Shown: positions 1 through 64,000 of the stretch, one piece after another | Position numbering within the stretch: the stretch's first letter is position 1 | How the letters are laid out: each line of letters starts with the position of its first letter | Assembly: GCF_900116285.1 (NCBI RefSeq) | Contig: NZ_FPAJ01000004.1 | Span: forward strand, 62,001-126,000 | DNA from: Sulfitobacter marinus | Lineage (GTDB): Bacteria; Pseudomonadota; Alphaproteobacteria; Rhodobacterales; Rhodobacteraceae | DNA length: 64,000 nucleotides | Reading direction: 5' to 3' | Made by a program: the position numbers and the translations under genes | The notes under the pieces: model-generated | Seen by the model: only the letters and a program-made list of their open reading frames with translations | The model's database searches: none | Told to the model about the DNA's origin: nothing

Positions 1-1083
1 CTTGCGTCCGCCAACCTCGACATGGCCGGGACAATAGACAGTGTCGTCAGGGCCAATGATGCCTTCTTCCAAGGCGGCCATGGCAACGACCATTTTATAG
101 GTTGATCCGGGGGGATAGGTGCCTTGGACGGTTTTGTTGACCAAGGGGCGGTGTTTGGATTCCAGCATCGGGTCATAGTCCGCCGATGAAATGCCCCCGA
201 TGAACAGGTTCGGATCATAGCTGGGCGACGATGCGTTCGCGATTAGATCACCATTTTCGCAATCAATGATGACCACTGCGGCGCTTTCTGTGCCCAGCCG
301 GGCCTGAACATAGTTTTGCAGCTTGGAATCGATGGTCAGCTGAAGGTCTGCACCCGACTGCCCCTCGCGGCGGGACAGTTCGCGCATCACACGGCCTGTT
401 GCGTTTACTTCGACCTGCTTGGTGCCCGCAACGCCGCGCAGCAATCCTTCTTCGCGGGCTTCGACATTGATGCGCCCAATCTGGAAGCGGGGGATGCGCA
501 GCACGGCATCGGGGATTTCCTGTGCGTCGATATCCGTCTTGCTGACGCGGCCAACGCGGCCGACAATATGGGCAAAGTCAGACCCACGCGGATAAACCCG
601 TGTCAGACCGACCTCGGGGCTGACGCCGGGAAGGGCGGGGGCATTGACGGAAACGCGGCTCAGCTCGTCCCAAGTGACGTTGTCGGCGACGGTGACAGGC
701 AAGAAACGTTCGGCAGCTTTCACTTCGGCGATGGCGCGGTCCCGCGCTTCGGGGTCAAGGTCGATCACTTTGGAGAGACGGTGCATGACCTCTTCCACAT
801 CGCCCGCTTCCTCGCGGACCATAACGATGCGGTAAGACGGGATGTTTTGGGCCAGTTGCACACCGTTGCGGTCAAAAATCTCGCCACGTGTGGGCGGAAT
901 CAGGCGGATGTTGATGCGGTTTTCTTCGGCCAGCAGCAGATATTGATCAGCTTGATCCACTTGCAGGTAGTTCATGCGCGCAGCAAGCCCGCCCATGAAC
1001 AGTAGCTGCACGCCCCCCAAAAGCGCAGCGCGGCGGCTTAGTTTGGTCTGGCTCGCGTCTGTTTCTGCCCTATTGCGTCTCAT
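1..1083 (-). CDS. mrdA: Peptidoglycan transpeptidase PBP2 (3' end beyond left edge)
   Basis: Elongation-specific penicillin-binding protein that cross-links peptidoglycan in the periplasm together with RodA and the MreBCD complex. The first 361 residues are visible. There is a basic cytoplasmic start, one membrane anchor around residues 18-36, a PBP dimerisation domain containing PTRGEIFDRNG, and the start of the transpeptidase domain with the SxxK motif STYK (catalytic Ser327, Lys330) after YPPG. The ATG is at 1083-1081, ten bases after the mreD stop, so it is the fourth gene of the mreB-mreC-mreD-mrdA operon. The remaining transpeptidase domain (SxN, KTG) lies outside the window. Identification is firm. 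Confidence 0.95.
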   Translation of the reverse strand, partial: MRRNRAETDASQTKLSRRAALLGGVQLLFMGGLAARMNYLQVDQADQYLLLAEENRINIRLIPPTRGEIFDRNGVQLAQNIPSYRIVMVREEAGDVEEVMHRLSKVIDLDPEARDRAIAEVKAAERFLPVTVADNVTWDELSRVSVNAPALPGVSPEVGLTRVYPRGSDFAHIVGRVGRVSKTDIDAQEIPDAVLRIPRFQIGRINVEAREEGLLRGVAGTKQVEVNATGRVMRELSRREGQSGADLQLTIDSKLQNYVQARLGTESAAVVIIDCENGDLIANASSPSYDPNLFIGGISSADYDPMLESKHRPLVNKTVQGTYPPGSTYKMVVAMAALEEGIIGPDDTVYCPGHVEVGGRK

Positions 1084-1093
1084 CCCCGTTTCC

Positions 1094-1726
1094 TCATGTG
1101 CGGCTGCCAACACTGTCAAAGTCGCCCGGTGTCGCCTTGCGAACCCCCATGAGCAGATGGGTGATCAAAACGACAACGGGATAGATGAAAACCGTCAATC
1201 CCAACTCGATCAGGCTCAGCTTTAGGTCAGGCCGGGGGACCAGAACCAACACTAACACAAGGCGGTTCGCGAGCAAAATCGCCACCAGCCAGATTGTGAC
1301 AGCGAACCATTCAGGCCCGAAACTACTATCGCGCAAGGACCGCCCACGTACTTTCAGGTTCTCGCAGGCAATCAGAGCCAGCAAAGCCCATAAACCCGGC
1401 GGACGTTGAAGCAGTAAATCACTGAGCAAAAACACAGCACATAGCAAGATTGCCGGTACATATTCGGGCCGCCGCACAGACCAGGCAAAAGCAAATGCAA
1501 TCAGCAAATCCGGTGCGACCATATAGCGTGCGTTGCCTTGGTTCAGCAGGCTGCGCAACCGCGCCTCTGCAGGGTCTATGCTGGCTAGTGGCGGCAGCAG
1601 ATCGACCTGAAACAGCGCCACGGTTTGTGTTTCAATCGGCAACAAATGAAAGAACAGCAATGTCATCGCCAGCATCAGGAACACCGCGCGCATCATCCAC
1701 AGGCGAAGGGGCGATAGCGTATCCAT
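1094..1726 (-). CDS. mreD: Rod shape-determining protein MreD
   Basis: Small integral membrane protein of the elongasome that links MreC to the PBP2/RodA machinery. The 210 residues are strongly hydrophobic, with about five or six predicted membrane spans and short charged loops. Sequence conservation in MreD is low, so the call rests mainly on topology, length and its position between mreC and mrdA. Its ATG shares one base with the mreC stop (TAATG), which implies translational coupling. Confidence 0.9.
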   Translation of the reverse strand: MDTLSPLRLWMMRAVFLMLAMTLLFFHLLPIETQTVALFQVDLLPPLASIDPAEARLRSLLNQGNARYMVAPDLLIAFAFAWSVRRPEYVPAILLCAVFLLSDLLLQRPPGLWALLALIACENLKVRGRSLRDSSFGPEWFAVTIWLVAILLANRLVLVLVLVPRPDLKLSLIELGLTVFIYPVVVLITHLLMGVRKATPGDFDSVGSRT

Positions 1727-2631
1727 TAGTCGCTCAGGATTTCAGGGCTGGTTGGTGCTGGTAAGGCGATGTTTTGATCTTTTACGATTGACGCCCCCTC
1801 TGTCACCTTTTCGACGCTGTGACCGCGCAGAACGCGTAGGAATTTCAGCCGTTCGAAATCGGCAGCAAGCCGCACCCGCAGCCGGCCACCGGGGTCTGCG
1901 GCGACCTGTCCAATCAGCAGGCCCGCTGGAAACACGCCACCATCGCCCGAACTGATCACCCGGTCGCCGGGACGGACAAGGTCGGGGTTCTCCAGAAAAT
2001 CAATCGGCGGTGCTGCGGAATTGTCGCCTGCAACAATCGCACGCTGGCCCGAGGGTTGGATCATCGCGGGGATACGGCTGGACGTGTCCGTGATCAAAAT
2101 GACCCGTGCAGTATCTTTTCCCACGCCTGAAATTCTGCCCATAAGGCCAATGCCATCCACCGTGGCCCAGCCTTCGACAAGGCCGTCTCTTGCGCCCACA
2201 TTGAGCAAAACCGATTGCCGGAACGGCGATCCGGAATCGGCCAGCACCACACCCGTAATATAGGTCAAACGCGGATCAAGCCGTACCTTGTTCAGATCCA
2301 GCAGCCGGGCGTTTTCCTGTTCCAGCTGAAGCGCGGCTTCTTTCCAGGTCTGCATCTTGCGCAGCTCGGATCGCAGTTCCTGATTTTGCACGGTCAGCCG
2401 CTGATAGCTTTGATAGTCGCGCAGTAGATTAACCGTTCCGGTGATCGGGGCCATGGCCCAGTCCAGGTTGGGCACGATGCGATCAGTGATTTGTGCGCGA
2501 AACCGTTCGACGCGGGGGCTATCGATGCGCCACAGCAGAAAAATACCAACAAGCAGCAAGAACAGCACAGCTAACATGATCCGCCGCAGGGGCCTGCCAA
2601 AATCGTTCGATGAAGATCTGTCTGTAGCCAT
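1726..2631 (-). CDS. mreC: Rod shape-determining protein MreC
   Basis: Periplasmic scaffold of the cell-elongation machinery that binds PBP2 and MreD. The 301 residues contain a cytoplasmic N-terminus, one membrane anchor near residues 19-36, a coiled coil around residues 68-113, and then the beta-domains typical of MreC (GLMGRISGVG, SSRIPAMIQ, SGDGGVFPAGLLIG). Length fits the family. It lies 73 bases downstream of mreB and overlaps mreD by one base. Confidence 0.95.
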   Translation of the reverse strand: MATDRSSSNDFGRPLRRIMLAVLFLLLVGIFLLWRIDSPRVERFRAQITDRIVPNLDWAMAPITGTVNLLRDYQSYQRLTVQNQELRSELRKMQTWKEAALQLEQENARLLDLNKVRLDPRLTYITGVVLADSGSPFRQSVLLNVGARDGLVEGWATVDGIGLMGRISGVGKDTARVILITDTSSRIPAMIQPSGQRAIVAGDNSAAPPIDFLENPDLVRPGDRVISSGDGGVFPAGLLIGQVAADPGGRLRVRLAADFERLKFLRVLRGHSVEKVTEGASIVKDQNIALPAPTSPEILSD

Positions 2632-2704
2632 GACGTGACGTATTTCCTGCCTTTAGGGCAGGGCCGTCCTGCCGCTGATCGGGCTTTGGTAAACTGTGCC
2701 TGAT

Positions 2705-4514
<1,810 letters not shown>

Positions 4515-4746
4515 TTGAAAACGCGGTGTCCGCAAGCCGCTCTGTTGAACTTGCGAACACCCCATCAATTTTGTGAAAATTCAAGCAACCGATCTTGACC
4601 ACGATCTGAAATTGGCGATGTTGGGGGTGGTTTTGTGTTACCTGCCGCGCGCATCCTTCGGGAACGGTGAAAGTCGCTTTAGCCCAAACTCCAATTTCCG
4701 ACCAGCGTTCGGTCGGTAACGCGCGCGCCGCTGTAGATACGCTGGT

Positions 4747-5292
4747 ATGGAGAACACAATGTTCAGTTCAGATCAGGTCAAATCAATGGCCAGAAAACTG
4801 CGTGCAGCCCTTGCCGCGGAAAACACTGATATTTCACATGCGACAGCCCTCGAACTTATCGCCAAAAGCCTTGGCTTTTCCGATTGGAACACGGCGACCG
4901 CGACACTATCGGTGACCGCACCAAAAGAGATTGAATTCACAGGATGCAGTCCAATCCTGCGGATATTCGACGAGGCAAAGGCCCGAGAATTCTACTGTGG
5001 TTTTCTAGGGTTTGAGGTCGCGTTCGAGCATCGGCATACCGCTGACCTGCCTCTTTACATGGCGGTAGAGCGTGAAGGCCTGCAACTTCATCTGTCAGAG
5101 CATCACGGGGATGCCAGCCCGGGATCAAATGCATTTATACCGACAACAAACCTGCTCGCATTGCAGCGTGAATTGTCAGATAAAAACTATGTCTTCAATC
5201 GTCCGAAGTTGGAGAAACTGCCATGGGGGCTACAGATGCAAGTCCATGACCCGTTCGGCAATCGCCTGCGGTTTTGCGAGCAGGGTTCTTAA
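4747..5292 (+). CDS. Glyoxalase-superfamily protein with N-terminal helical domain
   Basis: A 181-residue protein. Residues 5-60 form a helical segment (QVKSMARKLRAALA ... SLGFSDWNTATA) like the glyoxalase-related N-terminal domain, followed by a single VOC module at about 65-178 (CSPILRIFD, REFYCGFLGFEV, VHDPFGNRLRFCE). This arrangement resembles bleomycin/fosfomycin-resistance-type VOC proteins; the substrate is unknown. An alternative start at 4759 (MFSSDQ) is equally plausible. The 232 bases between this gene and the previous one hold no gene I can support. The gene stands alone and converges on leuA. Confidence 0.75.
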   Translation: MENTMFSSDQVKSMARKLRAALAAENTDISHATALELIAKSLGFSDWNTATATLSVTAPKEIEFTGCSPILRIFDEAKAREFYCGFLGFEVAFEHRHTADLPLYMAVEREGLQLHLSEHHGDASPGSNAFIPTTNLLALQRELSDKNYVFNRPKLEKLPWGLQMQVHDPFGNRLRFCEQGS

Positions 5293-5379
5293 GTCTAAAC
5301 CAGTGCCGCCAATCCATCTGGACCCATTTCCTGCGCCCCATAGTTGATGGATGCGAAGCAAAGAATTCTGAGGGTAATC

Positions 5380-5413
5380 AAAAGACAAGGCAGGGTCGAA
5401 ACCCTGCCTTGTC
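5380..5413 (-). terminator. Rho-independent terminator of leuA
   Basis: A perfect 12-bp stem (5384-5395 with 5402-5413, GACAAGGCAGGG arm) and a six-base loop lie directly after the leuA stop. On the minus strand the stem is followed by TTTT. Confidence 0.9.
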
Positions 5414-5416
5414 CTG

Positions 5417-6985
5417 TCAACCAGCGTCTTTGTAGCTGATCTCGCGTTTGTCGGTGCCGCCTTTTTCGCGGCGGACCAACAAACGGTTGAGCGCGTGAAT
5501 ATACGCCTGCGCCGAACTGACCACCGTATCCGTGTTGGCGGCCTGCCCGGTTACGATGCGGCCGTCTTCTTCCAGCCGGACGGACACGGTTGCTTGCGCG
5601 TCTGTGCCTTCGGTTACAGCGTGTACTTGGTACAGTTGCAGGCGGGCGGAATGATCGACCAGCACTTTGATGCACTTGAACGATGCATCGACGGGGCCGT
5701 CGCCAGTCTGTTCGGTACTGAGTTCTGCGCCATCCACGATCAACGTCATCTTGGCCACGTTCGGGCCATCGGTACCGCAAACCACATGCATCGATTTCAA
5801 CTTGATCCGGTCGCTCTCGGGGTCCGTCGCCGTGCGCATCAAGGCGATCAGGTCATCGTCATAGATTTCCTTTTTACGATCGGCCAGTTCTTTGAAGCGG
5901 ACGAACACGTCCTTGAGCTGGTTGTCGCCCAATTCATAGCCAAGGTTTTCCAGCTTGGACCGCAAGGCCGCGCGGCCAGAATGCTTGCCCATGACGATAT
6001 TGGTCTCGGTCAGACCTACATCTTCGGGGCGCATGATCTCGAATGTCTCGGCGTTTTTCAGCATACCGTCTTGGTGGATGCCGCTTTCGTGGGCAAAGGC
6101 GTTCTTGCCGACGATGGCCTTGTTGAACTGCACGGCAAAGCCTGACACCGTGGCGACGCGCCGCGAGATGTTCATCAGCTTGGTACTGTCCACCTGGGTC
6201 TGGAACGGCATAATGTCGTTGCGGACTTTCAGGGCCATCACGACTTCTTCCAGTGCGGTGTTGCCGGCGCGTTCACCCAATCCGTTGATCGTGCATTCGA
6301 TCTGACGCGCGCCTGCCTCGACGGCGGCAAGGCTATTGGCGGTCGCCATGCCAAGGTCGTTATGGCAATGGGTGGCAAAGATGATCTCGTCCGCGCCAGG
6401 CACGTTTTCCAGCAGCTTACGGATCAAATCGGCGCTTTCACGTGGCGCGGTATAGCCGACGGTGTCAGGGATATTGATCGTTGTCGCCCCGGCCTTGATG
6501 GCAATTTCGACGGTGCGGTACAGGTAATCAAGCTCGGTCCGGGTGGCGTCCATCGGCGACCATTGCACGTTGTCACACAGGTTGCGTGCATGGGTGACCG
6601 TTTCGTGAATCCGGTCGGCCATTTCATCCATGGTAAGGTTCGGAATGGCGCGGTGCAGCGGCGAGGTGCCGATAAAGGTGTGAATACGCGGGTGGGCTGC
6701 GTGTTTCACGGCCTCCCAGCAGCGGTCAATATCGCCAAACTGCGCACGGGCCAGCCCGCAGATCACCGAGTTTTTCGACAGACGTGCAATTTCGCTCACG
6801 GCGGCAAAGTCACCTTCCGAAGCGATGGGGAAACCAGCTTCGATGATATCGACGCCCATTTCATCCAGCAGACCGGCGATTTCGATCTTTTCGGCGTGGG
6901 TCATGGTGGCACCGGGCGATTGTTCGCCATCGCGCAACGTCGTGTCAAAGATCAAGACGCGGTCTTGTTTTGTCGTATCGGTCAT
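5417..6985 (-). CDS. leuA: 2-isopropylmalate synthase
   Basis: First committed enzyme of leucine synthesis: condenses acetyl-CoA with 2-oxoisovalerate. The 522 residues begin MTDTTKQDRVLIFDTTLRDG. The HMGL-like TIM barrel shows the metal/substrate motif TTLRDGEQSPG and the metal-binding HCHNDLGMA. The C-terminal LeuA allosteric domain (VVCGTDGPNVAKM, VDASFKCI), which binds leucine in this family, is complete. An upstream in-frame ATG at 7033 sits just after the leader hairpin and would add a non-conserved stretch, so 6985 is preferred. Upstream lies a leucine-rich leader peptide, indicating attenuation in addition to feedback inhibition. A strong terminator follows, so it is monocistronic. 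Confidence 0.96.
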   Translation of the reverse strand: MTDTTKQDRVLIFDTTLRDGEQSPGATMTHAEKIEIAGLLDEMGVDIIEAGFPIASEGDFAAVSEIARLSKNSVICGLARAQFGDIDRCWEAVKHAAHPRIHTFIGTSPLHRAIPNLTMDEMADRIHETVTHARNLCDNVQWSPMDATRTELDYLYRTVEIAIKAGATTINIPDTVGYTAPRESADLIRKLLENVPGADEIIFATHCHNDLGMATANSLAAVEAGARQIECTINGLGERAGNTALEEVVMALKVRNDIMPFQTQVDSTKLMNISRRVATVSGFAVQFNKAIVGKNAFAHESGIHQDGMLKNAETFEIMRPEDVGLTETNIVMGKHSGRAALRSKLENLGYELGDNQLKDVFVRFKELADRKKEIYDDDLIALMRTATDPESDRIKLKSMHVVCGTDGPNVAKMTLIVDGAELSTEQTGDGPVDASFKCIKVLVDHSARLQLYQVHAVTEGTDAQATVSVRLEEDGRIVTGQAANTDTVVSSAQAYIHALNRLLVRREKGGTDKREISYKDAG

Positions 6986-7034
6986 GTGTTGGGTTCTTTC
7001 ATTCTGCTTTTCAATCCTTGGCGCGCTGCACATC

Positions 7035-7070
7035 CCTCTGAGCGGGCGCGCCGGATGGCACGCTCAGAGG
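7035..7070 (-). promoter_or_regulatory. leuA leader hairpin (putative attenuator)
   Basis: A perfect 10-bp stem CCTCTGAGCG/CGCTCAGAGG (7061-7070 with 7035-7044) and a 16-base GC-rich loop lie between the leader peptide and leuA. The leader peptide's TGA stop is inside the 5' arm, so ribosome position decides whether the stem can form. The loop contains GGCGCGCC, which can also pair with GCGCGCC at 7026-7020 downstream. No clear U-run follows the stem, so classic intrinsic termination is not certain. Confidence 0.7.
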
Positions 7071-7150
7071 CGGATTAGCAGGAGTAGGTTTGCACACAGC
7101 GACAGCGCAGGAACGCGCAGCAAGGTCGGTGTATGATCAGCATAAGTCAT
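7064..7150 (-). CDS. leuL: leu leader peptide (28 aa, leucine-rich)
   Basis: An open frame of 28 codons starting ATG at 7150 and ending TGA at 7066-7064. Nine of 28 residues are leucine, with four consecutive Leu codons at positions 22-25 read as CTA CTC CTG CTA, followed by IRL and stop. CTA is normally a rare leucine codon in GC-rich genomes. A ribosome waiting for charged tRNA-Leu at codons 22-25 would cover the first arm of the hairpin that begins five bases further on. This is the arrangement expected of an amino-acid attenuator for leuA. Its size is far below usual gene-calling limits. I did not identify a clear Shine-Dalgarno sequence. Confidence 0.75.
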   Translation of the reverse strand: MTYADHTPTLLRVPALSLCANLLLLIRL

Positions 7151-7260
7151 GAGGCATGTTATACTGGTGCAAATTTAAATGGGAAGCGTTTTTTAGACCC
7201 TTCGGCAGCTCTGCGAGAGGCGGCAGTTGATTAAACGGGTGTCCCCGCTACATCACCGTC

Positions 7261-7926
7261 ATGAGACGAGTTTTGATCATTGGGGCGTCTGGCGGGGTCG
7301 GGTCGGCGCTGGCCGCGGAATATCGTTTGCGCGGTGATCAGGTGACAGGGCTATCGCGGTCGAAAGACGGCCTGGATCTGACCGATGAAGCGCGTGTCGC
7401 GAAAGTCCTCGGCGGGCTTGCTGGGCCGTTTGATATTGTTTTGGTCGCGTCCGGCGCGCTTGAGATTGACGGGGCCGTGCCTGAGAAATCGATCAAGTCC
7501 ATCAGTCAGAAGGCCATGATGGATCAGTTCACCCTGAATGCAGTTGGCCCCGCGTTGGTTTTGCGCCATGCGCATGATTTATTACCCCGTGACGGGCGTG
7601 GTGTGTTTGCGGTGTTGTCGGCGCGCGTCGGGTCCATTGGTGATAACAGGATCGGCGGTTGGATCAGCTATCGCAGCGCCAAAGCCGCCCTGAACCAAAT
7701 CATCAGAACTGGCGCAATAGAGCTTGCCCGCAGTCACAAGAGCAGCATTTGCGTGGCGCTGCACCCCGGCACGGTCAAAACGCCGTTCACCGAAAAATAT
7801 CTGGCCCGCCATCCGGCGGTGGAGGCATCGGAGGCGGCAGAAAACATCGCGCGGGTGATTGACGGATTAGGGGCAGCGGACACGGGAAAATTCTTTGATT
7901 GGGCGGGCAAGCCTGTCCCTTGGTAA
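7261..7926 (+). CDS. SDR-family oxidoreductase (C-factor/CsgA-like)
   Basis: Short-chain dehydrogenase/reductase of 221 residues. The N-terminal NAD(P)-binding Rossmann motif is GASGGVGSA (residues 8-16), and the catalytic Tyr/Lys occur in SYRSAKAALN with Ser in FAVLSARVGS. The C-terminal half has HPGTVKTPFTEKY, characteristic of the C-factor-like SDR branch. Substrate unknown. No operon partner; it is divergent from leuA. Confidence 0.85.
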   Translation: MRRVLIIGASGGVGSALAAEYRLRGDQVTGLSRSKDGLDLTDEARVAKVLGGLAGPFDIVLVASGALEIDGAVPEKSIKSISQKAMMDQFTLNAVGPALVLRHAHDLLPRDGRGVFAVLSARVGSIGDNRIGGWISYRSAKAALNQIIRTGAIELARSHKSSICVALHPGTVKTPFTEKYLARHPAVEASEAAENIARVIDGLGAADTGKFFDWAGKPVPW

Positions 7927-7935
7927 AAGGCCAGC

Positions 7936-7973
7936 GCCACCGTGGCTGCGGTTTGCCACTGTGGCTGCGGTTT
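7936..7973. repeat. 19-bp tandem duplication
   Basis: Two adjacent copies of a 19-base unit (GCCACYGTGGCTGCGGTTT), at 7936-7954 and 7955-7973, differing at one base. They lie just downstream of the SDR gene and immediately before a copy of the dispersed intergenic repeat. Confidence 0.85.
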
Positions 7974-7977
7974 TAAG

Positions 7978-8013
7978 TGCGCTCCGCGCGGGGATATTTA
8001 AGAGCCAGAGAAT
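7978..8013 (+). repeat. Dispersed intergenic repeat, copy 1
   Basis: Resembles four other intergenic sites in this window (13018, 16901, 29961, 32396). All have a short GC-rich stretch, then GGGGATATTT or a close variant, then a CCA-A-GAA-like tail (here GGGATATTTAAGAGCCAGAG). Confidence 0.55.
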
Positions 8014-8068
8014 ACGGACAAGGGTGTCCGTAAATCATTGATGGCGATTCTCGTGACGGGTGTTGGCG

Positions 8069-8371
8069 CTAGAGCATCGCGTAGTCGCGCATTACATGGG
8101 CTACGCGAATGCGAAAATCCTGAAAGTAGTCTTCGCGCGCGGCTTGTGGTGTTACTTTTTGCGCCGTCATCTCGCGCCATTCATTCAGGGCCGCCTCGTC
8201 TCGGAAGACTGAGATCGACAGGATTTTGTCAGGGTTGGATAGCGATTGAAACCGTTCGACCGATATAAAACCGTCAATTTGATCCACCAAGCCGCGCATC
8301 CTAGATGCCATATCCAGATAATCGCCGCGCTTTTCAGCATAGGGAAACGCTTCGAATATAACGGCGATCAT
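8069..8371 (-). CDS. Antibiotic biosynthesis monooxygenase (ABM)-fold protein
   Basis: A 100-residue protein of the dimeric alpha/beta-barrel type: MIAVIFEAFP, then LVDQIDGFISVERFQS, then ILSISVFRDEAALNEWR. The pattern matches ABM-domain monooxygenases, which act on small hydrophobic substrates or haem, but the substrate is not evident. The chosen ATG overlaps the stop of the upstream MORN-repeat gene in ATGA, so the two are almost certainly co-translated. A longer reading from 8395 would lie wholly inside the MORN gene and is less likely. Confidence 0.75.
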   Translation of the reverse strand: MIAVIFEAFPYAEKRGDYLDMASRMRGLVDQIDGFISVERFQSLSNPDKILSISVFRDEAALNEWREMTAQKVTPQAAREDYFQDFRIRVAHVMRDYAML

Positions 8372-9759
8372 TCTGAAAGCGCGCCATTGACCCAAGTGCC
8401 CGAGGCTTCCTCGCCTGTGGCATAGCGCATGGTGCCGGTCCCTTGGCGTTTGCCGTCCTCAAACGTGCCTTCGTAGACGTCGCCATTTGCATAGGTTGCC
8501 ACGCCTTCGCCTGACATCATGCCGTCCGACCATTCGCCGTCATAGGTGAACCCGTCGGTCATGGTAATCTTGCCCGTGCCATCGCGTTTGCCATTGGCAA
8601 ATGAACCCTCGTAGACTGTACCATCTGGATAGGTCGCTTTGCCGGCGCCATGGCGTTGGCCGTCTTTCCAGTCACCCTCGTAACGGTAGCCATCGGCATA
8701 GGTCATGGTGCCTGTGCCGTCATTGCGCGCATTCTTGAAATCACCCTCGTACACAATGCCGTTGGGATATGTTGCGGTGCCGCGCCCTTCGATCACGCCT
8801 GCGGCCCACGACCCGTCATAGCTGGAGCCGTCAGGATAGGTGATTTTGCCCTGACCATCGGCCAGATCATTGCGGAAATCACCTGCATATACAGATCCGT
8901 CGGGATAGGTGACCTGACCTGTCCCCTCGATCTGACCGGCCACCCATGCGCCGGTATAGACATAGCCGTCGGTGCCGGTGAACGTACCTTGCCCGTCGCG
9001 GCGGTCATCCTTGAACTGCCCTTCGTAGGTGTCGCCATTGGCATAGGTTACTTTGCCCGTGCCCTGACGTTGCCCGGCGACCAGATCACCCTCGTAAATG
9101 TCACCATTCGGTTGGGTCAATGTGCCGGTACCGTCGATTTGCCCGTCTTTCCAAAGCCCGACATAGACCAACCCGTCGGGCATGGTCAGCGTGCCGGTTC
9201 CATTGCGTTCACCGTCTTGAATTTCGCCATCATAAATCGCGCCATCAGGATAGGTGATCTTGCCCATGCCCTGCTTGGCCCCATTCACCCAATCGCCTTG
9301 ATACTCATAGCCGCCGGGGGATTGCATCACGCCCTTGCCGTGGTGTTTAGCATTGCGAAATGCCCCCTCGTAGCGCACGCCATTGGCATAGATCGCGATG
9401 CCCTGACCCATGATCGCGCCGCCTTGCCATTCGCCCTCATAGGTGCCGCCATCTGCAAAGGTGATTTTGCCGACGCCGTCGGGTTTGCCCTTGGAAAAGT
9501 TGCCCTCGTAGATTGACCCGTTGGGAAAACGCGCGGTGCCGGCCCCATTGATTTCGCCATCGACCCATTCGCCTGAATATTCATAGCCGTTGGGGAGAGA
9601 ATAGGTTCCTGTGCCATGCTGGACACCGCCGCGAAATGTCCCCTCGTATACGCCGCCATCGTCGTATTGCTTGCTTAGCACTGATCCGTCTTGAGCCAAT
9701 GCCGAAAACGGCAGCAAGCTGAGGCACAAAGCGAGGGGTATAAAGGGCAATCGGGACAT
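8368..9759 (-). CDS. Secreted MORN-repeat protein
   Basis: A 463-residue protein with a Sec signal peptide (cleavage probably after ALA at residue 22), followed by about 18 complete MORN repeats of 23 residues (YEGxF/W..G...G.G....G) and a partial nineteenth that fills the rest of the chain. There is no catalytic domain. MORN repeats form elongated antiparallel beta sheets that bind lipids or proteins; a periplasmic or surface scaffold role is an inference. The repeats alternate between YxGxF-type and YxGxW-type, with one slip between repeats 9 and 10. The gene overlaps the downstream ABM gene by four bases. The 175 bases to the divergent nadE hold the promoter. Confidence 0.9.
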   Translation of the reverse strand: MSRLPFIPLALCLSLLPFSALAQDGSVLSKQYDDGGVYEGTFRGGVQHGTGTYSLPNGYEYSGEWVDGEINGAGTARFPNGSIYEGNFSKGKPDGVGKITFADGGTYEGEWQGGAIMGQGIAIYANGVRYEGAFRNAKHHGKGVMQSPGGYEYQGDWVNGAKQGMGKITYPDGAIYDGEIQDGERNGTGTLTMPDGLVYVGLWKDGQIDGTGTLTQPNGDIYEGDLVAGQRQGTGKVTYANGDTYEGQFKDDRRDGQGTFTGTDGYVYTGAWVAGQIEGTGQVTYPDGSVYAGDFRNDLADGQGKITYPDGSSYDGSWAAGVIEGRGTATYPNGIVYEGDFKNARNDGTGTMTYADGYRYEGDWKDGQRHGAGKATYPDGTVYEGSFANGKRDGTGKITMTDGFTYDGEWSDGMMSGEGVATYANGDVYEGTFEDGKRQGTGTMRYATGEEASGTWVNGALSE

Positions 9760-9934
9760 GGCACAGCTTTCGGCTAAAGGAGCACCAGATCACGAACGGT
9801 GCTTTTGTTAGCGCCGAGACTAAGCAATGGCCACCAAGGGGGCAATCGTCTTTTGCAGGCGGTGGCGGTGCTTGGCCTTTCCCTTGGCGCGTGATCTGCT
9901 ACATCCTTCGCGTAGATTATCGAAGGACCGGCAC

Positions 9935-11593
9935 ATGACATCGCGTTTTCGCATCACCCTGGGGCAATTAAACCCAACCGTTGGGGATTTGGCAGGCAAT
10001 GCCGCGCTTGCCCGGGATGCATGGGAGCAGGGCAAGGCGGCGGGCGCCGATATGGTTGCGCTGCCCGAAATGTTCATTACCGGCTACAACGCCCAAGACC
10101 TGGTGATGAAGCGCGCCTTTCAACTGGATGTCATGACACATATCGAGGCTCTGGCGGCAGATTGTGCCGATGGCCCTGCATTGGCCATTGGTGCGCCCTG
10201 GGTCGAGGGGGCGGAACTGTATAACGCCTATCTGATTCTGAAAGGCGGCAAAATCGCCAGCCGGGTTCTAAAGCACGAACTGCCGAACGAGACTGTGTTC
10301 GACGAAGTCCGTATTTTCGACAGCGGCCCATTGGGCGGCCCTTATTCTGTGGGTAATACCCGTATCGGCAGCCCGATTTGCGAGGATGCATGGCACCCCG
10401 ATGTGGCCGAAACCTTGGCTGAAACCGGGGCTGAGTTCCTGCTGGTGCCGAACGGATCGCCTTACTATCGTGGCAAGTTTGAAACACGGCTGAACAATAT
10501 GGTTGCGCGTGTGATCGAAACTGAACTGCCGCTGATCTACCTTAATATGGTTGGCGGTCAGGATGATCAGGTGTTTGACGGTGCTAGCTTTGGCCTGAAC
10601 CCCAGCGGCAAGCTGGCATTTCAGATGCCCACCTTCGACGCTGAAATCGCGCATATCGACCTTGAGCGGGATGCCGACGGATGGCGCATTGCGGATGGCC
10701 CAAAGGTGCAGTTGCCATCAGAGTATGAGCAAGACTATCGCGTTATGGTGTTGGGTCTGCGTGACTATATGCGCAAGACGGGCTTCAAGAAGGTTCTGCT
10801 GGGTCTGTCGGGCGGAATCGATTCGGCAATTGTGGCGGCGATCGCCGTGGATGCGCTGGGCGCAGATAATGTGCGCTGCGTGATGCTGCCGTCTGAATAC
10901 ACATCCCAAGCGTCATTGGACGATGCCGAGGCCGTCGCAGAAGCGCTTGGTTGCCGCTATGATTATGTGCCGATCAAACAAGGCCGCGCGGCGATCACCG
11001 ATACGTTGGCCCCGTTGTTCGAGGGCACAAAACCCGACCTGACCGAGGAAAACATCCAGTCGCGTTTGCGCGGTCTGCTGTTGATGGCGATGAGCAACAA
11101 GTTTGGTGAGATGCTGCTGACCACCGGCAATAAATCAGAGGTCGCGGTCGGCTATGCCACGATCTATGGCGATATGGCGGGCGGCTATAACCCGATCAAA
11201 GATTTGTACAAAACCCGTGTGTTCGAGACTTGCCGCTGGCGCAATGAAAACCACCGCGACTGGATGATGGGCCCCAAGGGCGAGGTGATTACACCGCGTA
11301 TTATCGACAAGCCGCCAACAGCCGAACTGCGCGAAGATCAAAAAGACAGCGACAGCCTGCCCGATTATCCCGATCTGGATGCGATGCTGGAAATTCTGGT
11401 CGATCAGAACGGATCAGTGGCCGATTGTGTCGCCGCGGGGTTTGACCGTGATGTGGCAAAGAAGGTCGAGCAGCTGATATATATCAGCGAATATAAACGG
11501 TTTCAGTCCGCCCCCGGCCCGCGTCTGACCAAGGGTGCGTTCTGGCTGGACCGCCGTTACCCCATTGTGAACCGCTGGCGTGACCCAAGCTGA
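9935..11593 (+). CDS. nadE: Glutamine-dependent NAD+ synthetase
   Basis: Converts deamido-NAD to NAD using ammonia released from glutamine, the last step of NAD synthesis. The 552 residues have an N-terminal nitrilase-type glutaminase domain (catalytic Glu in LPEMFITGYN, Cys in GSPICEDAWHPD) and a C-terminal synthetase domain with the ATP pyrophosphatase loop LSGGIDSA and TTGNKSEVAVGYATIYGD. The start at 9935 has an AAGGA ribosome site and begins MTSRFRITLGQLNPTVGD; an in-frame start at 9827 would add unrelated sequence. nadD also lies in this window, at 44 kb. Confidence 0.96.
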   Translation: MTSRFRITLGQLNPTVGDLAGNAALARDAWEQGKAAGADMVALPEMFITGYNAQDLVMKRAFQLDVMTHIEALAADCADGPALAIGAPWVEGAELYNAYLILKGGKIASRVLKHELPNETVFDEVRIFDSGPLGGPYSVGNTRIGSPICEDAWHPDVAETLAETGAEFLLVPNGSPYYRGKFETRLNNMVARVIETELPLIYLNMVGGQDDQVFDGASFGLNPSGKLAFQMPTFDAEIAHIDLERDADGWRIADGPKVQLPSEYEQDYRVMVLGLRDYMRKTGFKKVLLGLSGGIDSAIVAAIAVDALGADNVRCVMLPSEYTSQASLDDAEAVAEALGCRYDYVPIKQGRAAITDTLAPLFEGTKPDLTEENIQSRLRGLLLMAMSNKFGEMLLTTGNKSEVAVGYATIYGDMAGGYNPIKDLYKTRVFETCRWRNENHRDWMMGPKGEVITPRIIDKPPTAELREDQKDSDSLPDYPDLDAMLEILVDQNGSVADCVAAGFDRDVAKKVEQLIYISEYKRFQSAPGPRLTKGAFWLDRRYPIVNRWRDPS

Positions 11594-11659
11594 ACGCTGC
11601 CGCATAATCTGGACAATCAGACCGCGCTGTGACAAGCCAGCGGCCAACAGGAGAACCCA

Positions 11660-12985
11660 ATGACCATCACTCGTTTTGCCCCATCGCCCACAGGTTATAT
11701 TCACGTCGGCAACCTGCGCACGGCGTTGATGAATTACATGATCGCGCGCAAGAACGGCGGCACGTTCATCCTTCGGGTTGATGACACTGATCAGGTGCGT
11801 AGCAAAGAAGAATATGTTGAAGGGTTGAAGGAAGACCTGACATGGCTGGGCCTGAAGTGGGACCGGGTCGAGCGTCAGTCTGAACGGTTGGATAAATACC
11901 ATGCCGCGGCCGATAAACTGCGGGAAATGGGGCGTTTTTACGAGGCGTGGGAAACGCCCACCGAACTGGACCTTAAGCGTAAAAAACAGCTGAACATGGG
12001 CAAGCCGCCGGTCTATGACCGCGCTGCGCTGGACCTGACAGAAGCCGAAAAGAGCAAGCTGCGTGAAGAGCGTGGCCCCGGTGTTTGGCGGTTCAAGCTG
12101 AACCACGAACGGATCGAATGGAATGACGGCATTCTGGGCGATATCTCGATTGATGCGGCGTCTGTGTCGGACCCTGTTTTGATCCGTGCTGATGGCCAGA
12201 TTTTGTACACATTGGCGTCGGTTGTGGATGATACCGAAATGGGCGTGACCGATGTGGTACGTGGATCGGACCACGTGACAAACACGGCAACACAAATCCA
12301 GATCATTCAGGCGCTTGGTGGGACTGTCCCCGCATTTGCGCACCATTCGCTGCTGACCGGCCCGCAAGGCGAGGCGCTTTCCAAACGTCTTGGCGTGCTG
12401 GCGCTGCGCGATCTGCGTGAACGCGGTGTGCAACCCTTGGCGTTGCTGAGCACCTTGGCGCGTTTGGGGTCATCCGATCCGGTGGAATTGCGCACGAGCA
12501 TGGAAGAGCTGATCGAAGGGTTCGACATCGGGCATTTCAGTTCCGCGCCGACCAAATTCGACGTCGAGGATCTGTTCCCGATGACTGCCCGCTATTTGCA
12601 CACATTGCCACTTGAGGCCGTTGCAGATGATATTGCGGCAATCGGTGTGCCGGACGACAAAGCGACGCTGTTCTGGCAGGTTACGCGTGACAACATTACC
12701 ACGTTGCATGACCTCAAAGGCTGGTGGGACATGTTCAGCCAAGGTGCCGAGCCTGTGATTGCGGACGAGGACAAAGAGTTCATTGCCGAGGCCATGGCGA
12801 TGTTACCCGAGGGTGAGTTTGACGAAACCACCTGGAGCACCTGGACCGCCGCCGTCAAAGAGAAGACGGGCCGCAAAGGCAAAACGCTGTTTATGCCGCT
12901 GCGTCTGGCGCTGACCGGACAGGCGCGCGGGCCGGAAATGGCCGGGGTGCTGCAACTGATGCAAGTTGTGAAGGCGCGCGGATGA
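11660..12985 (+). CDS. gltX: Glutamate--tRNA ligase (GltX2-type)
   Basis: Class I aminoacyl-tRNA synthetase charging tRNA with glutamate. The 441 residues contain the HIGH-type motif HVGN (15-18) after RFAPSPTGY, and the KMSKS-type loop ALSKRLG near residue 240, in which the usual first lysine is alanine. The shorter length and the sequence after the loop (ALRDLRERGVQPLALLSTL) resemble the second GluRS of alphaproteobacteria, which usually carry two copies; a canonical one may lie elsewhere. An AGGAG ribosome site precedes the ATG. Confidence 0.92.
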   Translation: MTITRFAPSPTGYIHVGNLRTALMNYMIARKNGGTFILRVDDTDQVRSKEEYVEGLKEDLTWLGLKWDRVERQSERLDKYHAAADKLREMGRFYEAWETPTELDLKRKKQLNMGKPPVYDRAALDLTEAEKSKLREERGPGVWRFKLNHERIEWNDGILGDISIDAASVSDPVLIRADGQILYTLASVVDDTEMGVTDVVRGSDHVTNTATQIQIIQALGGTVPAFAHHSLLTGPQGEALSKRLGVLALRDLRERGVQPLALLSTLARLGSSDPVELRTSMEELIEGFDIGHFSSAPTKFDVEDLFPMTARYLHTLPLEAVADDIAAIGVPDDKATLFWQVTRDNITTLHDLKGWWDMFSQGAEPVIADEDKEFIAEAMAMLPEGEFDETTWSTWTAAVKEKTGRKGKTLFMPLRLALTGQARGPEMAGVLQLMQVVKARG

Positions 12986-13017
12986 GCTTGGCCGGGCATC
13001 TGGACGAAAGTTCGGGA

Positions 13018-13050
13018 GCCTTCGGCGAGAGTTTATTTGGCAAAATGAAT
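13018..13050 (+). repeat. Dispersed intergenic repeat, copy 2
   Basis: GCCTTCGGCGAGAGTTTATT followed by TGGCAAAATGAA. It lies between gltX and the MATE gene and matches the general pattern of the copies at 7978, 16901, 29961 and 32396. Confidence 0.5.
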
Positions 13051-13066
13051 ATAGGGCGCGCCTGTC

Positions 13067-14464
13067 ATGGCTGACGGGCGCGCCAAATTTTTGTCGGGTA
13101 ACCTGTTCGGCCATGTCGCGTCGATGTCGCTGTTGGCGTCTGTCGGTTTGGTCGCGGTGTTTCTGGTCGATTTTGTCGACATGATTTTTATCTCGATGCT
13201 GGGCAAGGCTGAACTGGCGGCGGCGGTTGGCTATGCCGGGGCGATCTTGTTTTTCACCACATCGTTCGGGATTGGTTTGGGGATTGCTGCGGGGGCTTTG
13301 GTTGCGCGGGCATTGGGGCAGGGCGACACGCAGCTGGCGCGCGAGCGCACTACCCATGCGCTGTGTTATGGGGCGATTTTCGGGGTGGTGTTTGCGGTCT
13401 TGGTGTTTCTGGCACTGGACCCGCTGGTGCATCTGGTTGGTGCGCAGGGAGAGACGGCGGATTTGGCGATACATTTCTTGCAAATTGTTGTGCCATCGGT
13501 GCCGTTCTTGATGTTGGGTATGATGGGCAGCGCTATTCTGCGTGCCCATGGGGATGCGCGCCGCGCCATGATGGCAACGATTTCTGGCGGGGTCGTGAAT
13601 GCGATCCTTGATCCGATCCTGATCTTCGGTTTCGATCTTGATCTGACCGGCGCGGCCTTGGCGTCTTTTGCGGCGCGGGTGGTGATTGCCTATACTGCCT
13701 TGATGCCGATTGTACGCCACTATGGCGGGATCGCGCGGCCCAGATTGGCGGGCATGTGGCGCGATTTATTTCCCGTGCTGGCGATAGCGGTGCCTGCGAT
13801 TTTAACGCAAGTGGCGACGCCAGTGGGGCAAGCCTATGTGACGCGCGCCATGGCGGCCTATGGCGAAGATGCGGTTGCCGGGATGGCGATTGTCAGCCGT
13901 ATGATGCCGGTGGCTTTTGCGGTGATATTCGCGCTGTCGGGGGCGGTGGGGCCCATCATCGGTCAGAACTTTGGCGCGGGCGACATGGGGCGGGTCAAAC
14001 GTACATATAATGCCGGGGTGTTGTTTGCGGGGATTGTGATTGTCACGATTTCAGCGGGATTGTTTTTGACGCGCGGGCCGTTGGCGGCGCTGTTTGATGC
14101 GGATGGTATCACCATGACGTTGATATTTTTGTTCTGTGGCCCGTTGTCGCTGGCGTTCTTCTTTAACGGGGTGTTGTTTGTATCGAATGCGGCGTTCAAT
14201 AATATGGGTCATCCATATTATTCGACTGTCACGAATTGGGGGCGCAATACGGTGGGGATGGTACCGCTGGTCTGGCTTGGCAGTGTCTTGTTCGGTGCGC
14301 CCGGTGTGCTGATTGGGCAGGCCGCGGCGGGCGTGTTGTTCGGCAGTCTGGCCTGGGTGCTGGCGCTGCGGTTGATTGCAAGCGGTGGCCGACCCAAAGA
14401 ACAACGCACCGAGGTTTTTGGCCGCGAGGGTCGTTTGATGGCGCTACTTCACCTGCGCCGATAG
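13067..14464 (+). CDS. MATE family efflux transporter
   Basis: Cation-coupled multidrug/toxin exporter in the inner membrane. The 465 residues give about 12 membrane segments in two homologous bundles. Recognisable signatures are VDFVDMIFISMLGKAELAAA near the N-terminus, the repeated pore motif around VPFLMLGMMGSAILRAHGD, and GPIIGQNFGAGDMGRVKRT in the second half. Substrate unknown. Its last 21 bases overlap the end of the convergent gamma-glutamylcyclotransferase-like gene. Confidence 0.93.
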   Translation: MADGRAKFLSGNLFGHVASMSLLASVGLVAVFLVDFVDMIFISMLGKAELAAAVGYAGAILFFTTSFGIGLGIAAGALVARALGQGDTQLARERTTHALCYGAIFGVVFAVLVFLALDPLVHLVGAQGETADLAIHFLQIVVPSVPFLMLGMMGSAILRAHGDARRAMMATISGGVVNAILDPILIFGFDLDLTGAALASFAARVVIAYTALMPIVRHYGGIARPRLAGMWRDLFPVLAIAVPAILTQVATPVGQAYVTRAMAAYGEDAVAGMAIVSRMMPVAFAVIFALSGAVGPIIGQNFGAGDMGRVKRTYNAGVLFAGIVIVTISAGLFLTRGPLAALFDADGITMTLIFLFCGPLSLAFFFNGVLFVSNAAFNNMGHPYYSTVTNWGRNTVGMVPLVWLGSVLFGAPGVLIGQAAAGVLFGSLAWVLALRLIASGGRPKEQRTEVFGREGRLMALLHLRR

Positions 14465-14998
14465 CCGGTCCAGATTGTCGTCAACCAGCGTGATTTCCTG
14501 CCGCGTCAGGGTTTGATGCCTTGGATAGCGCGGTGCCGCACGGTCATTCAGCACAGGGGCATCCCAGCCTCGTGTGGTGTCAAAAAACCGCGTCACGCCA
14601 TCGGTACCATATTCGCGCAGGAAGCCCTGGACCACCACATCAAGATAGCTGAGCAGGATAGCGTTATCGCCGCCTTGCCGCTGGTTTTTCGCGTCAATTG
14701 AATAATGCGCCATATCGGGGGATGGCAGAATGTCATGCAGCACCGCGCCGCCGGAGCTGATGCGATCATAGCCGGTTTCGCGCATATCTAGCGCATCCCA
14801 ATCCGCGCCGGGTACGGCAGCCACCAGCCCGTCGATGGTGGTTGTGGGATCGGGTTCGACGCTTAGAAAAACCATGTCGCGTAGGGCGGTGCGCACCCAG
14901 ACCCGCCTCCAGCCTTGCAATTGCGCAGGGCGTCCGTCGGGGTAGCTGTGAGTGCTGCGGTTTACGAGGCTGCCATAGCCGAAGAAATATGGTGTCAT
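14444..14998 (-). CDS. Gamma-glutamylcyclotransferase-family protein
   Basis: A 184-residue GGCT-like protein. The N-terminus carries the family signature YFFGYGSLVNR, which forms the substrate loop, and the conserved acidic residue follows in DALDMRETGYDR. Members cyclise gamma-glutamyl amines or glutathione to 5-oxoproline; the exact substrate here is unclear. The start at 14998 (MTPYFFGYGS) is chosen. The frame stays open upstream to 15247, but that would run through the glycine riboswitch on the opposite strand and is not credible. It ends inside the MATE gene. Confidence 0.8.
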   Translation of the reverse strand: MTPYFFGYGSLVNRSTHSYPDGRPAQLQGWRRVWVRTALRDMVFLSVEPDPTTTIDGLVAAVPGADWDALDMRETGYDRISSGGAVLHDILPSPDMAHYSIDAKNQRQGGDNAILLSYLDVVVQGFLREYGTDGVTRFFDTTRGWDAPVLNDRAAPRYPRHQTLTRQEITLVDDNLDRLSAQVK

Positions 14999-15138
14999 GG
15001 CGGTGTTTTGGCCGATGATTGCAAAGATGTCCACTGTCCCGCATGCCATGCCAAAACTGCGGGCAATGTAAAAACATTTGTATCTGAAGGCGCGACTTTG
15101 CTTGACGCTGCGCGGTGATCCGGCATAGCAATAGCCAT

Positions 15139-15292
15139 CGTAACGGGAGAACTGGGAGAACCCAGTGCCGAAGGAGCAACCGCCCCGGAAACTCTCAGGC
15201 AAGTGGACCGTTACGTGACCGAAACACTCTGGAGAGTGGTGCCACATGCACCCGCCGAAGGGATAACGATCTCAGGCGAAAGGACAGAGGGG
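15139..15292 (+). promoter_or_regulatory. Tandem glycine riboswitch (gcvT element)
   Basis: Two glycine aptamers in series. The first is closed by CGTAACGG (15139-15146) pairing with CCGTTACG (15208-15215) and contains GCCGAAGGAGCAA and AAACTCTCAGGCAA. The second runs to about 15292 with CGCCGAAGGGATAAC and ATCTCAGGCGAAAGGACAGA. These are the conserved core elements of the gcvT RNA family. A small hairpin (CCGCA-TCG-TGCGG, 15305-15317) and a purine-rich segment form the likely expression platform before gcvT. Confidence 0.95.
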
Positions 15293-15378
15293 GCATTTTG
15301 TGGGCCGCATCGTGCGGTCTGCTGAGTGCCAGTTTGGTCAAAGGCCTTTCTGGATTTGAAAAGAAAAGGCCTGCGACC

Positions 15379-16503
15379 ATGAGCGATTTGCATCAAACGC
15401 CACTATACGATTTGCATCTGGAACTGGGCGGCAAGATGGTGCCCTTTGCCGGGTATTCGATGCCCGTACAGTATCCCATGGGCGTGATGAAAGAGCACCT
15501 GCACACCCGCAGCCATGCCGGATTGTTTGACGTCAGTCATATGGGACAGGTCATGCTGTCCGGCGCGTCATGGGAAGCAGTGGCTGCGGCATTCGAGCGG
15601 CTTGTGCCGATGGATGTGCTGGGGCTTGCTGACGGGCGGCAGCGCTATGGGTTGTTTACCAATGACGCTGGCGGGATCGAGGACGATTTGATGTTCGCGC
15701 GTCGCGGCGATGACCTGTTCGTGGTGGTGAACGCAGCCTGCAAAGCGGCAGATATCGCCCGGATGAAATCGGCGCTGGAGCCTGAGGTGACGGTAACGCC
15801 GATCATGGATCGCGCATTGATCGCCGTGCAGGGGCCGGGGGCCGCGGCGGCGGTGGCGACACTGGATCCGGCGGCGGCGGAGATGCGGTTTATGGATTTC
15901 GGGACGCTGGGCTTGGATGGCATTTCCGTTTGGGCCTCGCGGTCTGGGTATACCGGCGAGGACGGATACGAGATTTCTGTGTCAGATGCGGATGCCGAAG
16001 CGCTTGCGCGTCGATTGTTGGCGATAGACGGGGTCGAGGCCATCGGATTGGGCGCGCGGGATTCATTGCGGCTTGAGGCGGGGCTGTGTCTATATGGCAA
16101 TGACATTGACGCCCAGACGAACCCGATTGAGGCAAGCCTGAACTGGGCCATACAGAAAGTGCGCCGCCCCGGAGGCGACCGCGAAGGCGGGTATCCGGGG
16201 GCAGAGGTCGTGCAAAAGGCGTTCGAGGGCGGTGTGATGCGCAAGCGTGTCGGACTGGCACCGGAAACCCGCGCCCCAATGCGGGAAGGCACACAGCTTT
16301 ATGACGCAGAAGAAGGCGGACGTCTGGTGGGCAGCGTAACCTCGGGCAGTTTTGGACCGACGGTGGGTGGACCTGTTGCCATGGGCTATGTCGGTAGTGA
16401 ATATGCCAGCGTGGACACCGCGCTGTGGGGCGAGGTGCGCGGCAAGCGTTTGCCTGTCCGTGTGGCCAAGCTGCCCTTTGTGGCGGCGAATTTTAAGCGA
16501 TAA
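15379..16503 (+). CDS. gcvT: Aminomethyltransferase, glycine cleavage T protein
   Basis: Transfers the methylene group from the aminomethyl-lipoyl H protein to tetrahydrofolate, releasing ammonia. The 374 residues start MSDLHQTPLYDLHLELGGKM and show the folate-binding regions SHMGQVMLSG, GYTGEDGYEI and LGARDSLRLEAGLCLYGNDI, with the C-terminal GCV_T beta-barrel. The start is placed after the riboswitch; the frame is open further upstream through the aptamers, which is not coding. First gene of gcvT-gcvH-gcvP. Confidence 0.96.
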   Translation: MSDLHQTPLYDLHLELGGKMVPFAGYSMPVQYPMGVMKEHLHTRSHAGLFDVSHMGQVMLSGASWEAVAAAFERLVPMDVLGLADGRQRYGLFTNDAGGIEDDLMFARRGDDLFVVVNAACKAADIARMKSALEPEVTVTPIMDRALIAVQGPGAAAAVATLDPAAAEMRFMDFGTLGLDGISVWASRSGYTGEDGYEISVSDADAEALARRLLAIDGVEAIGLGARDSLRLEAGLCLYGNDIDAQTNPIEASLNWAIQKVRRPGGDREGGYPGAEVVQKAFEGGVMRKRVGLAPETRAPMREGTQLYDAEEGGRLVGSVTSGSFGPTVGGPVAMGYVGSEYASVDTALWGEVRGKRLPVRVAKLPFVAANFKR

Positions 16504-16521
16504 TCAACAAGGGACGAACAG

Positions 16522-16881
16522 ATGATATTTACCGAAGAACACGAATGGCTGCGCGTTGAAGGCGACGAAATCACCGTGGGCATCACCATTCACGCAGCAG
16601 AACAGCTGGGCGATGTGGTTTTTGTGGAACTGCCATCGGACGGGGTGACCGTCAGCAAGGATGACGAGGTCGTTGTGATCGAATCCGTTAAAGCCGCATC
16701 CGATATTCTGGCCCCGATTGATGGCGAGATCATCGAGGTGAACGGTGCGCTGACAGATAATCCGGGCATGGTTAATGATGACCCGCAAGGCGATGCATGG
16801 TTTTTCAAGATGAAAGCGTCTGACCCCAGCCAGATGGACGATTTCATGGATGAAGCTGCCTATCAAAAATTCATCGGGTAA
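16522..16881 (+). CDS. gcvH: Glycine cleavage system H protein
   Basis: Lipoyl carrier that shuttles the aminomethyl group between the P, T and L proteins. The 119 residues form a biotinyl/lipoyl-type domain, with the lipoylated lysine at K57 in ESVKAAS. It begins 18 bases after the gcvT stop with a clear ribosome site (AAGGGACG), under the same glycine riboswitch. Confidence 0.97.
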
Positions 16882-16900
16882 ACCGATCTGCCCCCGTCGG

Positions 16901-16940
16901 AGCCTCCGGTGGGGATTTTAGACCATTTGGAATGAGGGGC
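16901..16940 (+). repeat. Dispersed intergenic repeat, copy 3
   Basis: Lies in the gcvH-gcvP gap. CCTCCGGTGGGGATTTTAGA is followed by CCATTTGGAATGAG; the last 14 bases match copy 4 at 29987-30000. Confidence 0.6.
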
Positions 16941-16948
16941 GTCGCGCC

Positions 16949-19792
16949 ATGGTTTTCAAGCCAACCGAATATTTGCCGTATGATTTTGCCAACCGCAGGC
17001 ACATCGGGCCGTCTCCGGCGGAAATGTCGGATATGCTCAAGACCGTGGGGGCGCAAAGCCTTGCCGCGCTGATCGACGATACGATGCCCGCGAAGATCCG
17101 GCAGAAAGAGCCGCTGGATTTCGGCAAGCCCATGTCGGAGCGCGAGGTGCTGGAGCACATGCGTGTGGTTGCGGGTAAGAACAAGGTGCTGACGTCCTTG
17201 ATCGGCCAAGGCTATCACGGGACGGTCACGCCGCCGGCGATCCAGCGCAATATTTTCGAGAACCCCGCCTGGTATACCGCCTATACGCCGTACCAGCCCG
17301 AGATCAGCCAAGGGCGGCTTGAGGCGTTGTTGAATTTTCAAACCATGATCAGTGATTTGACCGGGCTAGAGGTTGCTAATGCGTCCCTGCTGGACGAGGC
17401 GACAGCCTGTGCCGAGGCGATGACCATGGCGTTGCGGGTCGCTAAATCCAAAGCAAAGGCGTTTTTCGTGGACCGCGATTGCCATCCACAGAACATCGCC
17501 GTCATCCAGACCCGCGCGGCCCCACTGGATATCGAGGTGATCATTGGCGACCCTGATAAGATGGACGCGAGCGCCGTCTTTGGTGCGCTTTTCCAATACC
17601 CCGGCACCTATGGGCATGTGCGCGATTTCACGTCGCATATCGCAGCGTTGCATGACGCGGGGGCGTTGGGCGTTGTTACGGCTGATCCAATGGCGTTGAC
17701 CTTGTTGAAAGAACCGGGTGCCATGGGAGCTGATATCGCTGTGGGGTCCACCCAGCGGTTTGGCGTGCCCGAAGGATATGGCGGCCCGCACGCCGCCTAT
17801 ATGGCGTGCAAAGACGCATACAAGCGCGCGATGCCGGGGCGTATTGTGGGCGTGTCGATTGATGCCCATGGTAACCGCGCCTACCGGCTGTCGCTGCAAA
17901 CCCGCGAGCAACATATCCGCCGCGAGAAGGCGACATCGAACGTATGTACCGCGCAGGCGTTGCTGGCCGTTATGGCGTCGATGTATGCGGTATTCCACGG
18001 ACCCGAAGGGTTGAAAGCCATCGCGCAGCGTATCCATCGCAAAACCGTTCGGTTGGCGAATGGGCTGGAAGAAGCCGGGTTCAAGGTCGACCCGCAGGCG
18101 TTTTTTGACACCATCACGGTGGATGTCGGCCCGCTGCAAGCGGCGGTGATGAAATCGGCGGTGGACGAAGGCATCAACCTGCGCCGCGTTGGCGAAGCCC
18201 GCGTCGGCATCACCTTGGACGAGCGCAGCGTGTCGGCAACGATCGAAGCAGTTTGGCGTGCCTTTGGCATCTTGCGCACGGACGAAAAGTTCGAGGCGCA
18301 GTACCGGTTTCCCGATCAGATGATCCGCGAGAGCCAATATCTGACCCATCCGATTTTCCACATGAACCGCGCCGAGACCGAGATGATGCGCTATATGCGT
18401 CGTCTGGCCGACCGTGATTTGGCATTGGATCGCGCGATGATCCCGCTGGGGTCCTGCACGATGAAGCTGAACTCGGCCGCGGAAATGATGCCGGTCAGCT
18501 GGCGCGAGTTTTCGATGATCCACCCGTTTGTGCCGCAGGATCAGGCGCTTGGGTATAAACATATGATCGACGATCTGTCGGCCAAACTGTGTGATATCAC
18601 CGGTTATGATGCGATTTCGATGCAGCCTAACTCGGGCGCGCAAGGCGAATATGCGGGGTTGCTGGCCATCGCGTCCTACCACCGCGCGAATGGTGAAGGG
18701 CACCGCAATATCTGTCTGATCCCTATGTCGGCGCATGGCACCAACCCCGCCAGCGCCAATATGGTGGGCTGGAAAGTGGTCGTGATCAAAACCGCCGCCA
18801 ATGGTGATATCGATTTGGACGATTTCCGCGAAAAGGCCGAAAAGCACAGCGAAAATCTGGCCGGCTGCATGATCACCTATCCCTCGACCCATGGCGTGTT
18901 CGAAGAAACCGTGACCGAAGTGACCCGCATTACCCATGACCATGGCGGTCAGGTTTATATCGACGGGGCGAACATGAACGCGATGGTTGGGCTTGCCCGA
19001 CCCGGCGATGTGGGCGGCGATGTCAGCCACCTCAACCTGCACAAGACGTTCTGTATTCCGCATGGCGGCGGTGGCCCCGGCATGGGACCGATTGGGGTTA
19101 AATCGCACCTGATCCCGCATGTGCCAGGCCATCCGAACGGGGGCGAGGGCGCTGTTTCTGCCGCCCCTTACGGGTCACCCTCCTTGCTGCCGATCTCGTG
19201 GTCTTATTGTCTGATGATGGGCGGTGACGGGCTGACCCAAGCCACACGCGTTGCGATCCTGAATGCCAACTACATCGCGAAACGGCTCGAAGGGGCCTAT
19301 GACGTGCTGTACAAAGGGCCGACAGGTCGGGTTGCGCATGAATGTATCTTTGACGTGCGCCCGTTTGAAGAAAGCGCAGGCGTGACGGTTGATGATGTCG
19401 CCAAGCGTCTGATCGATGCAGGATTCCACGCCCCAACGATGAGCTTTCCGGTCGCGGGGACGCTAATGGTTGAACCGACAGAGTCGGAAACCAAAGCCGA
19501 GCTGGACCGCTTCTGCGATGCGATGCTGGCGATCCGCGACGAAATCCGAGCGATTGAAAACGGCGATATGCCGCGCGAGAATAACGCGCTGAAGAACGCG
19601 CCGCACACGGTCGAGGATTTGGTGGGCAATTGGGACCGGCCTTACACGCGTGAGCAAGGATGTTTCCCCCCCGGTGCGTTCCGCGTCGATAAGTACTGGC
19701 CGCCGGTCAACCGCGTGGACAATGTGCATGGCGACCGCAACCTGATCTGCACCTGCCCGCCGATGGAAGACTACGCCGAAGCGGCTGAATAA
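16949..19792 (+). CDS. gcvP: Glycine dehydrogenase (decarboxylating), P protein
   Basis: PLP enzyme that decarboxylates glycine and loads the aminomethyl group onto GcvH. The 947 residues are the full single-chain form, with N- and C-terminal halves both of aminotransferase fold. The PLP lysine is K699 in [18 protein letters not shown], where the glycine-rich loop is also visible. Other conserved blocks are [15 protein letters not shown] and [12 protein letters not shown]. It is last gene of the operon; GcvL is not here. Confidence 0.97.
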
Positions 19793-19853
19793 ATGCGCAC
19801 CTGCGCGTGGCAAAACCCCATGCGCAGGGCACCTCTATTGAACGAAACAGGGA

Positions 19854-22382
19854 TTACTCTCGGGCGCGTAGCACCTGTGCGGGGCGGGCATTCAACGCTT
19901 TCACGGCAAAGCCGAGCGAGGCGAAGACGGATGCCAAGGCACCACCGACAATAATCAATATGGCCGAGGGCCAGACGACGCTGAACTGTGTTTCCATCAC
20001 GAAACGGCTGATAGCCCAACCGCCCAAGATACCGGCAAGCAACGCAACGGCCCCGGCAAACAGGCCCAATAGCGCGGCACGTAGCAAAAAGCTGATTGCG
20101 ATGGCGCGGCGGGATGCGCCCAACGTTTTCAGCAATGCAGCCTCGTAACGCCGTGCATCTGCGCCTGCCGCAGCCGCACCGATCAATACCAGAAACCCGG
20201 TCAGCAAGGTCGCCGCGGCACCATAGGACGTGGCGGCGGCCAGCCCCGCCAGCACTGCGGCCACACGGTCGATCGCATCGCGCACGCGAATGGCGGTGAT
20301 GTTGGGATAGGCCGTGGCGATATCGCGCAGGATCGCGGCTTCGGCCTCGGGCTTAGCATAGACTGTCGAGATGAATGTATGCGGTGCGCCCTCAAGCGCA
20401 GAGGGATTCATGGTCAGGATAAACCCGATGCCTGCGGTGGAAAAATCAACCTCTTGAAAGCTGGCAATCGTGCCGGTGACGTCACGCCCTAATACATTGA
20501 TGGTCAGGGTGTCGCCGAGGTTCAGGCCGATTTCCTCGGCCTCTTCGGCGGCAAAGCTGATCAGGGGCGGGCCAGTGTAGTCGGGTGCCCACCATTCACC
20601 GGCGGTGATGATGGCGTCGTCGCCGGGTGCTGCGGCATAGGTCACGCCGCGATCACCGCGCACCACCCAGTGGTCGCCTGCCACCTCTTTGGCGGGGCGG
20701 CCATTGATCTGTGTCACCACGCCGCGCAGCATTGGCGCGCTGTCGATGCGGGTGACAGCCGGGTCATCGGTCAGGCGTTTGGTGTAGCCGTCAATCTGGT
20801 CTTTCTGGATGTCGACAAAGAAATAGGATGGCGCGATGTCTGGCAGGTTGCCCGAAATGGCCTGCCGCAAATTGCCATCAATCTGCCCGACCGCTGCCAG
20901 AACCGATAACCCAAGTCCAAGTGACAGTACCACGGTGCTGGCCCCTTCGCCATTACCGCCAATGGCGGTCAGCGCCCAGCGTATTTTTGGATAACCACGC
21001 GCGAATTGGGCCGCCCGCTGCGCAAGAAAACGCACAATAACGGCGGCTAAGGTCAGGATGAGCAGGGCACCGGCAATCCCGCCAAGCGTCCAAAGGGTCA
21101 GCATCCAGCTGCCGTTGAACCAGCCAGCCAGCGTGACCAAAAGCGCGACGGTCAAGGCGATAACGATGATATAGCGCGGAGCAGGGAAGCGCGCGGCCCC
21201 GTCCCACGCATCGCGAAACAGGGTGGCCGCGCGGATGTTTTCGCTGCGGGCAAGCGGCCAGAGTGTAAAGGTAAAGGCTGTGAGCAGACCGTAAATGCCT
21301 GCCTCAATCAGTGGTGTTGGGTAGATGGAAAAGGCTGCAGGAATCGGAAGTCGGGCCGAAATCAACGGCGCGAAAACCAGCGGGGCGACGGCCCCCAGAA
21401 TTACGCCAATGGCGACGCCCAGCAAGGACAGCAACCCAATTTGAATAAAGTAGGTCTGGAAAATCGTAGCGCGGTCCGCACCAAGGGCGCGCAGGGTCGC
21501 GATGACTTCGGTCTTGCCATTGAGATAGGACCGCACGGCGGCTGATACACCCACGCCGCCGACGGCAAGGCCGGACAAGCCGACCAGCACGAGGAACGCA
21601 GTCAGACGTTCGACAAAGCGTGACACGCCGGGGGCACCGTTGCGGGCGTCAGTCCAGCGCATGCCGCTGTTTTCGAACCGCAATTGCGCGGCGGTTTTTA
21701 ACTGATCGAGATTGGTTTCAGGCGGCAAGAGCATCCGGTATTTTGAATTGAACAACGTGCCAGCCGACAGCAACCCCGCGCCATCCAGGCTGTTCGTGCG
21801 CAGCAACGTACGCGGCCCAAGGGCAAAGCCGCTGGCGGCACTGTCCGGTTCTCGCAGGATTAGCGCATTCAGCCGGAATTCCTTGGTGCCAAGTTTGAAC
21901 ACATCACCGGGAGACAGGCCCAACCGGTCGGATAGCGCGCGTTCCATCACCGCACCGGGCAGGCCATCCGTGTCGGCAAGCGCCTGAGCCAGCGGCATTT
22001 CAGGGTCCAGCACCATTGCGCCAACAAGGGGGTAAAGGTCATCCACGCCTTTGATCTGGGTCAGCGCGCGATCAGCGGCGGTGCCATCGCCGACAACAGC
22101 CATGGATCGAAACTCAACGATCTCTGAAACATCCGTGGCCTGCGCGTTGATCCAAGCGCGTTCGTCGTCGGTGGCGAAACGATAGGTGAAATCAAGCTCG
22201 GCTGTGCCACCAAGTAACGCTGCGCCCTCACGCTGCAATCCGCCCTCGATCGCGGATCGTACCGATCCCACAGCGGCGATTGCGGCGACACCTAATGCAA
22301 GACAGGCCAGAAACAGGCGAAACCCCCGCAGCCCCCCACGCATTTCACGGCGGGCAAAGCGGGTCGCAAGCGAAAGGCTCAT
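19854..22382 (-). CDS. ybbP: FtsX-family ABC transporter permease (YbbP-like)
   Basis: Inner-membrane permease of 842 residues with the duplicated FtsX/MacB-type layout: one N-terminal span, a large periplasmic domain, three spans (about 255-385), further spans, a second periplasmic domain, and three C-terminal spans. The first residues MSLSLATRFARREMRGGLRG are typical of YbbP. Its ATG overlaps the stop of the ATPase gene by four bases (ATGA). The pair sits divergent from a tesA-like gene, the same arrangement as ybbA-ybbP/tesA in E. coli. The transported substrate is not known. Confidence 0.88.
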   Translation of the reverse strand: MSLSLATRFARREMRGGLRGFRLFLACLALGVAAIAAVGSVRSAIEGGLQREGAALLGGTAELDFTYRFATDDERAWINAQATDVSEIVEFRSMAVVGDGTAADRALTQIKGVDDLYPLVGAMVLDPEMPLAQALADTDGLPGAVMERALSDRLGLSPGDVFKLGTKEFRLNALILREPDSAASGFALGPRTLLRTNSLDGAGLLSAGTLFNSKYRMLLPPETNLDQLKTAAQLRFENSGMRWTDARNGAPGVSRFVERLTAFLVLVGLSGLAVGGVGVSAAVRSYLNGKTEVIATLRALGADRATIFQTYFIQIGLLSLLGVAIGVILGAVAPLVFAPLISARLPIPAAFSIYPTPLIEAGIYGLLTAFTFTLWPLARSENIRAATLFRDAWDGAARFPAPRYIIVIALTVALLVTLAGWFNGSWMLTLWTLGGIAGALLILTLAAVIVRFLAQRAAQFARGYPKIRWALTAIGGNGEGASTVVLSLGLGLSVLAAVGQIDGNLRQAISGNLPDIAPSYFFVDIQKDQIDGYTKRLTDDPAVTRIDSAPMLRGVVTQINGRPAKEVAGDHWVVRGDRGVTYAAAPGDDAIITAGEWWAPDYTGPPLISFAAEEAEEIGLNLGDTLTINVLGRDVTGTIASFQEVDFSTAGIGFILTMNPSALEGAPHTFISTVYAKPEAEAAILRDIATAYPNITAIRVRDAIDRVAAVLAGLAAATSYGAAATLLTGFLVLIGAAAAGADARRYEAALLKTLGASRRAIAISFLLRAALLGLFAGAVALLAGILGGWAISRFVMETQFSVVWPSAILIIVGGALASVFASLGFAVKALNARPAQVLRARE

Positions 22383-23047
22383 ACGATGCGCCCGTCGGTC
22401 AGGGTTACGATCCGGTCACAGCGCGCGGCCAGATCGTCGGAATGGGTAACCAGCACCAGCGTCGCACCGTGCTTTTCGCGCAGATCAAACAACAGGTCCA
22501 TGATTGCGGCCCCGTTTGTGCTGTCCAGATTGCCGGTGGGTTCATCGGCCAGCAAAATCGCAGGACGGGGGGCCGAGGCGCGGGCAAGGGCGACCCGTTG
22601 TTGTTCGCCGCCAGACATCTGTGCGGGGTAATGGTTCAACCGATGCCCAAGGCCCACCGCGATCAATTCTGCTTCTGCCCGCTCGAATGCATCGGCAACG
22701 CCGTTCAACTCGAGAGGGGTTGCGACATTTTCCAGCGCGGTCATGGTGGGGATCAGGTGGAAGGACTGAAATACGATGCCCATACGTCCGCGCCGGAACT
22801 TGGCCAGACCGTCTTCGCTCATCGCCGTCAGGTTCTGGCCCAAGGAGCGTACGGTGCCGCCGGTTGCCTTTTCAAGCCCGCCCATGACCATCAGCAGCGA
22901 TGATTTGCCAGACCCGGAGGGGCCAGTCAGCGCAACCGTTTGACCTTGTGCAACATCCAAAGTGATCCCATGTAAGATATCGACCTCTCCGGCGTTGCCA
23001 TTCAATTGTAAAGACGCATCTTGTAGTTGGAACACGGGGTCGGTCAT
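22379..23047 (-). CDS. ybbA: ABC transporter ATP-binding protein (YbbA/LolD-like)
   Basis: ATPase of the YbbA-YbbP exporter, 222 residues from the ATG at 23047 (MTDPVFQLQDASLQL). Walker A is GPSGSGKSS, the signature MSGGEQQR, and Walker B ILLADEP followed by TGNLDS; the short LolD/MacB-type chain lacks extra domains. The frame extends upstream to 23239, but that region belongs to the divergent esterase gene, so the later start is used. Overlaps the permease start by four bases. Confidence 0.92.
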   Translation of the reverse strand: MTDPVFQLQDASLQLNGNAGEVDILHGITLDVAQGQTVALTGPSGSGKSSLLMVMGGLEKATGGTVRSLGQNLTAMSEDGLAKFRRGRMGIVFQSFHLIPTMTALENVATPLELNGVADAFERAEAELIAVGLGHRLNHYPAQMSGGEQQRVALARASAPRPAILLADEPTGNLDSTNGAAIMDLLFDLREKHGATLVLVTHSDDLAARCDRIVTLTDGRIV

Positions 23048-23095
23048 TGGGCTGCCTTTTTTTGGGTCGTCCCTGTTGGATATGGAGTTTTCGCA

Positions 23096-23743
23096 ATGAT
23101 GCACAAGGTTATGGCTGGCATTGTTATGGTTTTTGCAGGCCCTGCGGTCGCGGAGCATATTGTAATAGCGGCATTGGGTGACAGTCTGACGCAGGGATAT
23201 GGCCTGCCCATCGAGGATGGGTTGGTGCCACAATTGCAAACCTGGCTGGACCAGAATGGCGCAGATGTAACGCTGGTGAATGCGGGCGTGTCGGGTGATA
23301 CGACGGCAGGCGGGCTAAGCCGTGTTGGTTGGACCCTGACGCCTGATGTGGACGGAATGATCGTGGCGCTTGGCGGCAATGATGTGCTGCGCGGGCTGGA
23401 TCCTGCGGTAAGCCGGGCCAATATCGACGGTATTTTGGAAGCCGCCAAAGGGGCCGATGTCGAAGTTTTACTGGTCGGAATGACCGCACCGGGGAACTAT
23501 GGGCCCGATTATAAGTCAGCGTTTGATGCATTTTACCCCGAGCTGGCGGCCCAATATGACGCAGAATTCCTGAACAGCTTTTTCGCAGGTTTGGCCGTCG
23601 ACGGAGAAATGCCAGAGTTGTCACAGGCGCAAGCGTTCTTTCAGCCCGACGGGGTGCACCCCAACAAGCAAGGCGTGGCGAAAATCGTAACCGCAATGGG
23701 GCCAAAGGTTCTGGCGCTGATCGAAGATATCAAAGCAAACTAG
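23096..23743 (+). CDS. tesA: SGNH/GDSL esterase, TesA-like arylesterase/thioesterase I
   Basis: Periplasmic serine esterase acting on acyl-CoA, aryl esters or lysophospholipids in this family. The 215 residues begin with a short signal peptide (MMHKVMAGIVMVFAGPAVA), then block I ALGDSLTQGYG with the nucleophile Ser, the GGND block in VALGGNDVLRG, and the catalytic Asp/His pair in DGVHPNKQG. The start at 23096 has a GGAG site eight bases upstream; an earlier frame opening at 23027 overlaps the divergent ATPase gene. Only 48 bases separate the two starts. Confidence 0.92.
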   Translation: MMHKVMAGIVMVFAGPAVAEHIVIAALGDSLTQGYGLPIEDGLVPQLQTWLDQNGADVTLVNAGVSGDTTAGGLSRVGWTLTPDVDGMIVALGGNDVLRGLDPAVSRANIDGILEAAKGADVEVLLVGMTAPGNYGPDYKSAFDAFYPELAAQYDAEFLNSFFAGLAVDGEMPELSQAQAFFQPDGVHPNKQGVAKIVTAMGPKVLALIEDIKAN

Positions 23744-23745
23744 AA

Positions 23746-23763
23746 CGGGCACCGAAGTGCCCG
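23746..23763. terminator. Hairpin between tesA and csp
   Basis: CGGGCAC (23746-23752) pairs with GTGCCCG (23757-23763) across a four-base loop, three bases after the tesA stop and downstream of the convergent csp gene. The U-tract is weak on both sides, so it may be a modest bidirectional terminator. Confidence 0.5.
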
Positions 23764-23791
23764 CAATTGTCTTGATATAAACCCGCCAGAT

Positions 23792-23998
23792 TTAGGCGAG
23801 GGCGATGTTGCCTGCGCTTTCGCGACCATCACGGCCATCTTCGATGTCGAATGTCACCTTTTGGTTGTCCGCCAGACCCGTCAGGCCTGCGCGTTCTACC
23901 GCTGAGATGTGAACAAAGATGTCCTTGCCGCCGCCATCCGGTGCGATAAATCCATAACCTTTGGTTGTGTTAAACCATTTTACGGTGCCAGTTGCCAT
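23792..23998 (-). CDS. Cold-shock domain protein, copy 1
   Basis: A 68-residue single-domain nucleic-acid chaperone. RNP1 is KGYGFIAP and RNP2 is IFVHISAVE, with the N-terminus [15 protein letters not shown] frame extension to 24157 lies in the long 5' leader and is not the start. It is identical at 63 of 68 positions to the second csp gene at 35933-36139, which has the same orientation. The roughly 280 bases up to preT hold its leader and promoter plus the preT operator. Confidence 0.95.
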   Translation of the reverse strand: MATGTVKWFNTTKGYGFIAPDGGGKDIFVHISAVERAGLTGLADNQKVTFDIEDGRDGRESAGNIALA

Positions 23999-24209
23999 GA
24001 CCCGTTTCTCCTGTCTTTGGGCTGCCCGCATTATGCGGCAGCGTGGCTCGGTCATAACTTGATCGAACCGTGGCCAAAGCCGAAGAGGTCGAAAGTTTTT
24101 CGCGTCGCACGAGAATAATGCCGGTAGCCTTTCTAAAATCAAGAGTTTTTGTCGCATAACGCCCTATCAGCGGGCAGTTGCGCATGAAATTTCACAACTT
24201 TGAAATAAT

Positions 24210-24225
24210 TTTACCAGTTGATAAA
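24210..24225. promoter_or_regulatory. Putative RutR-type operator upstream of preT
   Basis: TTTACCAGTTGATAAA is a near-perfect inverted repeat 55 bases upstream of the preT start. It matches the perfect palindrome at 28250-28265 (TTTACCAAATGGTAAA) at 13 of 16 positions and resembles the E. coli RutR box TTGACCANNTGGTCAA. Confidence 0.6.
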
Positions 24226-24280
24226 AAAATCATTCCGTGTGAGCGTTCTGATACCCAAAAGTGACAGCAGAGGTGTATCA

Positions 24281-25603
24281 ATGTCGGAAAAGATGTTTGA
24301 ACCGGGCATTACGGCCGGACGGTTAGAGGCTTCTGCCTATGCAGATCAGTTTTCTGACCTTCACCCCCCTCTTGACCTGCACGAGGCATTGGTTGCGGCA
24401 GATCGCTGTTATTTCTGTCATGATGCGCCCTGCATCACCGCATGTCCGACGGATATCGATATCCCGCTATTCATCCGGCAGATTGCAACGGGCACACCCG
24501 ATGCAGCCGCCAAGACGATCCTAAGCCAGAACATCATGGGCGGCATGTGCGCCCGCGTATGCCCGACCGAGCAGCTGTGCGAAGAAGCCTGCGTGCGCGA
24601 AATTGCCGAAGGTAAGCCTGTGAAAATCGGCGAACTGCAACGCTTTGCAACGGATCACTTACAACAGCAAGGCAAACACCCGTTTGAACGCGCGGCCCCC
24701 ACGGGCAAACGTGTCGCGGTTGTGGGCGCGGGGCCCGCAGGCCTGTCATGCGCGCACCGTCTGGCGATGATGGGGCATGACGTCGCTGTACATGATGCGC
24801 GGCCCAAGCCCGGCGGGCTGAACGAATACGGAATTGCCAGCTATAAGACGCCAAACGGTTTCGCGCAGGCCGAAGTGGACTGGCTGATGCAGATTGGTGG
24901 GATCACGATGCAGACCGGATCCACCTTGGGGGCAGAGATTACCCTAGAGGGTCTTAGGGCTGACTATGACGCTGTGTTTCTTGGTATGGGTTTGGGCGGT
25001 GTAAATGCCCTCGGCGCTGTCGGCGAGGATAAGGCCGGGGTCCTAGACGCCGTCGATTTCATTGCGGATCTGCGTCAGGCCAGCGATATGGCTCAGGTAC
25101 CTATCGGTCGCGATGTGGTGGTGATCGGCGGTGGTATGACCGCGATTGATGCCGCAGTTCAGGCCAAGCTGTTGGGCGCGTTGAACGTGACGCTGGTGTA
25201 TCGCCGCGGTCGTGACCGGATGAACGCAAGCGTGTTTGAACAGGACCTCGCCGCGTCAAAGGGGGTACGGATTGTGACCAATGCGGTGCCGGTCGCGGTG
25301 CATGGGAACGGTGCCGTGCGCGAGATCGAGTTCGAATATGTCGACGCCGATATGCAAGGCACGGGGCAGATGCTGCGGCTGGCCGCCGATCAGGTGTTCA
25401 AGGCTATTGGTCAAACGTTGCAAGGCGATGCATTGCCAGCCCTTGAGGGGCGCAAGATCAAGGTCGATGCCGAGGGACGCACCAGTGTTGCAGGGGTCTG
25501 GGCGGGCGGAGATTGCGCCAGCGGCGGCGACGATCTGACCGTGACCGCCGTTGCCGAAGGGCGCGACGCTGCGATGGACATTCACAAGACATTGGTGGGT
25601 TGA
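24281..25603 (+). CDS. preT: NAD-dependent dihydropyrimidine dehydrogenase subunit PreT
   Basis: Flavin subunit that passes electrons between NAD(H) and PreA during reduction of uracil and thymine. The 440 residues start MSEKMFEPGITAGRLEA after an AGAGG site; the open frame from 24218 includes the putative operator and is rejected as the start. The N-terminal iron-sulfur region has CYFCHDAPCITACPTD and CARVCPTEQLCEEAC, followed by an FAD-binding Rossmann fold (VAVVGAGPAGLSCAHR) and an NAD(P)-binding fold (VVVIGGGMTAIDAAV). The layout is like glutamate synthase small chain, but the adjacent preA fixes the role. PreA follows after 22 bases. Confidence 0.93.
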   Translation: MSEKMFEPGITAGRLEASAYADQFSDLHPPLDLHEALVAADRCYFCHDAPCITACPTDIDIPLFIRQIATGTPDAAAKTILSQNIMGGMCARVCPTEQLCEEACVREIAEGKPVKIGELQRFATDHLQQQGKHPFERAAPTGKRVAVVGAGPAGLSCAHRLAMMGHDVAVHDARPKPGGLNEYGIASYKTPNGFAQAEVDWLMQIGGITMQTGSTLGAEITLEGLRADYDAVFLGMGLGGVNALGAVGEDKAGVLDAVDFIADLRQASDMAQVPIGRDVVVIGGGMTAIDAAVQAKLLGALNVTLVYRRGRDRMNASVFEQDLAASKGVRIVTNAVPVAVHGNGAVREIEFEYVDADMQGTGQMLRLAADQVFKAIGQTLQGDALPALEGRKIKVDAEGRTSVAGVWAGGDCASGGDDLTVTAVAEGRDAAMDIHKTLVG

Positions 25604-25625
25604 GCCACCCGAGGGGAGAACGCAA

Positions 25626-26927
25626 ATGGCGGATCTAAGAAGCGAATTCGTAGGGATCAAAAGCCCAAACCCATTCTGGCTGGCGTCAGCGCCGCCAACC
25701 GACAAAGAATACAACGTGCGCCGCGCCTTTGAGGCCGGCTGGGGCGGTGTGGTCTGGAAAACGCTGGGCATTGATCCGGCGGTGGTGAACGTCAATGGGC
25801 CACGATACGGCGCAATTTATGGCGCTGACCGTCGGTTGTTGGGGTTAAACAACATCGAACTGATCACCGACCGTCCCTTGGAGCTGAACCTACAGGAAAT
25901 CAAAACTGTCAAACGTGACTATCCGGATCGCGCCATGGTGGTGTCGCTGATGGTCCCTTGTGAAGAGGAACCGTGGAAATACATTCTGCCCTTGGTTGAA
26001 GAAACCGGCGCTGACGGGGTCGAGCTGAACTTTGGCTGCCCGCATGGGATGTCCGAACGCGGCATGGGCGCGGCGGTGGGGCAGGTGCCGGAATATATTG
26101 AAATGGTCACCCGTTGGGTCAAGGCCAGTACGCGCATGCCGGTCATCGTCAAGCTGACGCCAAACATCGCCGATATTCGCAAACCCGCCGAGGCGGCGCA
26201 GCGTGGCGGGGCTGATGCGGTCAGTCTGATCAACACCATCAATTCGATCACCTCGGTGGATTTGGATTTGTTCGCGCCAGAACCCACAATTGACGGCAAG
26301 GGCGCGCATGGCGGCTATTGCGGTCCGGCGGTCAAACCAATTGCGTTGAATATGGTTGCTGAAATCGCCCGCGATCCGGGTCTGGCCAAGATGCCGATCA
26401 GCGGGATTGGTGGTGTCACCACATGGCGCGATGCGGCGGAATTCATCGCCCTTGGCGCTGGCAATGTGCAGGTGTGTACTGCGGCCATGACATACGGGTT
26501 CAAGATCGTCCAAGAGATGATCAGCGGTCTGTCTGAGTATATGGATGAAAAAGACATGACTTCGATCGACCAATTGGTCCGCAAAGCGGTGCCAAATGTG
26601 ACCGACTGGAATCAGTTAAACCTGAACTATATCGCCAAGGCCAAGATCAATCAGGACCTGTGCATTTCTTGTGGTCGATGCTTTGCTGCGTGCGAAGATA
26701 CATCGCATCAGGCGATCGCAATGGACGACGATCGCGTTTTCTCCGTCATTGATGATGAATGTGTCGCCTGCAATCTATGCGTCAATGTTTGTCCGGTCGA
26801 AGAATGTATCACAATGGAGGCCATGACCCCCGGAGTTACCGATCCACGTACTGGAAAAACTGTTGAACCTCACTATGCCAATTGGACAACGCATCCCAAC
26901 AACCCGGCCGCAACTGCGGCTGAGTAG
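25626..26927 (+). CDS. preA: NAD-dependent dihydropyrimidine dehydrogenase subunit PreA
   Basis: Catalytic FMN and iron-sulfur subunit that reduces uracil or thymine, first step of reductive pyrimidine degradation. The 433 residues form a dihydroorotate dehydrogenase-like barrel. The active-site cysteine is C138 in NFGCPHGMSERGMG, equivalent to the catalytic Cys of mammalian DPD. The C-terminus carries two 4Fe-4S motifs, CISCGRCFAAC and CVACNLCVNVCP. The start at 25626 follows GAGGGGAGAACGCAA. It forms an operon with preT. Confidence 0.95.
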   Translation: MADLRSEFVGIKSPNPFWLASAPPTDKEYNVRRAFEAGWGGVVWKTLGIDPAVVNVNGPRYGAIYGADRRLLGLNNIELITDRPLELNLQEIKTVKRDYPDRAMVVSLMVPCEEEPWKYILPLVEETGADGVELNFGCPHGMSERGMGAAVGQVPEYIEMVTRWVKASTRMPVIVKLTPNIADIRKPAEAAQRGGADAVSLINTINSITSVDLDLFAPEPTIDGKGAHGGYCGPAVKPIALNMVAEIARDPGLAKMPISGIGGVTTWRDAAEFIALGAGNVQVCTAAMTYGFKIVQEMISGLSEYMDEKDMTSIDQLVRKAVPNVTDWNQLNLNYIAKAKINQDLCISCGRCFAACEDTSHQAIAMDDDRVFSVIDDECVACNLCVNVCPVEECITMEAMTPGVTDPRTGKTVEPHYANWTTHPNNPAATAAE

Positions 26928-26933
26928 CAGATC

Positions 26934-27404
26934 TTAGGTTGGCCGGCTGTTCTTGAACTTCAGCAGAATGTCTGCAGTCGGGATAGGCAGCGGGCCCTCG
27001 GCTTTGGGCAGAGTCGTCTGCAATGATTCAGATCCTCTATCCGGCTCGGACGCATTGTATTTGAAATCTGACAAAACGACATTGCCTGTCTCTTTGGTTG
27101 CTTCACGCACGTTTTCGTCGGCCTGTTTTTGGCTGGCGGCTTCGGCCTTTGCATCAACCACAGATTTGGCAGAGGCATTGGACGGTGCCGTGTCGATGAT
27201 TTTTATCCATGCACGGGTATCATCTTGAGACTTCCGGCCCGTGTTGGCACCGTTGTCTTCGGATGCGACGCTATCCCCGCTTGAAGACGATGACGACACC
27301 GGTGCAATATCTGGCGGCGGATTTGCCGCGCTGATCGACGTTTGAGCCGGGGCCGAATGATGTTGAGGCGGTAGCAAAGTGCTGACAGTTGAGATAGATG
27401 CCAT
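26934..27404 (-). CDS. Hypothetical protein, low-complexity
   Basis: A 156-residue protein I do not recognise. The first 60 residues are rich in Ser, Ala and Pro and probably disordered (SSSSSSGDSVASE). The middle is Ala/Lys/Glu-rich and likely helical (SAKSVVDAKAEAASQKQAD), and the C-terminus is LPIPTADILLKFKNSRPT. There is no signal peptide or membrane span. A good ribosome site (AGGAG) precedes the ATG, which supports real translation. It sits convergent to preA inside the pyrimidine locus, but nothing ties it functionally to that pathway. Confidence 0.6.
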   Translation of the reverse strand: MASISTVSTLLPPQHHSAPAQTSISAANPPPDIAPVSSSSSSGDSVASEDNGANTGRKSQDDTRAWIKIIDTAPSNASAKSVVDAKAEAASQKQADENVREATKETGNVVLSDFKYNASEPDRGSESLQTTLPKAEGPLPIPTADILLKFKNSRPT

Positions 27405-27516
27405 TTTCCGTACTCCTATATAACAAGGTTAAAGTTGCCCGCCACCACGCAGTAACTAATTATCAGCCTGTCTTAATCAGACATCAAAATCACCTGTTAT
27501 TTGAGAAGTCGGTTAA

Positions 27517-28140
27517 TCAAGTATTGATACAAAGCATCCTGCCGAACATCTCGCGCAAATGCTGTGATGCTGTGTCGTGAGAGCCAAGCCCGTCGCCCAG
27601 AAGCACATTTACCTGAGCTTCGAAGTCCGCATAATGTTGTGTCGTTGCCCAGATCGAAAAGATCAGATGTTGTGGGCTAATATCAGCAATTTTACCGGCT
27701 TTTGCCCAACCTGCGATCACCGCACATTTTTGGTCAAACAACGGTTTTAACTCACTATGCAAATTCGGGCCGATGCGGGGGGCACCTTGTAAGATTTCAC
27801 CGGCAAACAAACGGCTCTCGCGTGGTAAGTCGCGGGCCATATCCAGTTTGCGCTGCACGTAATCCAAAATCTCGGTCTTTGGATCGCCATCCGCATCCAG
27901 TTCAACCAGAGGATCCAGCCATGTTTCCATCAACTGGCTTAGAAGCGTCAGGTGGATCTGCTCCTTGCCTTGAAAGTAATAGAGGATATTCGGCTTGCTC
28001 AGACCGGCTTCGGCGGCGATCTGATCAAGGGTGGCCCCTCGATACCCATACTGTGAAAATACGTTCAGTGCGGCGTCCAGGATGACACGGCGGTTGCGCA
28101 TTTGAATGCGGCTTGGTTTTTTGGGGGCACCGTCGGGCAA
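27517..28140 (-). CDS. rutR: TetR-family regulator, RutR-like
   Basis: DNA-binding repressor of pyrimidine catabolism. The 207 residues have an N-terminal TetR helix-turn-helix (ALNVFSQYGYRGATLDQIAAEAGLSKPNILYYF) and a C-terminal YcdC/RutR-type ligand domain. Stretches such as SRLFAGEILQGAP and PQHLIFSIWATTQHYADF closely parallel E. coli RutR, which responds to uracil and thymine. It is divergent from the ureidopropionase-like gene, and a perfect 16-bp palindrome lies between them, suggesting autoregulation plus control of the catabolic genes. That it senses the same ligand is inference. Confidence 0.88.
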   Translation of the reverse strand: MPDGAPKKPSRIQMRNRRVILDAALNVFSQYGYRGATLDQIAAEAGLSKPNILYYFQGKEQIHLTLLSQLMETWLDPLVELDADGDPKTEILDYVQRKLDMARDLPRESRLFAGEILQGAPRIGPNLHSELKPLFDQKCAVIAGWAKAGKIADISPQHLIFSIWATTQHYADFEAQVNVLLGDGLGSHDTASQHLREMFGRMLCINT

Positions 28141-28249
28141 GGCGGATCTCTTTCTGCATCTGTGCCTGAAAAATCAGCATGCGCACTGGCATACATGGAT
28201 TCTCTTGAAAGCATTTCTTGACAGTTACAAGCCTAACCGCAATCGTGGA

Positions 28250-28265
28250 TTTACCAAATGGTAAA
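28250..28265. promoter_or_regulatory. Putative RutR-type operator
   Basis: Perfect palindrome TTTACCAAATGGTAAA between the divergent rutR-like gene and the amidohydrolase gene, 41 bases before the latter's ATG. It has the same architecture as the E. coli RutR box. Confidence 0.7.
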
Positions 28266-28306
28266 AATTTTGTGATGCGCAAGCTAGTCTGAATGAGGAG
28301 CCCGCT

Positions 28307-29557
28307 ATGGCCGCACCTGGTGAAAACCTGAAGATCAATCCTGATCGTTTGTGGGACAGCCTGATGGAGATGGCCCAGATTGGCCCCGGTGTGGCGGGCG
28401 GGAATAACCGCCAAACCCTGACCGACGAAGACGCCGAGGGCCGCGCCCTGTTCCAGAAATGGTGCGAGGCTGCGGGCTGTACTATGGGTCTTGACCAGAT
28501 GGGCAACATGTTTGCGCAGCGCGATGGCACAGATCCTGATGCCTTGCCGGTTTATGTCGGGTCACATCTGGATACGCAGCCGACCGGGGGCAAATACGAT
28601 GGCGTTCTTGGCGTGCTTGGCGGGTTGGAAATACTGCGCACTATGAATGATTTGGGAATCAAGACAAAGCACCCCGTCGTCGTCACCAACTGGACCAACG
28701 AAGAAGGTACGCGCTATGCGCCCGCGATGTTGTCGTCGGGGGTTTTTGCCGGCATTCACACCCAAGATTGGGCCTATGACAGAACCGACGCAAAAGGGCT
28801 GGCCTTTGGGGACGAATTGAACCGGATCGGATGGCGGGGTGATGAAGAAGTCGGCGCACGCAAGATGCACGCCTTTTTCGAGCTGCATATTGAACAGGGC
28901 CCTATTCTGGAGGCCGAGGGAAAAGACATTGGCGTCGTGACCCATGGGCAGGGCCTGTCCTGGACGCAGGTGACGGTGACTGGCAAAGACGCGCATACCG
29001 GATCGACTCCGATGCCTTTGCGCAAAAATGCAGGGCTGGGGATGGCGCGAATTTTGGAGGCTGTGGACGAGATAGCATGCGCGCATGCACCCCACGCTGT
29101 AGGTGCCGCAGGGCATATCGATGTGTATCCGAATTCCCGCAATGTGATCCCCGGCAAAGTCGTGTTCACCGTTGATTTCAGATCCCCAGACTTGTCGGTG
29201 ATTGAGGATATGGAATCGCAGTTGCGGGTCAAGGGCCAGAAAATCGCCGATGACATGGGGCTGGAGGTTGAATTTGAAAAGGTTGGTGGGTTTGACCCCG
29301 TCGCTTTTGACGAAGGCTGCGTGACGGCTGTGAGGTCTGCTGCGGAGCGTTTGGGATATAGCCACATGGATCTGATCTCGGGTGCAGGTCATGACGCCTG
29401 TTGGATCAATCGCGTTGCCCCCACAGCGATGGTGATGTGCCCCTGTGTGGATGGTCTAAGCCATAACGAGGCGGAAGAGATTACAAAAGACTGGGCAAAG
29501 GCGGGGGCGGACGTGTTGCTGCACGCGGTGCTGGAGACGGCGGAGATCATCGGGTGA
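28307..29557 (+). CDS. Zn-dependent amidohydrolase, beta-ureidopropionase / N-carbamoyl-amino-acid hydrolase
   Basis: M20-family hydrolase of 416 residues that cleaves N-carbamoyl compounds. Metal ligands are visible in GSHLDTQPTGGKYDGVLG, the EE pair in WTNEEGTRYAP, the FELHIEQGP segment, and the C-terminal His in VDGLSHNEAEE. The dimerisation domain contains KDAHTGSTPMPLRKNAG. Given preA, preT and dihydropyrimidinase nearby, its likely substrate is N-carbamoyl-beta-alanine or N-carbamoyl-beta-aminoisobutyrate, the third step of the pathway. A GAGGAG site precedes the ATG. The family also includes hydantoin-pathway L-carbamoylases, which cannot be excluded. Confidence 0.88.
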   Translation: MAAPGENLKINPDRLWDSLMEMAQIGPGVAGGNNRQTLTDEDAEGRALFQKWCEAAGCTMGLDQMGNMFAQRDGTDPDALPVYVGSHLDTQPTGGKYDGVLGVLGGLEILRTMNDLGIKTKHPVVVTNWTNEEGTRYAPAMLSSGVFAGIHTQDWAYDRTDAKGLAFGDELNRIGWRGDEEVGARKMHAFFELHIEQGPILEAEGKDIGVVTHGQGLSWTQVTVTGKDAHTGSTPMPLRKNAGLGMARILEAVDEIACAHAPHAVGAAGHIDVYPNSRNVIPGKVVFTVDFRSPDLSVIEDMESQLRVKGQKIADDMGLEVEFEKVGGFDPVAFDEGCVTAVRSAAERLGYSHMDLISGAGHDACWINRVAPTAMVMCPCVDGLSHNEAEEITKDWAKAGADVLLHAVLETAEIIG

Positions 29558-29565
29558 TGCGGGAT

Positions 29566-29608
29566 CGTTTTCTTTCAAAGAAAACGGGCCGGAATTTTCA
29601 AAAATTCC
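29566..29608. repeat. Two consecutive perfect palindromes
   Basis: A 21-base palindrome with arms CGTTTTCTTT/AAAGAAAACG (29566-29586) is followed four bases later by an 18-base one with arms GGAATTTT/AAAATTCC (29591-29608). They start nine bases after the amidohydrolase stop. The A+T-rich stems could act as terminator or mRNA-end stabiliser within the operon. Confidence 0.7.
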
Positions 29609-29621
29609 GTGGCGGCGCGTA

Positions 29622-29945
29622 ATGCTTGAGCAGGATCTTTCCATTGCAGAGCGGATTTCTGCGCTGATTGAAGTGGAGCTTGTGGAAGCCATGGTAAGCG
29701 AGGACATGGTTCTTCGGCGCACGGCCGAAGCGTTTCGACAGACCCTGCGGCCGCCGAGGCAGATCAAGGTGAATTTTAGCGGTGGGATCACGCAACGCTG
29801 TTGGTCAGTGTCAAAGGGCGATGGGACCTACCGCGTCGTTTATATGCCGCGGGCGGGGTATTTTTCGCTATGTGTTGAGAGCGACTTTGGCCCGCTGGAT
29901 ATCGGCGTTCATGGACCAGCATTGGGGTGTTTCGGATCGGTTTGA
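29622..29945 (+). CDS. Hypothetical protein in pyrimidine operon
   Basis: A 107-residue protein I do not recognise. It starts MLEQDLSIAERISALIEVEL; the N-terminal half is helical, and the C-terminal half is beta-rich (IKVNFSGGITQRCWSVSKG, GTYRVVYMPRAGYFSLCVE). No signal peptide or metal motif is clear. It is co-oriented between the amidohydrolase and dihydropyrimidinase genes, so it may be co-transcribed, but the ribosome site is weak and the flanks are occupied by palindromes and a dispersed repeat. Confidence 0.6.
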   Translation: MLEQDLSIAERISALIEVELVEAMVSEDMVLRRTAEAFRQTLRPPRQIKVNFSGGITQRCWSVSKGDGTYRVVYMPRAGYFSLCVESDFGPLDIGVHGPALGCFGSV

Positions 29946-29960
29946 GTGGTGTGTGGGGGC

Positions 29961-30000
29961 CAGCCCCACGCCCCCGGGATTTTGATCCATTTGGAATGAG
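29961..30000 (+). repeat. Dispersed intergenic repeat, copy 4
   Basis: GC-rich CCACGCCCCCGGGATTTTGA is followed by CCATTTGGAATGAG. It shares that 14-base end with copy 3 at 16927-16940 and, like it, lies just before a ribosome site and start codon. Confidence 0.6.
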
Positions 30001-30021
30001 AGATGAGATGGGAGAGTTGAA

Positions 30022-31482
30022 ATGAGCAAGGTAATCAAAGGCGGATTGGTGTGTACGGCGGACCGGACGTGGAAAGCGGACGTTCTGATTGAAGGCGAGA
30101 CGATCGCGCGGATTGGCGAGAACCTTGTGGGCGATGAGTATATCGACGCCGAGGGGGCCTATGTCATTCCGGGTGGTATTGACCCGCATACCCATCTTGA
30201 AATGCCCTTTATGGGCACGACCGCAGCTGAGACTTTCGAGAGCGGCACATGGGCTGCTGCCGTCGGGGGGACAACCATGATCGTTGATTTCTGTCTTCCG
30301 GGCGAGGACGGGTCGATCAAGAACGCGATTAACGAGTGGCACCGTAAATCTGCTCCGCAGATTTGTTCGGATGTCGGATATCATATGGCGATCACGGGTT
30401 GGAACGAGAGTGTTTTCAACGAGATGAAAGATGCCGTGGATATGGGCGTCAACTCCTTCAAGCATTTCATGGCGTATAAGGGTGCATTGATGATTGAGGA
30501 TGACGAGATGTTCGCGTCCTTCAAGCGCTGTGCGGAGTTAGGTGCGCTTCCCATGGTGCATGCTGAAAACGGTGACTTGGTCGCTGAGCTGCAGCAAAAG
30601 TACTTCGACCAAGGGATTACCGGGCCTGAGGGCCATGCCTATTCCCGCCCGCCGGAGCTGGAGGGTGAGGCGGCGAACCGGGCAATTACCATCGCTGATA
30701 CAGCCGGAGTGCCGCTGTACATCGTGCATGTGTCTTGCGAACAGACCCACGAGGCGATCCGGCGCGCGCGGCAAAAAGGGATGCGGGTTTATGGCGAACC
30801 GTTGATCCAGTTTTTGACGTTGGACGAGTCAGAGTATTTCAACAAAGATTGGGATCATGCGGCACGGCGGGTGATGTCGCCGCCGTTCCGGTCAAAGGAT
30901 CATCAGGACAGCCTGTGGGCTGGTTTGCAAGCGGGCTCTTTGCAGGTCGTGGCAACAGATCACGCGGCATTTTCCACAACGCAAAAGCGCGCGGGCAAGG
31001 ATGATTTCCGGATTATTCCAAACGGGTCGAACGGCCTTGAAGAACGTCTTGCTGTGTTGTGGACCGAGGGCGTTGAAACGGGCCGGTTGACGCCGAATGA
31101 ATTTGTTGCGGCGACATCGACCAATGTTGCCAAAATCCTGAACATTTATCCGCGTAAAGGTGCAATCGTTGAGGGCGCTGATGCGGATATTGTGGTGTGG
31201 GATCCGAAGATCAGCAAAACAATTTCACCGACGAACCATCACTCGGTGCTGGATTACAATGTGTTCGAGGGTTTCAATGTCACGGCGCAGAGCCGTTATA
31301 CCTTGAGCCGGGGTGAGGTGATTTGGGCTTGGGGGCAAAATTCGCAGCCAAACCCGGGCCGGGGCCGGTTTGTGCCGCGTCCAGCGTTCCCTTCGGGCAA
31401 TGTTGCTCTTAGTAAATGGAAAGAGCTGACGGCCCCCAAGATGATCCAGCGCGATCCGTTGAATATTCCTGCGGGCATCTAA
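30022..31482 (+). CDS. hydA: Dihydropyrimidinase (D-hydantoinase)
   Basis: Hydrolyses dihydrouracil or dihydrothymine to N-carbamoyl-beta-amino acids, second step of the pathway. The 486 residues are an amidohydrolase barrel with the metal ligands H56 and H58 in DPHTHLEMPF, the carboxylated bridging lysine K153 in FKHFMAYKGAL, and later His residues in PMVHAENGD and LYIVHVSCEQTHEA. Asp in VATDHAAFS completes the binuclear zinc site. It has the family's usual length and lies in the catabolic operon ahead of the transporter genes. Confidence 0.95.
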   Translation: MSKVIKGGLVCTADRTWKADVLIEGETIARIGENLVGDEYIDAEGAYVIPGGIDPHTHLEMPFMGTTAAETFESGTWAAAVGGTTMIVDFCLPGEDGSIKNAINEWHRKSAPQICSDVGYHMAITGWNESVFNEMKDAVDMGVNSFKHFMAYKGALMIEDDEMFASFKRCAELGALPMVHAENGDLVAELQQKYFDQGITGPEGHAYSRPPELEGEAANRAITIADTAGVPLYIVHVSCEQTHEAIRRARQKGMRVYGEPLIQFLTLDESEYFNKDWDHAARRVMSPPFRSKDHQDSLWAGLQAGSLQVVATDHAAFSTTQKRAGKDDFRIIPNGSNGLEERLAVLWTEGVETGRLTPNEFVAATSTNVAKILNIYPRKGAIVEGADADIVVWDPKISKTISPTNHHSVLDYNVFEGFNVTAQSRYTLSRGEVIWAWGQNSQPNPGRGRFVPRPAFPSGNVALSKWKELTAPKMIQRDPLNIPAGI

Positions 31483-31591
31483 CGCTAAATTGCCCCACGC
31501 GGCGCGGCGGTTATATTGCCGTGTCTACAAAAAGAAGAAAGAAGCCAGCCGCAATGCGAGCACACCATATGACAAGCAACGGGCAGGTCGC

Positions 31592-32374
31592 ATGACGTTA
31601 CCCCCTGTTATTTCTGCCAAGAATCTGTCCCTGACATTTGAGACCAATGATGGTCCTGTGCACGCGCTCAAGGACGTGTCGCTGGATATTGAAAAGGGCG
31701 ATTTTGTGAGTTTCATCGGGCCATCTGGTTGCGGTAAAACCACGTTTTTGAGGTGTATGGCGGATCTGGAACAGCCCACAGGTGGGTCAATTACGGTGAA
31801 CTGCGTCAGCGCCGCAGATGCACGGATGGCACGCGCCTACGGCTATGTGTTTCAGGCGGCGGGGCTTTACCCTTGGCGGACGATCGGAGGAAATATCCGG
31901 CTGCCGCTTGAGATTATGGGGTATTCCAAAGCAGATCAGGCCGCGCGAGTTGCGCGGGTGTTGGAGCTTGTGGAGCTGTCGGGATTTGAGAAGAAATTCC
32001 CGTGGCAACTGTCGGGGGGCATGCAGCAACGGGCAAGTATTGCGCGGGCTTTGGCCTTTGATGCGGATATCTTGTTAATGGACGAACCGTTTGGCGCGCT
32101 GGACGAGATCGTGCGCGATCACCTGAACGAGCAGTTGTTGCGGCTTTGGGCGCGGACGGAAAAGACGATTGCATTCGTAACGCATTCCATCCCTGAAGCG
32201 GTCTATCTGAGCACGAAGATTGTGGTGATGAGCCCGAGGCCGGGACGGATCACCGATGTGATCGAAAGTAGCTTGCCGAAAGAGCGGCCCTTGGAAATCC
32301 GGGAGACGCCAGAGTTTTTGGAGATCGCACACCGTGTCCGGGAAGGGTTGAGGGCGGGGCATGGCGATGACTAA
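31592..32374 (+). CDS. ABC transporter ATP-binding protein (NitT/TauT type)
   Basis: ATPase of the importer encoded here, 260 residues from ATG 31592. Walker A is GPSGCGKTT, the signature LSGGMQQR and Walker B ILLMDEPFGALD, with HSIPEAVYLSTKIVVMSPRPG typical of the nitrate/taurine/pyrimidine-precursor group. Since the locus catabolises pyrimidines, the importer probably brings in a pyrimidine, hydantoin or related ring; this is inferred from context. Confidence 0.9.
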   Translation: MTLPPVISAKNLSLTFETNDGPVHALKDVSLDIEKGDFVSFIGPSGCGKTTFLRCMADLEQPTGGSITVNCVSAADARMARAYGYVFQAAGLYPWRTIGGNIRLPLEIMGYSKADQAARVARVLELVELSGFEKKFPWQLSGGMQQRASIARALAFDADILLMDEPFGALDEIVRDHLNEQLLRLWARTEKTIAFVTHSIPEAVYLSTKIVVMSPRPGRITDVIESSLPKERPLEIRETPEFLEIAHRVREGLRAGHGDD

Positions 32375-32395
32375 GTGCGCATGTGTGGCAGACCG

Positions 32396-32435
32396 ACCCT
32401 TCGGGGAGGATATTCTTGAGCCAGAGAAGCGGGGG
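32396..32435 (+). repeat. Dispersed intergenic repeat, copy 5
   Basis: CTTCGGGGAGGATATTCTTG followed by AGCCAGAGAAGCGGGG, between the ATPase and first permease genes. Its GAGCCAGAGAA segment is identical to copy 1 (7991-8013). Confidence 0.55.
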
Positions 32436-32443
32436 AGCGTGTT

Positions 32444-33310
32444 GTGAAGCAGAGCTTTGCCCCGGTTTTGACCGTCGTCGGTTTGCTGTTGGTGGTTTGG
32501 TATGCTGCGGCCATTTGGCTGAATGCGGACTGGACCTATGACAAGGCGAAGCGGTCGGGGGAGATTGTGACAACCACATCCCTGATCAAGGATACATGGG
32601 CGCAGGATAAGCCGAAACTGCCTGCACCGCATCAGGTTGCCGCCGAGATCTGGCGTACAACGGTTGAGAAAAAGATCACGTCGAAGCGGTCTCTTATCTA
32701 TCATTCGTGGATTACGTTGAGTGCAACATTGCTCGGGTTCGGTTTGGGGACTGTTTTGGGCACATTGCTGGCCGTGGGGATCGTTTATAACCGGACGATG
32801 GATATGTCGGTCATGCCTTGGGTGATTGCCAGCCAGACCATTCCCATTCTGGCGATTGCACCGATGATTATTGTGGTGCTGAACGCTGTTGGAATTTCTG
32901 GCCTGCTGCCAAAGGCGATGATCGGCATGTACCTGTCCTTTTTCCCGATTGTTGTTGGCATGGTCAAAGGGTTGCGCAGCCCGGACCAGATGCAGTTGGA
33001 CCAGATGAGGACATGGCATGCGAGCGCGTCACAAACCTTTTGGCGGCTGCGGCTGCCCGCGTCGATGCCGTATCTGTTCACCTCGCTGAAGATCGCTATG
33101 GCGGCGTCCTTGGTCGGGGCGATTATCGGGGAATTGCCGACGGGTGCTGTTGCGGGGCTGGGCGCGCGTCTTTTGGCCGGTAGCTATTATGGTCAGACGA
33201 TCCAGATATGGAGCGCGTTGCTTATGGCGGCGGCATTGGCTGCCGTATTGGTGGGTATCATTGGGATGGTCCAGCGGATCACATTGAAACGCATGGGGAT
33301 GGCGCAATGA
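32444..33310 (+). CDS. ABC transporter permease 1 (NitT/TauT type)
   Basis: Inner-membrane permease of 288 residues with a GTG start after a strong GGGGGAG site. A single N-terminal span is followed by a five-helix BPD_transp_1 core; the EAA-like coupling loop reads TWHASASQTFWRLRLPASMP. It overlaps permease 2 by four bases (ATGA). Heterodimeric pairing with the next gene is expected. Confidence 0.9.
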   Translation: MKQSFAPVLTVVGLLLVVWYAAAIWLNADWTYDKAKRSGEIVTTTSLIKDTWAQDKPKLPAPHQVAAEIWRTTVEKKITSKRSLIYHSWITLSATLLGFGLGTVLGTLLAVGIVYNRTMDMSVMPWVIASQTIPILAIAPMIIVVLNAVGISGLLPKAMIGMYLSFFPIVVGMVKGLRSPDQMQLDQMRTWHASASQTFWRLRLPASMPYLFTSLKIAMAASLVGAIIGELPTGAVAGLGARLLAGSYYGQTIQIWSALLMAAALAAVLVGIIGMVQRITLKRMGMAQ

Positions 33311-34146
33311 TGTGGATGATCTTTGCAATAGCTGCCTGGGCGTTTGGCTGGTGGATCAATATGCGCCTCGCGCGGGGACGGCCTGTGCGCTGGCGGTCTC
33401 TGGCCGCACCGATTGTTTTCGGGGTTACGTTGATTGCGATCTGGGAAGGCGTGGTGCGAGGGCTTGAAATTTCGCCGGTGCTGCTGCCTGCGCCATCTGC
33501 CATCGCTGTGCGGTTTGGTGCATCGCTTGATATTCTGTGGGTCGATTTCGTGCAGACCGTGCTGAAAGGTGCGCTGTCGGGCTATGTTATCGGCTGCGGT
33601 GCTGCGTTCCTGATCGCAGTGGCGGTTGACCGGTTTCCGTTTTTACAGCGCGGGTTATTGCCGGTTGGCAATTTCGTGGCGGCTTTGCCGATCATTGGGA
33701 TGGCACCCATTCTGGTGATGTGGTTCGGGTTTGACTGGCAGTCCAAGGCCGCGGTGGTCGTGGTTATGGTGTTCTTTCCGATGCTGGTGAACACGGTGCA
33801 GGGATTGCAGGCGACCGATACGATGCAGCGCGATCTGATGCGCACCTATGGGGCAAGCTACTGGGTGACGCTGTTCAAGCTGCGCTTGCCTGCCGCCATG
33901 CCTTTCGTGTTCAATGGCCTCAAGATCGGGACTACGCTGGCGTTGATCGGCGCGATTGTTGCTGAATTTTTTGGCTCTCCGATCCGGGGAATGGGATTTC
34001 GTATCTCGACCTCGGTGGGGCAACTTGCACTTGATCTGGTCTGGGCCGAGATTGTCGTGGCGGCAATTGCTGGATCGGCGTTCTATGGCGCGATGGCGCT
34101 GATCGAGCGGCGGATCACATTCTGGCATCCCAGCCAACGAAATTAA
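33307..34146 (+). CDS. ABC transporter permease 2 (NitT/TauT type)
   Basis: A 279-residue permease whose ATG lies within the ATGA overlap with permease 1. It has about seven membrane segments and the coupling loop TYGASYWVTLFKLRLPAAMP. It is homologous to permease 1, consistent with a heterodimer serving the same ATPase and binding protein. Confidence 0.9.
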   Translation: MMWMIFAIAAWAFGWWINMRLARGRPVRWRSLAAPIVFGVTLIAIWEGVVRGLEISPVLLPAPSAIAVRFGASLDILWVDFVQTVLKGALSGYVIGCGAAFLIAVAVDRFPFLQRGLLPVGNFVAALPIIGMAPILVMWFGFDWQSKAAVVVVMVFFPMLVNTVQGLQATDTMQRDLMRTYGASYWVTLFKLRLPAAMPFVFNGLKIGTTLALIGAIVAEFFGSPIRGMGFRISTSVGQLALDLVWAEIVVAAIAGSAFYGAMALIERRITFWHPSQRN

Positions 34147-34186
34147 ACGTAGCGAAACGACCAACACAACAAGGGAGACTATAATA

Positions 34187-35167
34187 ATGAAAAATTTCAC
34201 TAAAATGACTGCCGGGCTCGCATTGGGTCTTTGGGGTAGCATGGCGCATGCCGCCGACGATCTGACGCTGCAATTGAAGTGGGTCACGCAAGCGCAGTTT
34301 GGTGGCTATTACGTCGCTTTGGACAAGGGTTTTTACGAAGAAGAAGGCCTGAATGTCACGATCAAGCCAGGCGGCCCAGACATCGCGCCCGTGCAGGTTT
34401 TGCTGGGTGGTGGCGCTGATGTGATGGTGGATTGGTTACCGTCTGCCTTGGCCGCCCGCGAGAAAGGCGCGCCGATTGTGAACATCGCGCAGCCTTTTGC
34501 TAAATCGGGTCTCATGCTGACATGTCTCAAGGAACACGGCATCAACAAGCCAGAGGATTTCCCCGGCCACACCTTGGGCACATGGTTCTTTGGCAACGAA
34601 ATCCCGCTGCTCAGCTGGATGGGCAAGCTGGGCTACGCAACCGATGGATCTGATGGCGGTGTGACCATTCAAAAGATTAACTTTAACGTCGACCCGCTGC
34701 TGCAAAAGCAAGTCGAATGCGCCACGACCATGACCTACAATGAATACTGGCAGGTCATTGATGCGGGGCTGATGCCGGATGATCTGGTTGTCTTTAAATA
34801 CGAAGACGAAGGTATTTCGACACTGGAAGACGGTCTTTATACCACTGAAGAGAACTTGGCCGATGCCGAAATGCAGGACAAGCTGGTACGCTTTGTGCGC
34901 GCGTCGATGAAGGGTTGGAAATACGCTGAAGCGCATTCCGATGAGGCGGCTGAAATCGTGCTTGAGAATGATCAGACCGGTGCGCAGACAGAAAAGCACC
35001 AAAAGCGCATGATGGGCGAGATCGCCAAGCTGACTGCTGGCAGCAACGGTGCGTTGGATGAAGCGGCGTTCAAGCGCAGCGCGGACATCACAATGGAAGG
35101 TGGCATGATCACCAAGGCACCAGAAGGGGCCTGGACGCATGAAATCACCGACAAAGCGCTGAACTAA
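34187..35167 (+). CDS. ABC transporter substrate-binding protein (NMT1/THI5-like)
   Basis: Periplasmic binding protein of 326 residues. The signal peptide ends at AHA (residue 22), and the mature start DDLTLQLKWVTQAQFGGYYVA is the classic NMT1/THI5-like N-terminus found in binding proteins for pyrimidine precursors and similar small molecules. Other conserved pieces are GFYEEEGLNVTIKPGGP and LLGGGADVMVDWLPSAL. Last gene of the transport operon, followed by a strong terminator. Confidence 0.92.
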   Translation: MKNFTKMTAGLALGLWGSMAHAADDLTLQLKWVTQAQFGGYYVALDKGFYEEEGLNVTIKPGGPDIAPVQVLLGGGADVMVDWLPSALAAREKGAPIVNIAQPFAKSGLMLTCLKEHGINKPEDFPGHTLGTWFFGNEIPLLSWMGKLGYATDGSDGGVTIQKINFNVDPLLQKQVECATTMTYNEYWQVIDAGLMPDDLVVFKYEDEGISTLEDGLYTTEENLADAEMQDKLVRFVRASMKGWKYAEAHSDEAAEIVLENDQTGAQTEKHQKRMMGEIAKLTAGSNGALDEAAFKRSADITMEGGMITKAPEGAWTHEITDKALN

Positions 35168-35191
35168 GATTTAGAGCGCTACGAATGAGGA

Positions 35192-35219
35192 AGGGCCGGT
35201 GGAGACACCGGCCCTTTTA
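35192..35219 (+). terminator. Rho-independent terminator of the pyrimidine/transport operon
   Basis: AGGGCCGGTG pairs with CACCGGCCCT (35192-35215) around a short loop, followed by TTTTATTATT. Confidence 0.92.
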
Positions 35220-35242
35220 TTATTCAGTTGCATAGCGTTGGA

Positions 35243-35794
35243 TTAGAGGACGGTAACGATGGTCCCGATCGGCACCCGTTCGTACAGATCTTTGACGTGG
35301 TCGTTGATCATGCGAATACAGCCGTTTGATACGGAACGTCCAATGCTGTTGGGCTGCGTTGTGCCGTGGATGCGGAAATAAGTGTCGCGGCCATTTTGAA
35401 ACAGATACAGCGCGCGGGCACCCAACGGGTTTTGCGGGCCGCCGGGCTGGGCGTCCGTGTTGCCGACGAACCGTGCATATGTATTGGGCTCACGTTCGAT
35501 CATTTCATCAGTGGGGCGCCATGTCGGCCATTCTTTCTTGACCGAGATCGTCGCAGTACCCGTAAACTCGAGACCCGCTTTGCCGACGCCCACGCCATAG
35601 CGCATCGCCTCGCCGGGGGCTGTAACCAGATAGAGGTAATGGCTACGCGGGAGAATCAACATTTGACCAGTTTGATACTGGTTTTTGATTTCGACCAGCT
35701 GTGGCGCTGGATCATAGACAGCGTTTTGGGCAAAAAGCGTTTGTGGAAAGGCAAGTGCGGCCAAGGAGCCTGCGATAAATGAGCGGCGACGCAT
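35243..35794 (-). CDS. L,D-transpeptidase (YkuD domain), Tat-like signal
   Basis: Periplasmic enzyme forming 3-3 peptidoglycan cross-links or anchoring lipoproteins. The 183 residues start MRRRSFIAGSLAALAFP, a twin-arginine-like signal peptide. The YkuD catalytic block is present as the His of FRIHGTTQPNSIG and the nucleophilic Cys in VSNGCIRM. The frame opens earlier at 35887, but that part overlaps the csp terminator, so 35794 is used. It converges on the ABC transporter operon. Confidence 0.9.
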   Translation of the reverse strand: MRRRSFIAGSLAALAFPQTLFAQNAVYDPAPQLVEIKNQYQTGQMLILPRSHYLYLVTAPGEAMRYGVGVGKAGLEFTGTATISVKKEWPTWRPTDEMIEREPNTYARFVGNTDAQPGGPQNPLGARALYLFQNGRDTYFRIHGTTQPNSIGRSVSNGCIRMINDHVKDLYERVPIGTIVTVL

Positions 35795-35867
35795 GTGATG
35801 TTCCTGACTGGTTTTCTTGATCATAACATGATGCGGGTTAAGCGATTCTTGGCAACCCTGAGGACAT

Positions 35868-35900
35868 AAAAAAACCGGCTGTCCCATGGGGTCAGCCGGT
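35868..35900 (-). terminator. Rho-independent terminator of csp copy 2
   Basis: On the minus strand ACCGGCTG/CAGCCGGT arms (35893-35900 with 35874-35881) precede a run of Ts read from 35873 to 35868. Confidence 0.88.
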
Positions 35901-35932
35901 CAAATCTTTGTGTAGGCCGAAGCCTAGCTGGC

Positions 35933-36139
35933 TTAGGCCAGTGCGATGTTCGACGCGGATTCGCGGCCGTCACGGCCTGCTTCGATGTCGAAAGTCACTT
36001 TCTGGTTGTCGGCCAGACCGGTCAGGCCTGCGCGCTCAACGGCAGAAATGTGTACGAATACATCTTTGCTGCCGCCATCGGGTGCGATAAAGCCGAAGCC
36101 TTTTGTTGTGTTGAACCATTTTACGGTGCCAGTGGCCAT
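35933..36139 (-). CDS. Cold-shock domain protein, copy 2
   Basis: A 68-residue cold-shock protein with RNP1 KGFGFIAP and RNP2 VFVHISAVE. It differs from the copy at 23792-23998 at only five positions (Y/F, G/S, I/V, D/A, G/S), so the two are recent or conserved paralogues. The ribosome site TAGGAGA precedes the ATG, and a strong terminator follows. Confidence 0.95.
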
Positions 36140-36523
36140 ATCCGTAGTCTCCTATAGTGTACCATCCGCATCGTGCGATGGCTTGGCGTGGTCGGTCTGG
36201 ATCGAAGTCTGAACGCCGTATGAAGGAGACAGTGGGTCGAAAAAGAATAACGTTTGCCTAGCCCGTATGCCAGAGGCAGGGGATTCGCGCAAGGGGGTCG
36301 CATTAAGCGTGTGTCGCACAGCGAAATAGCGCCGGCGGTTGCACATTGATGCCATATTGTGCCCGGCATCGCCCAATGTCCGCCCTGTTTTAAAGCTTGC
36401 GCCCCTATAGGTCGTGCCACGCCATTGCCTGTGGTTGACCACAAAATTGCCGGAAAACATTGGCACATTGCACGTCGTGAACGGGTGCGCCGGCGGTTTC
36501 CCGTAAGTTAGGTAAGGCACGTT
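36140..36523. other. Intergenic region, csp leader and response-regulator promoter
   Basis: The 384 bases separate two divergent genes. The part next to csp (to about 36240) is likely its long 5' untranslated leader, as is usual for cold-shock genes. I find no convincing gene, repeat or defined promoter in the remainder. Confidence 0.5.
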
Positions 36524-37477
36524 ATGAGAATTTTAGCAGTAGATGACGACCCGACGGTTCTGGAAATGTTGTCCGACTATCTGACCGCCAGACATGGGTT
36601 TGATCTGGTTTGCGCGGCCGATGCGGAGCAGGCGCTTGTCCTGTTGAACGAACCCGGCCCGGACTTTGACTGTTTCTTGCTGGATATTATGTTGCCCGGT
36701 ATCGACGGGATCCGGCTGTGCGCCGAGCTGCGCGGCCTGAAAAAGCATCAAAAGACTCCGATCTTGATGATCACCGCAAGCACGACCCATGATTTGATGG
36801 AGCGTGCGTTTGAGGCCGGTGCGACAGATTTCGTGTATAAACCCTTGAACGGCATCGATTTGGGCGCGCGCATCAATTCCGCGGGGCTGCTAAGCGAGAG
36901 CCTGCGCAGCGAAAAAGCGGCCCAACGTTCACTGGACGAGCTCACCCAGCTGATGAAAACCAGACGCGAGGAAAGTTTTGATCAGGGTGTACCGGATGTG
37001 CATGACCTAGAAGGGTTTGAGCACCGTTTGATGCGTCTGTCGGATGGATGCTACGCGATGAACTTGTTGGCCATCAAACTGCCGCAGATCCGCAATATCT
37101 TTGAAACGCTCACCCCAACCGAATTCAGCGATCAGATGGCCAAAGTCACAGAGGCATCAATCAGTGCGCTGCAAAGTAACCGATATATTCTGGGGTACGC
37201 GGGCAATGGCGTTCTGGTCACTGCGATATTGGCGCGCCACCGGATCAACCCAGCGGCGATCCAACACCTTATCAAAACGGAGCTGGCGAAAAACCCTATG
37301 TGTTCCGGTGCCGGAGGCGACATGGGGGTGGATTTGTCTGTCCACTCGATGTCGGAGCAAAGGTTATGGACAGGCCGATCTGCCCGCGACAAGGTTCGGG
37401 AATATATCGGCCAACACGCATTGAAAGCCAAAGATACAATGAAAGATATCGATCAGCTTGTGTCTTCCGACATGTAG
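36524..37477 (+). CDS. Orphan response regulator with uncharacterised C-terminal domain
   Basis: A 317-residue protein. Residues 1-120 form a receiver domain: acidic pocket VDDDP, phosphoacceptor Asp in CFLLDIMLPGIDG, Thr/Ser in LMITAS and Lys in FVYKPL. A helical linker (about 125-155) leads to a C-terminal domain, about 165-300, that I cannot assign firmly. Its FEHRLMRLSDGCYAMNLLAIKL and RYILGYAGNGVLVTAILAR segments hint at a degenerate GGDEF-like fold, but no GGDEF motif is present. No DNA-binding helix is obvious and no histidine kinase is adjacent. Confidence 0.75.
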   Translation: MRILAVDDDPTVLEMLSDYLTARHGFDLVCAADAEQALVLLNEPGPDFDCFLLDIMLPGIDGIRLCAELRGLKKHQKTPILMITASTTHDLMERAFEAGATDFVYKPLNGIDLGARINSAGLLSESLRSEKAAQRSLDELTQLMKTRREESFDQGVPDVHDLEGFEHRLMRLSDGCYAMNLLAIKLPQIRNIFETLTPTEFSDQMAKVTEASISALQSNRYILGYAGNGVLVTAILARHRINPAAIQHLIKTELAKNPMCSGAGGDMGVDLSVHSMSEQRLWTGRSARDKVREYIGQHALKAKDTMKDIDQLVSSDM

Positions 37478-37670
37478 GATCCCAAAAAGAGGGCATCAAA
37501 AGATAAAGCCCCTTATTGGATGTGTAGAAGGCCCATGATTCACCCCGAACACAATACGGTCCTGAATAGACGAATGCCCTCGCAAAAATCTGCGGGGTTT
37601 TCCCATCCTCTCGGACGTTGAGAATGAATTCAGCCTTGTTCTCCAACGTTTTCCATGCGCCATTGTAGCC

Positions 37671-38566
<896 letters not shown>

Positions 38567-38736
38567 GCCACATTTCGCAGGTCGTTTACAAATGATTGCA
38601 GGGCAGCGAAGGTAGAATTGCGCTCAATGCGGTCATCTGACGCTTTTAGTCGGGTTCAACGCTGTAAAATGTGATTTAAATGGTAGCTTTGCGGGACGAA
38701 GTTGCCGTTGGTCACGATGCAGCCAACGGGAGATTT

Positions 38737-39492
38737 TCAAAGCAAACGGGTCGCCATGCCGCCGTCAACGGCTAACGGAGAGCCCGTCACGAAGCTGGCT
38801 CTGTCGGACAATAAGAATAATGCAGATTGAGCAATTTCCTTAGGTTGAGCCATACGTTTCATAGGATGTAAACCGGCGATGAAATCGTGAGTTTCGGGAT
38901 CATCACCAGCCATATCGGTTTTTGTACCACCCGGCAAAATGGTGTTAATACGAACGCCATCTGCCGCATGATCTGATGCCAAAGATTGCATAAGCCCAAT
39001 TAATCCTGCCTTCGAAGCGGCATAGGCACCCATGCCGGGCATACCCCCATTGCTGAAACCTACAAAAGTGCCGGTGAAGACAATAGATCCTCCTCCACGT
39101 TTCTCAATTGCGGGAATCTGAGCCTTTGCCGCGAAGAACGCGCTGGTAAGGTTTGTCGAAAGAACAGAGTGCCAAGTATCTGAACCCATTTTTGGAATTG
39201 ACCCCATATCGCCCATGATACCGGCATTGTTAAATGCGCCATCAAGGCCGCCAAACTGCTGTTCGGCTAGGTCGACAAGATGTCTGGAATAGGTTTCGTC
39301 AGTTACGTCACCCGCAAGGCAAACAGCACGCCCATTGCTTTGTTCAATTTGCCCGACAAGTGTATTCAGTTGGGGTTCACGGCGGGCACCCAGCACGACA
39401 TTTGCCCCTTCTGCGGCAAACAAAAGCGCGGCCGCAGCACCTATGCCACTGCTCGCCCCTGTGATGATTATTGTTTTGTCTTTCAGTTCCAT
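38737..39492 (-). CDS. SDR-family oxidoreductase
   Basis: Classical short-chain dehydrogenase, 251 residues. The cofactor motif is GASSGIGAA, with NNAG in GAFNNAGIMG; catalytic Tyr-Lys appear in AYAASKAGL, and the C-terminus is TGSPLAVDGGMATRLL. The start at 39492 (MELKDKTIIITG) has AAAGG at better spacing than the ATG at 39498. The surrounding DNA looks somewhat lower in G+C than the rest of the window, and a 16-bp inverted repeat lies upstream, which may mark acquired DNA. Substrate unknown. The 170 bases to bluB hold nothing I can identify. Confidence 0.88.
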   Translation of the reverse strand: MELKDKTIIITGASSGIGAAAALLFAAEGANVVLGARREPQLNTLVGQIEQSNGRAVCLAGDVTDETYSRHLVDLAEQQFGGLDGAFNNAGIMGDMGSIPKMGSDTWHSVLSTNLTSAFFAAKAQIPAIEKRGGGSIVFTGTFVGFSNGGMPGMGAYAASKAGLIGLMQSLASDHAADGVRINTILPGGTKTDMAGDDPETHDFIAGLHPMKRMAQPKEIAQSALFLLSDRASFVTGSPLAVDGGMATRLL

Positions 39493-39549
39493 GGTCATGC
39501 CTTTCTATATTTGCATGCCAAACAAATAGGGAAAGAGGTGCCTCCAACT

Positions 39550-39606
39550 CGACCCGTTTCTTGCGCGTGTTGAGCTAACTGAATTGAAATCGCAAGAAAC
39601 GGGTCG
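39550..39606. repeat. Perfect 16-bp inverted repeat, 25-bp spacer
   Basis: CGACCCGTTTCTTGCG (39550-39565) and CGCAAGAAACGGGTCG (39591-39606) are exact reverse complements. They lie in the gap between the SDR gene and ettA. No open frame of a transposase is present, and the remaining gap sequence resembles no gene I can name. Confidence 0.85.
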
Positions 39607-39732
39607 GCTCATGGTCTGCAAGTTGAAGCTGCCGTTCGCGCGCCTTGCAGCATTGGTCAAACTGGGCTCAAACCGGACATTCGCCCTTGTGATGATCGCT
39701 CCCGATTTGGTCACGATCGTCACGACATCTGG

Positions 39733-39760
39733 AAAGGGGGCATCCAAAGATACCCCCTTT
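39733..39760 (-). terminator. Terminator-like hairpin after ettA
   Basis: AAAGGGGG (39733-39740) pairs with CCCCCTTT (39753-39760), 23 bases beyond the ettA stop. On the minus strand the stem ends CCCCCTTTCC, so the U-tract is short. Confidence 0.65.
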
Positions 39761-39782
39761 CTCCGTCATGTAAAGTCAAAGC

Positions 39783-41438
39783 TTAGCGCGAGAATTTTTT
39801 GTGTTTCAGGCGCTTTGGCTCCATCGCGTCAGCGCCCAGGCGGCGCTCTTTATCTTCTTCATAGTCAGAGAAGCCACCCTCGAACCATTCGACATGGGCG
39901 TTGCCCTCAAATGCGAGGATATGGGTGCAAATCCGGTCAAGGAAGAAGCGGTCGTGCGAGATCACCACCGCGCAGCCTGCGAAATCAACAAGCGCATCTT
40001 CGAGCGCGCGCAGGGTTTCAACGTCCAGATCGTTGGTAGGTTCATCGAGCAGCAACACGTTACCACCCTCTTTGAGCAAACGCGCCATGTGCACACGGTT
40101 GCGTTCCCCGCCTGAGAGCAAGCCAACCTTTTTCTGCTGGTCGCCGCCCTTGAAGTTGAACGCACCGCAATACGCGCGGGAGTTCACTTCGGCGTCACCC
40201 AGTTTGATGATTTCGGCACCGCCCGAGATGGCCTGCCATACGTTGTCATCGGGGTTCAGGTCATCGCGCGACTGATCGACATAGGACAGATCGACAGTGT
40301 CACCGAGGGTGATTGATCCAGCGTCCGGTTTTTCGTTGCCGGTGATCATCTTGAAAAGGGTCGATTTACCCGCACCGTTGGGGCCGATGACGCCAACGAT
40401 ACCGCCGGGTGGCAACGAGAATTCAAGATTTTCGATCAACAGCTTGTCGCCCATGGCTTTGGACAGGCCTTCGACTTCTAGCACTTTGTTGCCCAGACGC
40501 GGACCGTTTGGAATAACGATCTGCGCGCGGGTCAAGCGTTCGCGCTCTGAGCTGTCAGCCATCTCGTTATAGGATTTGATCCGGGCCTTGGATTTCGCCT
40601 GCCGGGCCTTGGCCCCTTGACGCATCCATTCCAATTCGCGCGACAGCGTCTTTTGCTTGGATTTGTCTTCGCGGGCTTCTTGCTCAAGCCGTTTGGCCTT
40701 TTGGTCGATCCAGCTGGAATAGTTCCCCTCGTAGGGGATGCCATTGCCGCGGTCGAGCTCGAGGATCCAGCTGGTGATGTTGTCGAGGAAGTACCGGTCG
40801 TGGGTAACGATCAGGATCGTACCTTTGTAGTCGATCAGGTGTTGCTGCAACCAAGCGATGGTTTCCGCGTCCAAGTGGTTGGTCGGTTCATCGAGCAGCA
40901 GCATTTCAGGGGCCTCAAGCAACAGTTTGCACAAGGCAACGCGGCGCGCTTCACCACCGGATAGGGTTGTCACATCGGCATCGTCTGCTGGGCAACGCAG
41001 CGCCTCCATCGACACGTCGATCTGGCTGTCGAGGTCCCACAGGTTTTCGGCATCGATCTGGTCCTGAAGCGCGGCCATCTCGTCTGCGGTTTCATCCGAG
41101 TAGTTCATCGCCAGTTCGTTGTAACGATCCAGGATATCCTTTTTCTCTTTCACGCCTAGCATGACGTTTTCACGTACGGTCAGGGCAGGGTCCAGATATG
41201 GCTCCTGCTCGAGGTAGCCAACTTTGGCCCCCTCGGCGACCCATGCCTCGCCCGAGAAATCCTTGTCCTTGCCGGCCATGATTTTCATCAGCGTGGATTT
41301 ACCCGCGCCGTTGACACCGACCACACCGATTTTCACACCGGGAAGGAAGTTGAGGTTAATATTGTCGAAACATTTCTTGCCGCCCGGGTAGGTCTTTGAG
41401 ACACCGGACATGTGGTAGACATATTGATAGGCGGCCAT
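39783..41438 (-). CDS. ettA: Energy-dependent translational throttle protein EttA (ABC-F)
   Basis: Ribosome-associated ABC-F ATPase that gates the first elongation step according to the ATP/ADP ratio. The 551 residues have two ABC domains: Walker A GVNGAGKST and GPNGAGKST, signatures LSGGEARRVALCKLL and LSGGERNRVHMARLL, Walker B LLLDEPTNHLD and LLLDEPTNDLD. A linker rich in basic residues (WMRQGAKARQAKSKARI) joins them. The N-terminus MAAYQYVYHMSGVSKTYPGGK matches EttA. The 460-base gap upstream is shared with the divergent uspA. Confidence 0.95.
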   Translation of the reverse strand: MAAYQYVYHMSGVSKTYPGGKKCFDNINLNFLPGVKIGVVGVNGAGKSTLMKIMAGKDKDFSGEAWVAEGAKVGYLEQEPYLDPALTVRENVMLGVKEKKDILDRYNELAMNYSDETADEMAALQDQIDAENLWDLDSQIDVSMEALRCPADDADVTTLSGGEARRVALCKLLLEAPEMLLLDEPTNHLDAETIAWLQQHLIDYKGTILIVTHDRYFLDNITSWILELDRGNGIPYEGNYSSWIDQKAKRLEQEAREDKSKQKTLSRELEWMRQGAKARQAKSKARIKSYNEMADSSERERLTRAQIVIPNGPRLGNKVLEVEGLSKAMGDKLLIENLEFSLPPGGIVGVIGPNGAGKSTLFKMITGNEKPDAGSITLGDTVDLSYVDQSRDDLNPDDNVWQAISGGAEIIKLGDAEVNSRAYCGAFNFKGGDQQKKVGLLSGGERNRVHMARLLKEGGNVLLLDEPTNDLDVETLRALEDALVDFAGCAVVISHDRFFLDRICTHILAFEGNAHVEWFEGGFSDYEEDKERRLGADAMEPKRLKHKKFSR

Positions 41439-41737
41439 TGGGAATCCTCGGATAAGCTGCGTATGGGTTGGGACGTGCAATATCGCCCAAGGCGGGCAAG
41501 ATCAAACACTCAATATATGAGGGCTGAATGCGGATTTGAAGGCATGGCGAACAGGCCTGCCTGAACGATTGCGGGGGATGGGGGATGCATGACCTGTCGC
41601 GAAACCCCGACGCAGGGCCTATTGCTGTCGGGTGCGCGCCGGGTGGGTCCGAAAATACATAACCAAAAGCATATGGATTAGATGAATTCATTAACTTGAG
41701 TCGGCGCTCGCATGGGACAAAACGACGCATATGGTCG

Positions 41738-41752
41738 TTAATTTTGGGTTAA
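41738..41752. promoter_or_regulatory. CtrA-box-like site (TTAA-N7-TTAA)
   Basis: TTAATTTTGGGTTAA fits the spacing of the alphaproteobacterial CtrA full site. It lies in the 460-base ettA/uspA gap, 147 bases upstream of uspA; nothing else in that gap is identifiable to me. Chance occurrence in this A+T-rich patch is possible. Confidence 0.4.
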
Positions 41753-41898
41753 TTCAGTCAAATCGACCAGAAAATGCCCAAAAATGAGGCGAATTATTTT
41801 CTCGTTGTCAGTTATCGTCTTTCTATCTGGGGGTGATTTTTGCCCTTGGAGTTAACGCGGCCCGCAAGAGGTCGCGCCACAGTAAGAGGGACAAAGTA

Positions 41899-42339
41899 AT
41901 GACAACATCCACTATCGTCGTTGGACTTGACGGGGGTGAGGCAGGCAATCGAGCCCTGGCTTTCGCGACCACCCAAGCCAAGTTAATCGGGGACTGCACC
42001 CTAAAAATTGTCTATGTAATTGAATGGTCTCCCTTCAGCTTTCAAACGCCGGAGGAAAATGCGGAGCGCCATAAACGCCGTGAAGAAGAGCTTTCGATGG
42101 CGCGTGAGCGGATTATCGAGCCGGCTGTCAAAGCTGCAACCGATATGGGCCTACCTGTTGATGGCGTCGTCAAACATGGCGATGTCGCGGATATTCTGGA
42201 TGACATCGCCAAAAAGAACAAAGCGCTGCAAATCGTGGTGGGCCGTGTCGGCTTGCGCGGCTTGAAAGAGCGGATGTTCGGTGGCGTGACTGGCCGTTTG
42301 GCCATCGGGTCCAGTGTTCCAGTCACAATTATTCCATAA
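41899..42339 (+). CDS. Universal stress protein (UspA family)
   Basis: Cytosolic Usp-fold protein of 146 residues: N-terminal strand TIVVGLDGGEAGNRAL, and a C-terminal nucleotide-loop-like G-rich segment VVGRVGLRGLKERMFGGVTG followed by IGSSVPVTIIP. The full ATP-binding Usp motif G-2x-G-9x-G-S/T is approximately kept. It is 11 bases ahead of the symporter gene, so the two form an operon; the start at 41899 follows AGAGGGACAAAGTA. Confidence 0.88.
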   Translation: MTTSTIVVGLDGGEAGNRALAFATTQAKLIGDCTLKIVYVIEWSPFSFQTPEENAERHKRREEELSMARERIIEPAVKAATDMGLPVDGVVKHGDVADILDDIAKKNKALQIVVGRVGLRGLKERMFGGVTGRLAIGSSVPVTIIP

Positions 42340-42350
42340 GGGAGCAGATC

Positions 42351-43916
42351 ATGAATAAGTTTTTTACAACTGGGCTTGGTGCAGCTGTGGCCTCTGTGTT
42401 GCCTGCGATTGCTTCCGCACAGGACACCGTAGGTTTGGATCAGCGCATCAATGATGTTTTCGCAGGCTCAACGGGGTGGTTTGTTAACCTGATCTTTGCC
42501 CCCTTACCGTTTGAAATTGCTGGCTCGTCCTTTCCTTGGATCGTGTTGTGGTTGGTCGTTGGTGCGACCGTTTTCACATTCTACTTTGGTTTCATCCAGC
42601 TCAAGGCTTTTGGCCACGCGATATCACTGGTCAAAGGTGATTATTCCGACCCTGAGGATGCGGGCGAGGTTAGCCACTTCCAGGCGTTAGCCACGGCCCT
42701 GTCGGGCACTGTCGGCCTTGGTAACATCGCGGGCGTTGCCGTTGCGGTTGGTATTGGTGGGCCGGGTGCTACATTCTGGATGATCCTTGCGGGTCTTTTG
42801 GGCATGGCGTCAAAATTCACCGAATGTACGCTGGGTGTTAAATATCGCAATGAATACCCAGACGGCACCGTTTCCGGTGGTCCGATGTACTATATGACCA
42901 AGGGCTTCAAAGAACGCGGACTGCCATTGGGCGGATTTCTGGCTGTTGTCTTTTCGATCTTTACCATCGGTGGTGCACTGGGCGGCGGGAACATGTTCCA
43001 AGCCAACCAAGCGCATGCGCAGATTTCCGGTATTGTCGGAGATTTCCCCGGTTGGATCACAGGTATCGTTTTTGCCCTCGTGGTATTTGCGGTGATCGTT
43101 GGCGGGATCAAATCCATCGCGCAAGTCACTGAAAAGGTCGTGCCATTCATGGGCATCCTTTATGTGGCAGCTGCTTTGGTCATTCTCATCGTTGAATACG
43201 ACAAAATCGGCTGGGCGTTTGGTCAAATCTTTGACGGTGCCTTTACCGGTCTTGGTGTTGCGGGTGGCTTTGTCGGTGCCCTGATCCAGGGTTTCAAACG
43301 TGCTGCGTTCTCGAACGAAGCGGGCGTTGGGTCGGCGGCGATTGCACACTCTGCTGTGCGGACCAAAGAGCCTGTGACCGAAGGCGTCGTATCCTTGCTT
43401 GAGCCGTTCATTGATACAGTTGTGATCTGTACGATGACAGCACTTGTGATCACCATCTCGGGTGTTCTGCTGGTGGATCCGACAACCGGTAACTTCGTTC
43501 TGAACGAAGCGGGCACATCAATCCAAACCATTGATGGTTCCAGCGGTGTTCAACTGACATCGGCAGCATTTGCAACTGGCTTTAGCTGGTTCCCCTATGT
43601 GCTGGCTGTGGCGGTGGTGCTGTTTGCATTCTCGACAATGATCAGCTGGTCCTACTATGGCCTGAAGGCGTGGACCTATCTGGTGGGCGAAGGCAAAACA
43701 AAAGAAATCGTGTTCAAGGTGATCTTCTGCCTCTTCATCATTGTGGGTGCTGCGGCCAACCTAGGCTCTGTCATCGACTTCTCCGATGCGATGATCTTTG
43801 CCATGGCGGTTGTGAACATCACGGCGCTGTACTTCCTTATGCCCATCGTCAAGCGCGAGATGAACAGCTATTTTGCACGCTTGAAATCGGGTGAGTTGAA
43901 GAAGTTCGTCGACTGA
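42351..43916 (+). CDS. Alanine/glycine:cation symporter (AGCS family)
   Basis: Sodium-coupled small-amino-acid importer of 521 residues. A hydrophobic N-terminus precedes about ten membrane spans. Family signatures include FQALATALSGTVGLGNIAGVAV, GGPGATFWMILAGLLGM, and FKRAAFSNEAGVGSAAIAHS. It is longer than typical 450-480-residue members because of an N-terminal segment with a cleavable-looking signal (ASAQDTVG) and an insert near residues 380-400. Co-transcribed with the stress protein and followed by two hairpins. Confidence 0.92.
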   Translation: MNKFFTTGLGAAVASVLPAIASAQDTVGLDQRINDVFAGSTGWFVNLIFAPLPFEIAGSSFPWIVLWLVVGATVFTFYFGFIQLKAFGHAISLVKGDYSDPEDAGEVSHFQALATALSGTVGLGNIAGVAVAVGIGGPGATFWMILAGLLGMASKFTECTLGVKYRNEYPDGTVSGGPMYYMTKGFKERGLPLGGFLAVVFSIFTIGGALGGGNMFQANQAHAQISGIVGDFPGWITGIVFALVVFAVIVGGIKSIAQVTEKVVPFMGILYVAAALVILIVEYDKIGWAFGQIFDGAFTGLGVAGGFVGALIQGFKRAAFSNEAGVGSAAIAHSAVRTKEPVTEGVVSLLEPFIDTVVICTMTALVITISGVLLVDPTTGNFVLNEAGTSIQTIDGSSGVQLTSAAFATGFSWFPYVLAVAVVLFAFSTMISWSYYGLKAWTYLVGEGKTKEIVFKVIFCLFIIVGAAANLGSVIDFSDAMIFAMAVVNITALYFLMPIVKREMNSYFARLKSGELKKFVD

Positions 43917-43939
43917 TCCGTCGATTAGCTAATTGACAA

Positions 43940-43992
43940 AGAGGGCAAGACCCTCTCCTTTCGGCCCCTGATGCATTTCGGGGGCCGTTTTC
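43940..43992 (+). terminator. Double hairpin terminator after the symporter
   Basis: AGAGGG/CCCTCT (43940-43956) is followed by CGGCCCC/GGGGCCG (43962-43968 with 43981-43987) and then TTTTC. The T-run abuts the nadD start. Confidence 0.8.
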
Positions 43993-44595
43993 GTGGGCTA
44001 TCCATTTCCATATGTGGCACCGGGTCAGGTGATCGGGCTGTTGGGCGGGTCGTTTGATCCTGCGCATGAGGGCCACGCGCATATCACGCGCGAAGCGCTA
44101 AAGCGCTTTGGATTGGATCGTGTCTGGTGGTTGGTCAGCCCCGGTAACCCGCTTAAGGCGCAGGGGCCTGCGCCGCTGGCGCAACGTATGGAGCGTGCGC
44201 GGCAGGTCATGCAGCACCCCCGGGTTGATGTCACCGATATAGAGGCGCAGTTAGGCACACGGTTTACCGCCGAAACCATAGTTGCCCTGCGTGCGCGGCA
44301 CCCCGGTGTGCGGTTTGTATGGCTGATGGGCGCGGATAATCTGGCGCAGTTGCATCTGTGGCAGGACTGGCAGCAGATTGTGGAAACAGTGCCGATCGGC
44401 GTTATGGCCCGCCCCGGTCAGCGCATTTCAGCGCGGATGAGCCGGGCCGCGGCTTTATATGCCAAGTACCGCATTCCCGGTCGGCAAAGCCAGCTTTTGG
44501 GGTATGCCGATGCGCCCGCGTGGTGCTTTGTGAATGTCCCGATGACGGACGTCAGCTCGACCGCGATACGCGCCGCTGGCGAGTGGTCATCGTAG
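43993..44595 (+). CDS. nadD: Nicotinate-nucleotide adenylyltransferase
   Basis: Adenylylates nicotinate mononucleotide to deamido-NAD, the substrate of NadE. The 200 residues are a nucleotidylyltransferase fold with [28 protein letters not shown] and, at the C-terminus, [15 protein letters not shown] at 43993 is used as start, with GGGGG eight bases upstream inside the preceding terminator; GTG at 44014 is an alternative. Its last nine bases overlap the convergent EamA gene. In many alphaproteobacteria nadD neighbours proA or rsfS; here it does not. Confidence 0.93.
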
Positions 44596-45435
44596 ACGGG
44601 TCGACGCGATGCCCGCGCTTAGGATGATTGCCAGCCCGATCCATGTCATCGCGTCTGGTAAGGCACCGAACAACACCCAGCCTAACGCAACCGCCGACAG
44701 CAGCTGGAAATAGACCATCGGTGCGATTTGGGTCGCTGGGGCGACCCTGTAGGCATAGAGCATCAGCAGGTTGCCCAGCATCGAACAGGCGGCACTGGTG
44801 AGTGTTAGTGCTGCGATCGGCGAGGTGAATTCAGGCAAACGCATCAACCCAAAGGGCAGCAGCAAAGCGGTGCTAATAGCCAACTGCGTGAATGAAAGCT
44901 GCAAGGGGGACGCCAGATCAGACAACCAGCGCGACATGGTCAGGAATATGCCATAGAACGTGCCCGCGGCCAGCGCCCAGACCAGTCCGACACTGACGTC
45001 AAAGCCGGGGCGCACGACCAACAGGACACCAGCAAATCCTAGGGCGATCAGCGCGCTGCGCAACAGGGTGATGGGTTCGCGCAGAAATACCGCCGCCAAC
45101 GCATAGCTGAGCAAGGGCCCGATAAAGAAGGCGGCAAAGACATTTGCCACGTCCTCGGTTTGCAACGCTGTTTGGATGCAGGTGATGCCGCCGCAAATCA
45201 TCGCGGCGCGGACCCAGATGCGCCAATTGCCAAACAATGCGCGGGTTTGATCGGGGATGAAGGGGACCAGAATGATCAATCCAATCGCAAAGCGTGACCA
45301 CGCGACAAAAACCGGGGCAACCCCCATTTGTGACGTGAGTATTTTGCCCGCACTGTCCCCGGCGGGGATCAGTGACATGGCCAGGAACATGATAAGGGTC
45401 GCCCGCTGCATAAGGCATTCACTAGCATGGGGCAT
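44587..45435 (-). CDS. DMT-superfamily permease (EamA domains)
   Basis: Inner-membrane transporter of 282 residues with ten predicted spans forming two EamA repeats (first about 10-135, second about 145-275). Conserved pieces include [19 protein letters not shown] and [18 protein letters not shown]. Such proteins export amino acids or other metabolites; substrate unknown. The start is uncertain: ATG at 45435 or 45411 ([13 protein letters not shown]), neither with a good ribosome site. Confidence 0.85.
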
Positions 45436-45500
45436 GACCCATTAAAATGTGAATTGCAGATGCTTGTATCACCCGTCGTCGTCGGCTTTAACCTTTCATC

Positions 45501-46997
45501 ATGAAACAGCAATTTTCACGGCGGTTCTTTCTGGGGTTAGCGGCGGCGGGTTTCCTTGCGCCTGGTGCTTTTGCCGCGCCGCCGAACGCATCCTTGCGGC
45601 CCGTCCTGCGCAGCGGCGATCTGCTGCGGCATCGTATTCCAACCGCGTCAGAGCTTATCAAAGCGTCAAAGCTGAAAGGGCAGGTGGCGTTTGTGGTGGC
45701 GGATGCCAAGACAGGCACCGTACTGGAGCAAAAGGCCCCTAAGATGGGGCTGATGCCCGCCAGTGTGACCAAGGCGATTACCGCGCTTTATGCGCTGGAC
45801 ACTTTGGGGGCCGATCACCGGTTTGAGACCCAGATCGTCGCCACAGGCGGGATTAAAGAAGGCGAAGTTCAGGGCGATCTGATTTTGGTGGGCGGTGGAG
45901 ATCCGACCTTGGATACCGATGCCCTTGCTGTGATGGCCGGGCACCTTAAGGATGCGGGTGTGCGCAGTGTCAAAGGCGGATTTAAGGTCTTTGAAGGCGA
46001 TTTCCCCCGTGTCAGCAGGATCGATGCGGATCAACCTGACCACGTGGGTTATAACCCGGGTGTCACTGGGTTGGCGTTGAATTTTAACCGCGTGTATTTT
46101 GAATGGAAGCGCGGCACTCGCGGTTATAGCGTGACGATGGATGGTCGGTCTGCCAGATACCGCCCCGAGGTCGCGATGGCCGTGATGCAGGTCCAAGATC
46201 GGGCAGATCCAGTCTATACGTACCGCGACGACAGCAAAGTTGATACTTGGACGGTGGCAAAACGTGCATTGGGGCAAAGCGGCGCGCGCTGGTTGCCGGT
46301 GCGCAAGCCGGGCCTTTATGCCGGGGATATCTTTGCCACAATGGCCGGTGCAAACGGGATACGCTTGCGTAACCCTCAAGTGATTGATGCGCTGCCGGCT
46401 GGGGCCGAGGTGGTCGTCACCCAGCAAAGCGCACCCTTGCAGGGCATCTTGCGCGATATGTTGAAATATTCCACGAACCTGACGGCGGAAATGACTGGTT
46501 TAGCATCGACAATCGCGCGGGGTAAAAGGCCGAGATCGCTTAAGGAATCGGCGGCGGAGATGAACCAATGGGCTAAGGACGGTTTGGGGATGCAAAACCC
46601 TGCATTGGTTGATCACTCAGGGTTGGGCGCGGAAAGCAGGATTTCCGCAAGCGATATGCTGACGGCATTGGTAAAAGTGAATACTTCCGACACCTTGAAG
46701 CCCATCCTTAAGACAATTGTTTTGCGGGATGAAAAGGGCAGACCCGTGCGCGATCATCCGATCAAGGTTGATGCGAAAACCGGAACGCTGAATTTTGTCT
46801 CAACTCTCGCGGGCTATATGCGCGGACCAAGCGGACGCGAGATGGCGTTTGTGGTGTTTTCAGCTGATGAAGCGCGCCGGGCCAAGCTAAGCCGGACCCA
46901 ACGCGAACGCCCTGATGGTGGACGTGCATGGAATGCACGGGCAAAACGGTTACAGCAAAGCCTGATTGAGCGTTGGGCGGCTTACTACGTCAGCTAG
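45501..46997 (+). CDS. dacB: D-alanyl-D-alanine carboxypeptidase/endopeptidase (PBP4, S13)
   Basis: Periplasmic low-molecular-weight PBP that trims and cleaves peptidoglycan cross-links. The 498 residues have a signal peptide (LGLAAAGFLAPGAFA) and the three serine-acyl-enzyme motifs: SVTK at S88-K91, STN in KYSTNLTAEM and KTG in DAKTGTLNFV. The large insert between the first two motifs is typical of family S13. Monocistronic in appearance; it converges on the TerB-like gene. Confidence 0.94.
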   Translation: MKQQFSRRFFLGLAAAGFLAPGAFAAPPNASLRPVLRSGDLLRHRIPTASELIKASKLKGQVAFVVADAKTGTVLEQKAPKMGLMPASVTKAITALYALDTLGADHRFETQIVATGGIKEGEVQGDLILVGGGDPTLDTDALAVMAGHLKDAGVRSVKGGFKVFEGDFPRVSRIDADQPDHVGYNPGVTGLALNFNRVYFEWKRGTRGYSVTMDGRSARYRPEVAMAVMQVQDRADPVYTYRDDSKVDTWTVAKRALGQSGARWLPVRKPGLYAGDIFATMAGANGIRLRNPQVIDALPAGAEVVVTQQSAPLQGILRDMLKYSTNLTAEMTGLASTIARGKRPRSLKESAAEMNQWAKDGLGMQNPALVDHSGLGAESRISASDMLTALVKVNTSDTLKPILKTIVLRDEKGRPVRDHPIKVDAKTGTLNFVSTLAGYMRGPSGREMAFVVFSADEARRAKLSRTQRERPDGGRAWNARAKRLQQSLIERWAAYYVS

Positions 46998-47003
46998 GGC
47001 GGG

Positions 47004-47426
47004 TTACGTGACGTGGCGTGCCCGCGCACCACGTTCAATCGCTGCGGCGTGAAGACGGTCCAGCTCTAGCTCGTAGCGGATTTCTTCGAGCAGGCGCAGT
47101 TCTGCCTCTTCCAGCTTGCCATCTGCAGCGGCCACATCACAGGCAAGGGCATAGGCCGTCTCGTTCAGGCGGTCTGGTAACGCCCCCTTGATCAGGCCAA
47201 AGAGCGCGTCCAACCCTTCTTCTTGCTCAAACAGGTCAAACACCATCTGGCTGACGGTGCTGATGCGATCAGTGTCGTATTCCGAAAAAATCGGCAGGAT
47301 GTTGACCGCAGTTTGAATTTTGATCAGCTCGGTGGTGCGAATGTCTTCGTCCGACGCGGAAACCGCGATCATCAGCGCCACAAGGCAATCTTGCGCGCTT
47401 AAGGTCAGGGAGGTGTCTTCGGTCAT
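47004..47426 (-). CDS. TerB-like (tellurite-resistance-type) protein
   Basis: A 140-residue all-helical cytosolic protein. Two EF-hand-like helical repeats contain acidic segments (SASDEDIRTTELIKI and AAADGKLEEAELRLLEEI), which match the TerB/DjlA N-terminal fold that binds metal ions. The family is widespread and often unrelated to tellurite. No ter operon genes are nearby, so the role is unknown. Confidence 0.8.
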   Translation of the reverse strand: MTEDTSLTLSAQDCLVALMIAVSASDEDIRTTELIKIQTAVNILPIFSEYDTDRISTVSQMVFDLFEQEEGLDALFGLIKGALPDRLNETAYALACDVAAADGKLEEAELRLLEEIRYELELDRLHAAAIERGARARHVT

Positions 47427-47544
47427 TGGGATATCCTGTATCGCCTGCTCATAATGCGCAGATTATTGACGGCCAGAGGGGGACGCAATAGGAACAGCCT
47501 GCTTGTGCACATAGGGTGACAGGCAAAATTGATGGATTTTATAG

Positions 47545-49125
47545 ATGTCGCAGATGCGTGAAGCAGCCTTAACTAGCAAAGCGTGGCCTTTTGAGGAAGC
47601 ACGCAGGGTGTTGAAACGCTATGCAAATAAGGCACCCGAGAAGGGGTATGTCTTGTTTGAGACCGGCTATGGCCCGTCCGGCTTGCCGCATATCGGGACC
47701 TTCGGCGAAGTTGCGCGCACCACGATGGTACGCCGCGCGTTCGAGCTGATCAGCGACATTCCGACGCGCCTTGTGTGCTTTTCGGACGATTTGGACGGCA
47801 TGCGCAAGGTGCCCGGCAACGTCCCCAACCCCGAGGCACTGGCCGAACATTTGCAGCGCCCGCTGACTTCTGTGCCGGACCCATTTGGGACGCATGACAG
47901 TTTTGGTGCCCATAACAACGCGATGCTGCGCCGGTTCTTGGATACGTTCGGCTTTGAGTACGAGTTCATCTCGGCCACCGAGTTTTACGGTTCGGGGCAA
48001 TTCGACGAGATACTTTTACGCGCCGCTGAAAAATACGATGAGATCATGGCCGTGATGCTGAAATCCTTGCGGGACGAGCGTCGTCAGACATATTCGATAT
48101 TCTTGCCAATTCACCCCGAAACCGGCCGTATTTTGTACGTGCCGATGAAAGAGGTGAATGCCAAAGAGGGTACCATCACTTTTGACGATGAAGACGGTAC
48201 AGAGATGACGCTGCCGTTGACGGGTGGCAATGTGAAGCTTCAATGGAAGCCGGATTTCGGCGCGCGTTGGGCGGCCTTGGGCGTCGATTTCGAGATGTAT
48301 GGCAAGGACCATTCCACCAACACGCCGATCTACGATTCGATCTGCCGAATTCTAGGGGCGCGCGCGCCCGAGCATTTCACCTATGAGTTATTCCTAGATC
48401 AGGACGGTCATAAGATTTCGAAATCATCTGGCAATGGCCTGACGATTGATGAATGGCTGACCTATGCCGGCGCGGAATCGCTGTCGTATTTCATGTATCT
48501 CAAACCCAAGACAGCAAAGCGGATGTATTTCGACGTCATTCCGAAAGCTGTGGATGAATATCACCAGCAGTTGCGCGCCTATGAAACGCAGGATGATAAG
48601 GCCAAGTTGAACAACCCTGTTTGGCACATCCACGGCGGTGACGTGCCCAAGTCCGATATGATCGTGCCCTATTCGATGTTGCTGAACCTTGCGTCGGTAT
48701 CCTCGGCCGAGGAAAAATCGCAATTATGGGGCTTTATTCAGCGCTATGCGCCTGATGCGACGCCCGAAGGTAATCCCGGTATGGACGCCGCTGCGGATCA
48801 TGCGGTGCGATATTACAATGATTTCGTAAAGCCGACCAAGGTATTCCGCGCGCCCAGCGATCTGGAATGCGAGGCATTGGAAGACCTGCGCGATCAGTTG
48901 AAATCATGGGATGGTGGGCTGGATGCCGAAGCGTTGCAAACGATGGTTTTTGCCGTTGGCAAAGAACGTTTCGATCCGCTGCGCAATTGGTTCACAGCCC
49001 TTTACGAGGTGCTCTTGGGTGCCAGCCAAGGGCCTCGTTTTGGCGGGTTCATCGCCCTATACGGCGTTGATGAAACCGTCGCGTTGATTGAGGATGCATT
49101 AGCAGGAAAGCTTGTTTCAGCGTAA
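47545..49125 (+). CDS. lysS: Lysine--tRNA ligase, class I
   Basis: Charges tRNA-Lys. The 526 residues are the archaeal-type class I enzyme, usual in alphaproteobacteria and unlike the class II form of most bacteria. The HIGH motif is [11 protein letters not shown], the KMSKS motif [13 protein letters not shown], and the chain ends with the alpha-helical anticodon-binding cage. The ribosome site is weak. Some databases use the name lysK. Confidence 0.95.
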
Positions 49126-49193
49126 AGTCTTATCTGGCAGAGGTTGAAATTCACGTCTTAGTTCAGCCGCTTACGATCCCAGGAATAATACGT

Positions 49194-49236
49194 CGCTTGC
49201 TGCCTTTTATGGTGTCGCAAGCGGCGCATTTTTTGT
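49194..49236 (+). terminator. Probable terminator after lysS
   Basis: CGCTTGC (49194-49200) pairs with GCAAGCG (49217-49223), followed by GCGCATTTTTTGTTTT. Confidence 0.65.
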
Positions 49237-49264
49237 TTTCAGCGTTCGGTCGCCTCAGCACCGG

Positions 49265-49279
49265 TTAACGAACCGTAAC
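49265..49279. promoter_or_regulatory. CtrA-box-like site upstream of beta-helix gene
   Basis: TTAACGAACCGTAAC keeps one TTAA half and a near TTAAC second half at the CtrA spacing, 89 bases before the start of the 762-residue beta-helix gene. Confidence 0.4.
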
Positions 49280-49367
49280 TATCCAACTGCGCATGCCGGC
49301 ATATCGCCGGGGTTACGCAACAGAGGGGCCGCTGTGCATATGCCGCGGTGCCCGAAAGGGGATAGCG

Positions 49368-51656
49368 ATGAACAAGGCGATTACGGACGGACTTGTCCTG
49401 ACACCAGCAATCTTTGCAAACGGATTGGATGTGTATTCACGCGGGGATGGCACGGTAGGTTCGGATACCTATGCCACTGCGATCAACGCGGCGTTCATCC
49501 CCGCCGATCAGGATTTTGGGGGCGCGCTAGAGCTGATAAAGACGCAAAGCACTCAGAAGCTGCGCTATATGGGGCAAACACCGTTGTTACCGGGGTGCTA
49601 TCTGCGCATTACGGCCAAGGTCAAAGCGATCAGTGGCAACCTACCCTCCGTGCGGATCGCGGGGTACCCCGCGCTTGGCAATGGCAGCCGCGTGGGCGGA
49701 TTGACGGAAGTCGGATCATCTGTGCAGCTTTCCAGCTATGGTGAGGTTGTTGAGGTCAGCGCAATTGTCGGATCTGGCCAGCGCAATGGCGTGGACATGC
49801 CGTGGGGGACCGAACCGGTTTACGGGCATTTCGGCCTTGATCTAACAGGTCAGAATGGCGGTGTGGTGCGCATCGATGATCTTCAAATCGAAGATATTAC
49901 AAGTGCGTTCGTGGTTAATATGATGGCGCAAGTTGATGTGCGTGATTTTGGTGCTGTTGGTGACGGCGTTACCGATGATACTGCTGCCTTTAATGCGGCA
50001 AATGCGGCGTCGGACGGTCGGCAGGTGTTGATCTCAAAGGGGACGTATTTGCTGAACGGGGATGTCACTTTTGACGCCGAAACCCGGTTCGAGGGCAAAG
50101 TTACCATGCCCGCAAATGCGATTTTACAGCTGCGCCGCAATTTCGATTTGCCAAACTATATTGACGCTTTCGAGAATGAGGAAATTGCCTTTCGTAAGGC
50201 CTATCAGGCGCTCTTGAACAATGCCGATCATGAATCTTTGGATATGGGTGGTCGCAAGGTTTATGTGACCGGTCCGATTGATATGCAGGCGGCCACACCC
50301 GAACGGACAAGCTATGCCACACGCCGGGTTATTCGCAATGGTCAGCTAGAGGCGGCCAGCGGAGGTGACTGGGATACGGTCACTGTGACCTCGAACGCGA
50401 CATACTCGCCGTCACAAGCGCGTAAACTGACCAATGTCACCAATATTGCGAATGTGCCGGTCGGTGCGCTGGTATCGGGGGCCGGTGTCGGGCGTGAAAT
50501 CTATGTGCGGTCAAAAAACGTGGCCAGCAAAGAGATCACCCTGAACTCGCCACTTTATGATGCTGCCGGCACGCAGAACTACAGCTTTTCGCGGTTCCAA
50601 TACATGCTGGATTTCAGCAACTACGGATCGCTGAGCAAATTTGTGCTGTCTGACATCGAAATCCAGTGCAACAACGTGGCAAGCGGCGTGAACCTTGCGC
50701 CCTCGGGGATCACATTCCATATGCGCGATTGTTTTGTTTCGCGTCCGAAAGATCGAGGTGTCACATCAATTGGCGGCGGTTGTCAGGGTATGTTTATCGA
50801 CCGGTGTCAGTTCTTGTCATCAGAAGACAGTTTGAACGTTGCAGACCGCACCACCATCGCGCTCAACTGTAACGCTAACGATGTGAAAATTCGCGATAAC
50901 CGGGCCACGCGGTTCAGGCATTTTGCGCTGGTGGCAGGACAGAATAACATCATCACCGGCAATCACTTTTTCCAAGGGGATACGGTAACCAATGGTATCC
51001 GTTCTGCGGGGTTGATCCTTGCCGCACAACACACGGCGTCAGTGGTTCAGGGCAACTATATCGACAACTGTTTTATTGAATGGACGAATGAGCAAGATCC
51101 GGCACCGGATTACAGCAACGAGTATTCATTTAGTTCGTTGGGGATCACCGGGAATATTTTCCTGTCGGGCGAGGTCGCGCCGTGGTTTAGCTATATCGTG
51201 ATCAAGCCGCACGGATCGGGGCATGTGATCAACGGTCTAACGATTAACGATAACCGGTTCCGCAGTCTTAATGGCTGGATCGAACGGGTCGAACGGATCG
51301 ATACCAGCTTTGCCGACATGGATTTTTCACGCATGCGTAATATTGAAATGTCCGGCAATTCGTTTCACGGCGTGAGCTATCCCGTGGCAAACCCCGTGCT
51401 CGTCGAGCATACGCAATCCAGCAGATCGCAGAACTGGACGGTAGATATTTCCCAACGCTTCCCCTTTGGGGGGTGGGCGATTGCTGTGGATAGCATCACG
51501 ATGGACGGGCCAATACGGAATGCATCAAATGCGGCGCAGTTCACGACACCTTATGTGCTGACCGACCAAGGCCCGAACCGCGATTTGCTGAACCTTGTTT
51601 GGAACACCAGCGTCAAGGGCTCCATCTTCTTGCAGGCACGCATGGACAAACGTTAA
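49368..51656 (+). CDS. GH28-related parallel beta-helix protein (possible GTA head spike)
   Basis: A 762-residue protein starting MNKAITDGLVLTPAIFANGL after AAAGGGGATAGCG. There is no signal peptide. Residues 1-185 look like a beta-rich, possibly virion- or surface-attachment domain. From about 188 the pectate-lyase-3/GH28 opening VRDFGAVGDGVTDDTAAF starts a long parallel beta-helix with repeated short strands (NNIITGNHFF, SLGITGNIFL, GLTINDNRF). Lack of a secretion signal plus a helix of this kind suits a phage-type tailspike or a gene transfer agent head spike better than a secreted pectinase. That assignment is inference; the GH28-like fold is clear. Confidence 0.75.
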   Translation: MNKAITDGLVLTPAIFANGLDVYSRGDGTVGSDTYATAINAAFIPADQDFGGALELIKTQSTQKLRYMGQTPLLPGCYLRITAKVKAISGNLPSVRIAGYPALGNGSRVGGLTEVGSSVQLSSYGEVVEVSAIVGSGQRNGVDMPWGTEPVYGHFGLDLTGQNGGVVRIDDLQIEDITSAFVVNMMAQVDVRDFGAVGDGVTDDTAAFNAANAASDGRQVLISKGTYLLNGDVTFDAETRFEGKVTMPANAILQLRRNFDLPNYIDAFENEEIAFRKAYQALLNNADHESLDMGGRKVYVTGPIDMQAATPERTSYATRRVIRNGQLEAASGGDWDTVTVTSNATYSPSQARKLTNVTNIANVPVGALVSGAGVGREIYVRSKNVASKEITLNSPLYDAAGTQNYSFSRFQYMLDFSNYGSLSKFVLSDIEIQCNNVASGVNLAPSGITFHMRDCFVSRPKDRGVTSIGGGCQGMFIDRCQFLSSEDSLNVADRTTIALNCNANDVKIRDNRATRFRHFALVAGQNNIITGNHFFQGDTVTNGIRSAGLILAAQHTASVVQGNYIDNCFIEWTNEQDPAPDYSNEYSFSSLGITGNIFLSGEVAPWFSYIVIKPHGSGHVINGLTINDNRFRSLNGWIERVERIDTSFADMDFSRMRNIEMSGNSFHGVSYPVANPVLVEHTQSSRSQNWTVDISQRFPFGGWAIAVDSITMDGPIRNASNAAQFTTPYVLTDQGPNRDLLNLVWNTSVKGSIFLQARMDKR

Positions 51657-51666
51657 CGCGGCGGGG

Positions 51667-51691
51667 CCTTTCGCAGTAATATCGCGAAGGG
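51667..51691. terminator. Hairpin between convergent genes
   Basis: CCTTTCGC (51667-51674) pairs with GCGAAGGG (51684-51691, one G-U pair) in the 37-base gap between the beta-helix gene and the convergent outer-membrane gene. No U-tract follows on either strand. Confidence 0.5.
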
Positions 51692-51693
51692 TC

Positions 51694-52395
51694 CTAAAGA
51701 TCTCTCCAGAATGAAATTTTGAAAGCCGAATTATCAGAGTTACCAAGTTGGGTTTCTACGCCAAGTTGCAGCCTGTTCTCTGGTCTGTTTTTGAGCGGTT
51801 TGAACACCAGCGAAGGCGCGATAGACGTTGCACGGGTATCAGGTGCTGCTGCGTGAAAAACCTGTACCATCCCAGCTATTCGATCATTGAAGTTCAGGCC
51901 AATGGTGCTGTCGATTTTCACAATCTGCTCCGCATAAATTTTATAAGCGTGATCCTCGTAGTAATAGTAAGTATCGATGAAAAGCGATGCATCAACCGTC
52001 ATCCATCCGCTTAATCGCCCAAGCTGATACCCACGCCCCCACGAAATCCCGGCCCGGAAATTGGGACGTACGATGTCACCGGACCACGCGGCCCCTATAC
52101 CCAGTTCATAGGCCCAAACACTTGGCCGGTCGCGCCTGCCGATAGGACGACGCAGAAATATCATTGCAGTCCCTGACTGAACCCCGTTTGCAAATGCATA
52201 AAAATTGGATTCGGCACCCAGCGTCAGGCGGTCACTTACGCCATACTCAAGGTATGTGCTCTCTGAGAAATCCTGTAAAAGCGTGGCGCTGAGTGTCGTC
52301 GATGAATATCCGCTGCCCTTTTCGCGCATCCACGCGCCAGCATTTGCGGGTGAGGTGCTGAGAAAAACTAACACAATCGCTAAGATACAAAGCAT
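51694..52395 (-). CDS. Secreted beta-barrel-like protein, hypothetical
   Basis: A 233-residue protein with a signal peptide cleaved probably after ANA (residue 19). The mature part is made of alternating amphipathic strands (YGVSDRLTLGAESNFYAF, NFRAGISWGRGYQLG) and ends in F-x-x-L (ISFWRDL), features of an outer-membrane barrel. I recognise no named family. It converges on the beta-helix gene. Confidence 0.7.
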   Translation of the reverse strand: MLCILAIVLVFLSTSPANAGAWMREKGSGYSSTTLSATLLQDFSESTYLEYGVSDRLTLGAESNFYAFANGVQSGTAMIFLRRPIGRRDRPSVWAYELGIGAAWSGDIVRPNFRAGISWGRGYQLGRLSGWMTVDASLFIDTYYYYEDHAYKIYAEQIVKIDSTIGLNFNDRIAGMVQVFHAAAPDTRATSIAPSLVFKPLKNRPENRLQLGVETQLGNSDNSAFKISFWRDL

Positions 52396-52473
52396 GTCTG
52401 AAGCACCGCCCTTTCGGGGAAAACATGCTCAATTGTGCTTAACAAATTGCTTACGGTTTTAAATGGATTGTCC

Positions 52474-52508
52474 AAAAGAAAAGGGCCTGCAGAATGAACT
52501 GCAGACCC
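52474..52508 (-). terminator. Rho-independent terminator of the small membrane protein gene
   Basis: Minus-strand arms GGGTCTGCAG/CTGCAGGCCC (52499-52508 with 52483-52492) enclose a six-base loop and are followed by TTTTCTTTT. Confidence 0.88.
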
Positions 52509-52529
52509 TATTCGTCACGTCACGTAGAA

Positions 52530-52715
52530 TTAGACGTTGATCGTGCCACCGCGTGGGCCGGCAAGCAGCCATACGATAAAGCCAACCACTGGGAATACCA
52601 GAATGCCGACGATCCAGAGGATTTTTGCCAGCGTTGACGCACCGGAGCCGATGACTTTGACGATCGCATAAATGTCAGCGATCAAGATGATGAGGCCTAG
52701 AATGCCATATTCCAT
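52530..52715 (-). CDS. Small two-span membrane protein (PLDc_N-like)
   Basis: A 61-residue protein with two hydrophobic helices (MEYGILGLIILIADIYAIV and LAKILWIVGILVFPVVGFIVW) and a GPRGG tail. The W-x-x-x-x-x-F-P-x-x-G-x-x-x-W pattern matches the phospholipase D N-terminal-like small membrane proteins. The start at 52715 has an ideal AAGGAGAACAGCA site; a longer frame to 52757 lacks one. Monocistronic with its own terminator, so probably well expressed. Confidence 0.85.
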   Translation of the reverse strand: MEYGILGLIILIADIYAIVKVIGSGASTLAKILWIVGILVFPVVGFIVWLLAGPRGGTINV

Positions 52716-52876
52716 TGCTGTTCTCCTTGTGAGTTGCTCTGGGTAGTCAACTGCCAAAAGGATGAATTCGTTCCAATTCTCACAAAAAGAACTTCAATTT
52801 TTAGCGAGCAGACGCGCCCGCTCGCCAAAATCAGGGGCAGATATAACGCCGCCCGGTGCGATACGGCCTTAACGTA

Positions 52877-55093
52877 TTAACGTTTTTTGCCGCCATATCT
52901 GGATTTGCCGCCGCGCATACCGCCCCGTCCGCCGGTTGATCGCCCCGACGCTTTTTGTGCATCGTCAACGGCCTTATCCACCGCATATTGCCGCGCCATC
53001 GGGTCGTCTGCAATCGCTAGATCGACAGCCTCAAGCCGTTTCACCTCGTCACGTAAACGCGCAGCTTCTTCGAACTCCAGATTTTCGGCGGCCTTGCGCA
53101 TATCGGTGCGCAGCCCATCCAGAACGGTCTGCAAGTTGCCACCAGCCAAGGGGTTGTCGATCTTGGCGGTTACGCGGCTCATGTCCACATCGCCCTTGTA
53201 GAGGCCGGCCAAAATGTCTTCGACGTTCTTTTTGACCGTGGTGGGGGTGATGCCGTGTTCTTCGTTATAGGCGACCTGTTTAGCGCGGCGCCGGTCTGTT
53301 TCGCCGATTGCGCGCCCCATCGAACCGGTGATGCGATCGGCATACATGATCACGCGCCCATCGGCATTGCGCGCCGCGCGGCCGATGGTCTGGATCAATG
53401 ACGTCTCAGAGCGCAAGAAACCCTCTTTGTCGGCGTCCAGAATGGCGACCAGCCCACATTCGGGAATGTCCAAGCCCTCGCGCAGAAGATTGATGCCGAT
53501 TAGCACGTCAAATGCGCCCAAACGCAGATCGCGCAGGATCTCGATACGTTCAATCGTGTCGATATCGCTGTGCATATAGCGCACGCGAATGCCCTGCTCG
53601 TGCATGTACTCGGTCAAATCCTCGGCCATGCGTTTGGTCAGAACCGTGCAAAGCGTCCGGAACCCGTCAGCCGCGACCTTGCGCACCTCGTCCAACAGAT
53701 CATCGACCTGCATTTCAACGGGGCGAATTTCGATCTTGGGGTCAATCAGGCCGGTGGGACGAATGATTTGTTCGGTAAATACACCACCGGTTTGTTCAAT
53801 TTCCCACGCGGCGGGGGTGGCGGATACGAACACCGATTGCGGACGCATGGCATCCCATTCCTCGAACTTGAGGGGGCGGTTATCCATGCAAGACGGCAGG
53901 CGGAACCCGTGCTCAGCCAGCGTGAATTTGCGCCGATAGTCGCCTTTGTACATCCCGCCGATCTGCGGCACCGAAACGTGGCTTTCGTCTGCAAATACAA
54001 TCGCATTATCGGGGATGAATTCGAACAATGTGGGGGGCGGTTCGCCCGGTGCCCGGCCCGTCAGATAGCGCGAATAGTTTTCGATACCGTTACAGACGCC
54101 CGTGGCTTCCAACATCTCGATGTCGAAATTACACCGCTGCTCAAGCCGCTGCGCCTCAAGCAATTTACCTTCGGCTACAAGCTGATCCAGCCGCATCCGC
54201 AGCTCTTTCTTGATGCCGATGATGGCCTGATTCATCGTGGGCTTCGGCGTCACATAGTGGCTGTTGGCGTAGACGCGAATTTGGTCGAAACTGCCAGTCT
54301 TTTCCCCCGTCAGCGGGTCGAATTCGGTGATGCTTTCCAACTCCTCGCCAAAGAAGGACAGCCGCCAAGCGCGGTCCTCAAGGTGAGCCGGAAAAATCTC
54401 GAGCGAATCGCCGCGCACCCGGAATGTACCGCGCTGGAACGCGGCATCATTGCGTTTGTAGGCTTGGGCGATCAAATCGGCGATGACCTTGCGCTGGTCA
54501 TAGGATGCGCCGACCTTAATATCTTGGGTCATCGCACCGTATGTTTCGACAGACCCGATACCATAGATACACGACACCGACGCGATGATGATCACGTCAT
54601 CGCGCTCAAGCAGTGACCGCGTGGCCGAGTGGCGCATCCGGTCGATCTGTTCGTTGATTTGCGATTCTTTTTCGATGAACGTGTCAGACCGCGCCACATA
54701 GGCCTCGGGCTGGTAGTAGTCATAGTAGCTGACGAAGTATTCGACGGCGTTGTCGGGAAAGAATCCTTTGAATTCGCCGTATAGCTGCGCGGCCAATGTC
54801 TTGTTGGGGGCCAGAATAATGGCCGGGCGCTGCGTTTCTTCGATGACTTTGGCCATCGTGAAAGTCTTGCCTGTACCGGTTGCCCCCAGCAGCACCTGAT
54901 CGCGCTCGCCTGCTAGTACGCCTTCGGACAATTCCTTGATCGCCGTAGGCTGATCGCCTGCGGGGTCAAATTCCGTTGCCAATACAAACTTTTTGCCGCC
55001 TTCAAGCTTGAGGCGGTCACGCACATCGGGTGCGGGGTTTGATAACATCGGTAGCTTGCGTTCTGGCAAGCTGTCAGAGTGGGCGTAGGCCAT
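52877..55093 (-). CDS. uvrB: Excinuclease ABC subunit B
   Basis: Damage-recognition helicase of nucleotide excision repair. The 738 residues start [16 protein letters not shown]. Walker A is GATGTGKTF, the beta-hairpin region follows in [18 protein letters not shown], helicase motifs include DESHVSVPQ and QTIGRAARN, and the UvrC-binding UVR domain is at about 660-700 ([19 protein letters not shown]). The tail is Gly/Arg-rich. The frame opening at 55162 adds non-conserved residues. Confidence 0.96.
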
Positions 55094-55180
55094 AAGTACA
55101 GTCCTTTGGGGGTCGCCCCCTAAGGTGTCATGTTTTCGCGCAGGTTCAAGAGGCAGCCGCACGAAGCGGTCAGAAACCTC

Positions 55181-55465
55181 TTATTTTGTGAGGCGTTTGC
55201 GGTTGGCGCGAACCTTTTTGCTTACGGGTGCCATGGCAGCCGTCATGATCTGATCGGGGCGGCCCCCCGCCATCGCGGCCTTGGTCGCGGATTTATACGC
55301 TTGGGCCATTGCGGGGCCTTTTTCTTTGACCATCCGTGAATTTTCGCCGCTGGCATGAGGCATTAACCCTGCCATCCCCAGAATGCGCAGGGTCATCACG
55401 GTCTGCGTATCAACCCAAAGCGATGCAAATTGAGCATTAAGGGCAAATAAGTTCAGGGGGTTCAT
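55181..55465 (-). CDS. Small conserved Rhodobacteraceae-type protein ('antifreeze protein' in some annotations)
   Basis: A 94-residue protein from MNPLNLFALNAQFASLW with GGAG seven bases upstream. It is helical, with the segment MTLRILGMAGLMPHASGENSRM followed by KGPAMAQAYKSATKAAMAGG and a very basic tail (SKKVRANRKRLTK). Similar small proteins of this group are sometimes labelled antifreeze protein, apparently from Ala-rich composition; I do not trust that function. The layout resembles phasin-like or helical adaptor proteins, which is only a guess. Confidence 0.65.
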   Translation of the reverse strand: MNPLNLFALNAQFASLWVDTQTVMTLRILGMAGLMPHASGENSRMVKEKGPAMAQAYKSATKAAMAGGRPDQIMTAAMAPVSKKVRANRKRLTK

Positions 55466-55603
55466 GCAGGTGCTCCGATGCGCTGGTGCTAAAGTATGCT
55501 GCAACGCAGCATTTGCAAGGTGTTTTATTTACAAATGCCAGTGATAACTTGATACCTAGGACTAAATGTCCGATACGTACGCCACCAAAGCGGAGAATTA
55601 CCC

Positions 55604-55915
55604 ATGCGCGCTCGCATCTACCAACCAGCACGAACAGCAATGTCATCTGGCACAGCCAAAACGCACGTTTGGCTGCTTGAGTTTGATCAGGAAAATGCGC
55701 GCGAGATTGATCCGTTGATGGGGTGGACATCGTCCCATGACACGCAAACGCAGGTGAAACTGCGGTTTGATACCAAAGAAGAAGCCGTTGAATATGCGCG
55801 TGATCACGGTATCGACGCTGTCGTGCAAGAGCCGCACAAACGTCGCTCAAACATTCGCCCCGGTGGTTATGGCGAGAATTTTGCCACAGCCCGCCGCGGA
55901 GCCTGGACCCACTAA
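55604..55915 (+). CDS. NDUFS4-like NADH:ubiquinone oxidoreductase accessory subunit
   Basis: A 103-residue homologue of the 18-kDa accessory subunit of respiratory complex I, found in mitochondria and alphaproteobacteria. The key segments are [44 protein letters not shown] and the C-terminal [18 protein letters not shown], all typical of ETC complex I subunit proteins. It is encoded far from the main nuo operon, as is common. GGAG precedes the ATG; a terminator follows. Confidence 0.92.
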
Positions 55916-55950
55916 CTTCTGCTCCTATATTTACAAATGAACCATGCCTC

Positions 55951-55985
55951 AGACGCTTCCCATCGGGTGGCGTCTTGCTTTTTTC
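55951..55985 (+). terminator. Rho-independent terminator
   Basis: AGACGC (55951-55956) pairs with GCGTCT (55970-55975), with an inner CCC/GGG pairing, followed by TGCTTTTTT, 35 bases after the NDUFS4-like stop. Confidence 0.82.
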
Positions 55986-56020
55986 AGCCGCTGTTTAGCG
56001 TATTACTTTAAAGGCCGCCC

Positions 56021-56938
56021 ATGACCATTACCCATCTTGTTACGCATTCCGGCGGTTTTCATGCTGATGAATTGCTGTCCTCCGTCATTCTGACGCGTCT
56101 GTTTCCGAAGGCTGAATTGGTGCGCAGCCGTGATGCGGCGTGGACCACAGCCGCGCCGGATAAGATCATCTATGACGTTGGTCGCGAATATGATGCTGAT
56201 GCGCAAATATTCGATCACCACCAACGCCCCAATCCCCTGCGCGAAGATGGCCAGCCCTATAGTTCATTCGGGCTGATCTGGGCACATTACGGGCGCGATT
56301 ATCTGCGCGACTTTGGTGTGCCTGACGCTGATATCGAAGATATCCATAGCAGTTTTGACAACGGGTTTGTTCTGCCGATTGATCTGGTGGACAACGGTGA
56401 TCTGGCCCCTGTAACTGCTGGGCAGCTTGCCGGTCTGACCTTGCCCGCGCTTTTGGGTACGCTCAAACCCGTCTTTGACGACCGCAGCCCGGATGCCGAT
56501 GATCACGCTTTTGCTGCCGCCCTGCCCATCGCCCGCGCCTTTATCGAAGGGTCGATTGCAGGCAAAGCAGCCAAGCGCCGTGCCGAGGCCGTTGTGCTGG
56601 ACGCGATTGCGCAAGCAGGTCAATCGCGCGTGTTGGAACTGCCCATGGGTATGCCATTCCGCAAAGCGATTGAGACAGCCGGGGCCGATCATTTGCTCTT
56701 TGTCGTCCACCCCAGAGAAAGCGATTGGGCGATCACCGGCATTCGCCTGAGCGGCGACGGGTTCGAGCAGCGCGCCGATTTGCCCGCCGCATGGGCCGGT
56801 CTGACGGATGATGCGCTAGAGGCCGCTTGCGGCGTCAAAGGTGCGAAGTTCTGCCACAATGGTCTGTTCATCGCCGTTGCATCCACACGCGAAGCCGCAC
56901 TTGAGATGGCTGATCTGGCGGTCCTGAACGCGATGTAA
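56021..56938 (+). CDS. MYG1 family protein (DHH-like metal-dependent exonuclease family)
   Basis: A 305-residue homologue of eukaryotic MYG1/UPF0160. Metal-site candidates are THSGGFHADELLSSVIL at the N-terminus, the Asp of IIYDVGREYD and FDHHQRPNPL, in the order typical of DHH phosphoesterases; the C-terminal half contains FVVHPRESDWAITG-like sequence (here LFVVHPRESDW). Eukaryotic MYG1 is an RNA exonuclease; the bacterial role is uncharacterised. It lies upstream of selA but is separated by 68 bases and has its own ribosome site. Confidence 0.88.
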   Translation: MTITHLVTHSGGFHADELLSSVILTRLFPKAELVRSRDAAWTTAAPDKIIYDVGREYDADAQIFDHHQRPNPLREDGQPYSSFGLIWAHYGRDYLRDFGVPDADIEDIHSSFDNGFVLPIDLVDNGDLAPVTAGQLAGLTLPALLGTLKPVFDDRSPDADDHAFAAALPIARAFIEGSIAGKAAKRRAEAVVLDAIAQAGQSRVLELPMGMPFRKAIETAGADHLLFVVHPRESDWAITGIRLSGDGFEQRADLPAAWAGLTDDALEAACGVKGAKFCHNGLFIAVASTREAALEMADLAVLNAM

Positions 56939-57006
56939 CTTTTGATCTGCCTTGCCCTTACCCGCCACCGGGATAGACTGAGCGGCATCAAAGGGCGGGG
57001 GCTTGC

Positions 57007-58392
57007 GTGAACGATCAACTTAGACAACTGCCCCAGATCGAGGCGATGCTAGCCTATCCCACAATAGGCGCATTGGTCGATGCATATAGCCGTGATGAAA
57101 CCGTCACCGCCCTGCGCCTGACCTTGGGCAACTTGCGCCATACGATCACCAAGGGCGATCCGGTGCAGCTTCCTGATTTCGCGGAAGATGCCTTTGCCGA
57201 CAGCCTGCGGAAGGTGATCAAGCAAGAGCGGCGGATGAACCTGCGCGCCGTGGTCAATGCGACGGGTATTATCATCCACACCAATTTGGGCCGCGCCCGC
57301 CTTGCGCCGCAAGCGATTGATGCCATGCACGATGTGGGGCTCAACGCTTCAAACCTCGAGCTGAACCTGACCACCGGCAAACGCGGATCGCGCTATGATC
57401 ATGCGGAGGCGCTGATTTGTGAACTGACAGGCGCTGAGGCCGCGTTGATCGTAAACAATTGCGCAGCTGCCGTTGTGTTGGGACTGATGGGCACGGCGAT
57501 GGGGCGCACGGTTGTCGCCTCGCGGGGCGAGCTGATCGAGATCGGCGGATCGTTCCGGCTGCCCGATGTGATCGCGCAAAGCGGGGCCATTCTACGCGAA
57601 GTCGGTGCGACCAACAAAACCCGCCTAAGCGACTATGCCGATGCCATTGATGATAACACTGCCGTTCTGCTGAAAAGCCACACCAGCAATTTCAAGATCG
57701 TCGGCTTTACCTCGGCCCCGGACCGGCGCGATCTGGCCAAACTGGCCCAAGACCGGAACCTGATTTTGATGGAGGATTTGGGCAGCGGTGTCCTGTTCGA
57801 TCTGTCGCCTTATGGGATGACGGACGAACCCGTTGTTGCTGATATTCTAAAAGCTGGCGTGGATGTTGTGATGTTCTCCGGCGACAAATTGCTGGGCGGA
57901 CCCCAAGCCGGTATTATCGCGGGCAAGGCGGATGTGATTGCAAAACTCCGGTCGCATCCCTTGCTGCGGGCCTTGCGGATCGACAAGCTGTCCCTCGCCG
58001 CGCTCGAGGCAACGTTGCGTTTGTACCGCGCGCCGCATGATCCCTTCGATACCATTCCCGTCCTCAAGATGCTGTCAGAACCATTGACTGATGTGCAGGC
58101 GCGAGCCGATGTGCTGGCGGGGCTGCTAGACGGTCTGGTTGCCACCTCGGTCATGCCATCTGACGCCTTTGTCGGGGGCGGGTCGCTGCCGCAACAAGGG
58201 CTGCAAAGCTTTGCGGTCAGCATTGCCCATTCTGACATGACGGCAGACGCCTTGGCCGATGCATTGCGCCATGCGCCGGTGCCGGTGATCGGCCGCATTC
58301 ACCAAGATCAGATTTTGCTGGATATGCGCACGGTGACGGATGCAGAGCTGCCGCTGGTCGTCGATGCCATCGGCCAAGCGCACGCGAAATGA
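57007..58392 (+). CDS. selA: L-seryl-tRNA(Sec) selenium transferase
   Basis: Converts Ser-tRNA(Sec) to Sec-tRNA(Sec) using selenophosphate. The 461 residues are of full length with GTG as start. The PLP lysine is K294 in MFSGDKLLGGPQAG, and family blocks NATGIIIHTNLGRARL and SNFKIVGF are present. Its stop overlaps the selB start (ATGA). The selenophosphate synthetase SelD is not in the window and must be elsewhere. Confidence 0.96.
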   Translation: MNDQLRQLPQIEAMLAYPTIGALVDAYSRDETVTALRLTLGNLRHTITKGDPVQLPDFAEDAFADSLRKVIKQERRMNLRAVVNATGIIIHTNLGRARLAPQAIDAMHDVGLNASNLELNLTTGKRGSRYDHAEALICELTGAEAALIVNNCAAAVVLGLMGTAMGRTVVASRGELIEIGGSFRLPDVIAQSGAILREVGATNKTRLSDYADAIDDNTAVLLKSHTSNFKIVGFTSAPDRRDLAKLAQDRNLILMEDLGSGVLFDLSPYGMTDEPVVADILKAGVDVVMFSGDKLLGGPQAGIIAGKADVIAKLRSHPLLRALRIDKLSLAALEATLRLYRAPHDPFDTIPVLKMLSEPLTDVQARADVLAGLLDGLVATSVMPSDAFVGGGSLPQQGLQSFAVSIAHSDMTADALADALRHAPVPVIGRIHQDQILLDMRTVTDAELPLVVDAIGQAHAK

Positions 58393-60275
58393 CCTCTGCC
58401 TGCGTCATCGTGATCGGCCATGTGGATCACGGGAAAACCACGCTGGTGCGCCGGTTGACGGGTATGGAAACCGACACCTTGGCGCAGGAAAAGCAACGCG
58501 GGCTGTCGATCAATCTGGGCTTTGCTTATTGTCGTTACCCATCTGGCATCGTTGACCTGATCGATGCGCCGGGCCACGAGGATTTTATCCGTGCGATGGT
58601 CGCAGGGGCCACGGGCGCACAGGCGGCGCTGCTGGTGGTTTCCGCTGTCGATGGCATCGCGGCCCAAACACTTGAACATTTACGCATCGCGAAGCTGCTG
58701 GGTGTCCCCGTCCGGTTCGTGGCTGTGACGAAATGCGATGTTCAGAACGCCGGTGATCTGAACGCGGGGCTTGCAACAATCCGCGATGGGCTGAACGGTT
58801 TGGGTCTGGGGGACGTGCCGATAATCCCTGTTGCTGCGGATTCAGAAGCGGGCATTCAGTCCCTGCATCACCGGCTGAAACGGCTCTTGGCTGAGGTTCC
58901 GAAGACGCAAAGCCATTCCGCAAGTTTTCTGCCCGTCGATCGCGTTTTCACGGTGCAGGGTATGGGAACTGTTGTGACTGGCACGTTGCTGGGTGGTGAT
59001 CTGGCTGTGTCCGACGCGATCACCTTGCACCCGCACAACCGACCCGTAACGATCCGCGGCCTGCAATCGCGCGGTGCTGCAAGGGAACGGGTGACCCATG
59101 GGGAACGCACAGCGGTCAATCTTCGTGGCATCGCGGCCGAGGAGATTACGCGCGGCGATGTTCTGGCAGCAGGTGGTCTATGCGCGCCAAGCTCTTGCAT
59201 GGATGTGGAACTGACGCTGCTGCCGGACGCGCCGAAACCGGTCAAGCATATGTCCGACGTTCGGGTACTTTTTGGCACGACACATGCCGTGGCGACCCTG
59301 CGGCTGATGGGCGGGGGGCAGGTCGAGCAAGGATGCGCTGCATTCGCGCAGTTACGTTTTGGCAAACCAGTCACGGGGTATGCCGGTCAGCGGATGATCG
59401 TTCGCAGCTTGTCACCTGCGGATACGATTGGCGGCGCTGTGATCCTTGATCCGTTCTCAACCGGCGTGAAGTCCGGTGATAAAAAGCGGTTGGCGGTGAT
59501 GCAGGCGACCTCTGGCGGTGATGTCCTTGCAATCGCCCATGCGCTTTGTGCGCAGGGGCGGGGCAGCGCGATGCTGGCTTACGCCGCCCGGATTGCGCAG
59601 CAAAGCGAGGCGCGTGTGTTATCCGACCTGGGTACCGCATTCGAGGTGATCGGAAGGGGAGAAATTGCCCCGGCTCAAGCGATCGCGGATGCGCAAAACG
59701 ATCTACTCGCAAAACTGAAAGCCTTTCACGCGGCGCATCCGCTGAAACGCTATGCTCCGCGCGGTGAAATGATGAACCGTGCCCTATCGCCCTTGCTGGG
59801 CCAATTCGTGGAAAATAGCTTGGCCGTGTCAGAGGACATCCGCATCGCCGAAGGTCAGATAGGGCTGGCCAGCTATGATCCTGCTGCGGTCATGACGCCG
59901 CTGCAAAAAGACCGGATGGTCGAGATTGAAACGCAGCTAAGGGACGGAGGGACCACCCCGCCCGGCCTAAGCGAGATTGTGCAATCCAATGAGGACGCGG
60001 ATCTGGTCGAGGTGTTGATTGCCAGTCAGTCAGCCGTTGCAATGGTCAATGTGGGTTTGAACCAGCAGCTGGTCTTTCATACGGCATCGGTCTCGGATGC
60101 AGCGCATGCCTTGCGCGAGGTATTCCCGCCCCCGACGCGGTTTACCACCAGCCAAGCACGCGAGGCGTTGAACACCAGCCGTAAATTCATCGTCCCGCTG
60201 CTTGAATATTTTGACGCCGCAAAAGTGACGCAGCGTGATGGAGACCTGCGCGTGATGGCTGGGCCTGCCGATTGA
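58389..60275 (+). CDS. selB: Selenocysteine-specific elongation factor
   Basis: GTPase that delivers Sec-tRNA(Sec) to UGA codons followed by a SECIS element. The 628 residues have EF-Tu-like domains (G1 GHVDHGKTT, G3 DAPGHEDF, G4 TKCD) and C-terminal winged helices that bind the SECIS hairpin (EALNTSRKFIVPLLEYFD near the end). The length fits bacterial SelB. Four-base overlap with selA, and tRNA-Sec begins 41 bases after its stop. Confidence 0.96.
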   Translation: MTSACVIVIGHVDHGKTTLVRRLTGMETDTLAQEKQRGLSINLGFAYCRYPSGIVDLIDAPGHEDFIRAMVAGATGAQAALLVVSAVDGIAAQTLEHLRIAKLLGVPVRFVAVTKCDVQNAGDLNAGLATIRDGLNGLGLGDVPIIPVAADSEAGIQSLHHRLKRLLAEVPKTQSHSASFLPVDRVFTVQGMGTVVTGTLLGGDLAVSDAITLHPHNRPVTIRGLQSRGAARERVTHGERTAVNLRGIAAEEITRGDVLAAGGLCAPSSCMDVELTLLPDAPKPVKHMSDVRVLFGTTHAVATLRLMGGGQVEQGCAAFAQLRFGKPVTGYAGQRMIVRSLSPADTIGGAVILDPFSTGVKSGDKKRLAVMQATSGGDVLAIAHALCAQGRGSAMLAYAARIAQQSEARVLSDLGTAFEVIGRGEIAPAQAIADAQNDLLAKLKAFHAAHPLKRYAPRGEMMNRALSPLLGQFVENSLAVSEDIRIAEGQIGLASYDPAAVMTPLQKDRMVEIETQLRDGGTTPPGLSEIVQSNEDADLVEVLIASQSAVAMVNVGLNQQLVFHTASVSDAAHALREVFPPPTRFTTSQAREALNTSRKFIVPLLEYFDAAKVTQRDGDLRVMAGPAD

Positions 60276-60316
60276 TCTTTCACCCACCCGCGCCTGCCGC
60301 TAGGGTCCGCCCAAAC

Positions 60317-60411
60317 GGAGGTGACTGGAGTCTGGTGGCTTCCCTGGTCTTCAAAACCATGGACGCGTCGACAAGGCGCGTGGTGGGTTCGATTCCCATC
60401 CACCTCCGCCA
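60317..60411 (+). tRNA. selC: tRNA-Sec (anticodon TCA)
   Basis: A 95-base tRNA with the long extra arm and 8-bp-type acceptor characteristic of tRNA-Sec. GGAGGTG (60317-60323) pairs with CACCTCC (60401-60407), then a G discriminator and encoded CCA. The D stem GGAGTC/GGCTTC has six pairs. The anticodon loop CTTCAAA places TCA at 60351-60353, and the T loop is GGTTCGATTCC. It sits directly downstream of selB. Confidence 0.96.
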
Positions 60412-60474
60412 AGTTTCTGGACATTCGCCCCAAACCTCCATCAATGTGCAAATGCATACTTGGGAGGGTGGCAG

Positions 60475-62064
60475 ATGATCGATGCAGCGCGGGCTTTCAC
60501 ACTTAGTAATCTTGACGGGACACCCTACGTTTTTGACGGCACAGGCCCAAGCCTGGTGTGTTTCGTGAAAGACGATTGCGAAACCTGCAACATCGCAGGC
60601 CCGGTTCTTGAGGGGCTTTTCAAGGCCTATGGCGGCGGCATCAATATGGTCGCGCTGGGGCAATCCGGCGATAAAAACGCAGATTTTGCGCAGCGTCACG
60701 GCCTGACAATGCCCGTGTTGGGTGATGCAGGATGCAAGGTGTCTTTTGATTGGGATATCGAAATTGTGCCTGCCGTGTTCTGGATTGATGCAGATGGCAA
60801 TGTCGTCACCAAATTCGAAGGGTTCGTGCGTGACGACTGGCAGGCCCTGTCCGATCAGATTACCATTGAAACACGCCAACCCGTTGCGCAAATCGATTGG
60901 GATAGCTTGCCCGCGTGGCGGCCCGGTTGCGGATCAAAACACTTTGACCCCGAGATTTACGACAAGCTGCGCGCCGAAGCGGACGGCAGCGTTTTGCGTG
61001 CCCGCAAGGTAGAGGTCGCCAGCGGTGATGATGTGGCCGAGTTTATGTTCGATCAGGGGTTTTCGGATGGTTTGCCACTGGTGCCGCCGACACCTGAACG
61101 GGTGATGCGGATGCTTGCAGGCACCCACCGCGACCCGCAAGACTTGGTGGCAACCGTGCCCCCGAACATGGGTGTTGGCACGGTCGAAAAAATCGCGATC
61201 AATGCGGTGATGGCCGGCTGCAAACCGGAATATCTGCCCGTGGTAATTGCCGCAGTCGAGGCCGTTTGCACCGATGAATTCAACATCCACGGGGTCACAG
61301 CAACCACAATGGGGGCGGCCACGGTTGTGATTGTGAACGGGCCTGTGGTGGACAAGATCGGCATGAACGCGGGCCTTGGCGCGATGGGGGCGGGTAACCG
61401 TGCCAACGCCACAATCGGGCGCGCGTTGCGGTTGGTGATCCGCAATGTCGGCGGGGCGACGACGGGGGGCGTTGAACGGTCAACGCTTGGCAACCCGATG
61501 AAATACACCATGTGCTTTGCCGAGAATGAGGCCGTGTCGCCGTGGGATCCGCTGCATGTTGAACGGGGCTTCAAGGCAGACGATTCCGTTGTGACCGTTT
61601 TTGCGATGACGGGCGGCCCTGTGCATATCGTCGACCAGACATCGCGTAAACCGGATCAGATTGCAGGGTCCTTGGGGCAGGGGCTCGAAGGGGTGTTCAT
61701 GCCCAAGCTGCATAACCTGCCCATCGACGCGCTGCTGGTCGTGTGCCCCGAGCATATCAACACGCTGACCGTTGATGGGGAATATTCCAAAGACCGTCTG
61801 CGGGATCGCATTCAAGAGGTCACATCCCGACCCCTAAGCGAAATGGTGCAGGACGATCATTCGGGCGCGGGGATTCCCGTTGCTGATGCCAAGAAGATGG
61901 ATCCGGAAAAACTGGCCAAGCTCGCCCCGAAATTCGCAGGCAAAGAATATATCCACATCGTTGCCGCAGGCGGCGATGCAGGCAAGTTTTCGTCGGTCTT
62001 TCATGGCTGGGCCACGGGGGCTGTGGGGTCAATTTCCGTTTCCAGAAAGATCGATCTGGGATAA
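60475..62064 (+). CDS. Thioredoxin-fold fusion protein upstream of selenoprotein
   Basis: A 529-residue protein. Residues 1-125 form a thioredoxin/AhpC-like domain with the redox motif CETC (C35, C38) and DIEIVPAVFWIDADGN containing the cis-Pro. The remainder, from about 190, is a domain I do not recognise: GFSDGLPLVPPTPERVMRML, NMGVGTVEKIAINAVMAGCKPEYL, GVTATTMGAATVVIVNGPVV and Gly-rich GAMGAGNRANATIGRALRLV. ATG 60475 follows GGGAGGGTGGCAG; the frame opens at a TTG at 60460. It lies 24 bases ahead of the Sec gene and 63 after tRNA-Sec, so a redox role linked to that selenoprotein is likely. Confidence 0.75.
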   Translation: MIDAARAFTLSNLDGTPYVFDGTGPSLVCFVKDDCETCNIAGPVLEGLFKAYGGGINMVALGQSGDKNADFAQRHGLTMPVLGDAGCKVSFDWDIEIVPAVFWIDADGNVVTKFEGFVRDDWQALSDQITIETRQPVAQIDWDSLPAWRPGCGSKHFDPEIYDKLRAEADGSVLRARKVEVASGDDVAEFMFDQGFSDGLPLVPPTPERVMRMLAGTHRDPQDLVATVPPNMGVGTVEKIAINAVMAGCKPEYLPVVIAAVEAVCTDEFNIHGVTATTMGAATVVIVNGPVVDKIGMNAGLGAMGAGNRANATIGRALRLVIRNVGGATTGGVERSTLGNPMKYTMCFAENEAVSPWDPLHVERGFKADDSVVTVFAMTGGPVHIVDQTSRKPDQIAGSLGQGLEGVFMPKLHNLPIDALLVVCPEHINTLTVDGEYSKDRLRDRIQEVTSRPLSEMVQDDHSGAGIPVADAKKMDPEKLAKLAPKFAGKEYIHIVAAGGDAGKFSSVFHGWATGAVGSISVSRKIDLG

Positions 62065-62088
62065 CATAGGAGTAAGAGGAGGACATGA

Positions 62089-62610
62089 ATGACAATAATT
62101 CTCGACCCGACGGATGAACGCATCCCGGTCGCGCGTCAGATTGCCGAACGAACGGGGTCTGTGCAGGGGGTTGTGGGGTTGCTGAACATCAGTAAGCCAC
62201 GCGGCAATATCCTGCTGGATGAGTTGGACCGTTTGCTGGCAGAAGGCGCGCCCGGCGTAGAAATCCGGCGCTATACCAAGCCGACATTCGCCAAGCCATG
62301 CCCTGACGCATTGCGCCATCAAATTCGCGATGAATGCGATTTCTTGGTAGAGGCATTGGCGGACTGAGGATCATGTACCACGTGCAGTATGCACGATACA
62401 GTCTGGTTTGAAATCCAGGGGATCCCATCCGTTTCTGTCGCCTCAAGCGCATTTGGCCAAGCTGCTGAAACACAGCGCAAGGCGCTTGGTATGGAAGGCG
62501 CGCGATATGTCTTGGTGCCGCATCCTATTCAGGATGCTACCGATGATGAAATGCGCATCAAAGCGCGCGAAGCCTATGATCAGATCATGGCAGCGTTGCG
62601 CGAAAAGTGA
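62089..62610 (+). CDS. UGSC-motif selenoprotein (TGA at 62365-62367 read as Sec)
   Basis: Two apparently separate frames, 62089-62367 and 62389-62610, are in the same frame and join through TGA into a 173-residue chain. The junction reads A-D-U93-G-S-C-T-T-C-S-M-H, giving the U-G-S-C motif that names a known selenoprotein family, with further cysteines at 96 and 99. Nothing resembling a start or ribosome site precedes the second half. A SECIS-like stem-loop begins seven bases after the TGA, and selA, selB and tRNA-Sec lie just upstream. The N-terminal half (ILDPTDERIPVARQIAERTG) and the C-terminal half are both conserved-looking. An AGGAGG site precedes the ATG. The biochemical role is unknown; a redox activity using Sec93/Cys96 is inferred. 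Confidence 0.9.
62365..62400 (+). promoter_or_regulatory. Sec codon and bacterial SECIS-like hairpin
   Basis: After TGA (62365-62367), TGTA (62374-62377) pairs with TACA (62397-62400) and CGTGC (62381-62385) pairs with GCACG (62391-62395), capped by AGTAT. The apex GCAGTATGCAC resembles the E. coli fdhF SECIS apex GCAGGTCTGCAC, including a GU in the loop, and lies about 19 bases after the UGA as expected for SelB. Confidence 0.8.
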
Positions 62611-62617
62611 AATTAAG

Positions 62618-62647
62618 GCGGCGCAGGGGAAACCTTGGGCCGCTTTT
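62618..62647 (+). terminator. Terminator after the selenoprotein gene
   Basis: GCGGC (62618-62622) pairs with GCCGC (62639-62643) around an inner AGG-CCT helix, followed by TTTTA. It overlaps the end of the convergent nagA by two bases. Confidence 0.65.
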
Positions 62648-63776
62648 ACAGTTCTGCGATCCAGCCCGTCTCGGTCATGTCTGGGCTGAGCCACAGCATA
62701 TCATTGGCGTGATTACGCGAGGGCGGGCTGCGCAACATCCCAGCAGGGATCGTGGTTGCGCGTGCCAATGCCTTTTCAAGCGGCTCTTTGACGTCCTCAA
62801 CCATTACGCGGATCGCCTGCGGCATTGTCAGGTCAGCACCGGCAAGGGTGCCGTCCGCTAGTGTGAGCCTACCATCCTTGCGTAGGATTTCACGGCCGTT
62901 CAACTGAAAGCTGGTGATGTCTGACCCCGCCGTCGCCATGGCGTCGGTCACAAGGAAGATATCGTTTTGCCCGGTTTTTGAGGCTAATGCAGTACGGATC
63001 ATCGCGGGATGCACATGCACACCATCGGCAATCAGTCCGCAGGCCGCCATTGGGTGGCTAAGCGCAGCACCCACCAGACCGGGCGCGCGGGCTTGCGCTT
63101 GGCTCATTGCGTTGAACAGGTGGGTGGCGCAGCGTGCGCCTGTGTCAAAGGCCGCCATGGCCGTATCGTAATCACAATCGCTGTGGCCCAGCGATACGAT
63201 GATCCCGGCACCCGCCAGCGCCCTGATCTGCATTTTGGTTACGTTTTCGGGGGCGACGGTGACCATCAGATTGGGAATATGGTCGGCTGCATCCAAAAGC
63301 ATGCGTAGATCGCTGTCCTGCATGGGGCGGATCAGGGTGCCGTCATGCGCGCCTTTGCGTGCCACGCTCAGATGTGGCCCCTCGAGGTGCAGGCCCGCGA
63401 TGCCGGGGATGCGTTGGTCAACCGCGTCCGTAACGGCCTTGATCGCTGCGGCAGTTTGGGTGGGCGTGTCGGTAATTAACGTGGGCAGGAACGATGCCGT
63501 GCCCAGCCCACGATGCGCCGCTGCAATGGTGGCAAGGGTTTGTACGCTCGGCGCGTCATTGAACATCACACCGCCACCGCCATTGACCTGTAGGTCCACA
63601 AACCCTGACAGCAGTATTCCGCTATCTAAGCTGTGTGTCGGGCAATCTCTTGGCAGGTCTTGAGGTGCGATGATGCGCGTTTCGCCATTCGGCAACACCA
63701 ACAACGCATGGTCGTTCCATAGGGCCGCACCGTCGAAAATACGCGCGCCGATATAGGCCGACCGCGCTTGGGTCAT
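62646..63776 (-). CDS. nagA: N-acetylglucosamine-6-phosphate deacetylase
   Basis: Deacetylates GlcNAc-6-P to glucosamine-6-P in amino-sugar and cell-wall recycling. The 376 residues are an amidohydrolase barrel with metal ligands Glu in LHLEGPHLS, His in SLGHSDCD and His in CATHLFNAM, and the catalytic Asp in LVTDAMATAG. Its ATG overlaps the stop of the upstream gene (ATGA), so the two are translationally coupled. Confidence 0.95.
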   Translation of the reverse strand: MTQARSAYIGARIFDGAALWNDHALLVLPNGETRIIAPQDLPRDCPTHSLDSGILLSGFVDLQVNGGGGVMFNDAPSVQTLATIAAAHRGLGTASFLPTLITDTPTQTAAAIKAVTDAVDQRIPGIAGLHLEGPHLSVARKGAHDGTLIRPMQDSDLRMLLDAADHIPNLMVTVAPENVTKMQIRALAGAGIIVSLGHSDCDYDTAMAAFDTGARCATHLFNAMSQAQARAPGLVGAALSHPMAACGLIADGVHVHPAMIRTALASKTGQNDIFLVTDAMATAGSDITSFQLNGREILRKDGRLTLADGTLAGADLTMPQAIRVMVEDVKEPLEKALARATTIPAGMLRSPPSRNHANDMLWLSPDMTETGWIAEL

Positions 63777-64000
63777 TGCGCCGCTGCGCTTTTGGCGAGG
63801 GCAAAGGCACCATCGACAGCACGCCCTTTTGCAGGAGCCAGATTGACGGTCGTCTGGGCGGGTAAATAGGGCGCATAATGCGGCCCGACCCCGCCTGCCA
63901 GACAGAGCAGATCGTTCGTCTGGTATTCCAGAGCCGCAAGCGCGTTTTGCAGGTAATCCGCGCCGCGCTGCATCAGCATTGTGCCAATCGGATCACCCGC
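63773..64000 (-). CDS. BadF/BcrA-type ATPase, probable N-acetylglucosamine kinase (5' end beyond right edge)
   Basis: The last 76 codons of a leftward gene that ends in the ATGA overlap with nagA. Visible sequence includes AALEYQTNDLLCLAGGVGPH and a C-terminus ending FALAKSAAAQ, compatible with the C-terminal part of the BadF/BadG/BcrA ATPase or N-acetylglucosamine kinase family. Phosphorylation of GlcNAc ahead of NagA would make sense. The active-site region is outside the window, so the assignment rests on the tail and context. Confidence 0.7.
   Translation of the reverse strand, partial: AGDPIGTMLMQRGADYLQNALAALEYQTNDLLCLAGGVGPHYAPYLPAQTTVNLAPAKGRAVDGAFALAKSAAAQ

Follow-up and report, generated by a model that had tools for sequence, protein, structure and literature searches.

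The 64,000-nucleotide stretch of Sulfitobacter marinus DNA analyzed here (below, the window; contig NZ_FPAJ01000004.1) contains two adjacent short ORFs that meet at a TGA codon. Are these two reading frames, or one gene in which TGA encodes selenocysteine (Sec), and what could the product of such a gene do? The initial annotation proposed a single selenoprotein gene with a U-G-S-C motif. It overlooked both the partner gene located directly upstream and the relationship of the protein to the reductase subunits PrdB and GrdB. The features discussed below are collected in Table 1; individual loci and genomes are cited by L and G numbers, respectively.

Table 1. Features of the UGSC gene cluster in the window
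Feature	Coordinates	Strand	Evidence
selA, L-seryl-tRNA(Sec) selenium transferase	57007..58392	+	TIGR00474, E 4.6e-171, over cut-off
selB, Sec-specific elongation factor	58389..60275	+	TIGR00475, E 2.6e-86, over cut-off
tRNA-Sec, anticodon tca	60317..60411	+	ARAGORN; Rfam RF01852, 76.7 bits
Partner protein, 530 residues	60472..62064	+	AhpC-TSA/Redoxin over cut-off; Foldseek ResA (N-terminal domain)
Partner C-terminal unnamed domain, ~345 residues	61030-62061	+	No convincing Pfam or NCBIfam match; beside UGSC in 107/110 loci
Shine-Dalgarno-like GAGGAGG of the UGSC gene	62076..62082	+	Sequence, by eye
UGSC-family selenoprotein gene (predicted), 173 residues, Sec at 93	62089..62610	+	Pfam and NCBIfam matches; TGA kept in 110/110 loci
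TGA predicted to be decoded as selenocysteine (U93)	62365..62367	+	TGA conservation among loci
Predicted SECIS-type hairpin, CGTGC-AGTAT-GCACG	62381..62395	+	Compensatory changes, 43 distinct segments
Spurious short ORF, second half of the UGSC gene	62389..62610	+	ORF list; Pfam

A single gene of the UGSC family

The ATG codons at 62089 and 62389 share one frame at a distance of 300 bases, and the two ORFs join at the TGA codon, yielding ALADUGSCTTCSMHD around residue 93 when this codon is read through. The read-through protein matches the Pfam UGSC model (PF24696) at residues 4-171 with E 1.8e-47 and 162.1 bits (cut-off 25), and the NCBIfam model UGSC_fam (NF041046) with 177.5 bits (cut-off 125). 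When the halves are scanned separately, each matches the corresponding half of the Pfam model (2.7e-14 and 7.5e-19). Thus, the join at the TGA codon is more than a chance coincidence. As the initial annotation anticipated, a standard ORF caller splits the gene, and the second ORF is the second half of the UGSC protein; by eye, no ribosome site is visible before 62389, and the Shine-Dalgarno-like GAGGAGG precedes the first ORF.

Two observations had been named as arguments against read-through, namely homologs that all end at the TGA codon and a different stop codon at this site in relatives. Relatives read through in all 110 loci compared, with TGA at the recoded site in every one of them, and the terminal stop codons of the same loci vary (TGA in 49, TAG in 34, and TAA in 27). 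These loci are not independent: they comprise the best 80 of 149 relatives plus 30 from relatives' genomes, and both near-duplicates and the record of the window itself (L102) are among them. In the 98 genomes of relatives, 37 of 37 UGSC matches span one TGA. Both halves are under purifying selection, with dN/dS of 0.05-0.12 before the TGA codon and 0.03-0.15 after it in comparisons with seven relatives, dS being saturated in some pairs (up to 3.2).

In both libraries, the match to the UGSC family is full-length. In 19 diverse members, the columns of U93 (Sec or Cys) and of the resolving Cys96 are invariant, unlike that of Cys99. Homologs with Cys in place of Sec (CGSC) are found in L144 and in plasmid loci of haloarchaea, Arthrobacter, Embleya, Roseovarius, and Variovorax. 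The window gene is a full member of this family, the "UGSC-containing protein" of the Global Ocean Sampling (GOS) survey: it shares the U-G-S-C motif, the family exists in Sec and Cys forms, and the gene itself shows no difference. In the available part of the GOS paper, UGSC is fifth by sequence number in the table of selenoproteins, with 255 sequences (PMC2398784), and a 2026 review, also available in part, counts it among selenoproteins with largely uncharacterized functions (PMC13188914). The family is therefore already known, and, as far as these partly available sources go, the literature assigns it no function; what is new is its relationship to PrdB, its constant association with one partner family, and the link to thioredoxin.

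Judging from sequence conservation, the region 62089-62610 is almost certainly one selenoprotein gene, with its TGA codon read as Sec.

Several irregular copies were encountered among the fetched loci. In L149 (4908-6443, Acidovorax sp. T1 plasmid p2-T1), the UGSC gene is of the Sec type and seems to be fused to the partner; its annotation, a hypothetical protein of 96 residues, ends at the TGA codon, and the plasmid is typed as conjugative, IncP. The gene of L175 has the Cys motif CGSC and an in-frame TGA other than the one discussed above; its first part lies in another frame, and the copy may be decayed or misassembled. The weak UGSC match in L076 arises from a short second copy of the gene's own 3′ end.

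A SECIS-type hairpin downstream of the TGA codon

In bacteria, Sec insertion depends on a SECIS hairpin located just past the TGA codon, with a G in the first two loop bases and the loop at approximately 16-37 nt from TGA. The window hairpin has this layout. Its stem begins at the 14th base past TGA, the first loop base is the 19th, the loop consensus is AGUNU, and changes in the stem are compensated. The five-pair stem is unbroken in 37 of 37 distinct segments from the window and the 110 loci.

A formal covariation count was made on 43 distinct segments, of which 34 came from the window and relatives' contigs and nine from divergent genes of the Sec type; the count omits three of the distinct segments of the 37-segment survey. 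In this alignment, 99.5% of stem cells are paired, and changes on both sides occur in eight cells of two pairs (G-C to A-U in five, C-G to G-C in three). None of 500 shuffles matched the observed number of paired cells, the number of double-changed cells, or the covariation score; for the two measures based on numbers of pairs and of pair types, 104 of 500 did. The single-sequence folding energy of the window segment is unremarkable (z -0.72).

Codon choice follows the hairpin, as seen in the same 43 segments, on which the Fisher tests of codon choice ignore relatedness. Codon 99 is TGC in 40 segments and TGG (Trp) in three, and these three all carry C instead of G at the opposite base. At codon 100, 42 segments have AGT and the remaining one has the Cys codon TGT; by contrast, Ser95 uses six codons. 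Among 11 Cys homologs, none has AGT at the place of codon 100, and only three have Ser there. Some Cys homologs (e.g., L151 and L153) can also fold a hairpin at this place. Taken together, the compensatory changes support a predicted SECIS-type hairpin after the TGA codon. The two frames reported by a standard ORF caller would be expected if translation really ended at TGA and the rest were a separate or dead frame, but the uniform TGA among mixed terminal stops, the constraint on both halves, and the hairpin leave this reading with practically no credit.

Selenocysteine machinery and genomic distribution

The initial annotation placed selA, selB, and tRNA-Sec immediately upstream on the same strand. 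Strand and direction were right; the genes are not immediately adjacent, as the gene of the 530-residue partner (60472-62064) intervenes. The genome carries selA, selB, selD, and tRNA-Sec, with SelD encoded outside this cluster. The search of this genome for other selenoproteins covered Fdh-alpha, SelD, and PF07355; the first two gave matches that lack an in-frame TGA, and PF07355 gave none.

In the genus (this genome and 57 others), UGSC is present in 31 genomes and selA in 32, and all 31 genomes with UGSC have selA. Of the 27 genomes without UGSC, a single one has selA (G050, a partial match in a genome that is 89% complete and in 380 contigs). Outside the genus, UGSC was found in three of the same 98 genomes; G083 and G090 also have selA. 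Four Sec-type UGSC genes with partners (L176-L179) occur in G068 (77% complete), with no selA match found there. The opposite pattern, selA without UGSC, is seen in G064 and G071, also outside the genus. In a draw across the phylum, UGSC was present in five of 398 genomes.

The neighborhood of Sec-type loci, surveyed in 80 loci as ORF clusters that were named from sequence, is dominated by Sec genes: selB in 55, selA in 53, and an Ndh-SelD-like gene in 19. No frequent metabolic neighbor besides the sel genes was observed in these 80 loci. Nine cassette-free genomes were examined for an empty site; both flanking genes were found in four of them (G002, G003, G009, and G030), where they are not neighbors. 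In three carriers (G012, G013, and G047), the cassette sits between the flanking genes as in the window.

A constant partner encoded upstream of UGSC

The partner protein consists of a ResA/TlpA-type thioredoxin-like domain (residues 1 to ~135, with CETC at 36-39), a linker, and a domain of ~345 residues. Its start at 60472 is our choice; the ORF list gives TTG at 60460. The N-terminal domain resembles ResA/TlpA-type thioredoxin domains, including the CxxC motif, but differs from them in being fused to an unnamed domain within a selenoprotein gene cluster.

The partner gene lies 5′ of UGSC at a distance of -4 to 199 nt in 107 of the 110 loci, and the other three (L035, L037, and L046) begin at the UGSC gene itself. 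Of 18 matching plasmid records, 11 were fetched, and all 11 have the partner next to UGSC or fused with it; so do all 11 loci of a further set, in which L179 and L182 come from genomes sampled before. Both proteins occur in the same five of the 398 genomes drawn across the phylum. Natural fusions of the two are present in L157 and, as judged by frame length, in L149. All this suggests that UGSC and its partner very probably form a two-component unit. In the available part of its text, the GOS survey reports UGSC fused to an "Unknown_1" domain (PMC2398784), which, we infer, is the partner family.

Two further arrangements were observed. In L155 (4917-6585, a Neorhizobium galegae plasmid), a UGSC-like gene with C-S-T-C is fused to the start of the partner, whose remainder is in another frame, so that the gene is broken or misassembled. 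In L151, L154, L173, and L178, two partner copies flank or follow a single UGSC gene.

The C-terminal domain of the partner has no convincing match in Pfam (best E 0.023) or NCBIfam (best E 0.061). A sequence search of the partner against PDB gave two weak rows (E 0.0085 and 4.5), which we consider chance matches. In a Foldseek comparison of the partner model, the top 50 of 1138 matches appear to fall on the thioredoxin domain, leaving no fold assignment for the C-terminal domain.

The thioredoxin link varies between lineages. Of the 42 aligned partners in the window's clade, 31 have an AhpC-TSA match with E 0.01 or lower. The divergent partners of L174, L176, L177, L180, and L181 are 470-490 residues long with CxxC near the start; their Pfam thioredoxin matches are under the cut-off (L174, 6.6e-4; L176, 0.013), absent, or to another family. 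No thioredoxin fusion was seen in the partners of L172, L173, L175, and L179. Annotated trxB or trxA genes adjoin L148, L150, and L152, and a pyridine-nucleotide disulfide oxidoreductase is encoded near L174 and L157. Within 5 kb of the plasmid loci L147, L149, L151, L153, L154, and L155, the annotation shows no thioredoxin gene.

Probable relationship of UGSC to PrdB and GrdB

The Sec-containing region of UGSC resembles that of PrdB, the selenoprotein subunit of D-proline reductase, and of the related GrdB (PF07355). We compared 19 diverse UGSC proteins with four proteins annotated as PrdB, which carry U-G-T-C, and with nine alphaproteobacterial proteins of the PF07355 type; the latter are nine of ten read from 30 fetched loci, L138 being left out. 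The hhalign probability is 85.4% (score 46.5, E 5.9e-6) over 94 columns, with the Sec column aligned to the Sec column and the aligned stretch running past the G-I-P-x-V strand to the H-P-I/P-L segment. Masking the four motif columns leaves a score of 38.0 (55%) in the same register. As controls for the score of 46.5, 150 column shuffles reached at most 21.1, the reversed profile 16.1, and the partner profile 18.8; in another control, PrdB against the fused thioredoxin domain, the score was 24.3, which is above the shuffles, at a probability of 4.7%. Shallower alignments gave weaker values (53% and 73%). Among subsets, Cys-type UGSC proteins alone gave 88%, the four PrdB proteins alone 66% (39 columns), and the nine PF07355-type proteins alone 76%.

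A search with the UGSC HMM over 10,379 six-frame segments ranked PrdB genes first after UGSC itself: L168 (5.6e-4) and L169 (6.2e-4), then L135, L167, L166, and L165. These matches are weak and their E-values local, since 944 of the segments stem from loci that had been collected for PF07355 or PrdB. Apart from UGSC pieces in L175 and L076, nothing else ranked among them. The reverse search was weaker, with rows from UGSC loci at E 0.04-10 whose frames were not each checked. UGSC gave no row against PF07355 up to E 1, and the PF07355 cut-off was not reached. On a Sec-containing PrdB (L166, 2200-2922), the match to Pfam PF07355 (GRDB) ends at residue 149, in the last positions of the model, and Sec is residue 151. 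The model thus stops just before Sec and does not represent the conserved part that UGSC shares with PrdB, and for this reason the libraries may miss the link between UGSC and PrdB. A sequence search for a PrdB-type structure in PDB found none.

The two families have in common the Sec column, the U-G-S/T-C motif, the helix, and the G-I-P-T/S-V strand, and Sec and Cys forms occur in both. They differ in that UGSC is shorter, has no PF07355 match, and resembles PrdB/GrdB only in the Sec region and what follows; the UGSC partner is also unlike PrdA. The partner was considered as a PrdA candidate and rejected, the hhalign probability with three PrdA sequences being 0.3%. The profile comparisons point with good confidence to kinship between UGSC and PrdB/GrdB through a shared Sec domain. 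In the partial literature coverage, mostly without subscription papers, there is no statement that links UGSC with PrdB/GrdB or describes the partner as constant.

In L063 (8154-8777) and L077 (8637-9227), a PF07355-type selenoprotein gene with U-P-F-C is located directly downstream of UGSC, so that two related selenoproteins are adjacent.

The AlphaFold model of UGSC (pLDDT 87.7, pTM 0.84) has a five-strand Rossmann-like fold, and its best PDB matches are generic flavodoxin-like proteins at TM ~0.47. The GOS survey, in its available part, suggested a thioredoxin-like fold (PMC2398784). This suggestion agrees with the UxxC motif, but not with the predicted Rossmann/flavodoxin-like architecture, with the top 50 of 1785 structure matches, which contain no thioredoxin, or with the hhalign comparison of UGSC and the fused thioredoxin domain (0.5%, score 15.3). 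We rejected a thioredoxin fold for UGSC, considering it highly improbable.

Proposed function

In proline and glycine reductases, Sec is located in a PrdB/GrdB-type subunit, a pyruvoyl subunit binds the substrate, and thioredoxin or another dithiol is the reductant (PMC13188914, available in part). The pyruvoyl family PrdA/GrdE (PF09338) was found in none of 20 UGSC-carrying genomes, in a search in which no control genome gave a match either; by hmmscan, the same model finds the PrdA of L166 at 1.4e-22. As no pyruvoyl subunit was found, the unnamed domain of the partner would take its place in a working mode otherwise similar to that of proline reductase. The selenolate of U93 would attack a substrate held by the partner and cleave or reduce one of its bonds. 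The resolving Cys96 would then free the product with formation of an Se-S bond, which thioredoxin would reduce again, through the CETC module fused to the partner here and perhaps through the trxA or trxB products encoded nearby in some other loci.

Overall, a two-component, thioredoxin-fed selenoenzyme reductase is the best reading of these data, and we consider it reasonably probable. The thioredoxin-fed reductase step taken separately is slightly favored on sequence grounds, its odds being lowered by the weak thioredoxin matches in divergent partners.

Hints on the substrate come from Cys homologs, which are encoded near TRAP, TAXI, or tripartite transporters, CoA transferases or lyases, and DUF6282 proteins. 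The transporters and CoA genes near several of them may indicate a small organic acid or amine that the cell imports; given the lack of a frequent metabolic neighbor at Sec-type loci, the assignment of a substrate is a guess.

These neighbors also bear on another interpretation, in which UGSC has an antioxidant role, as a thiol-disulfide oxidoreductase or peroxidase, and is reduced by the thioredoxin-fused partner, with no small organic substrate involved. Such a role would fit the UxxC motif with its invariant resolving Cys, the thioredoxin fusion in the window's clade or trx genes nearby, and the absence of a frequent catabolic gene at Sec-type loci. However, UGSC is probably kin to PrdB rather than to thioredoxin, the large conserved domain of the partner would be needless, and several Cys homologs do have catabolic neighbors, so that we regard an antioxidant role as unlikely. 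Improbable, in our estimate, is a non-reductive reaction in which the pair binds a metal or an organic cofactor and Sec serves as a ligand or nucleophile. The invariant His, Asp, and Lys residues of the UGSC alignment and the unassigned partner domain would be compatible with it, but the UxxC pair and the association with thioredoxin point to redox cycling.

Returning to the two-component reductase, we tentatively suggest, as a possibility short of even chances, that it represents a new class of selenoenzyme reductases, in which a PrdB-type Sec domain has been re-partnered with an unnamed family and is driven by thioredoxin. The class would comprise alphaproteobacterial members as well as Cys-containing ones from haloarchaea and actinobacteria, groups whose UGSC-bearing members we take to be aerobes. 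If so, Stickland-type reductive cleavage chemistry would have been carried into aerobes without the pyruvoyl subunit, and UGSC would be the main or only reason for the Sec machinery in the window's genus. Kinship with PrdB, the steady association with one partner, and the connection to thioredoxin together offer a concrete mechanism that can be tested, and they argue against the earlier guess of a thioredoxin fold.

Elsewhere in the window, a cobalamin riboswitch (37658-37835) and a glycine riboswitch (15134-15220) were detected, both over the Rfam gathering scores.
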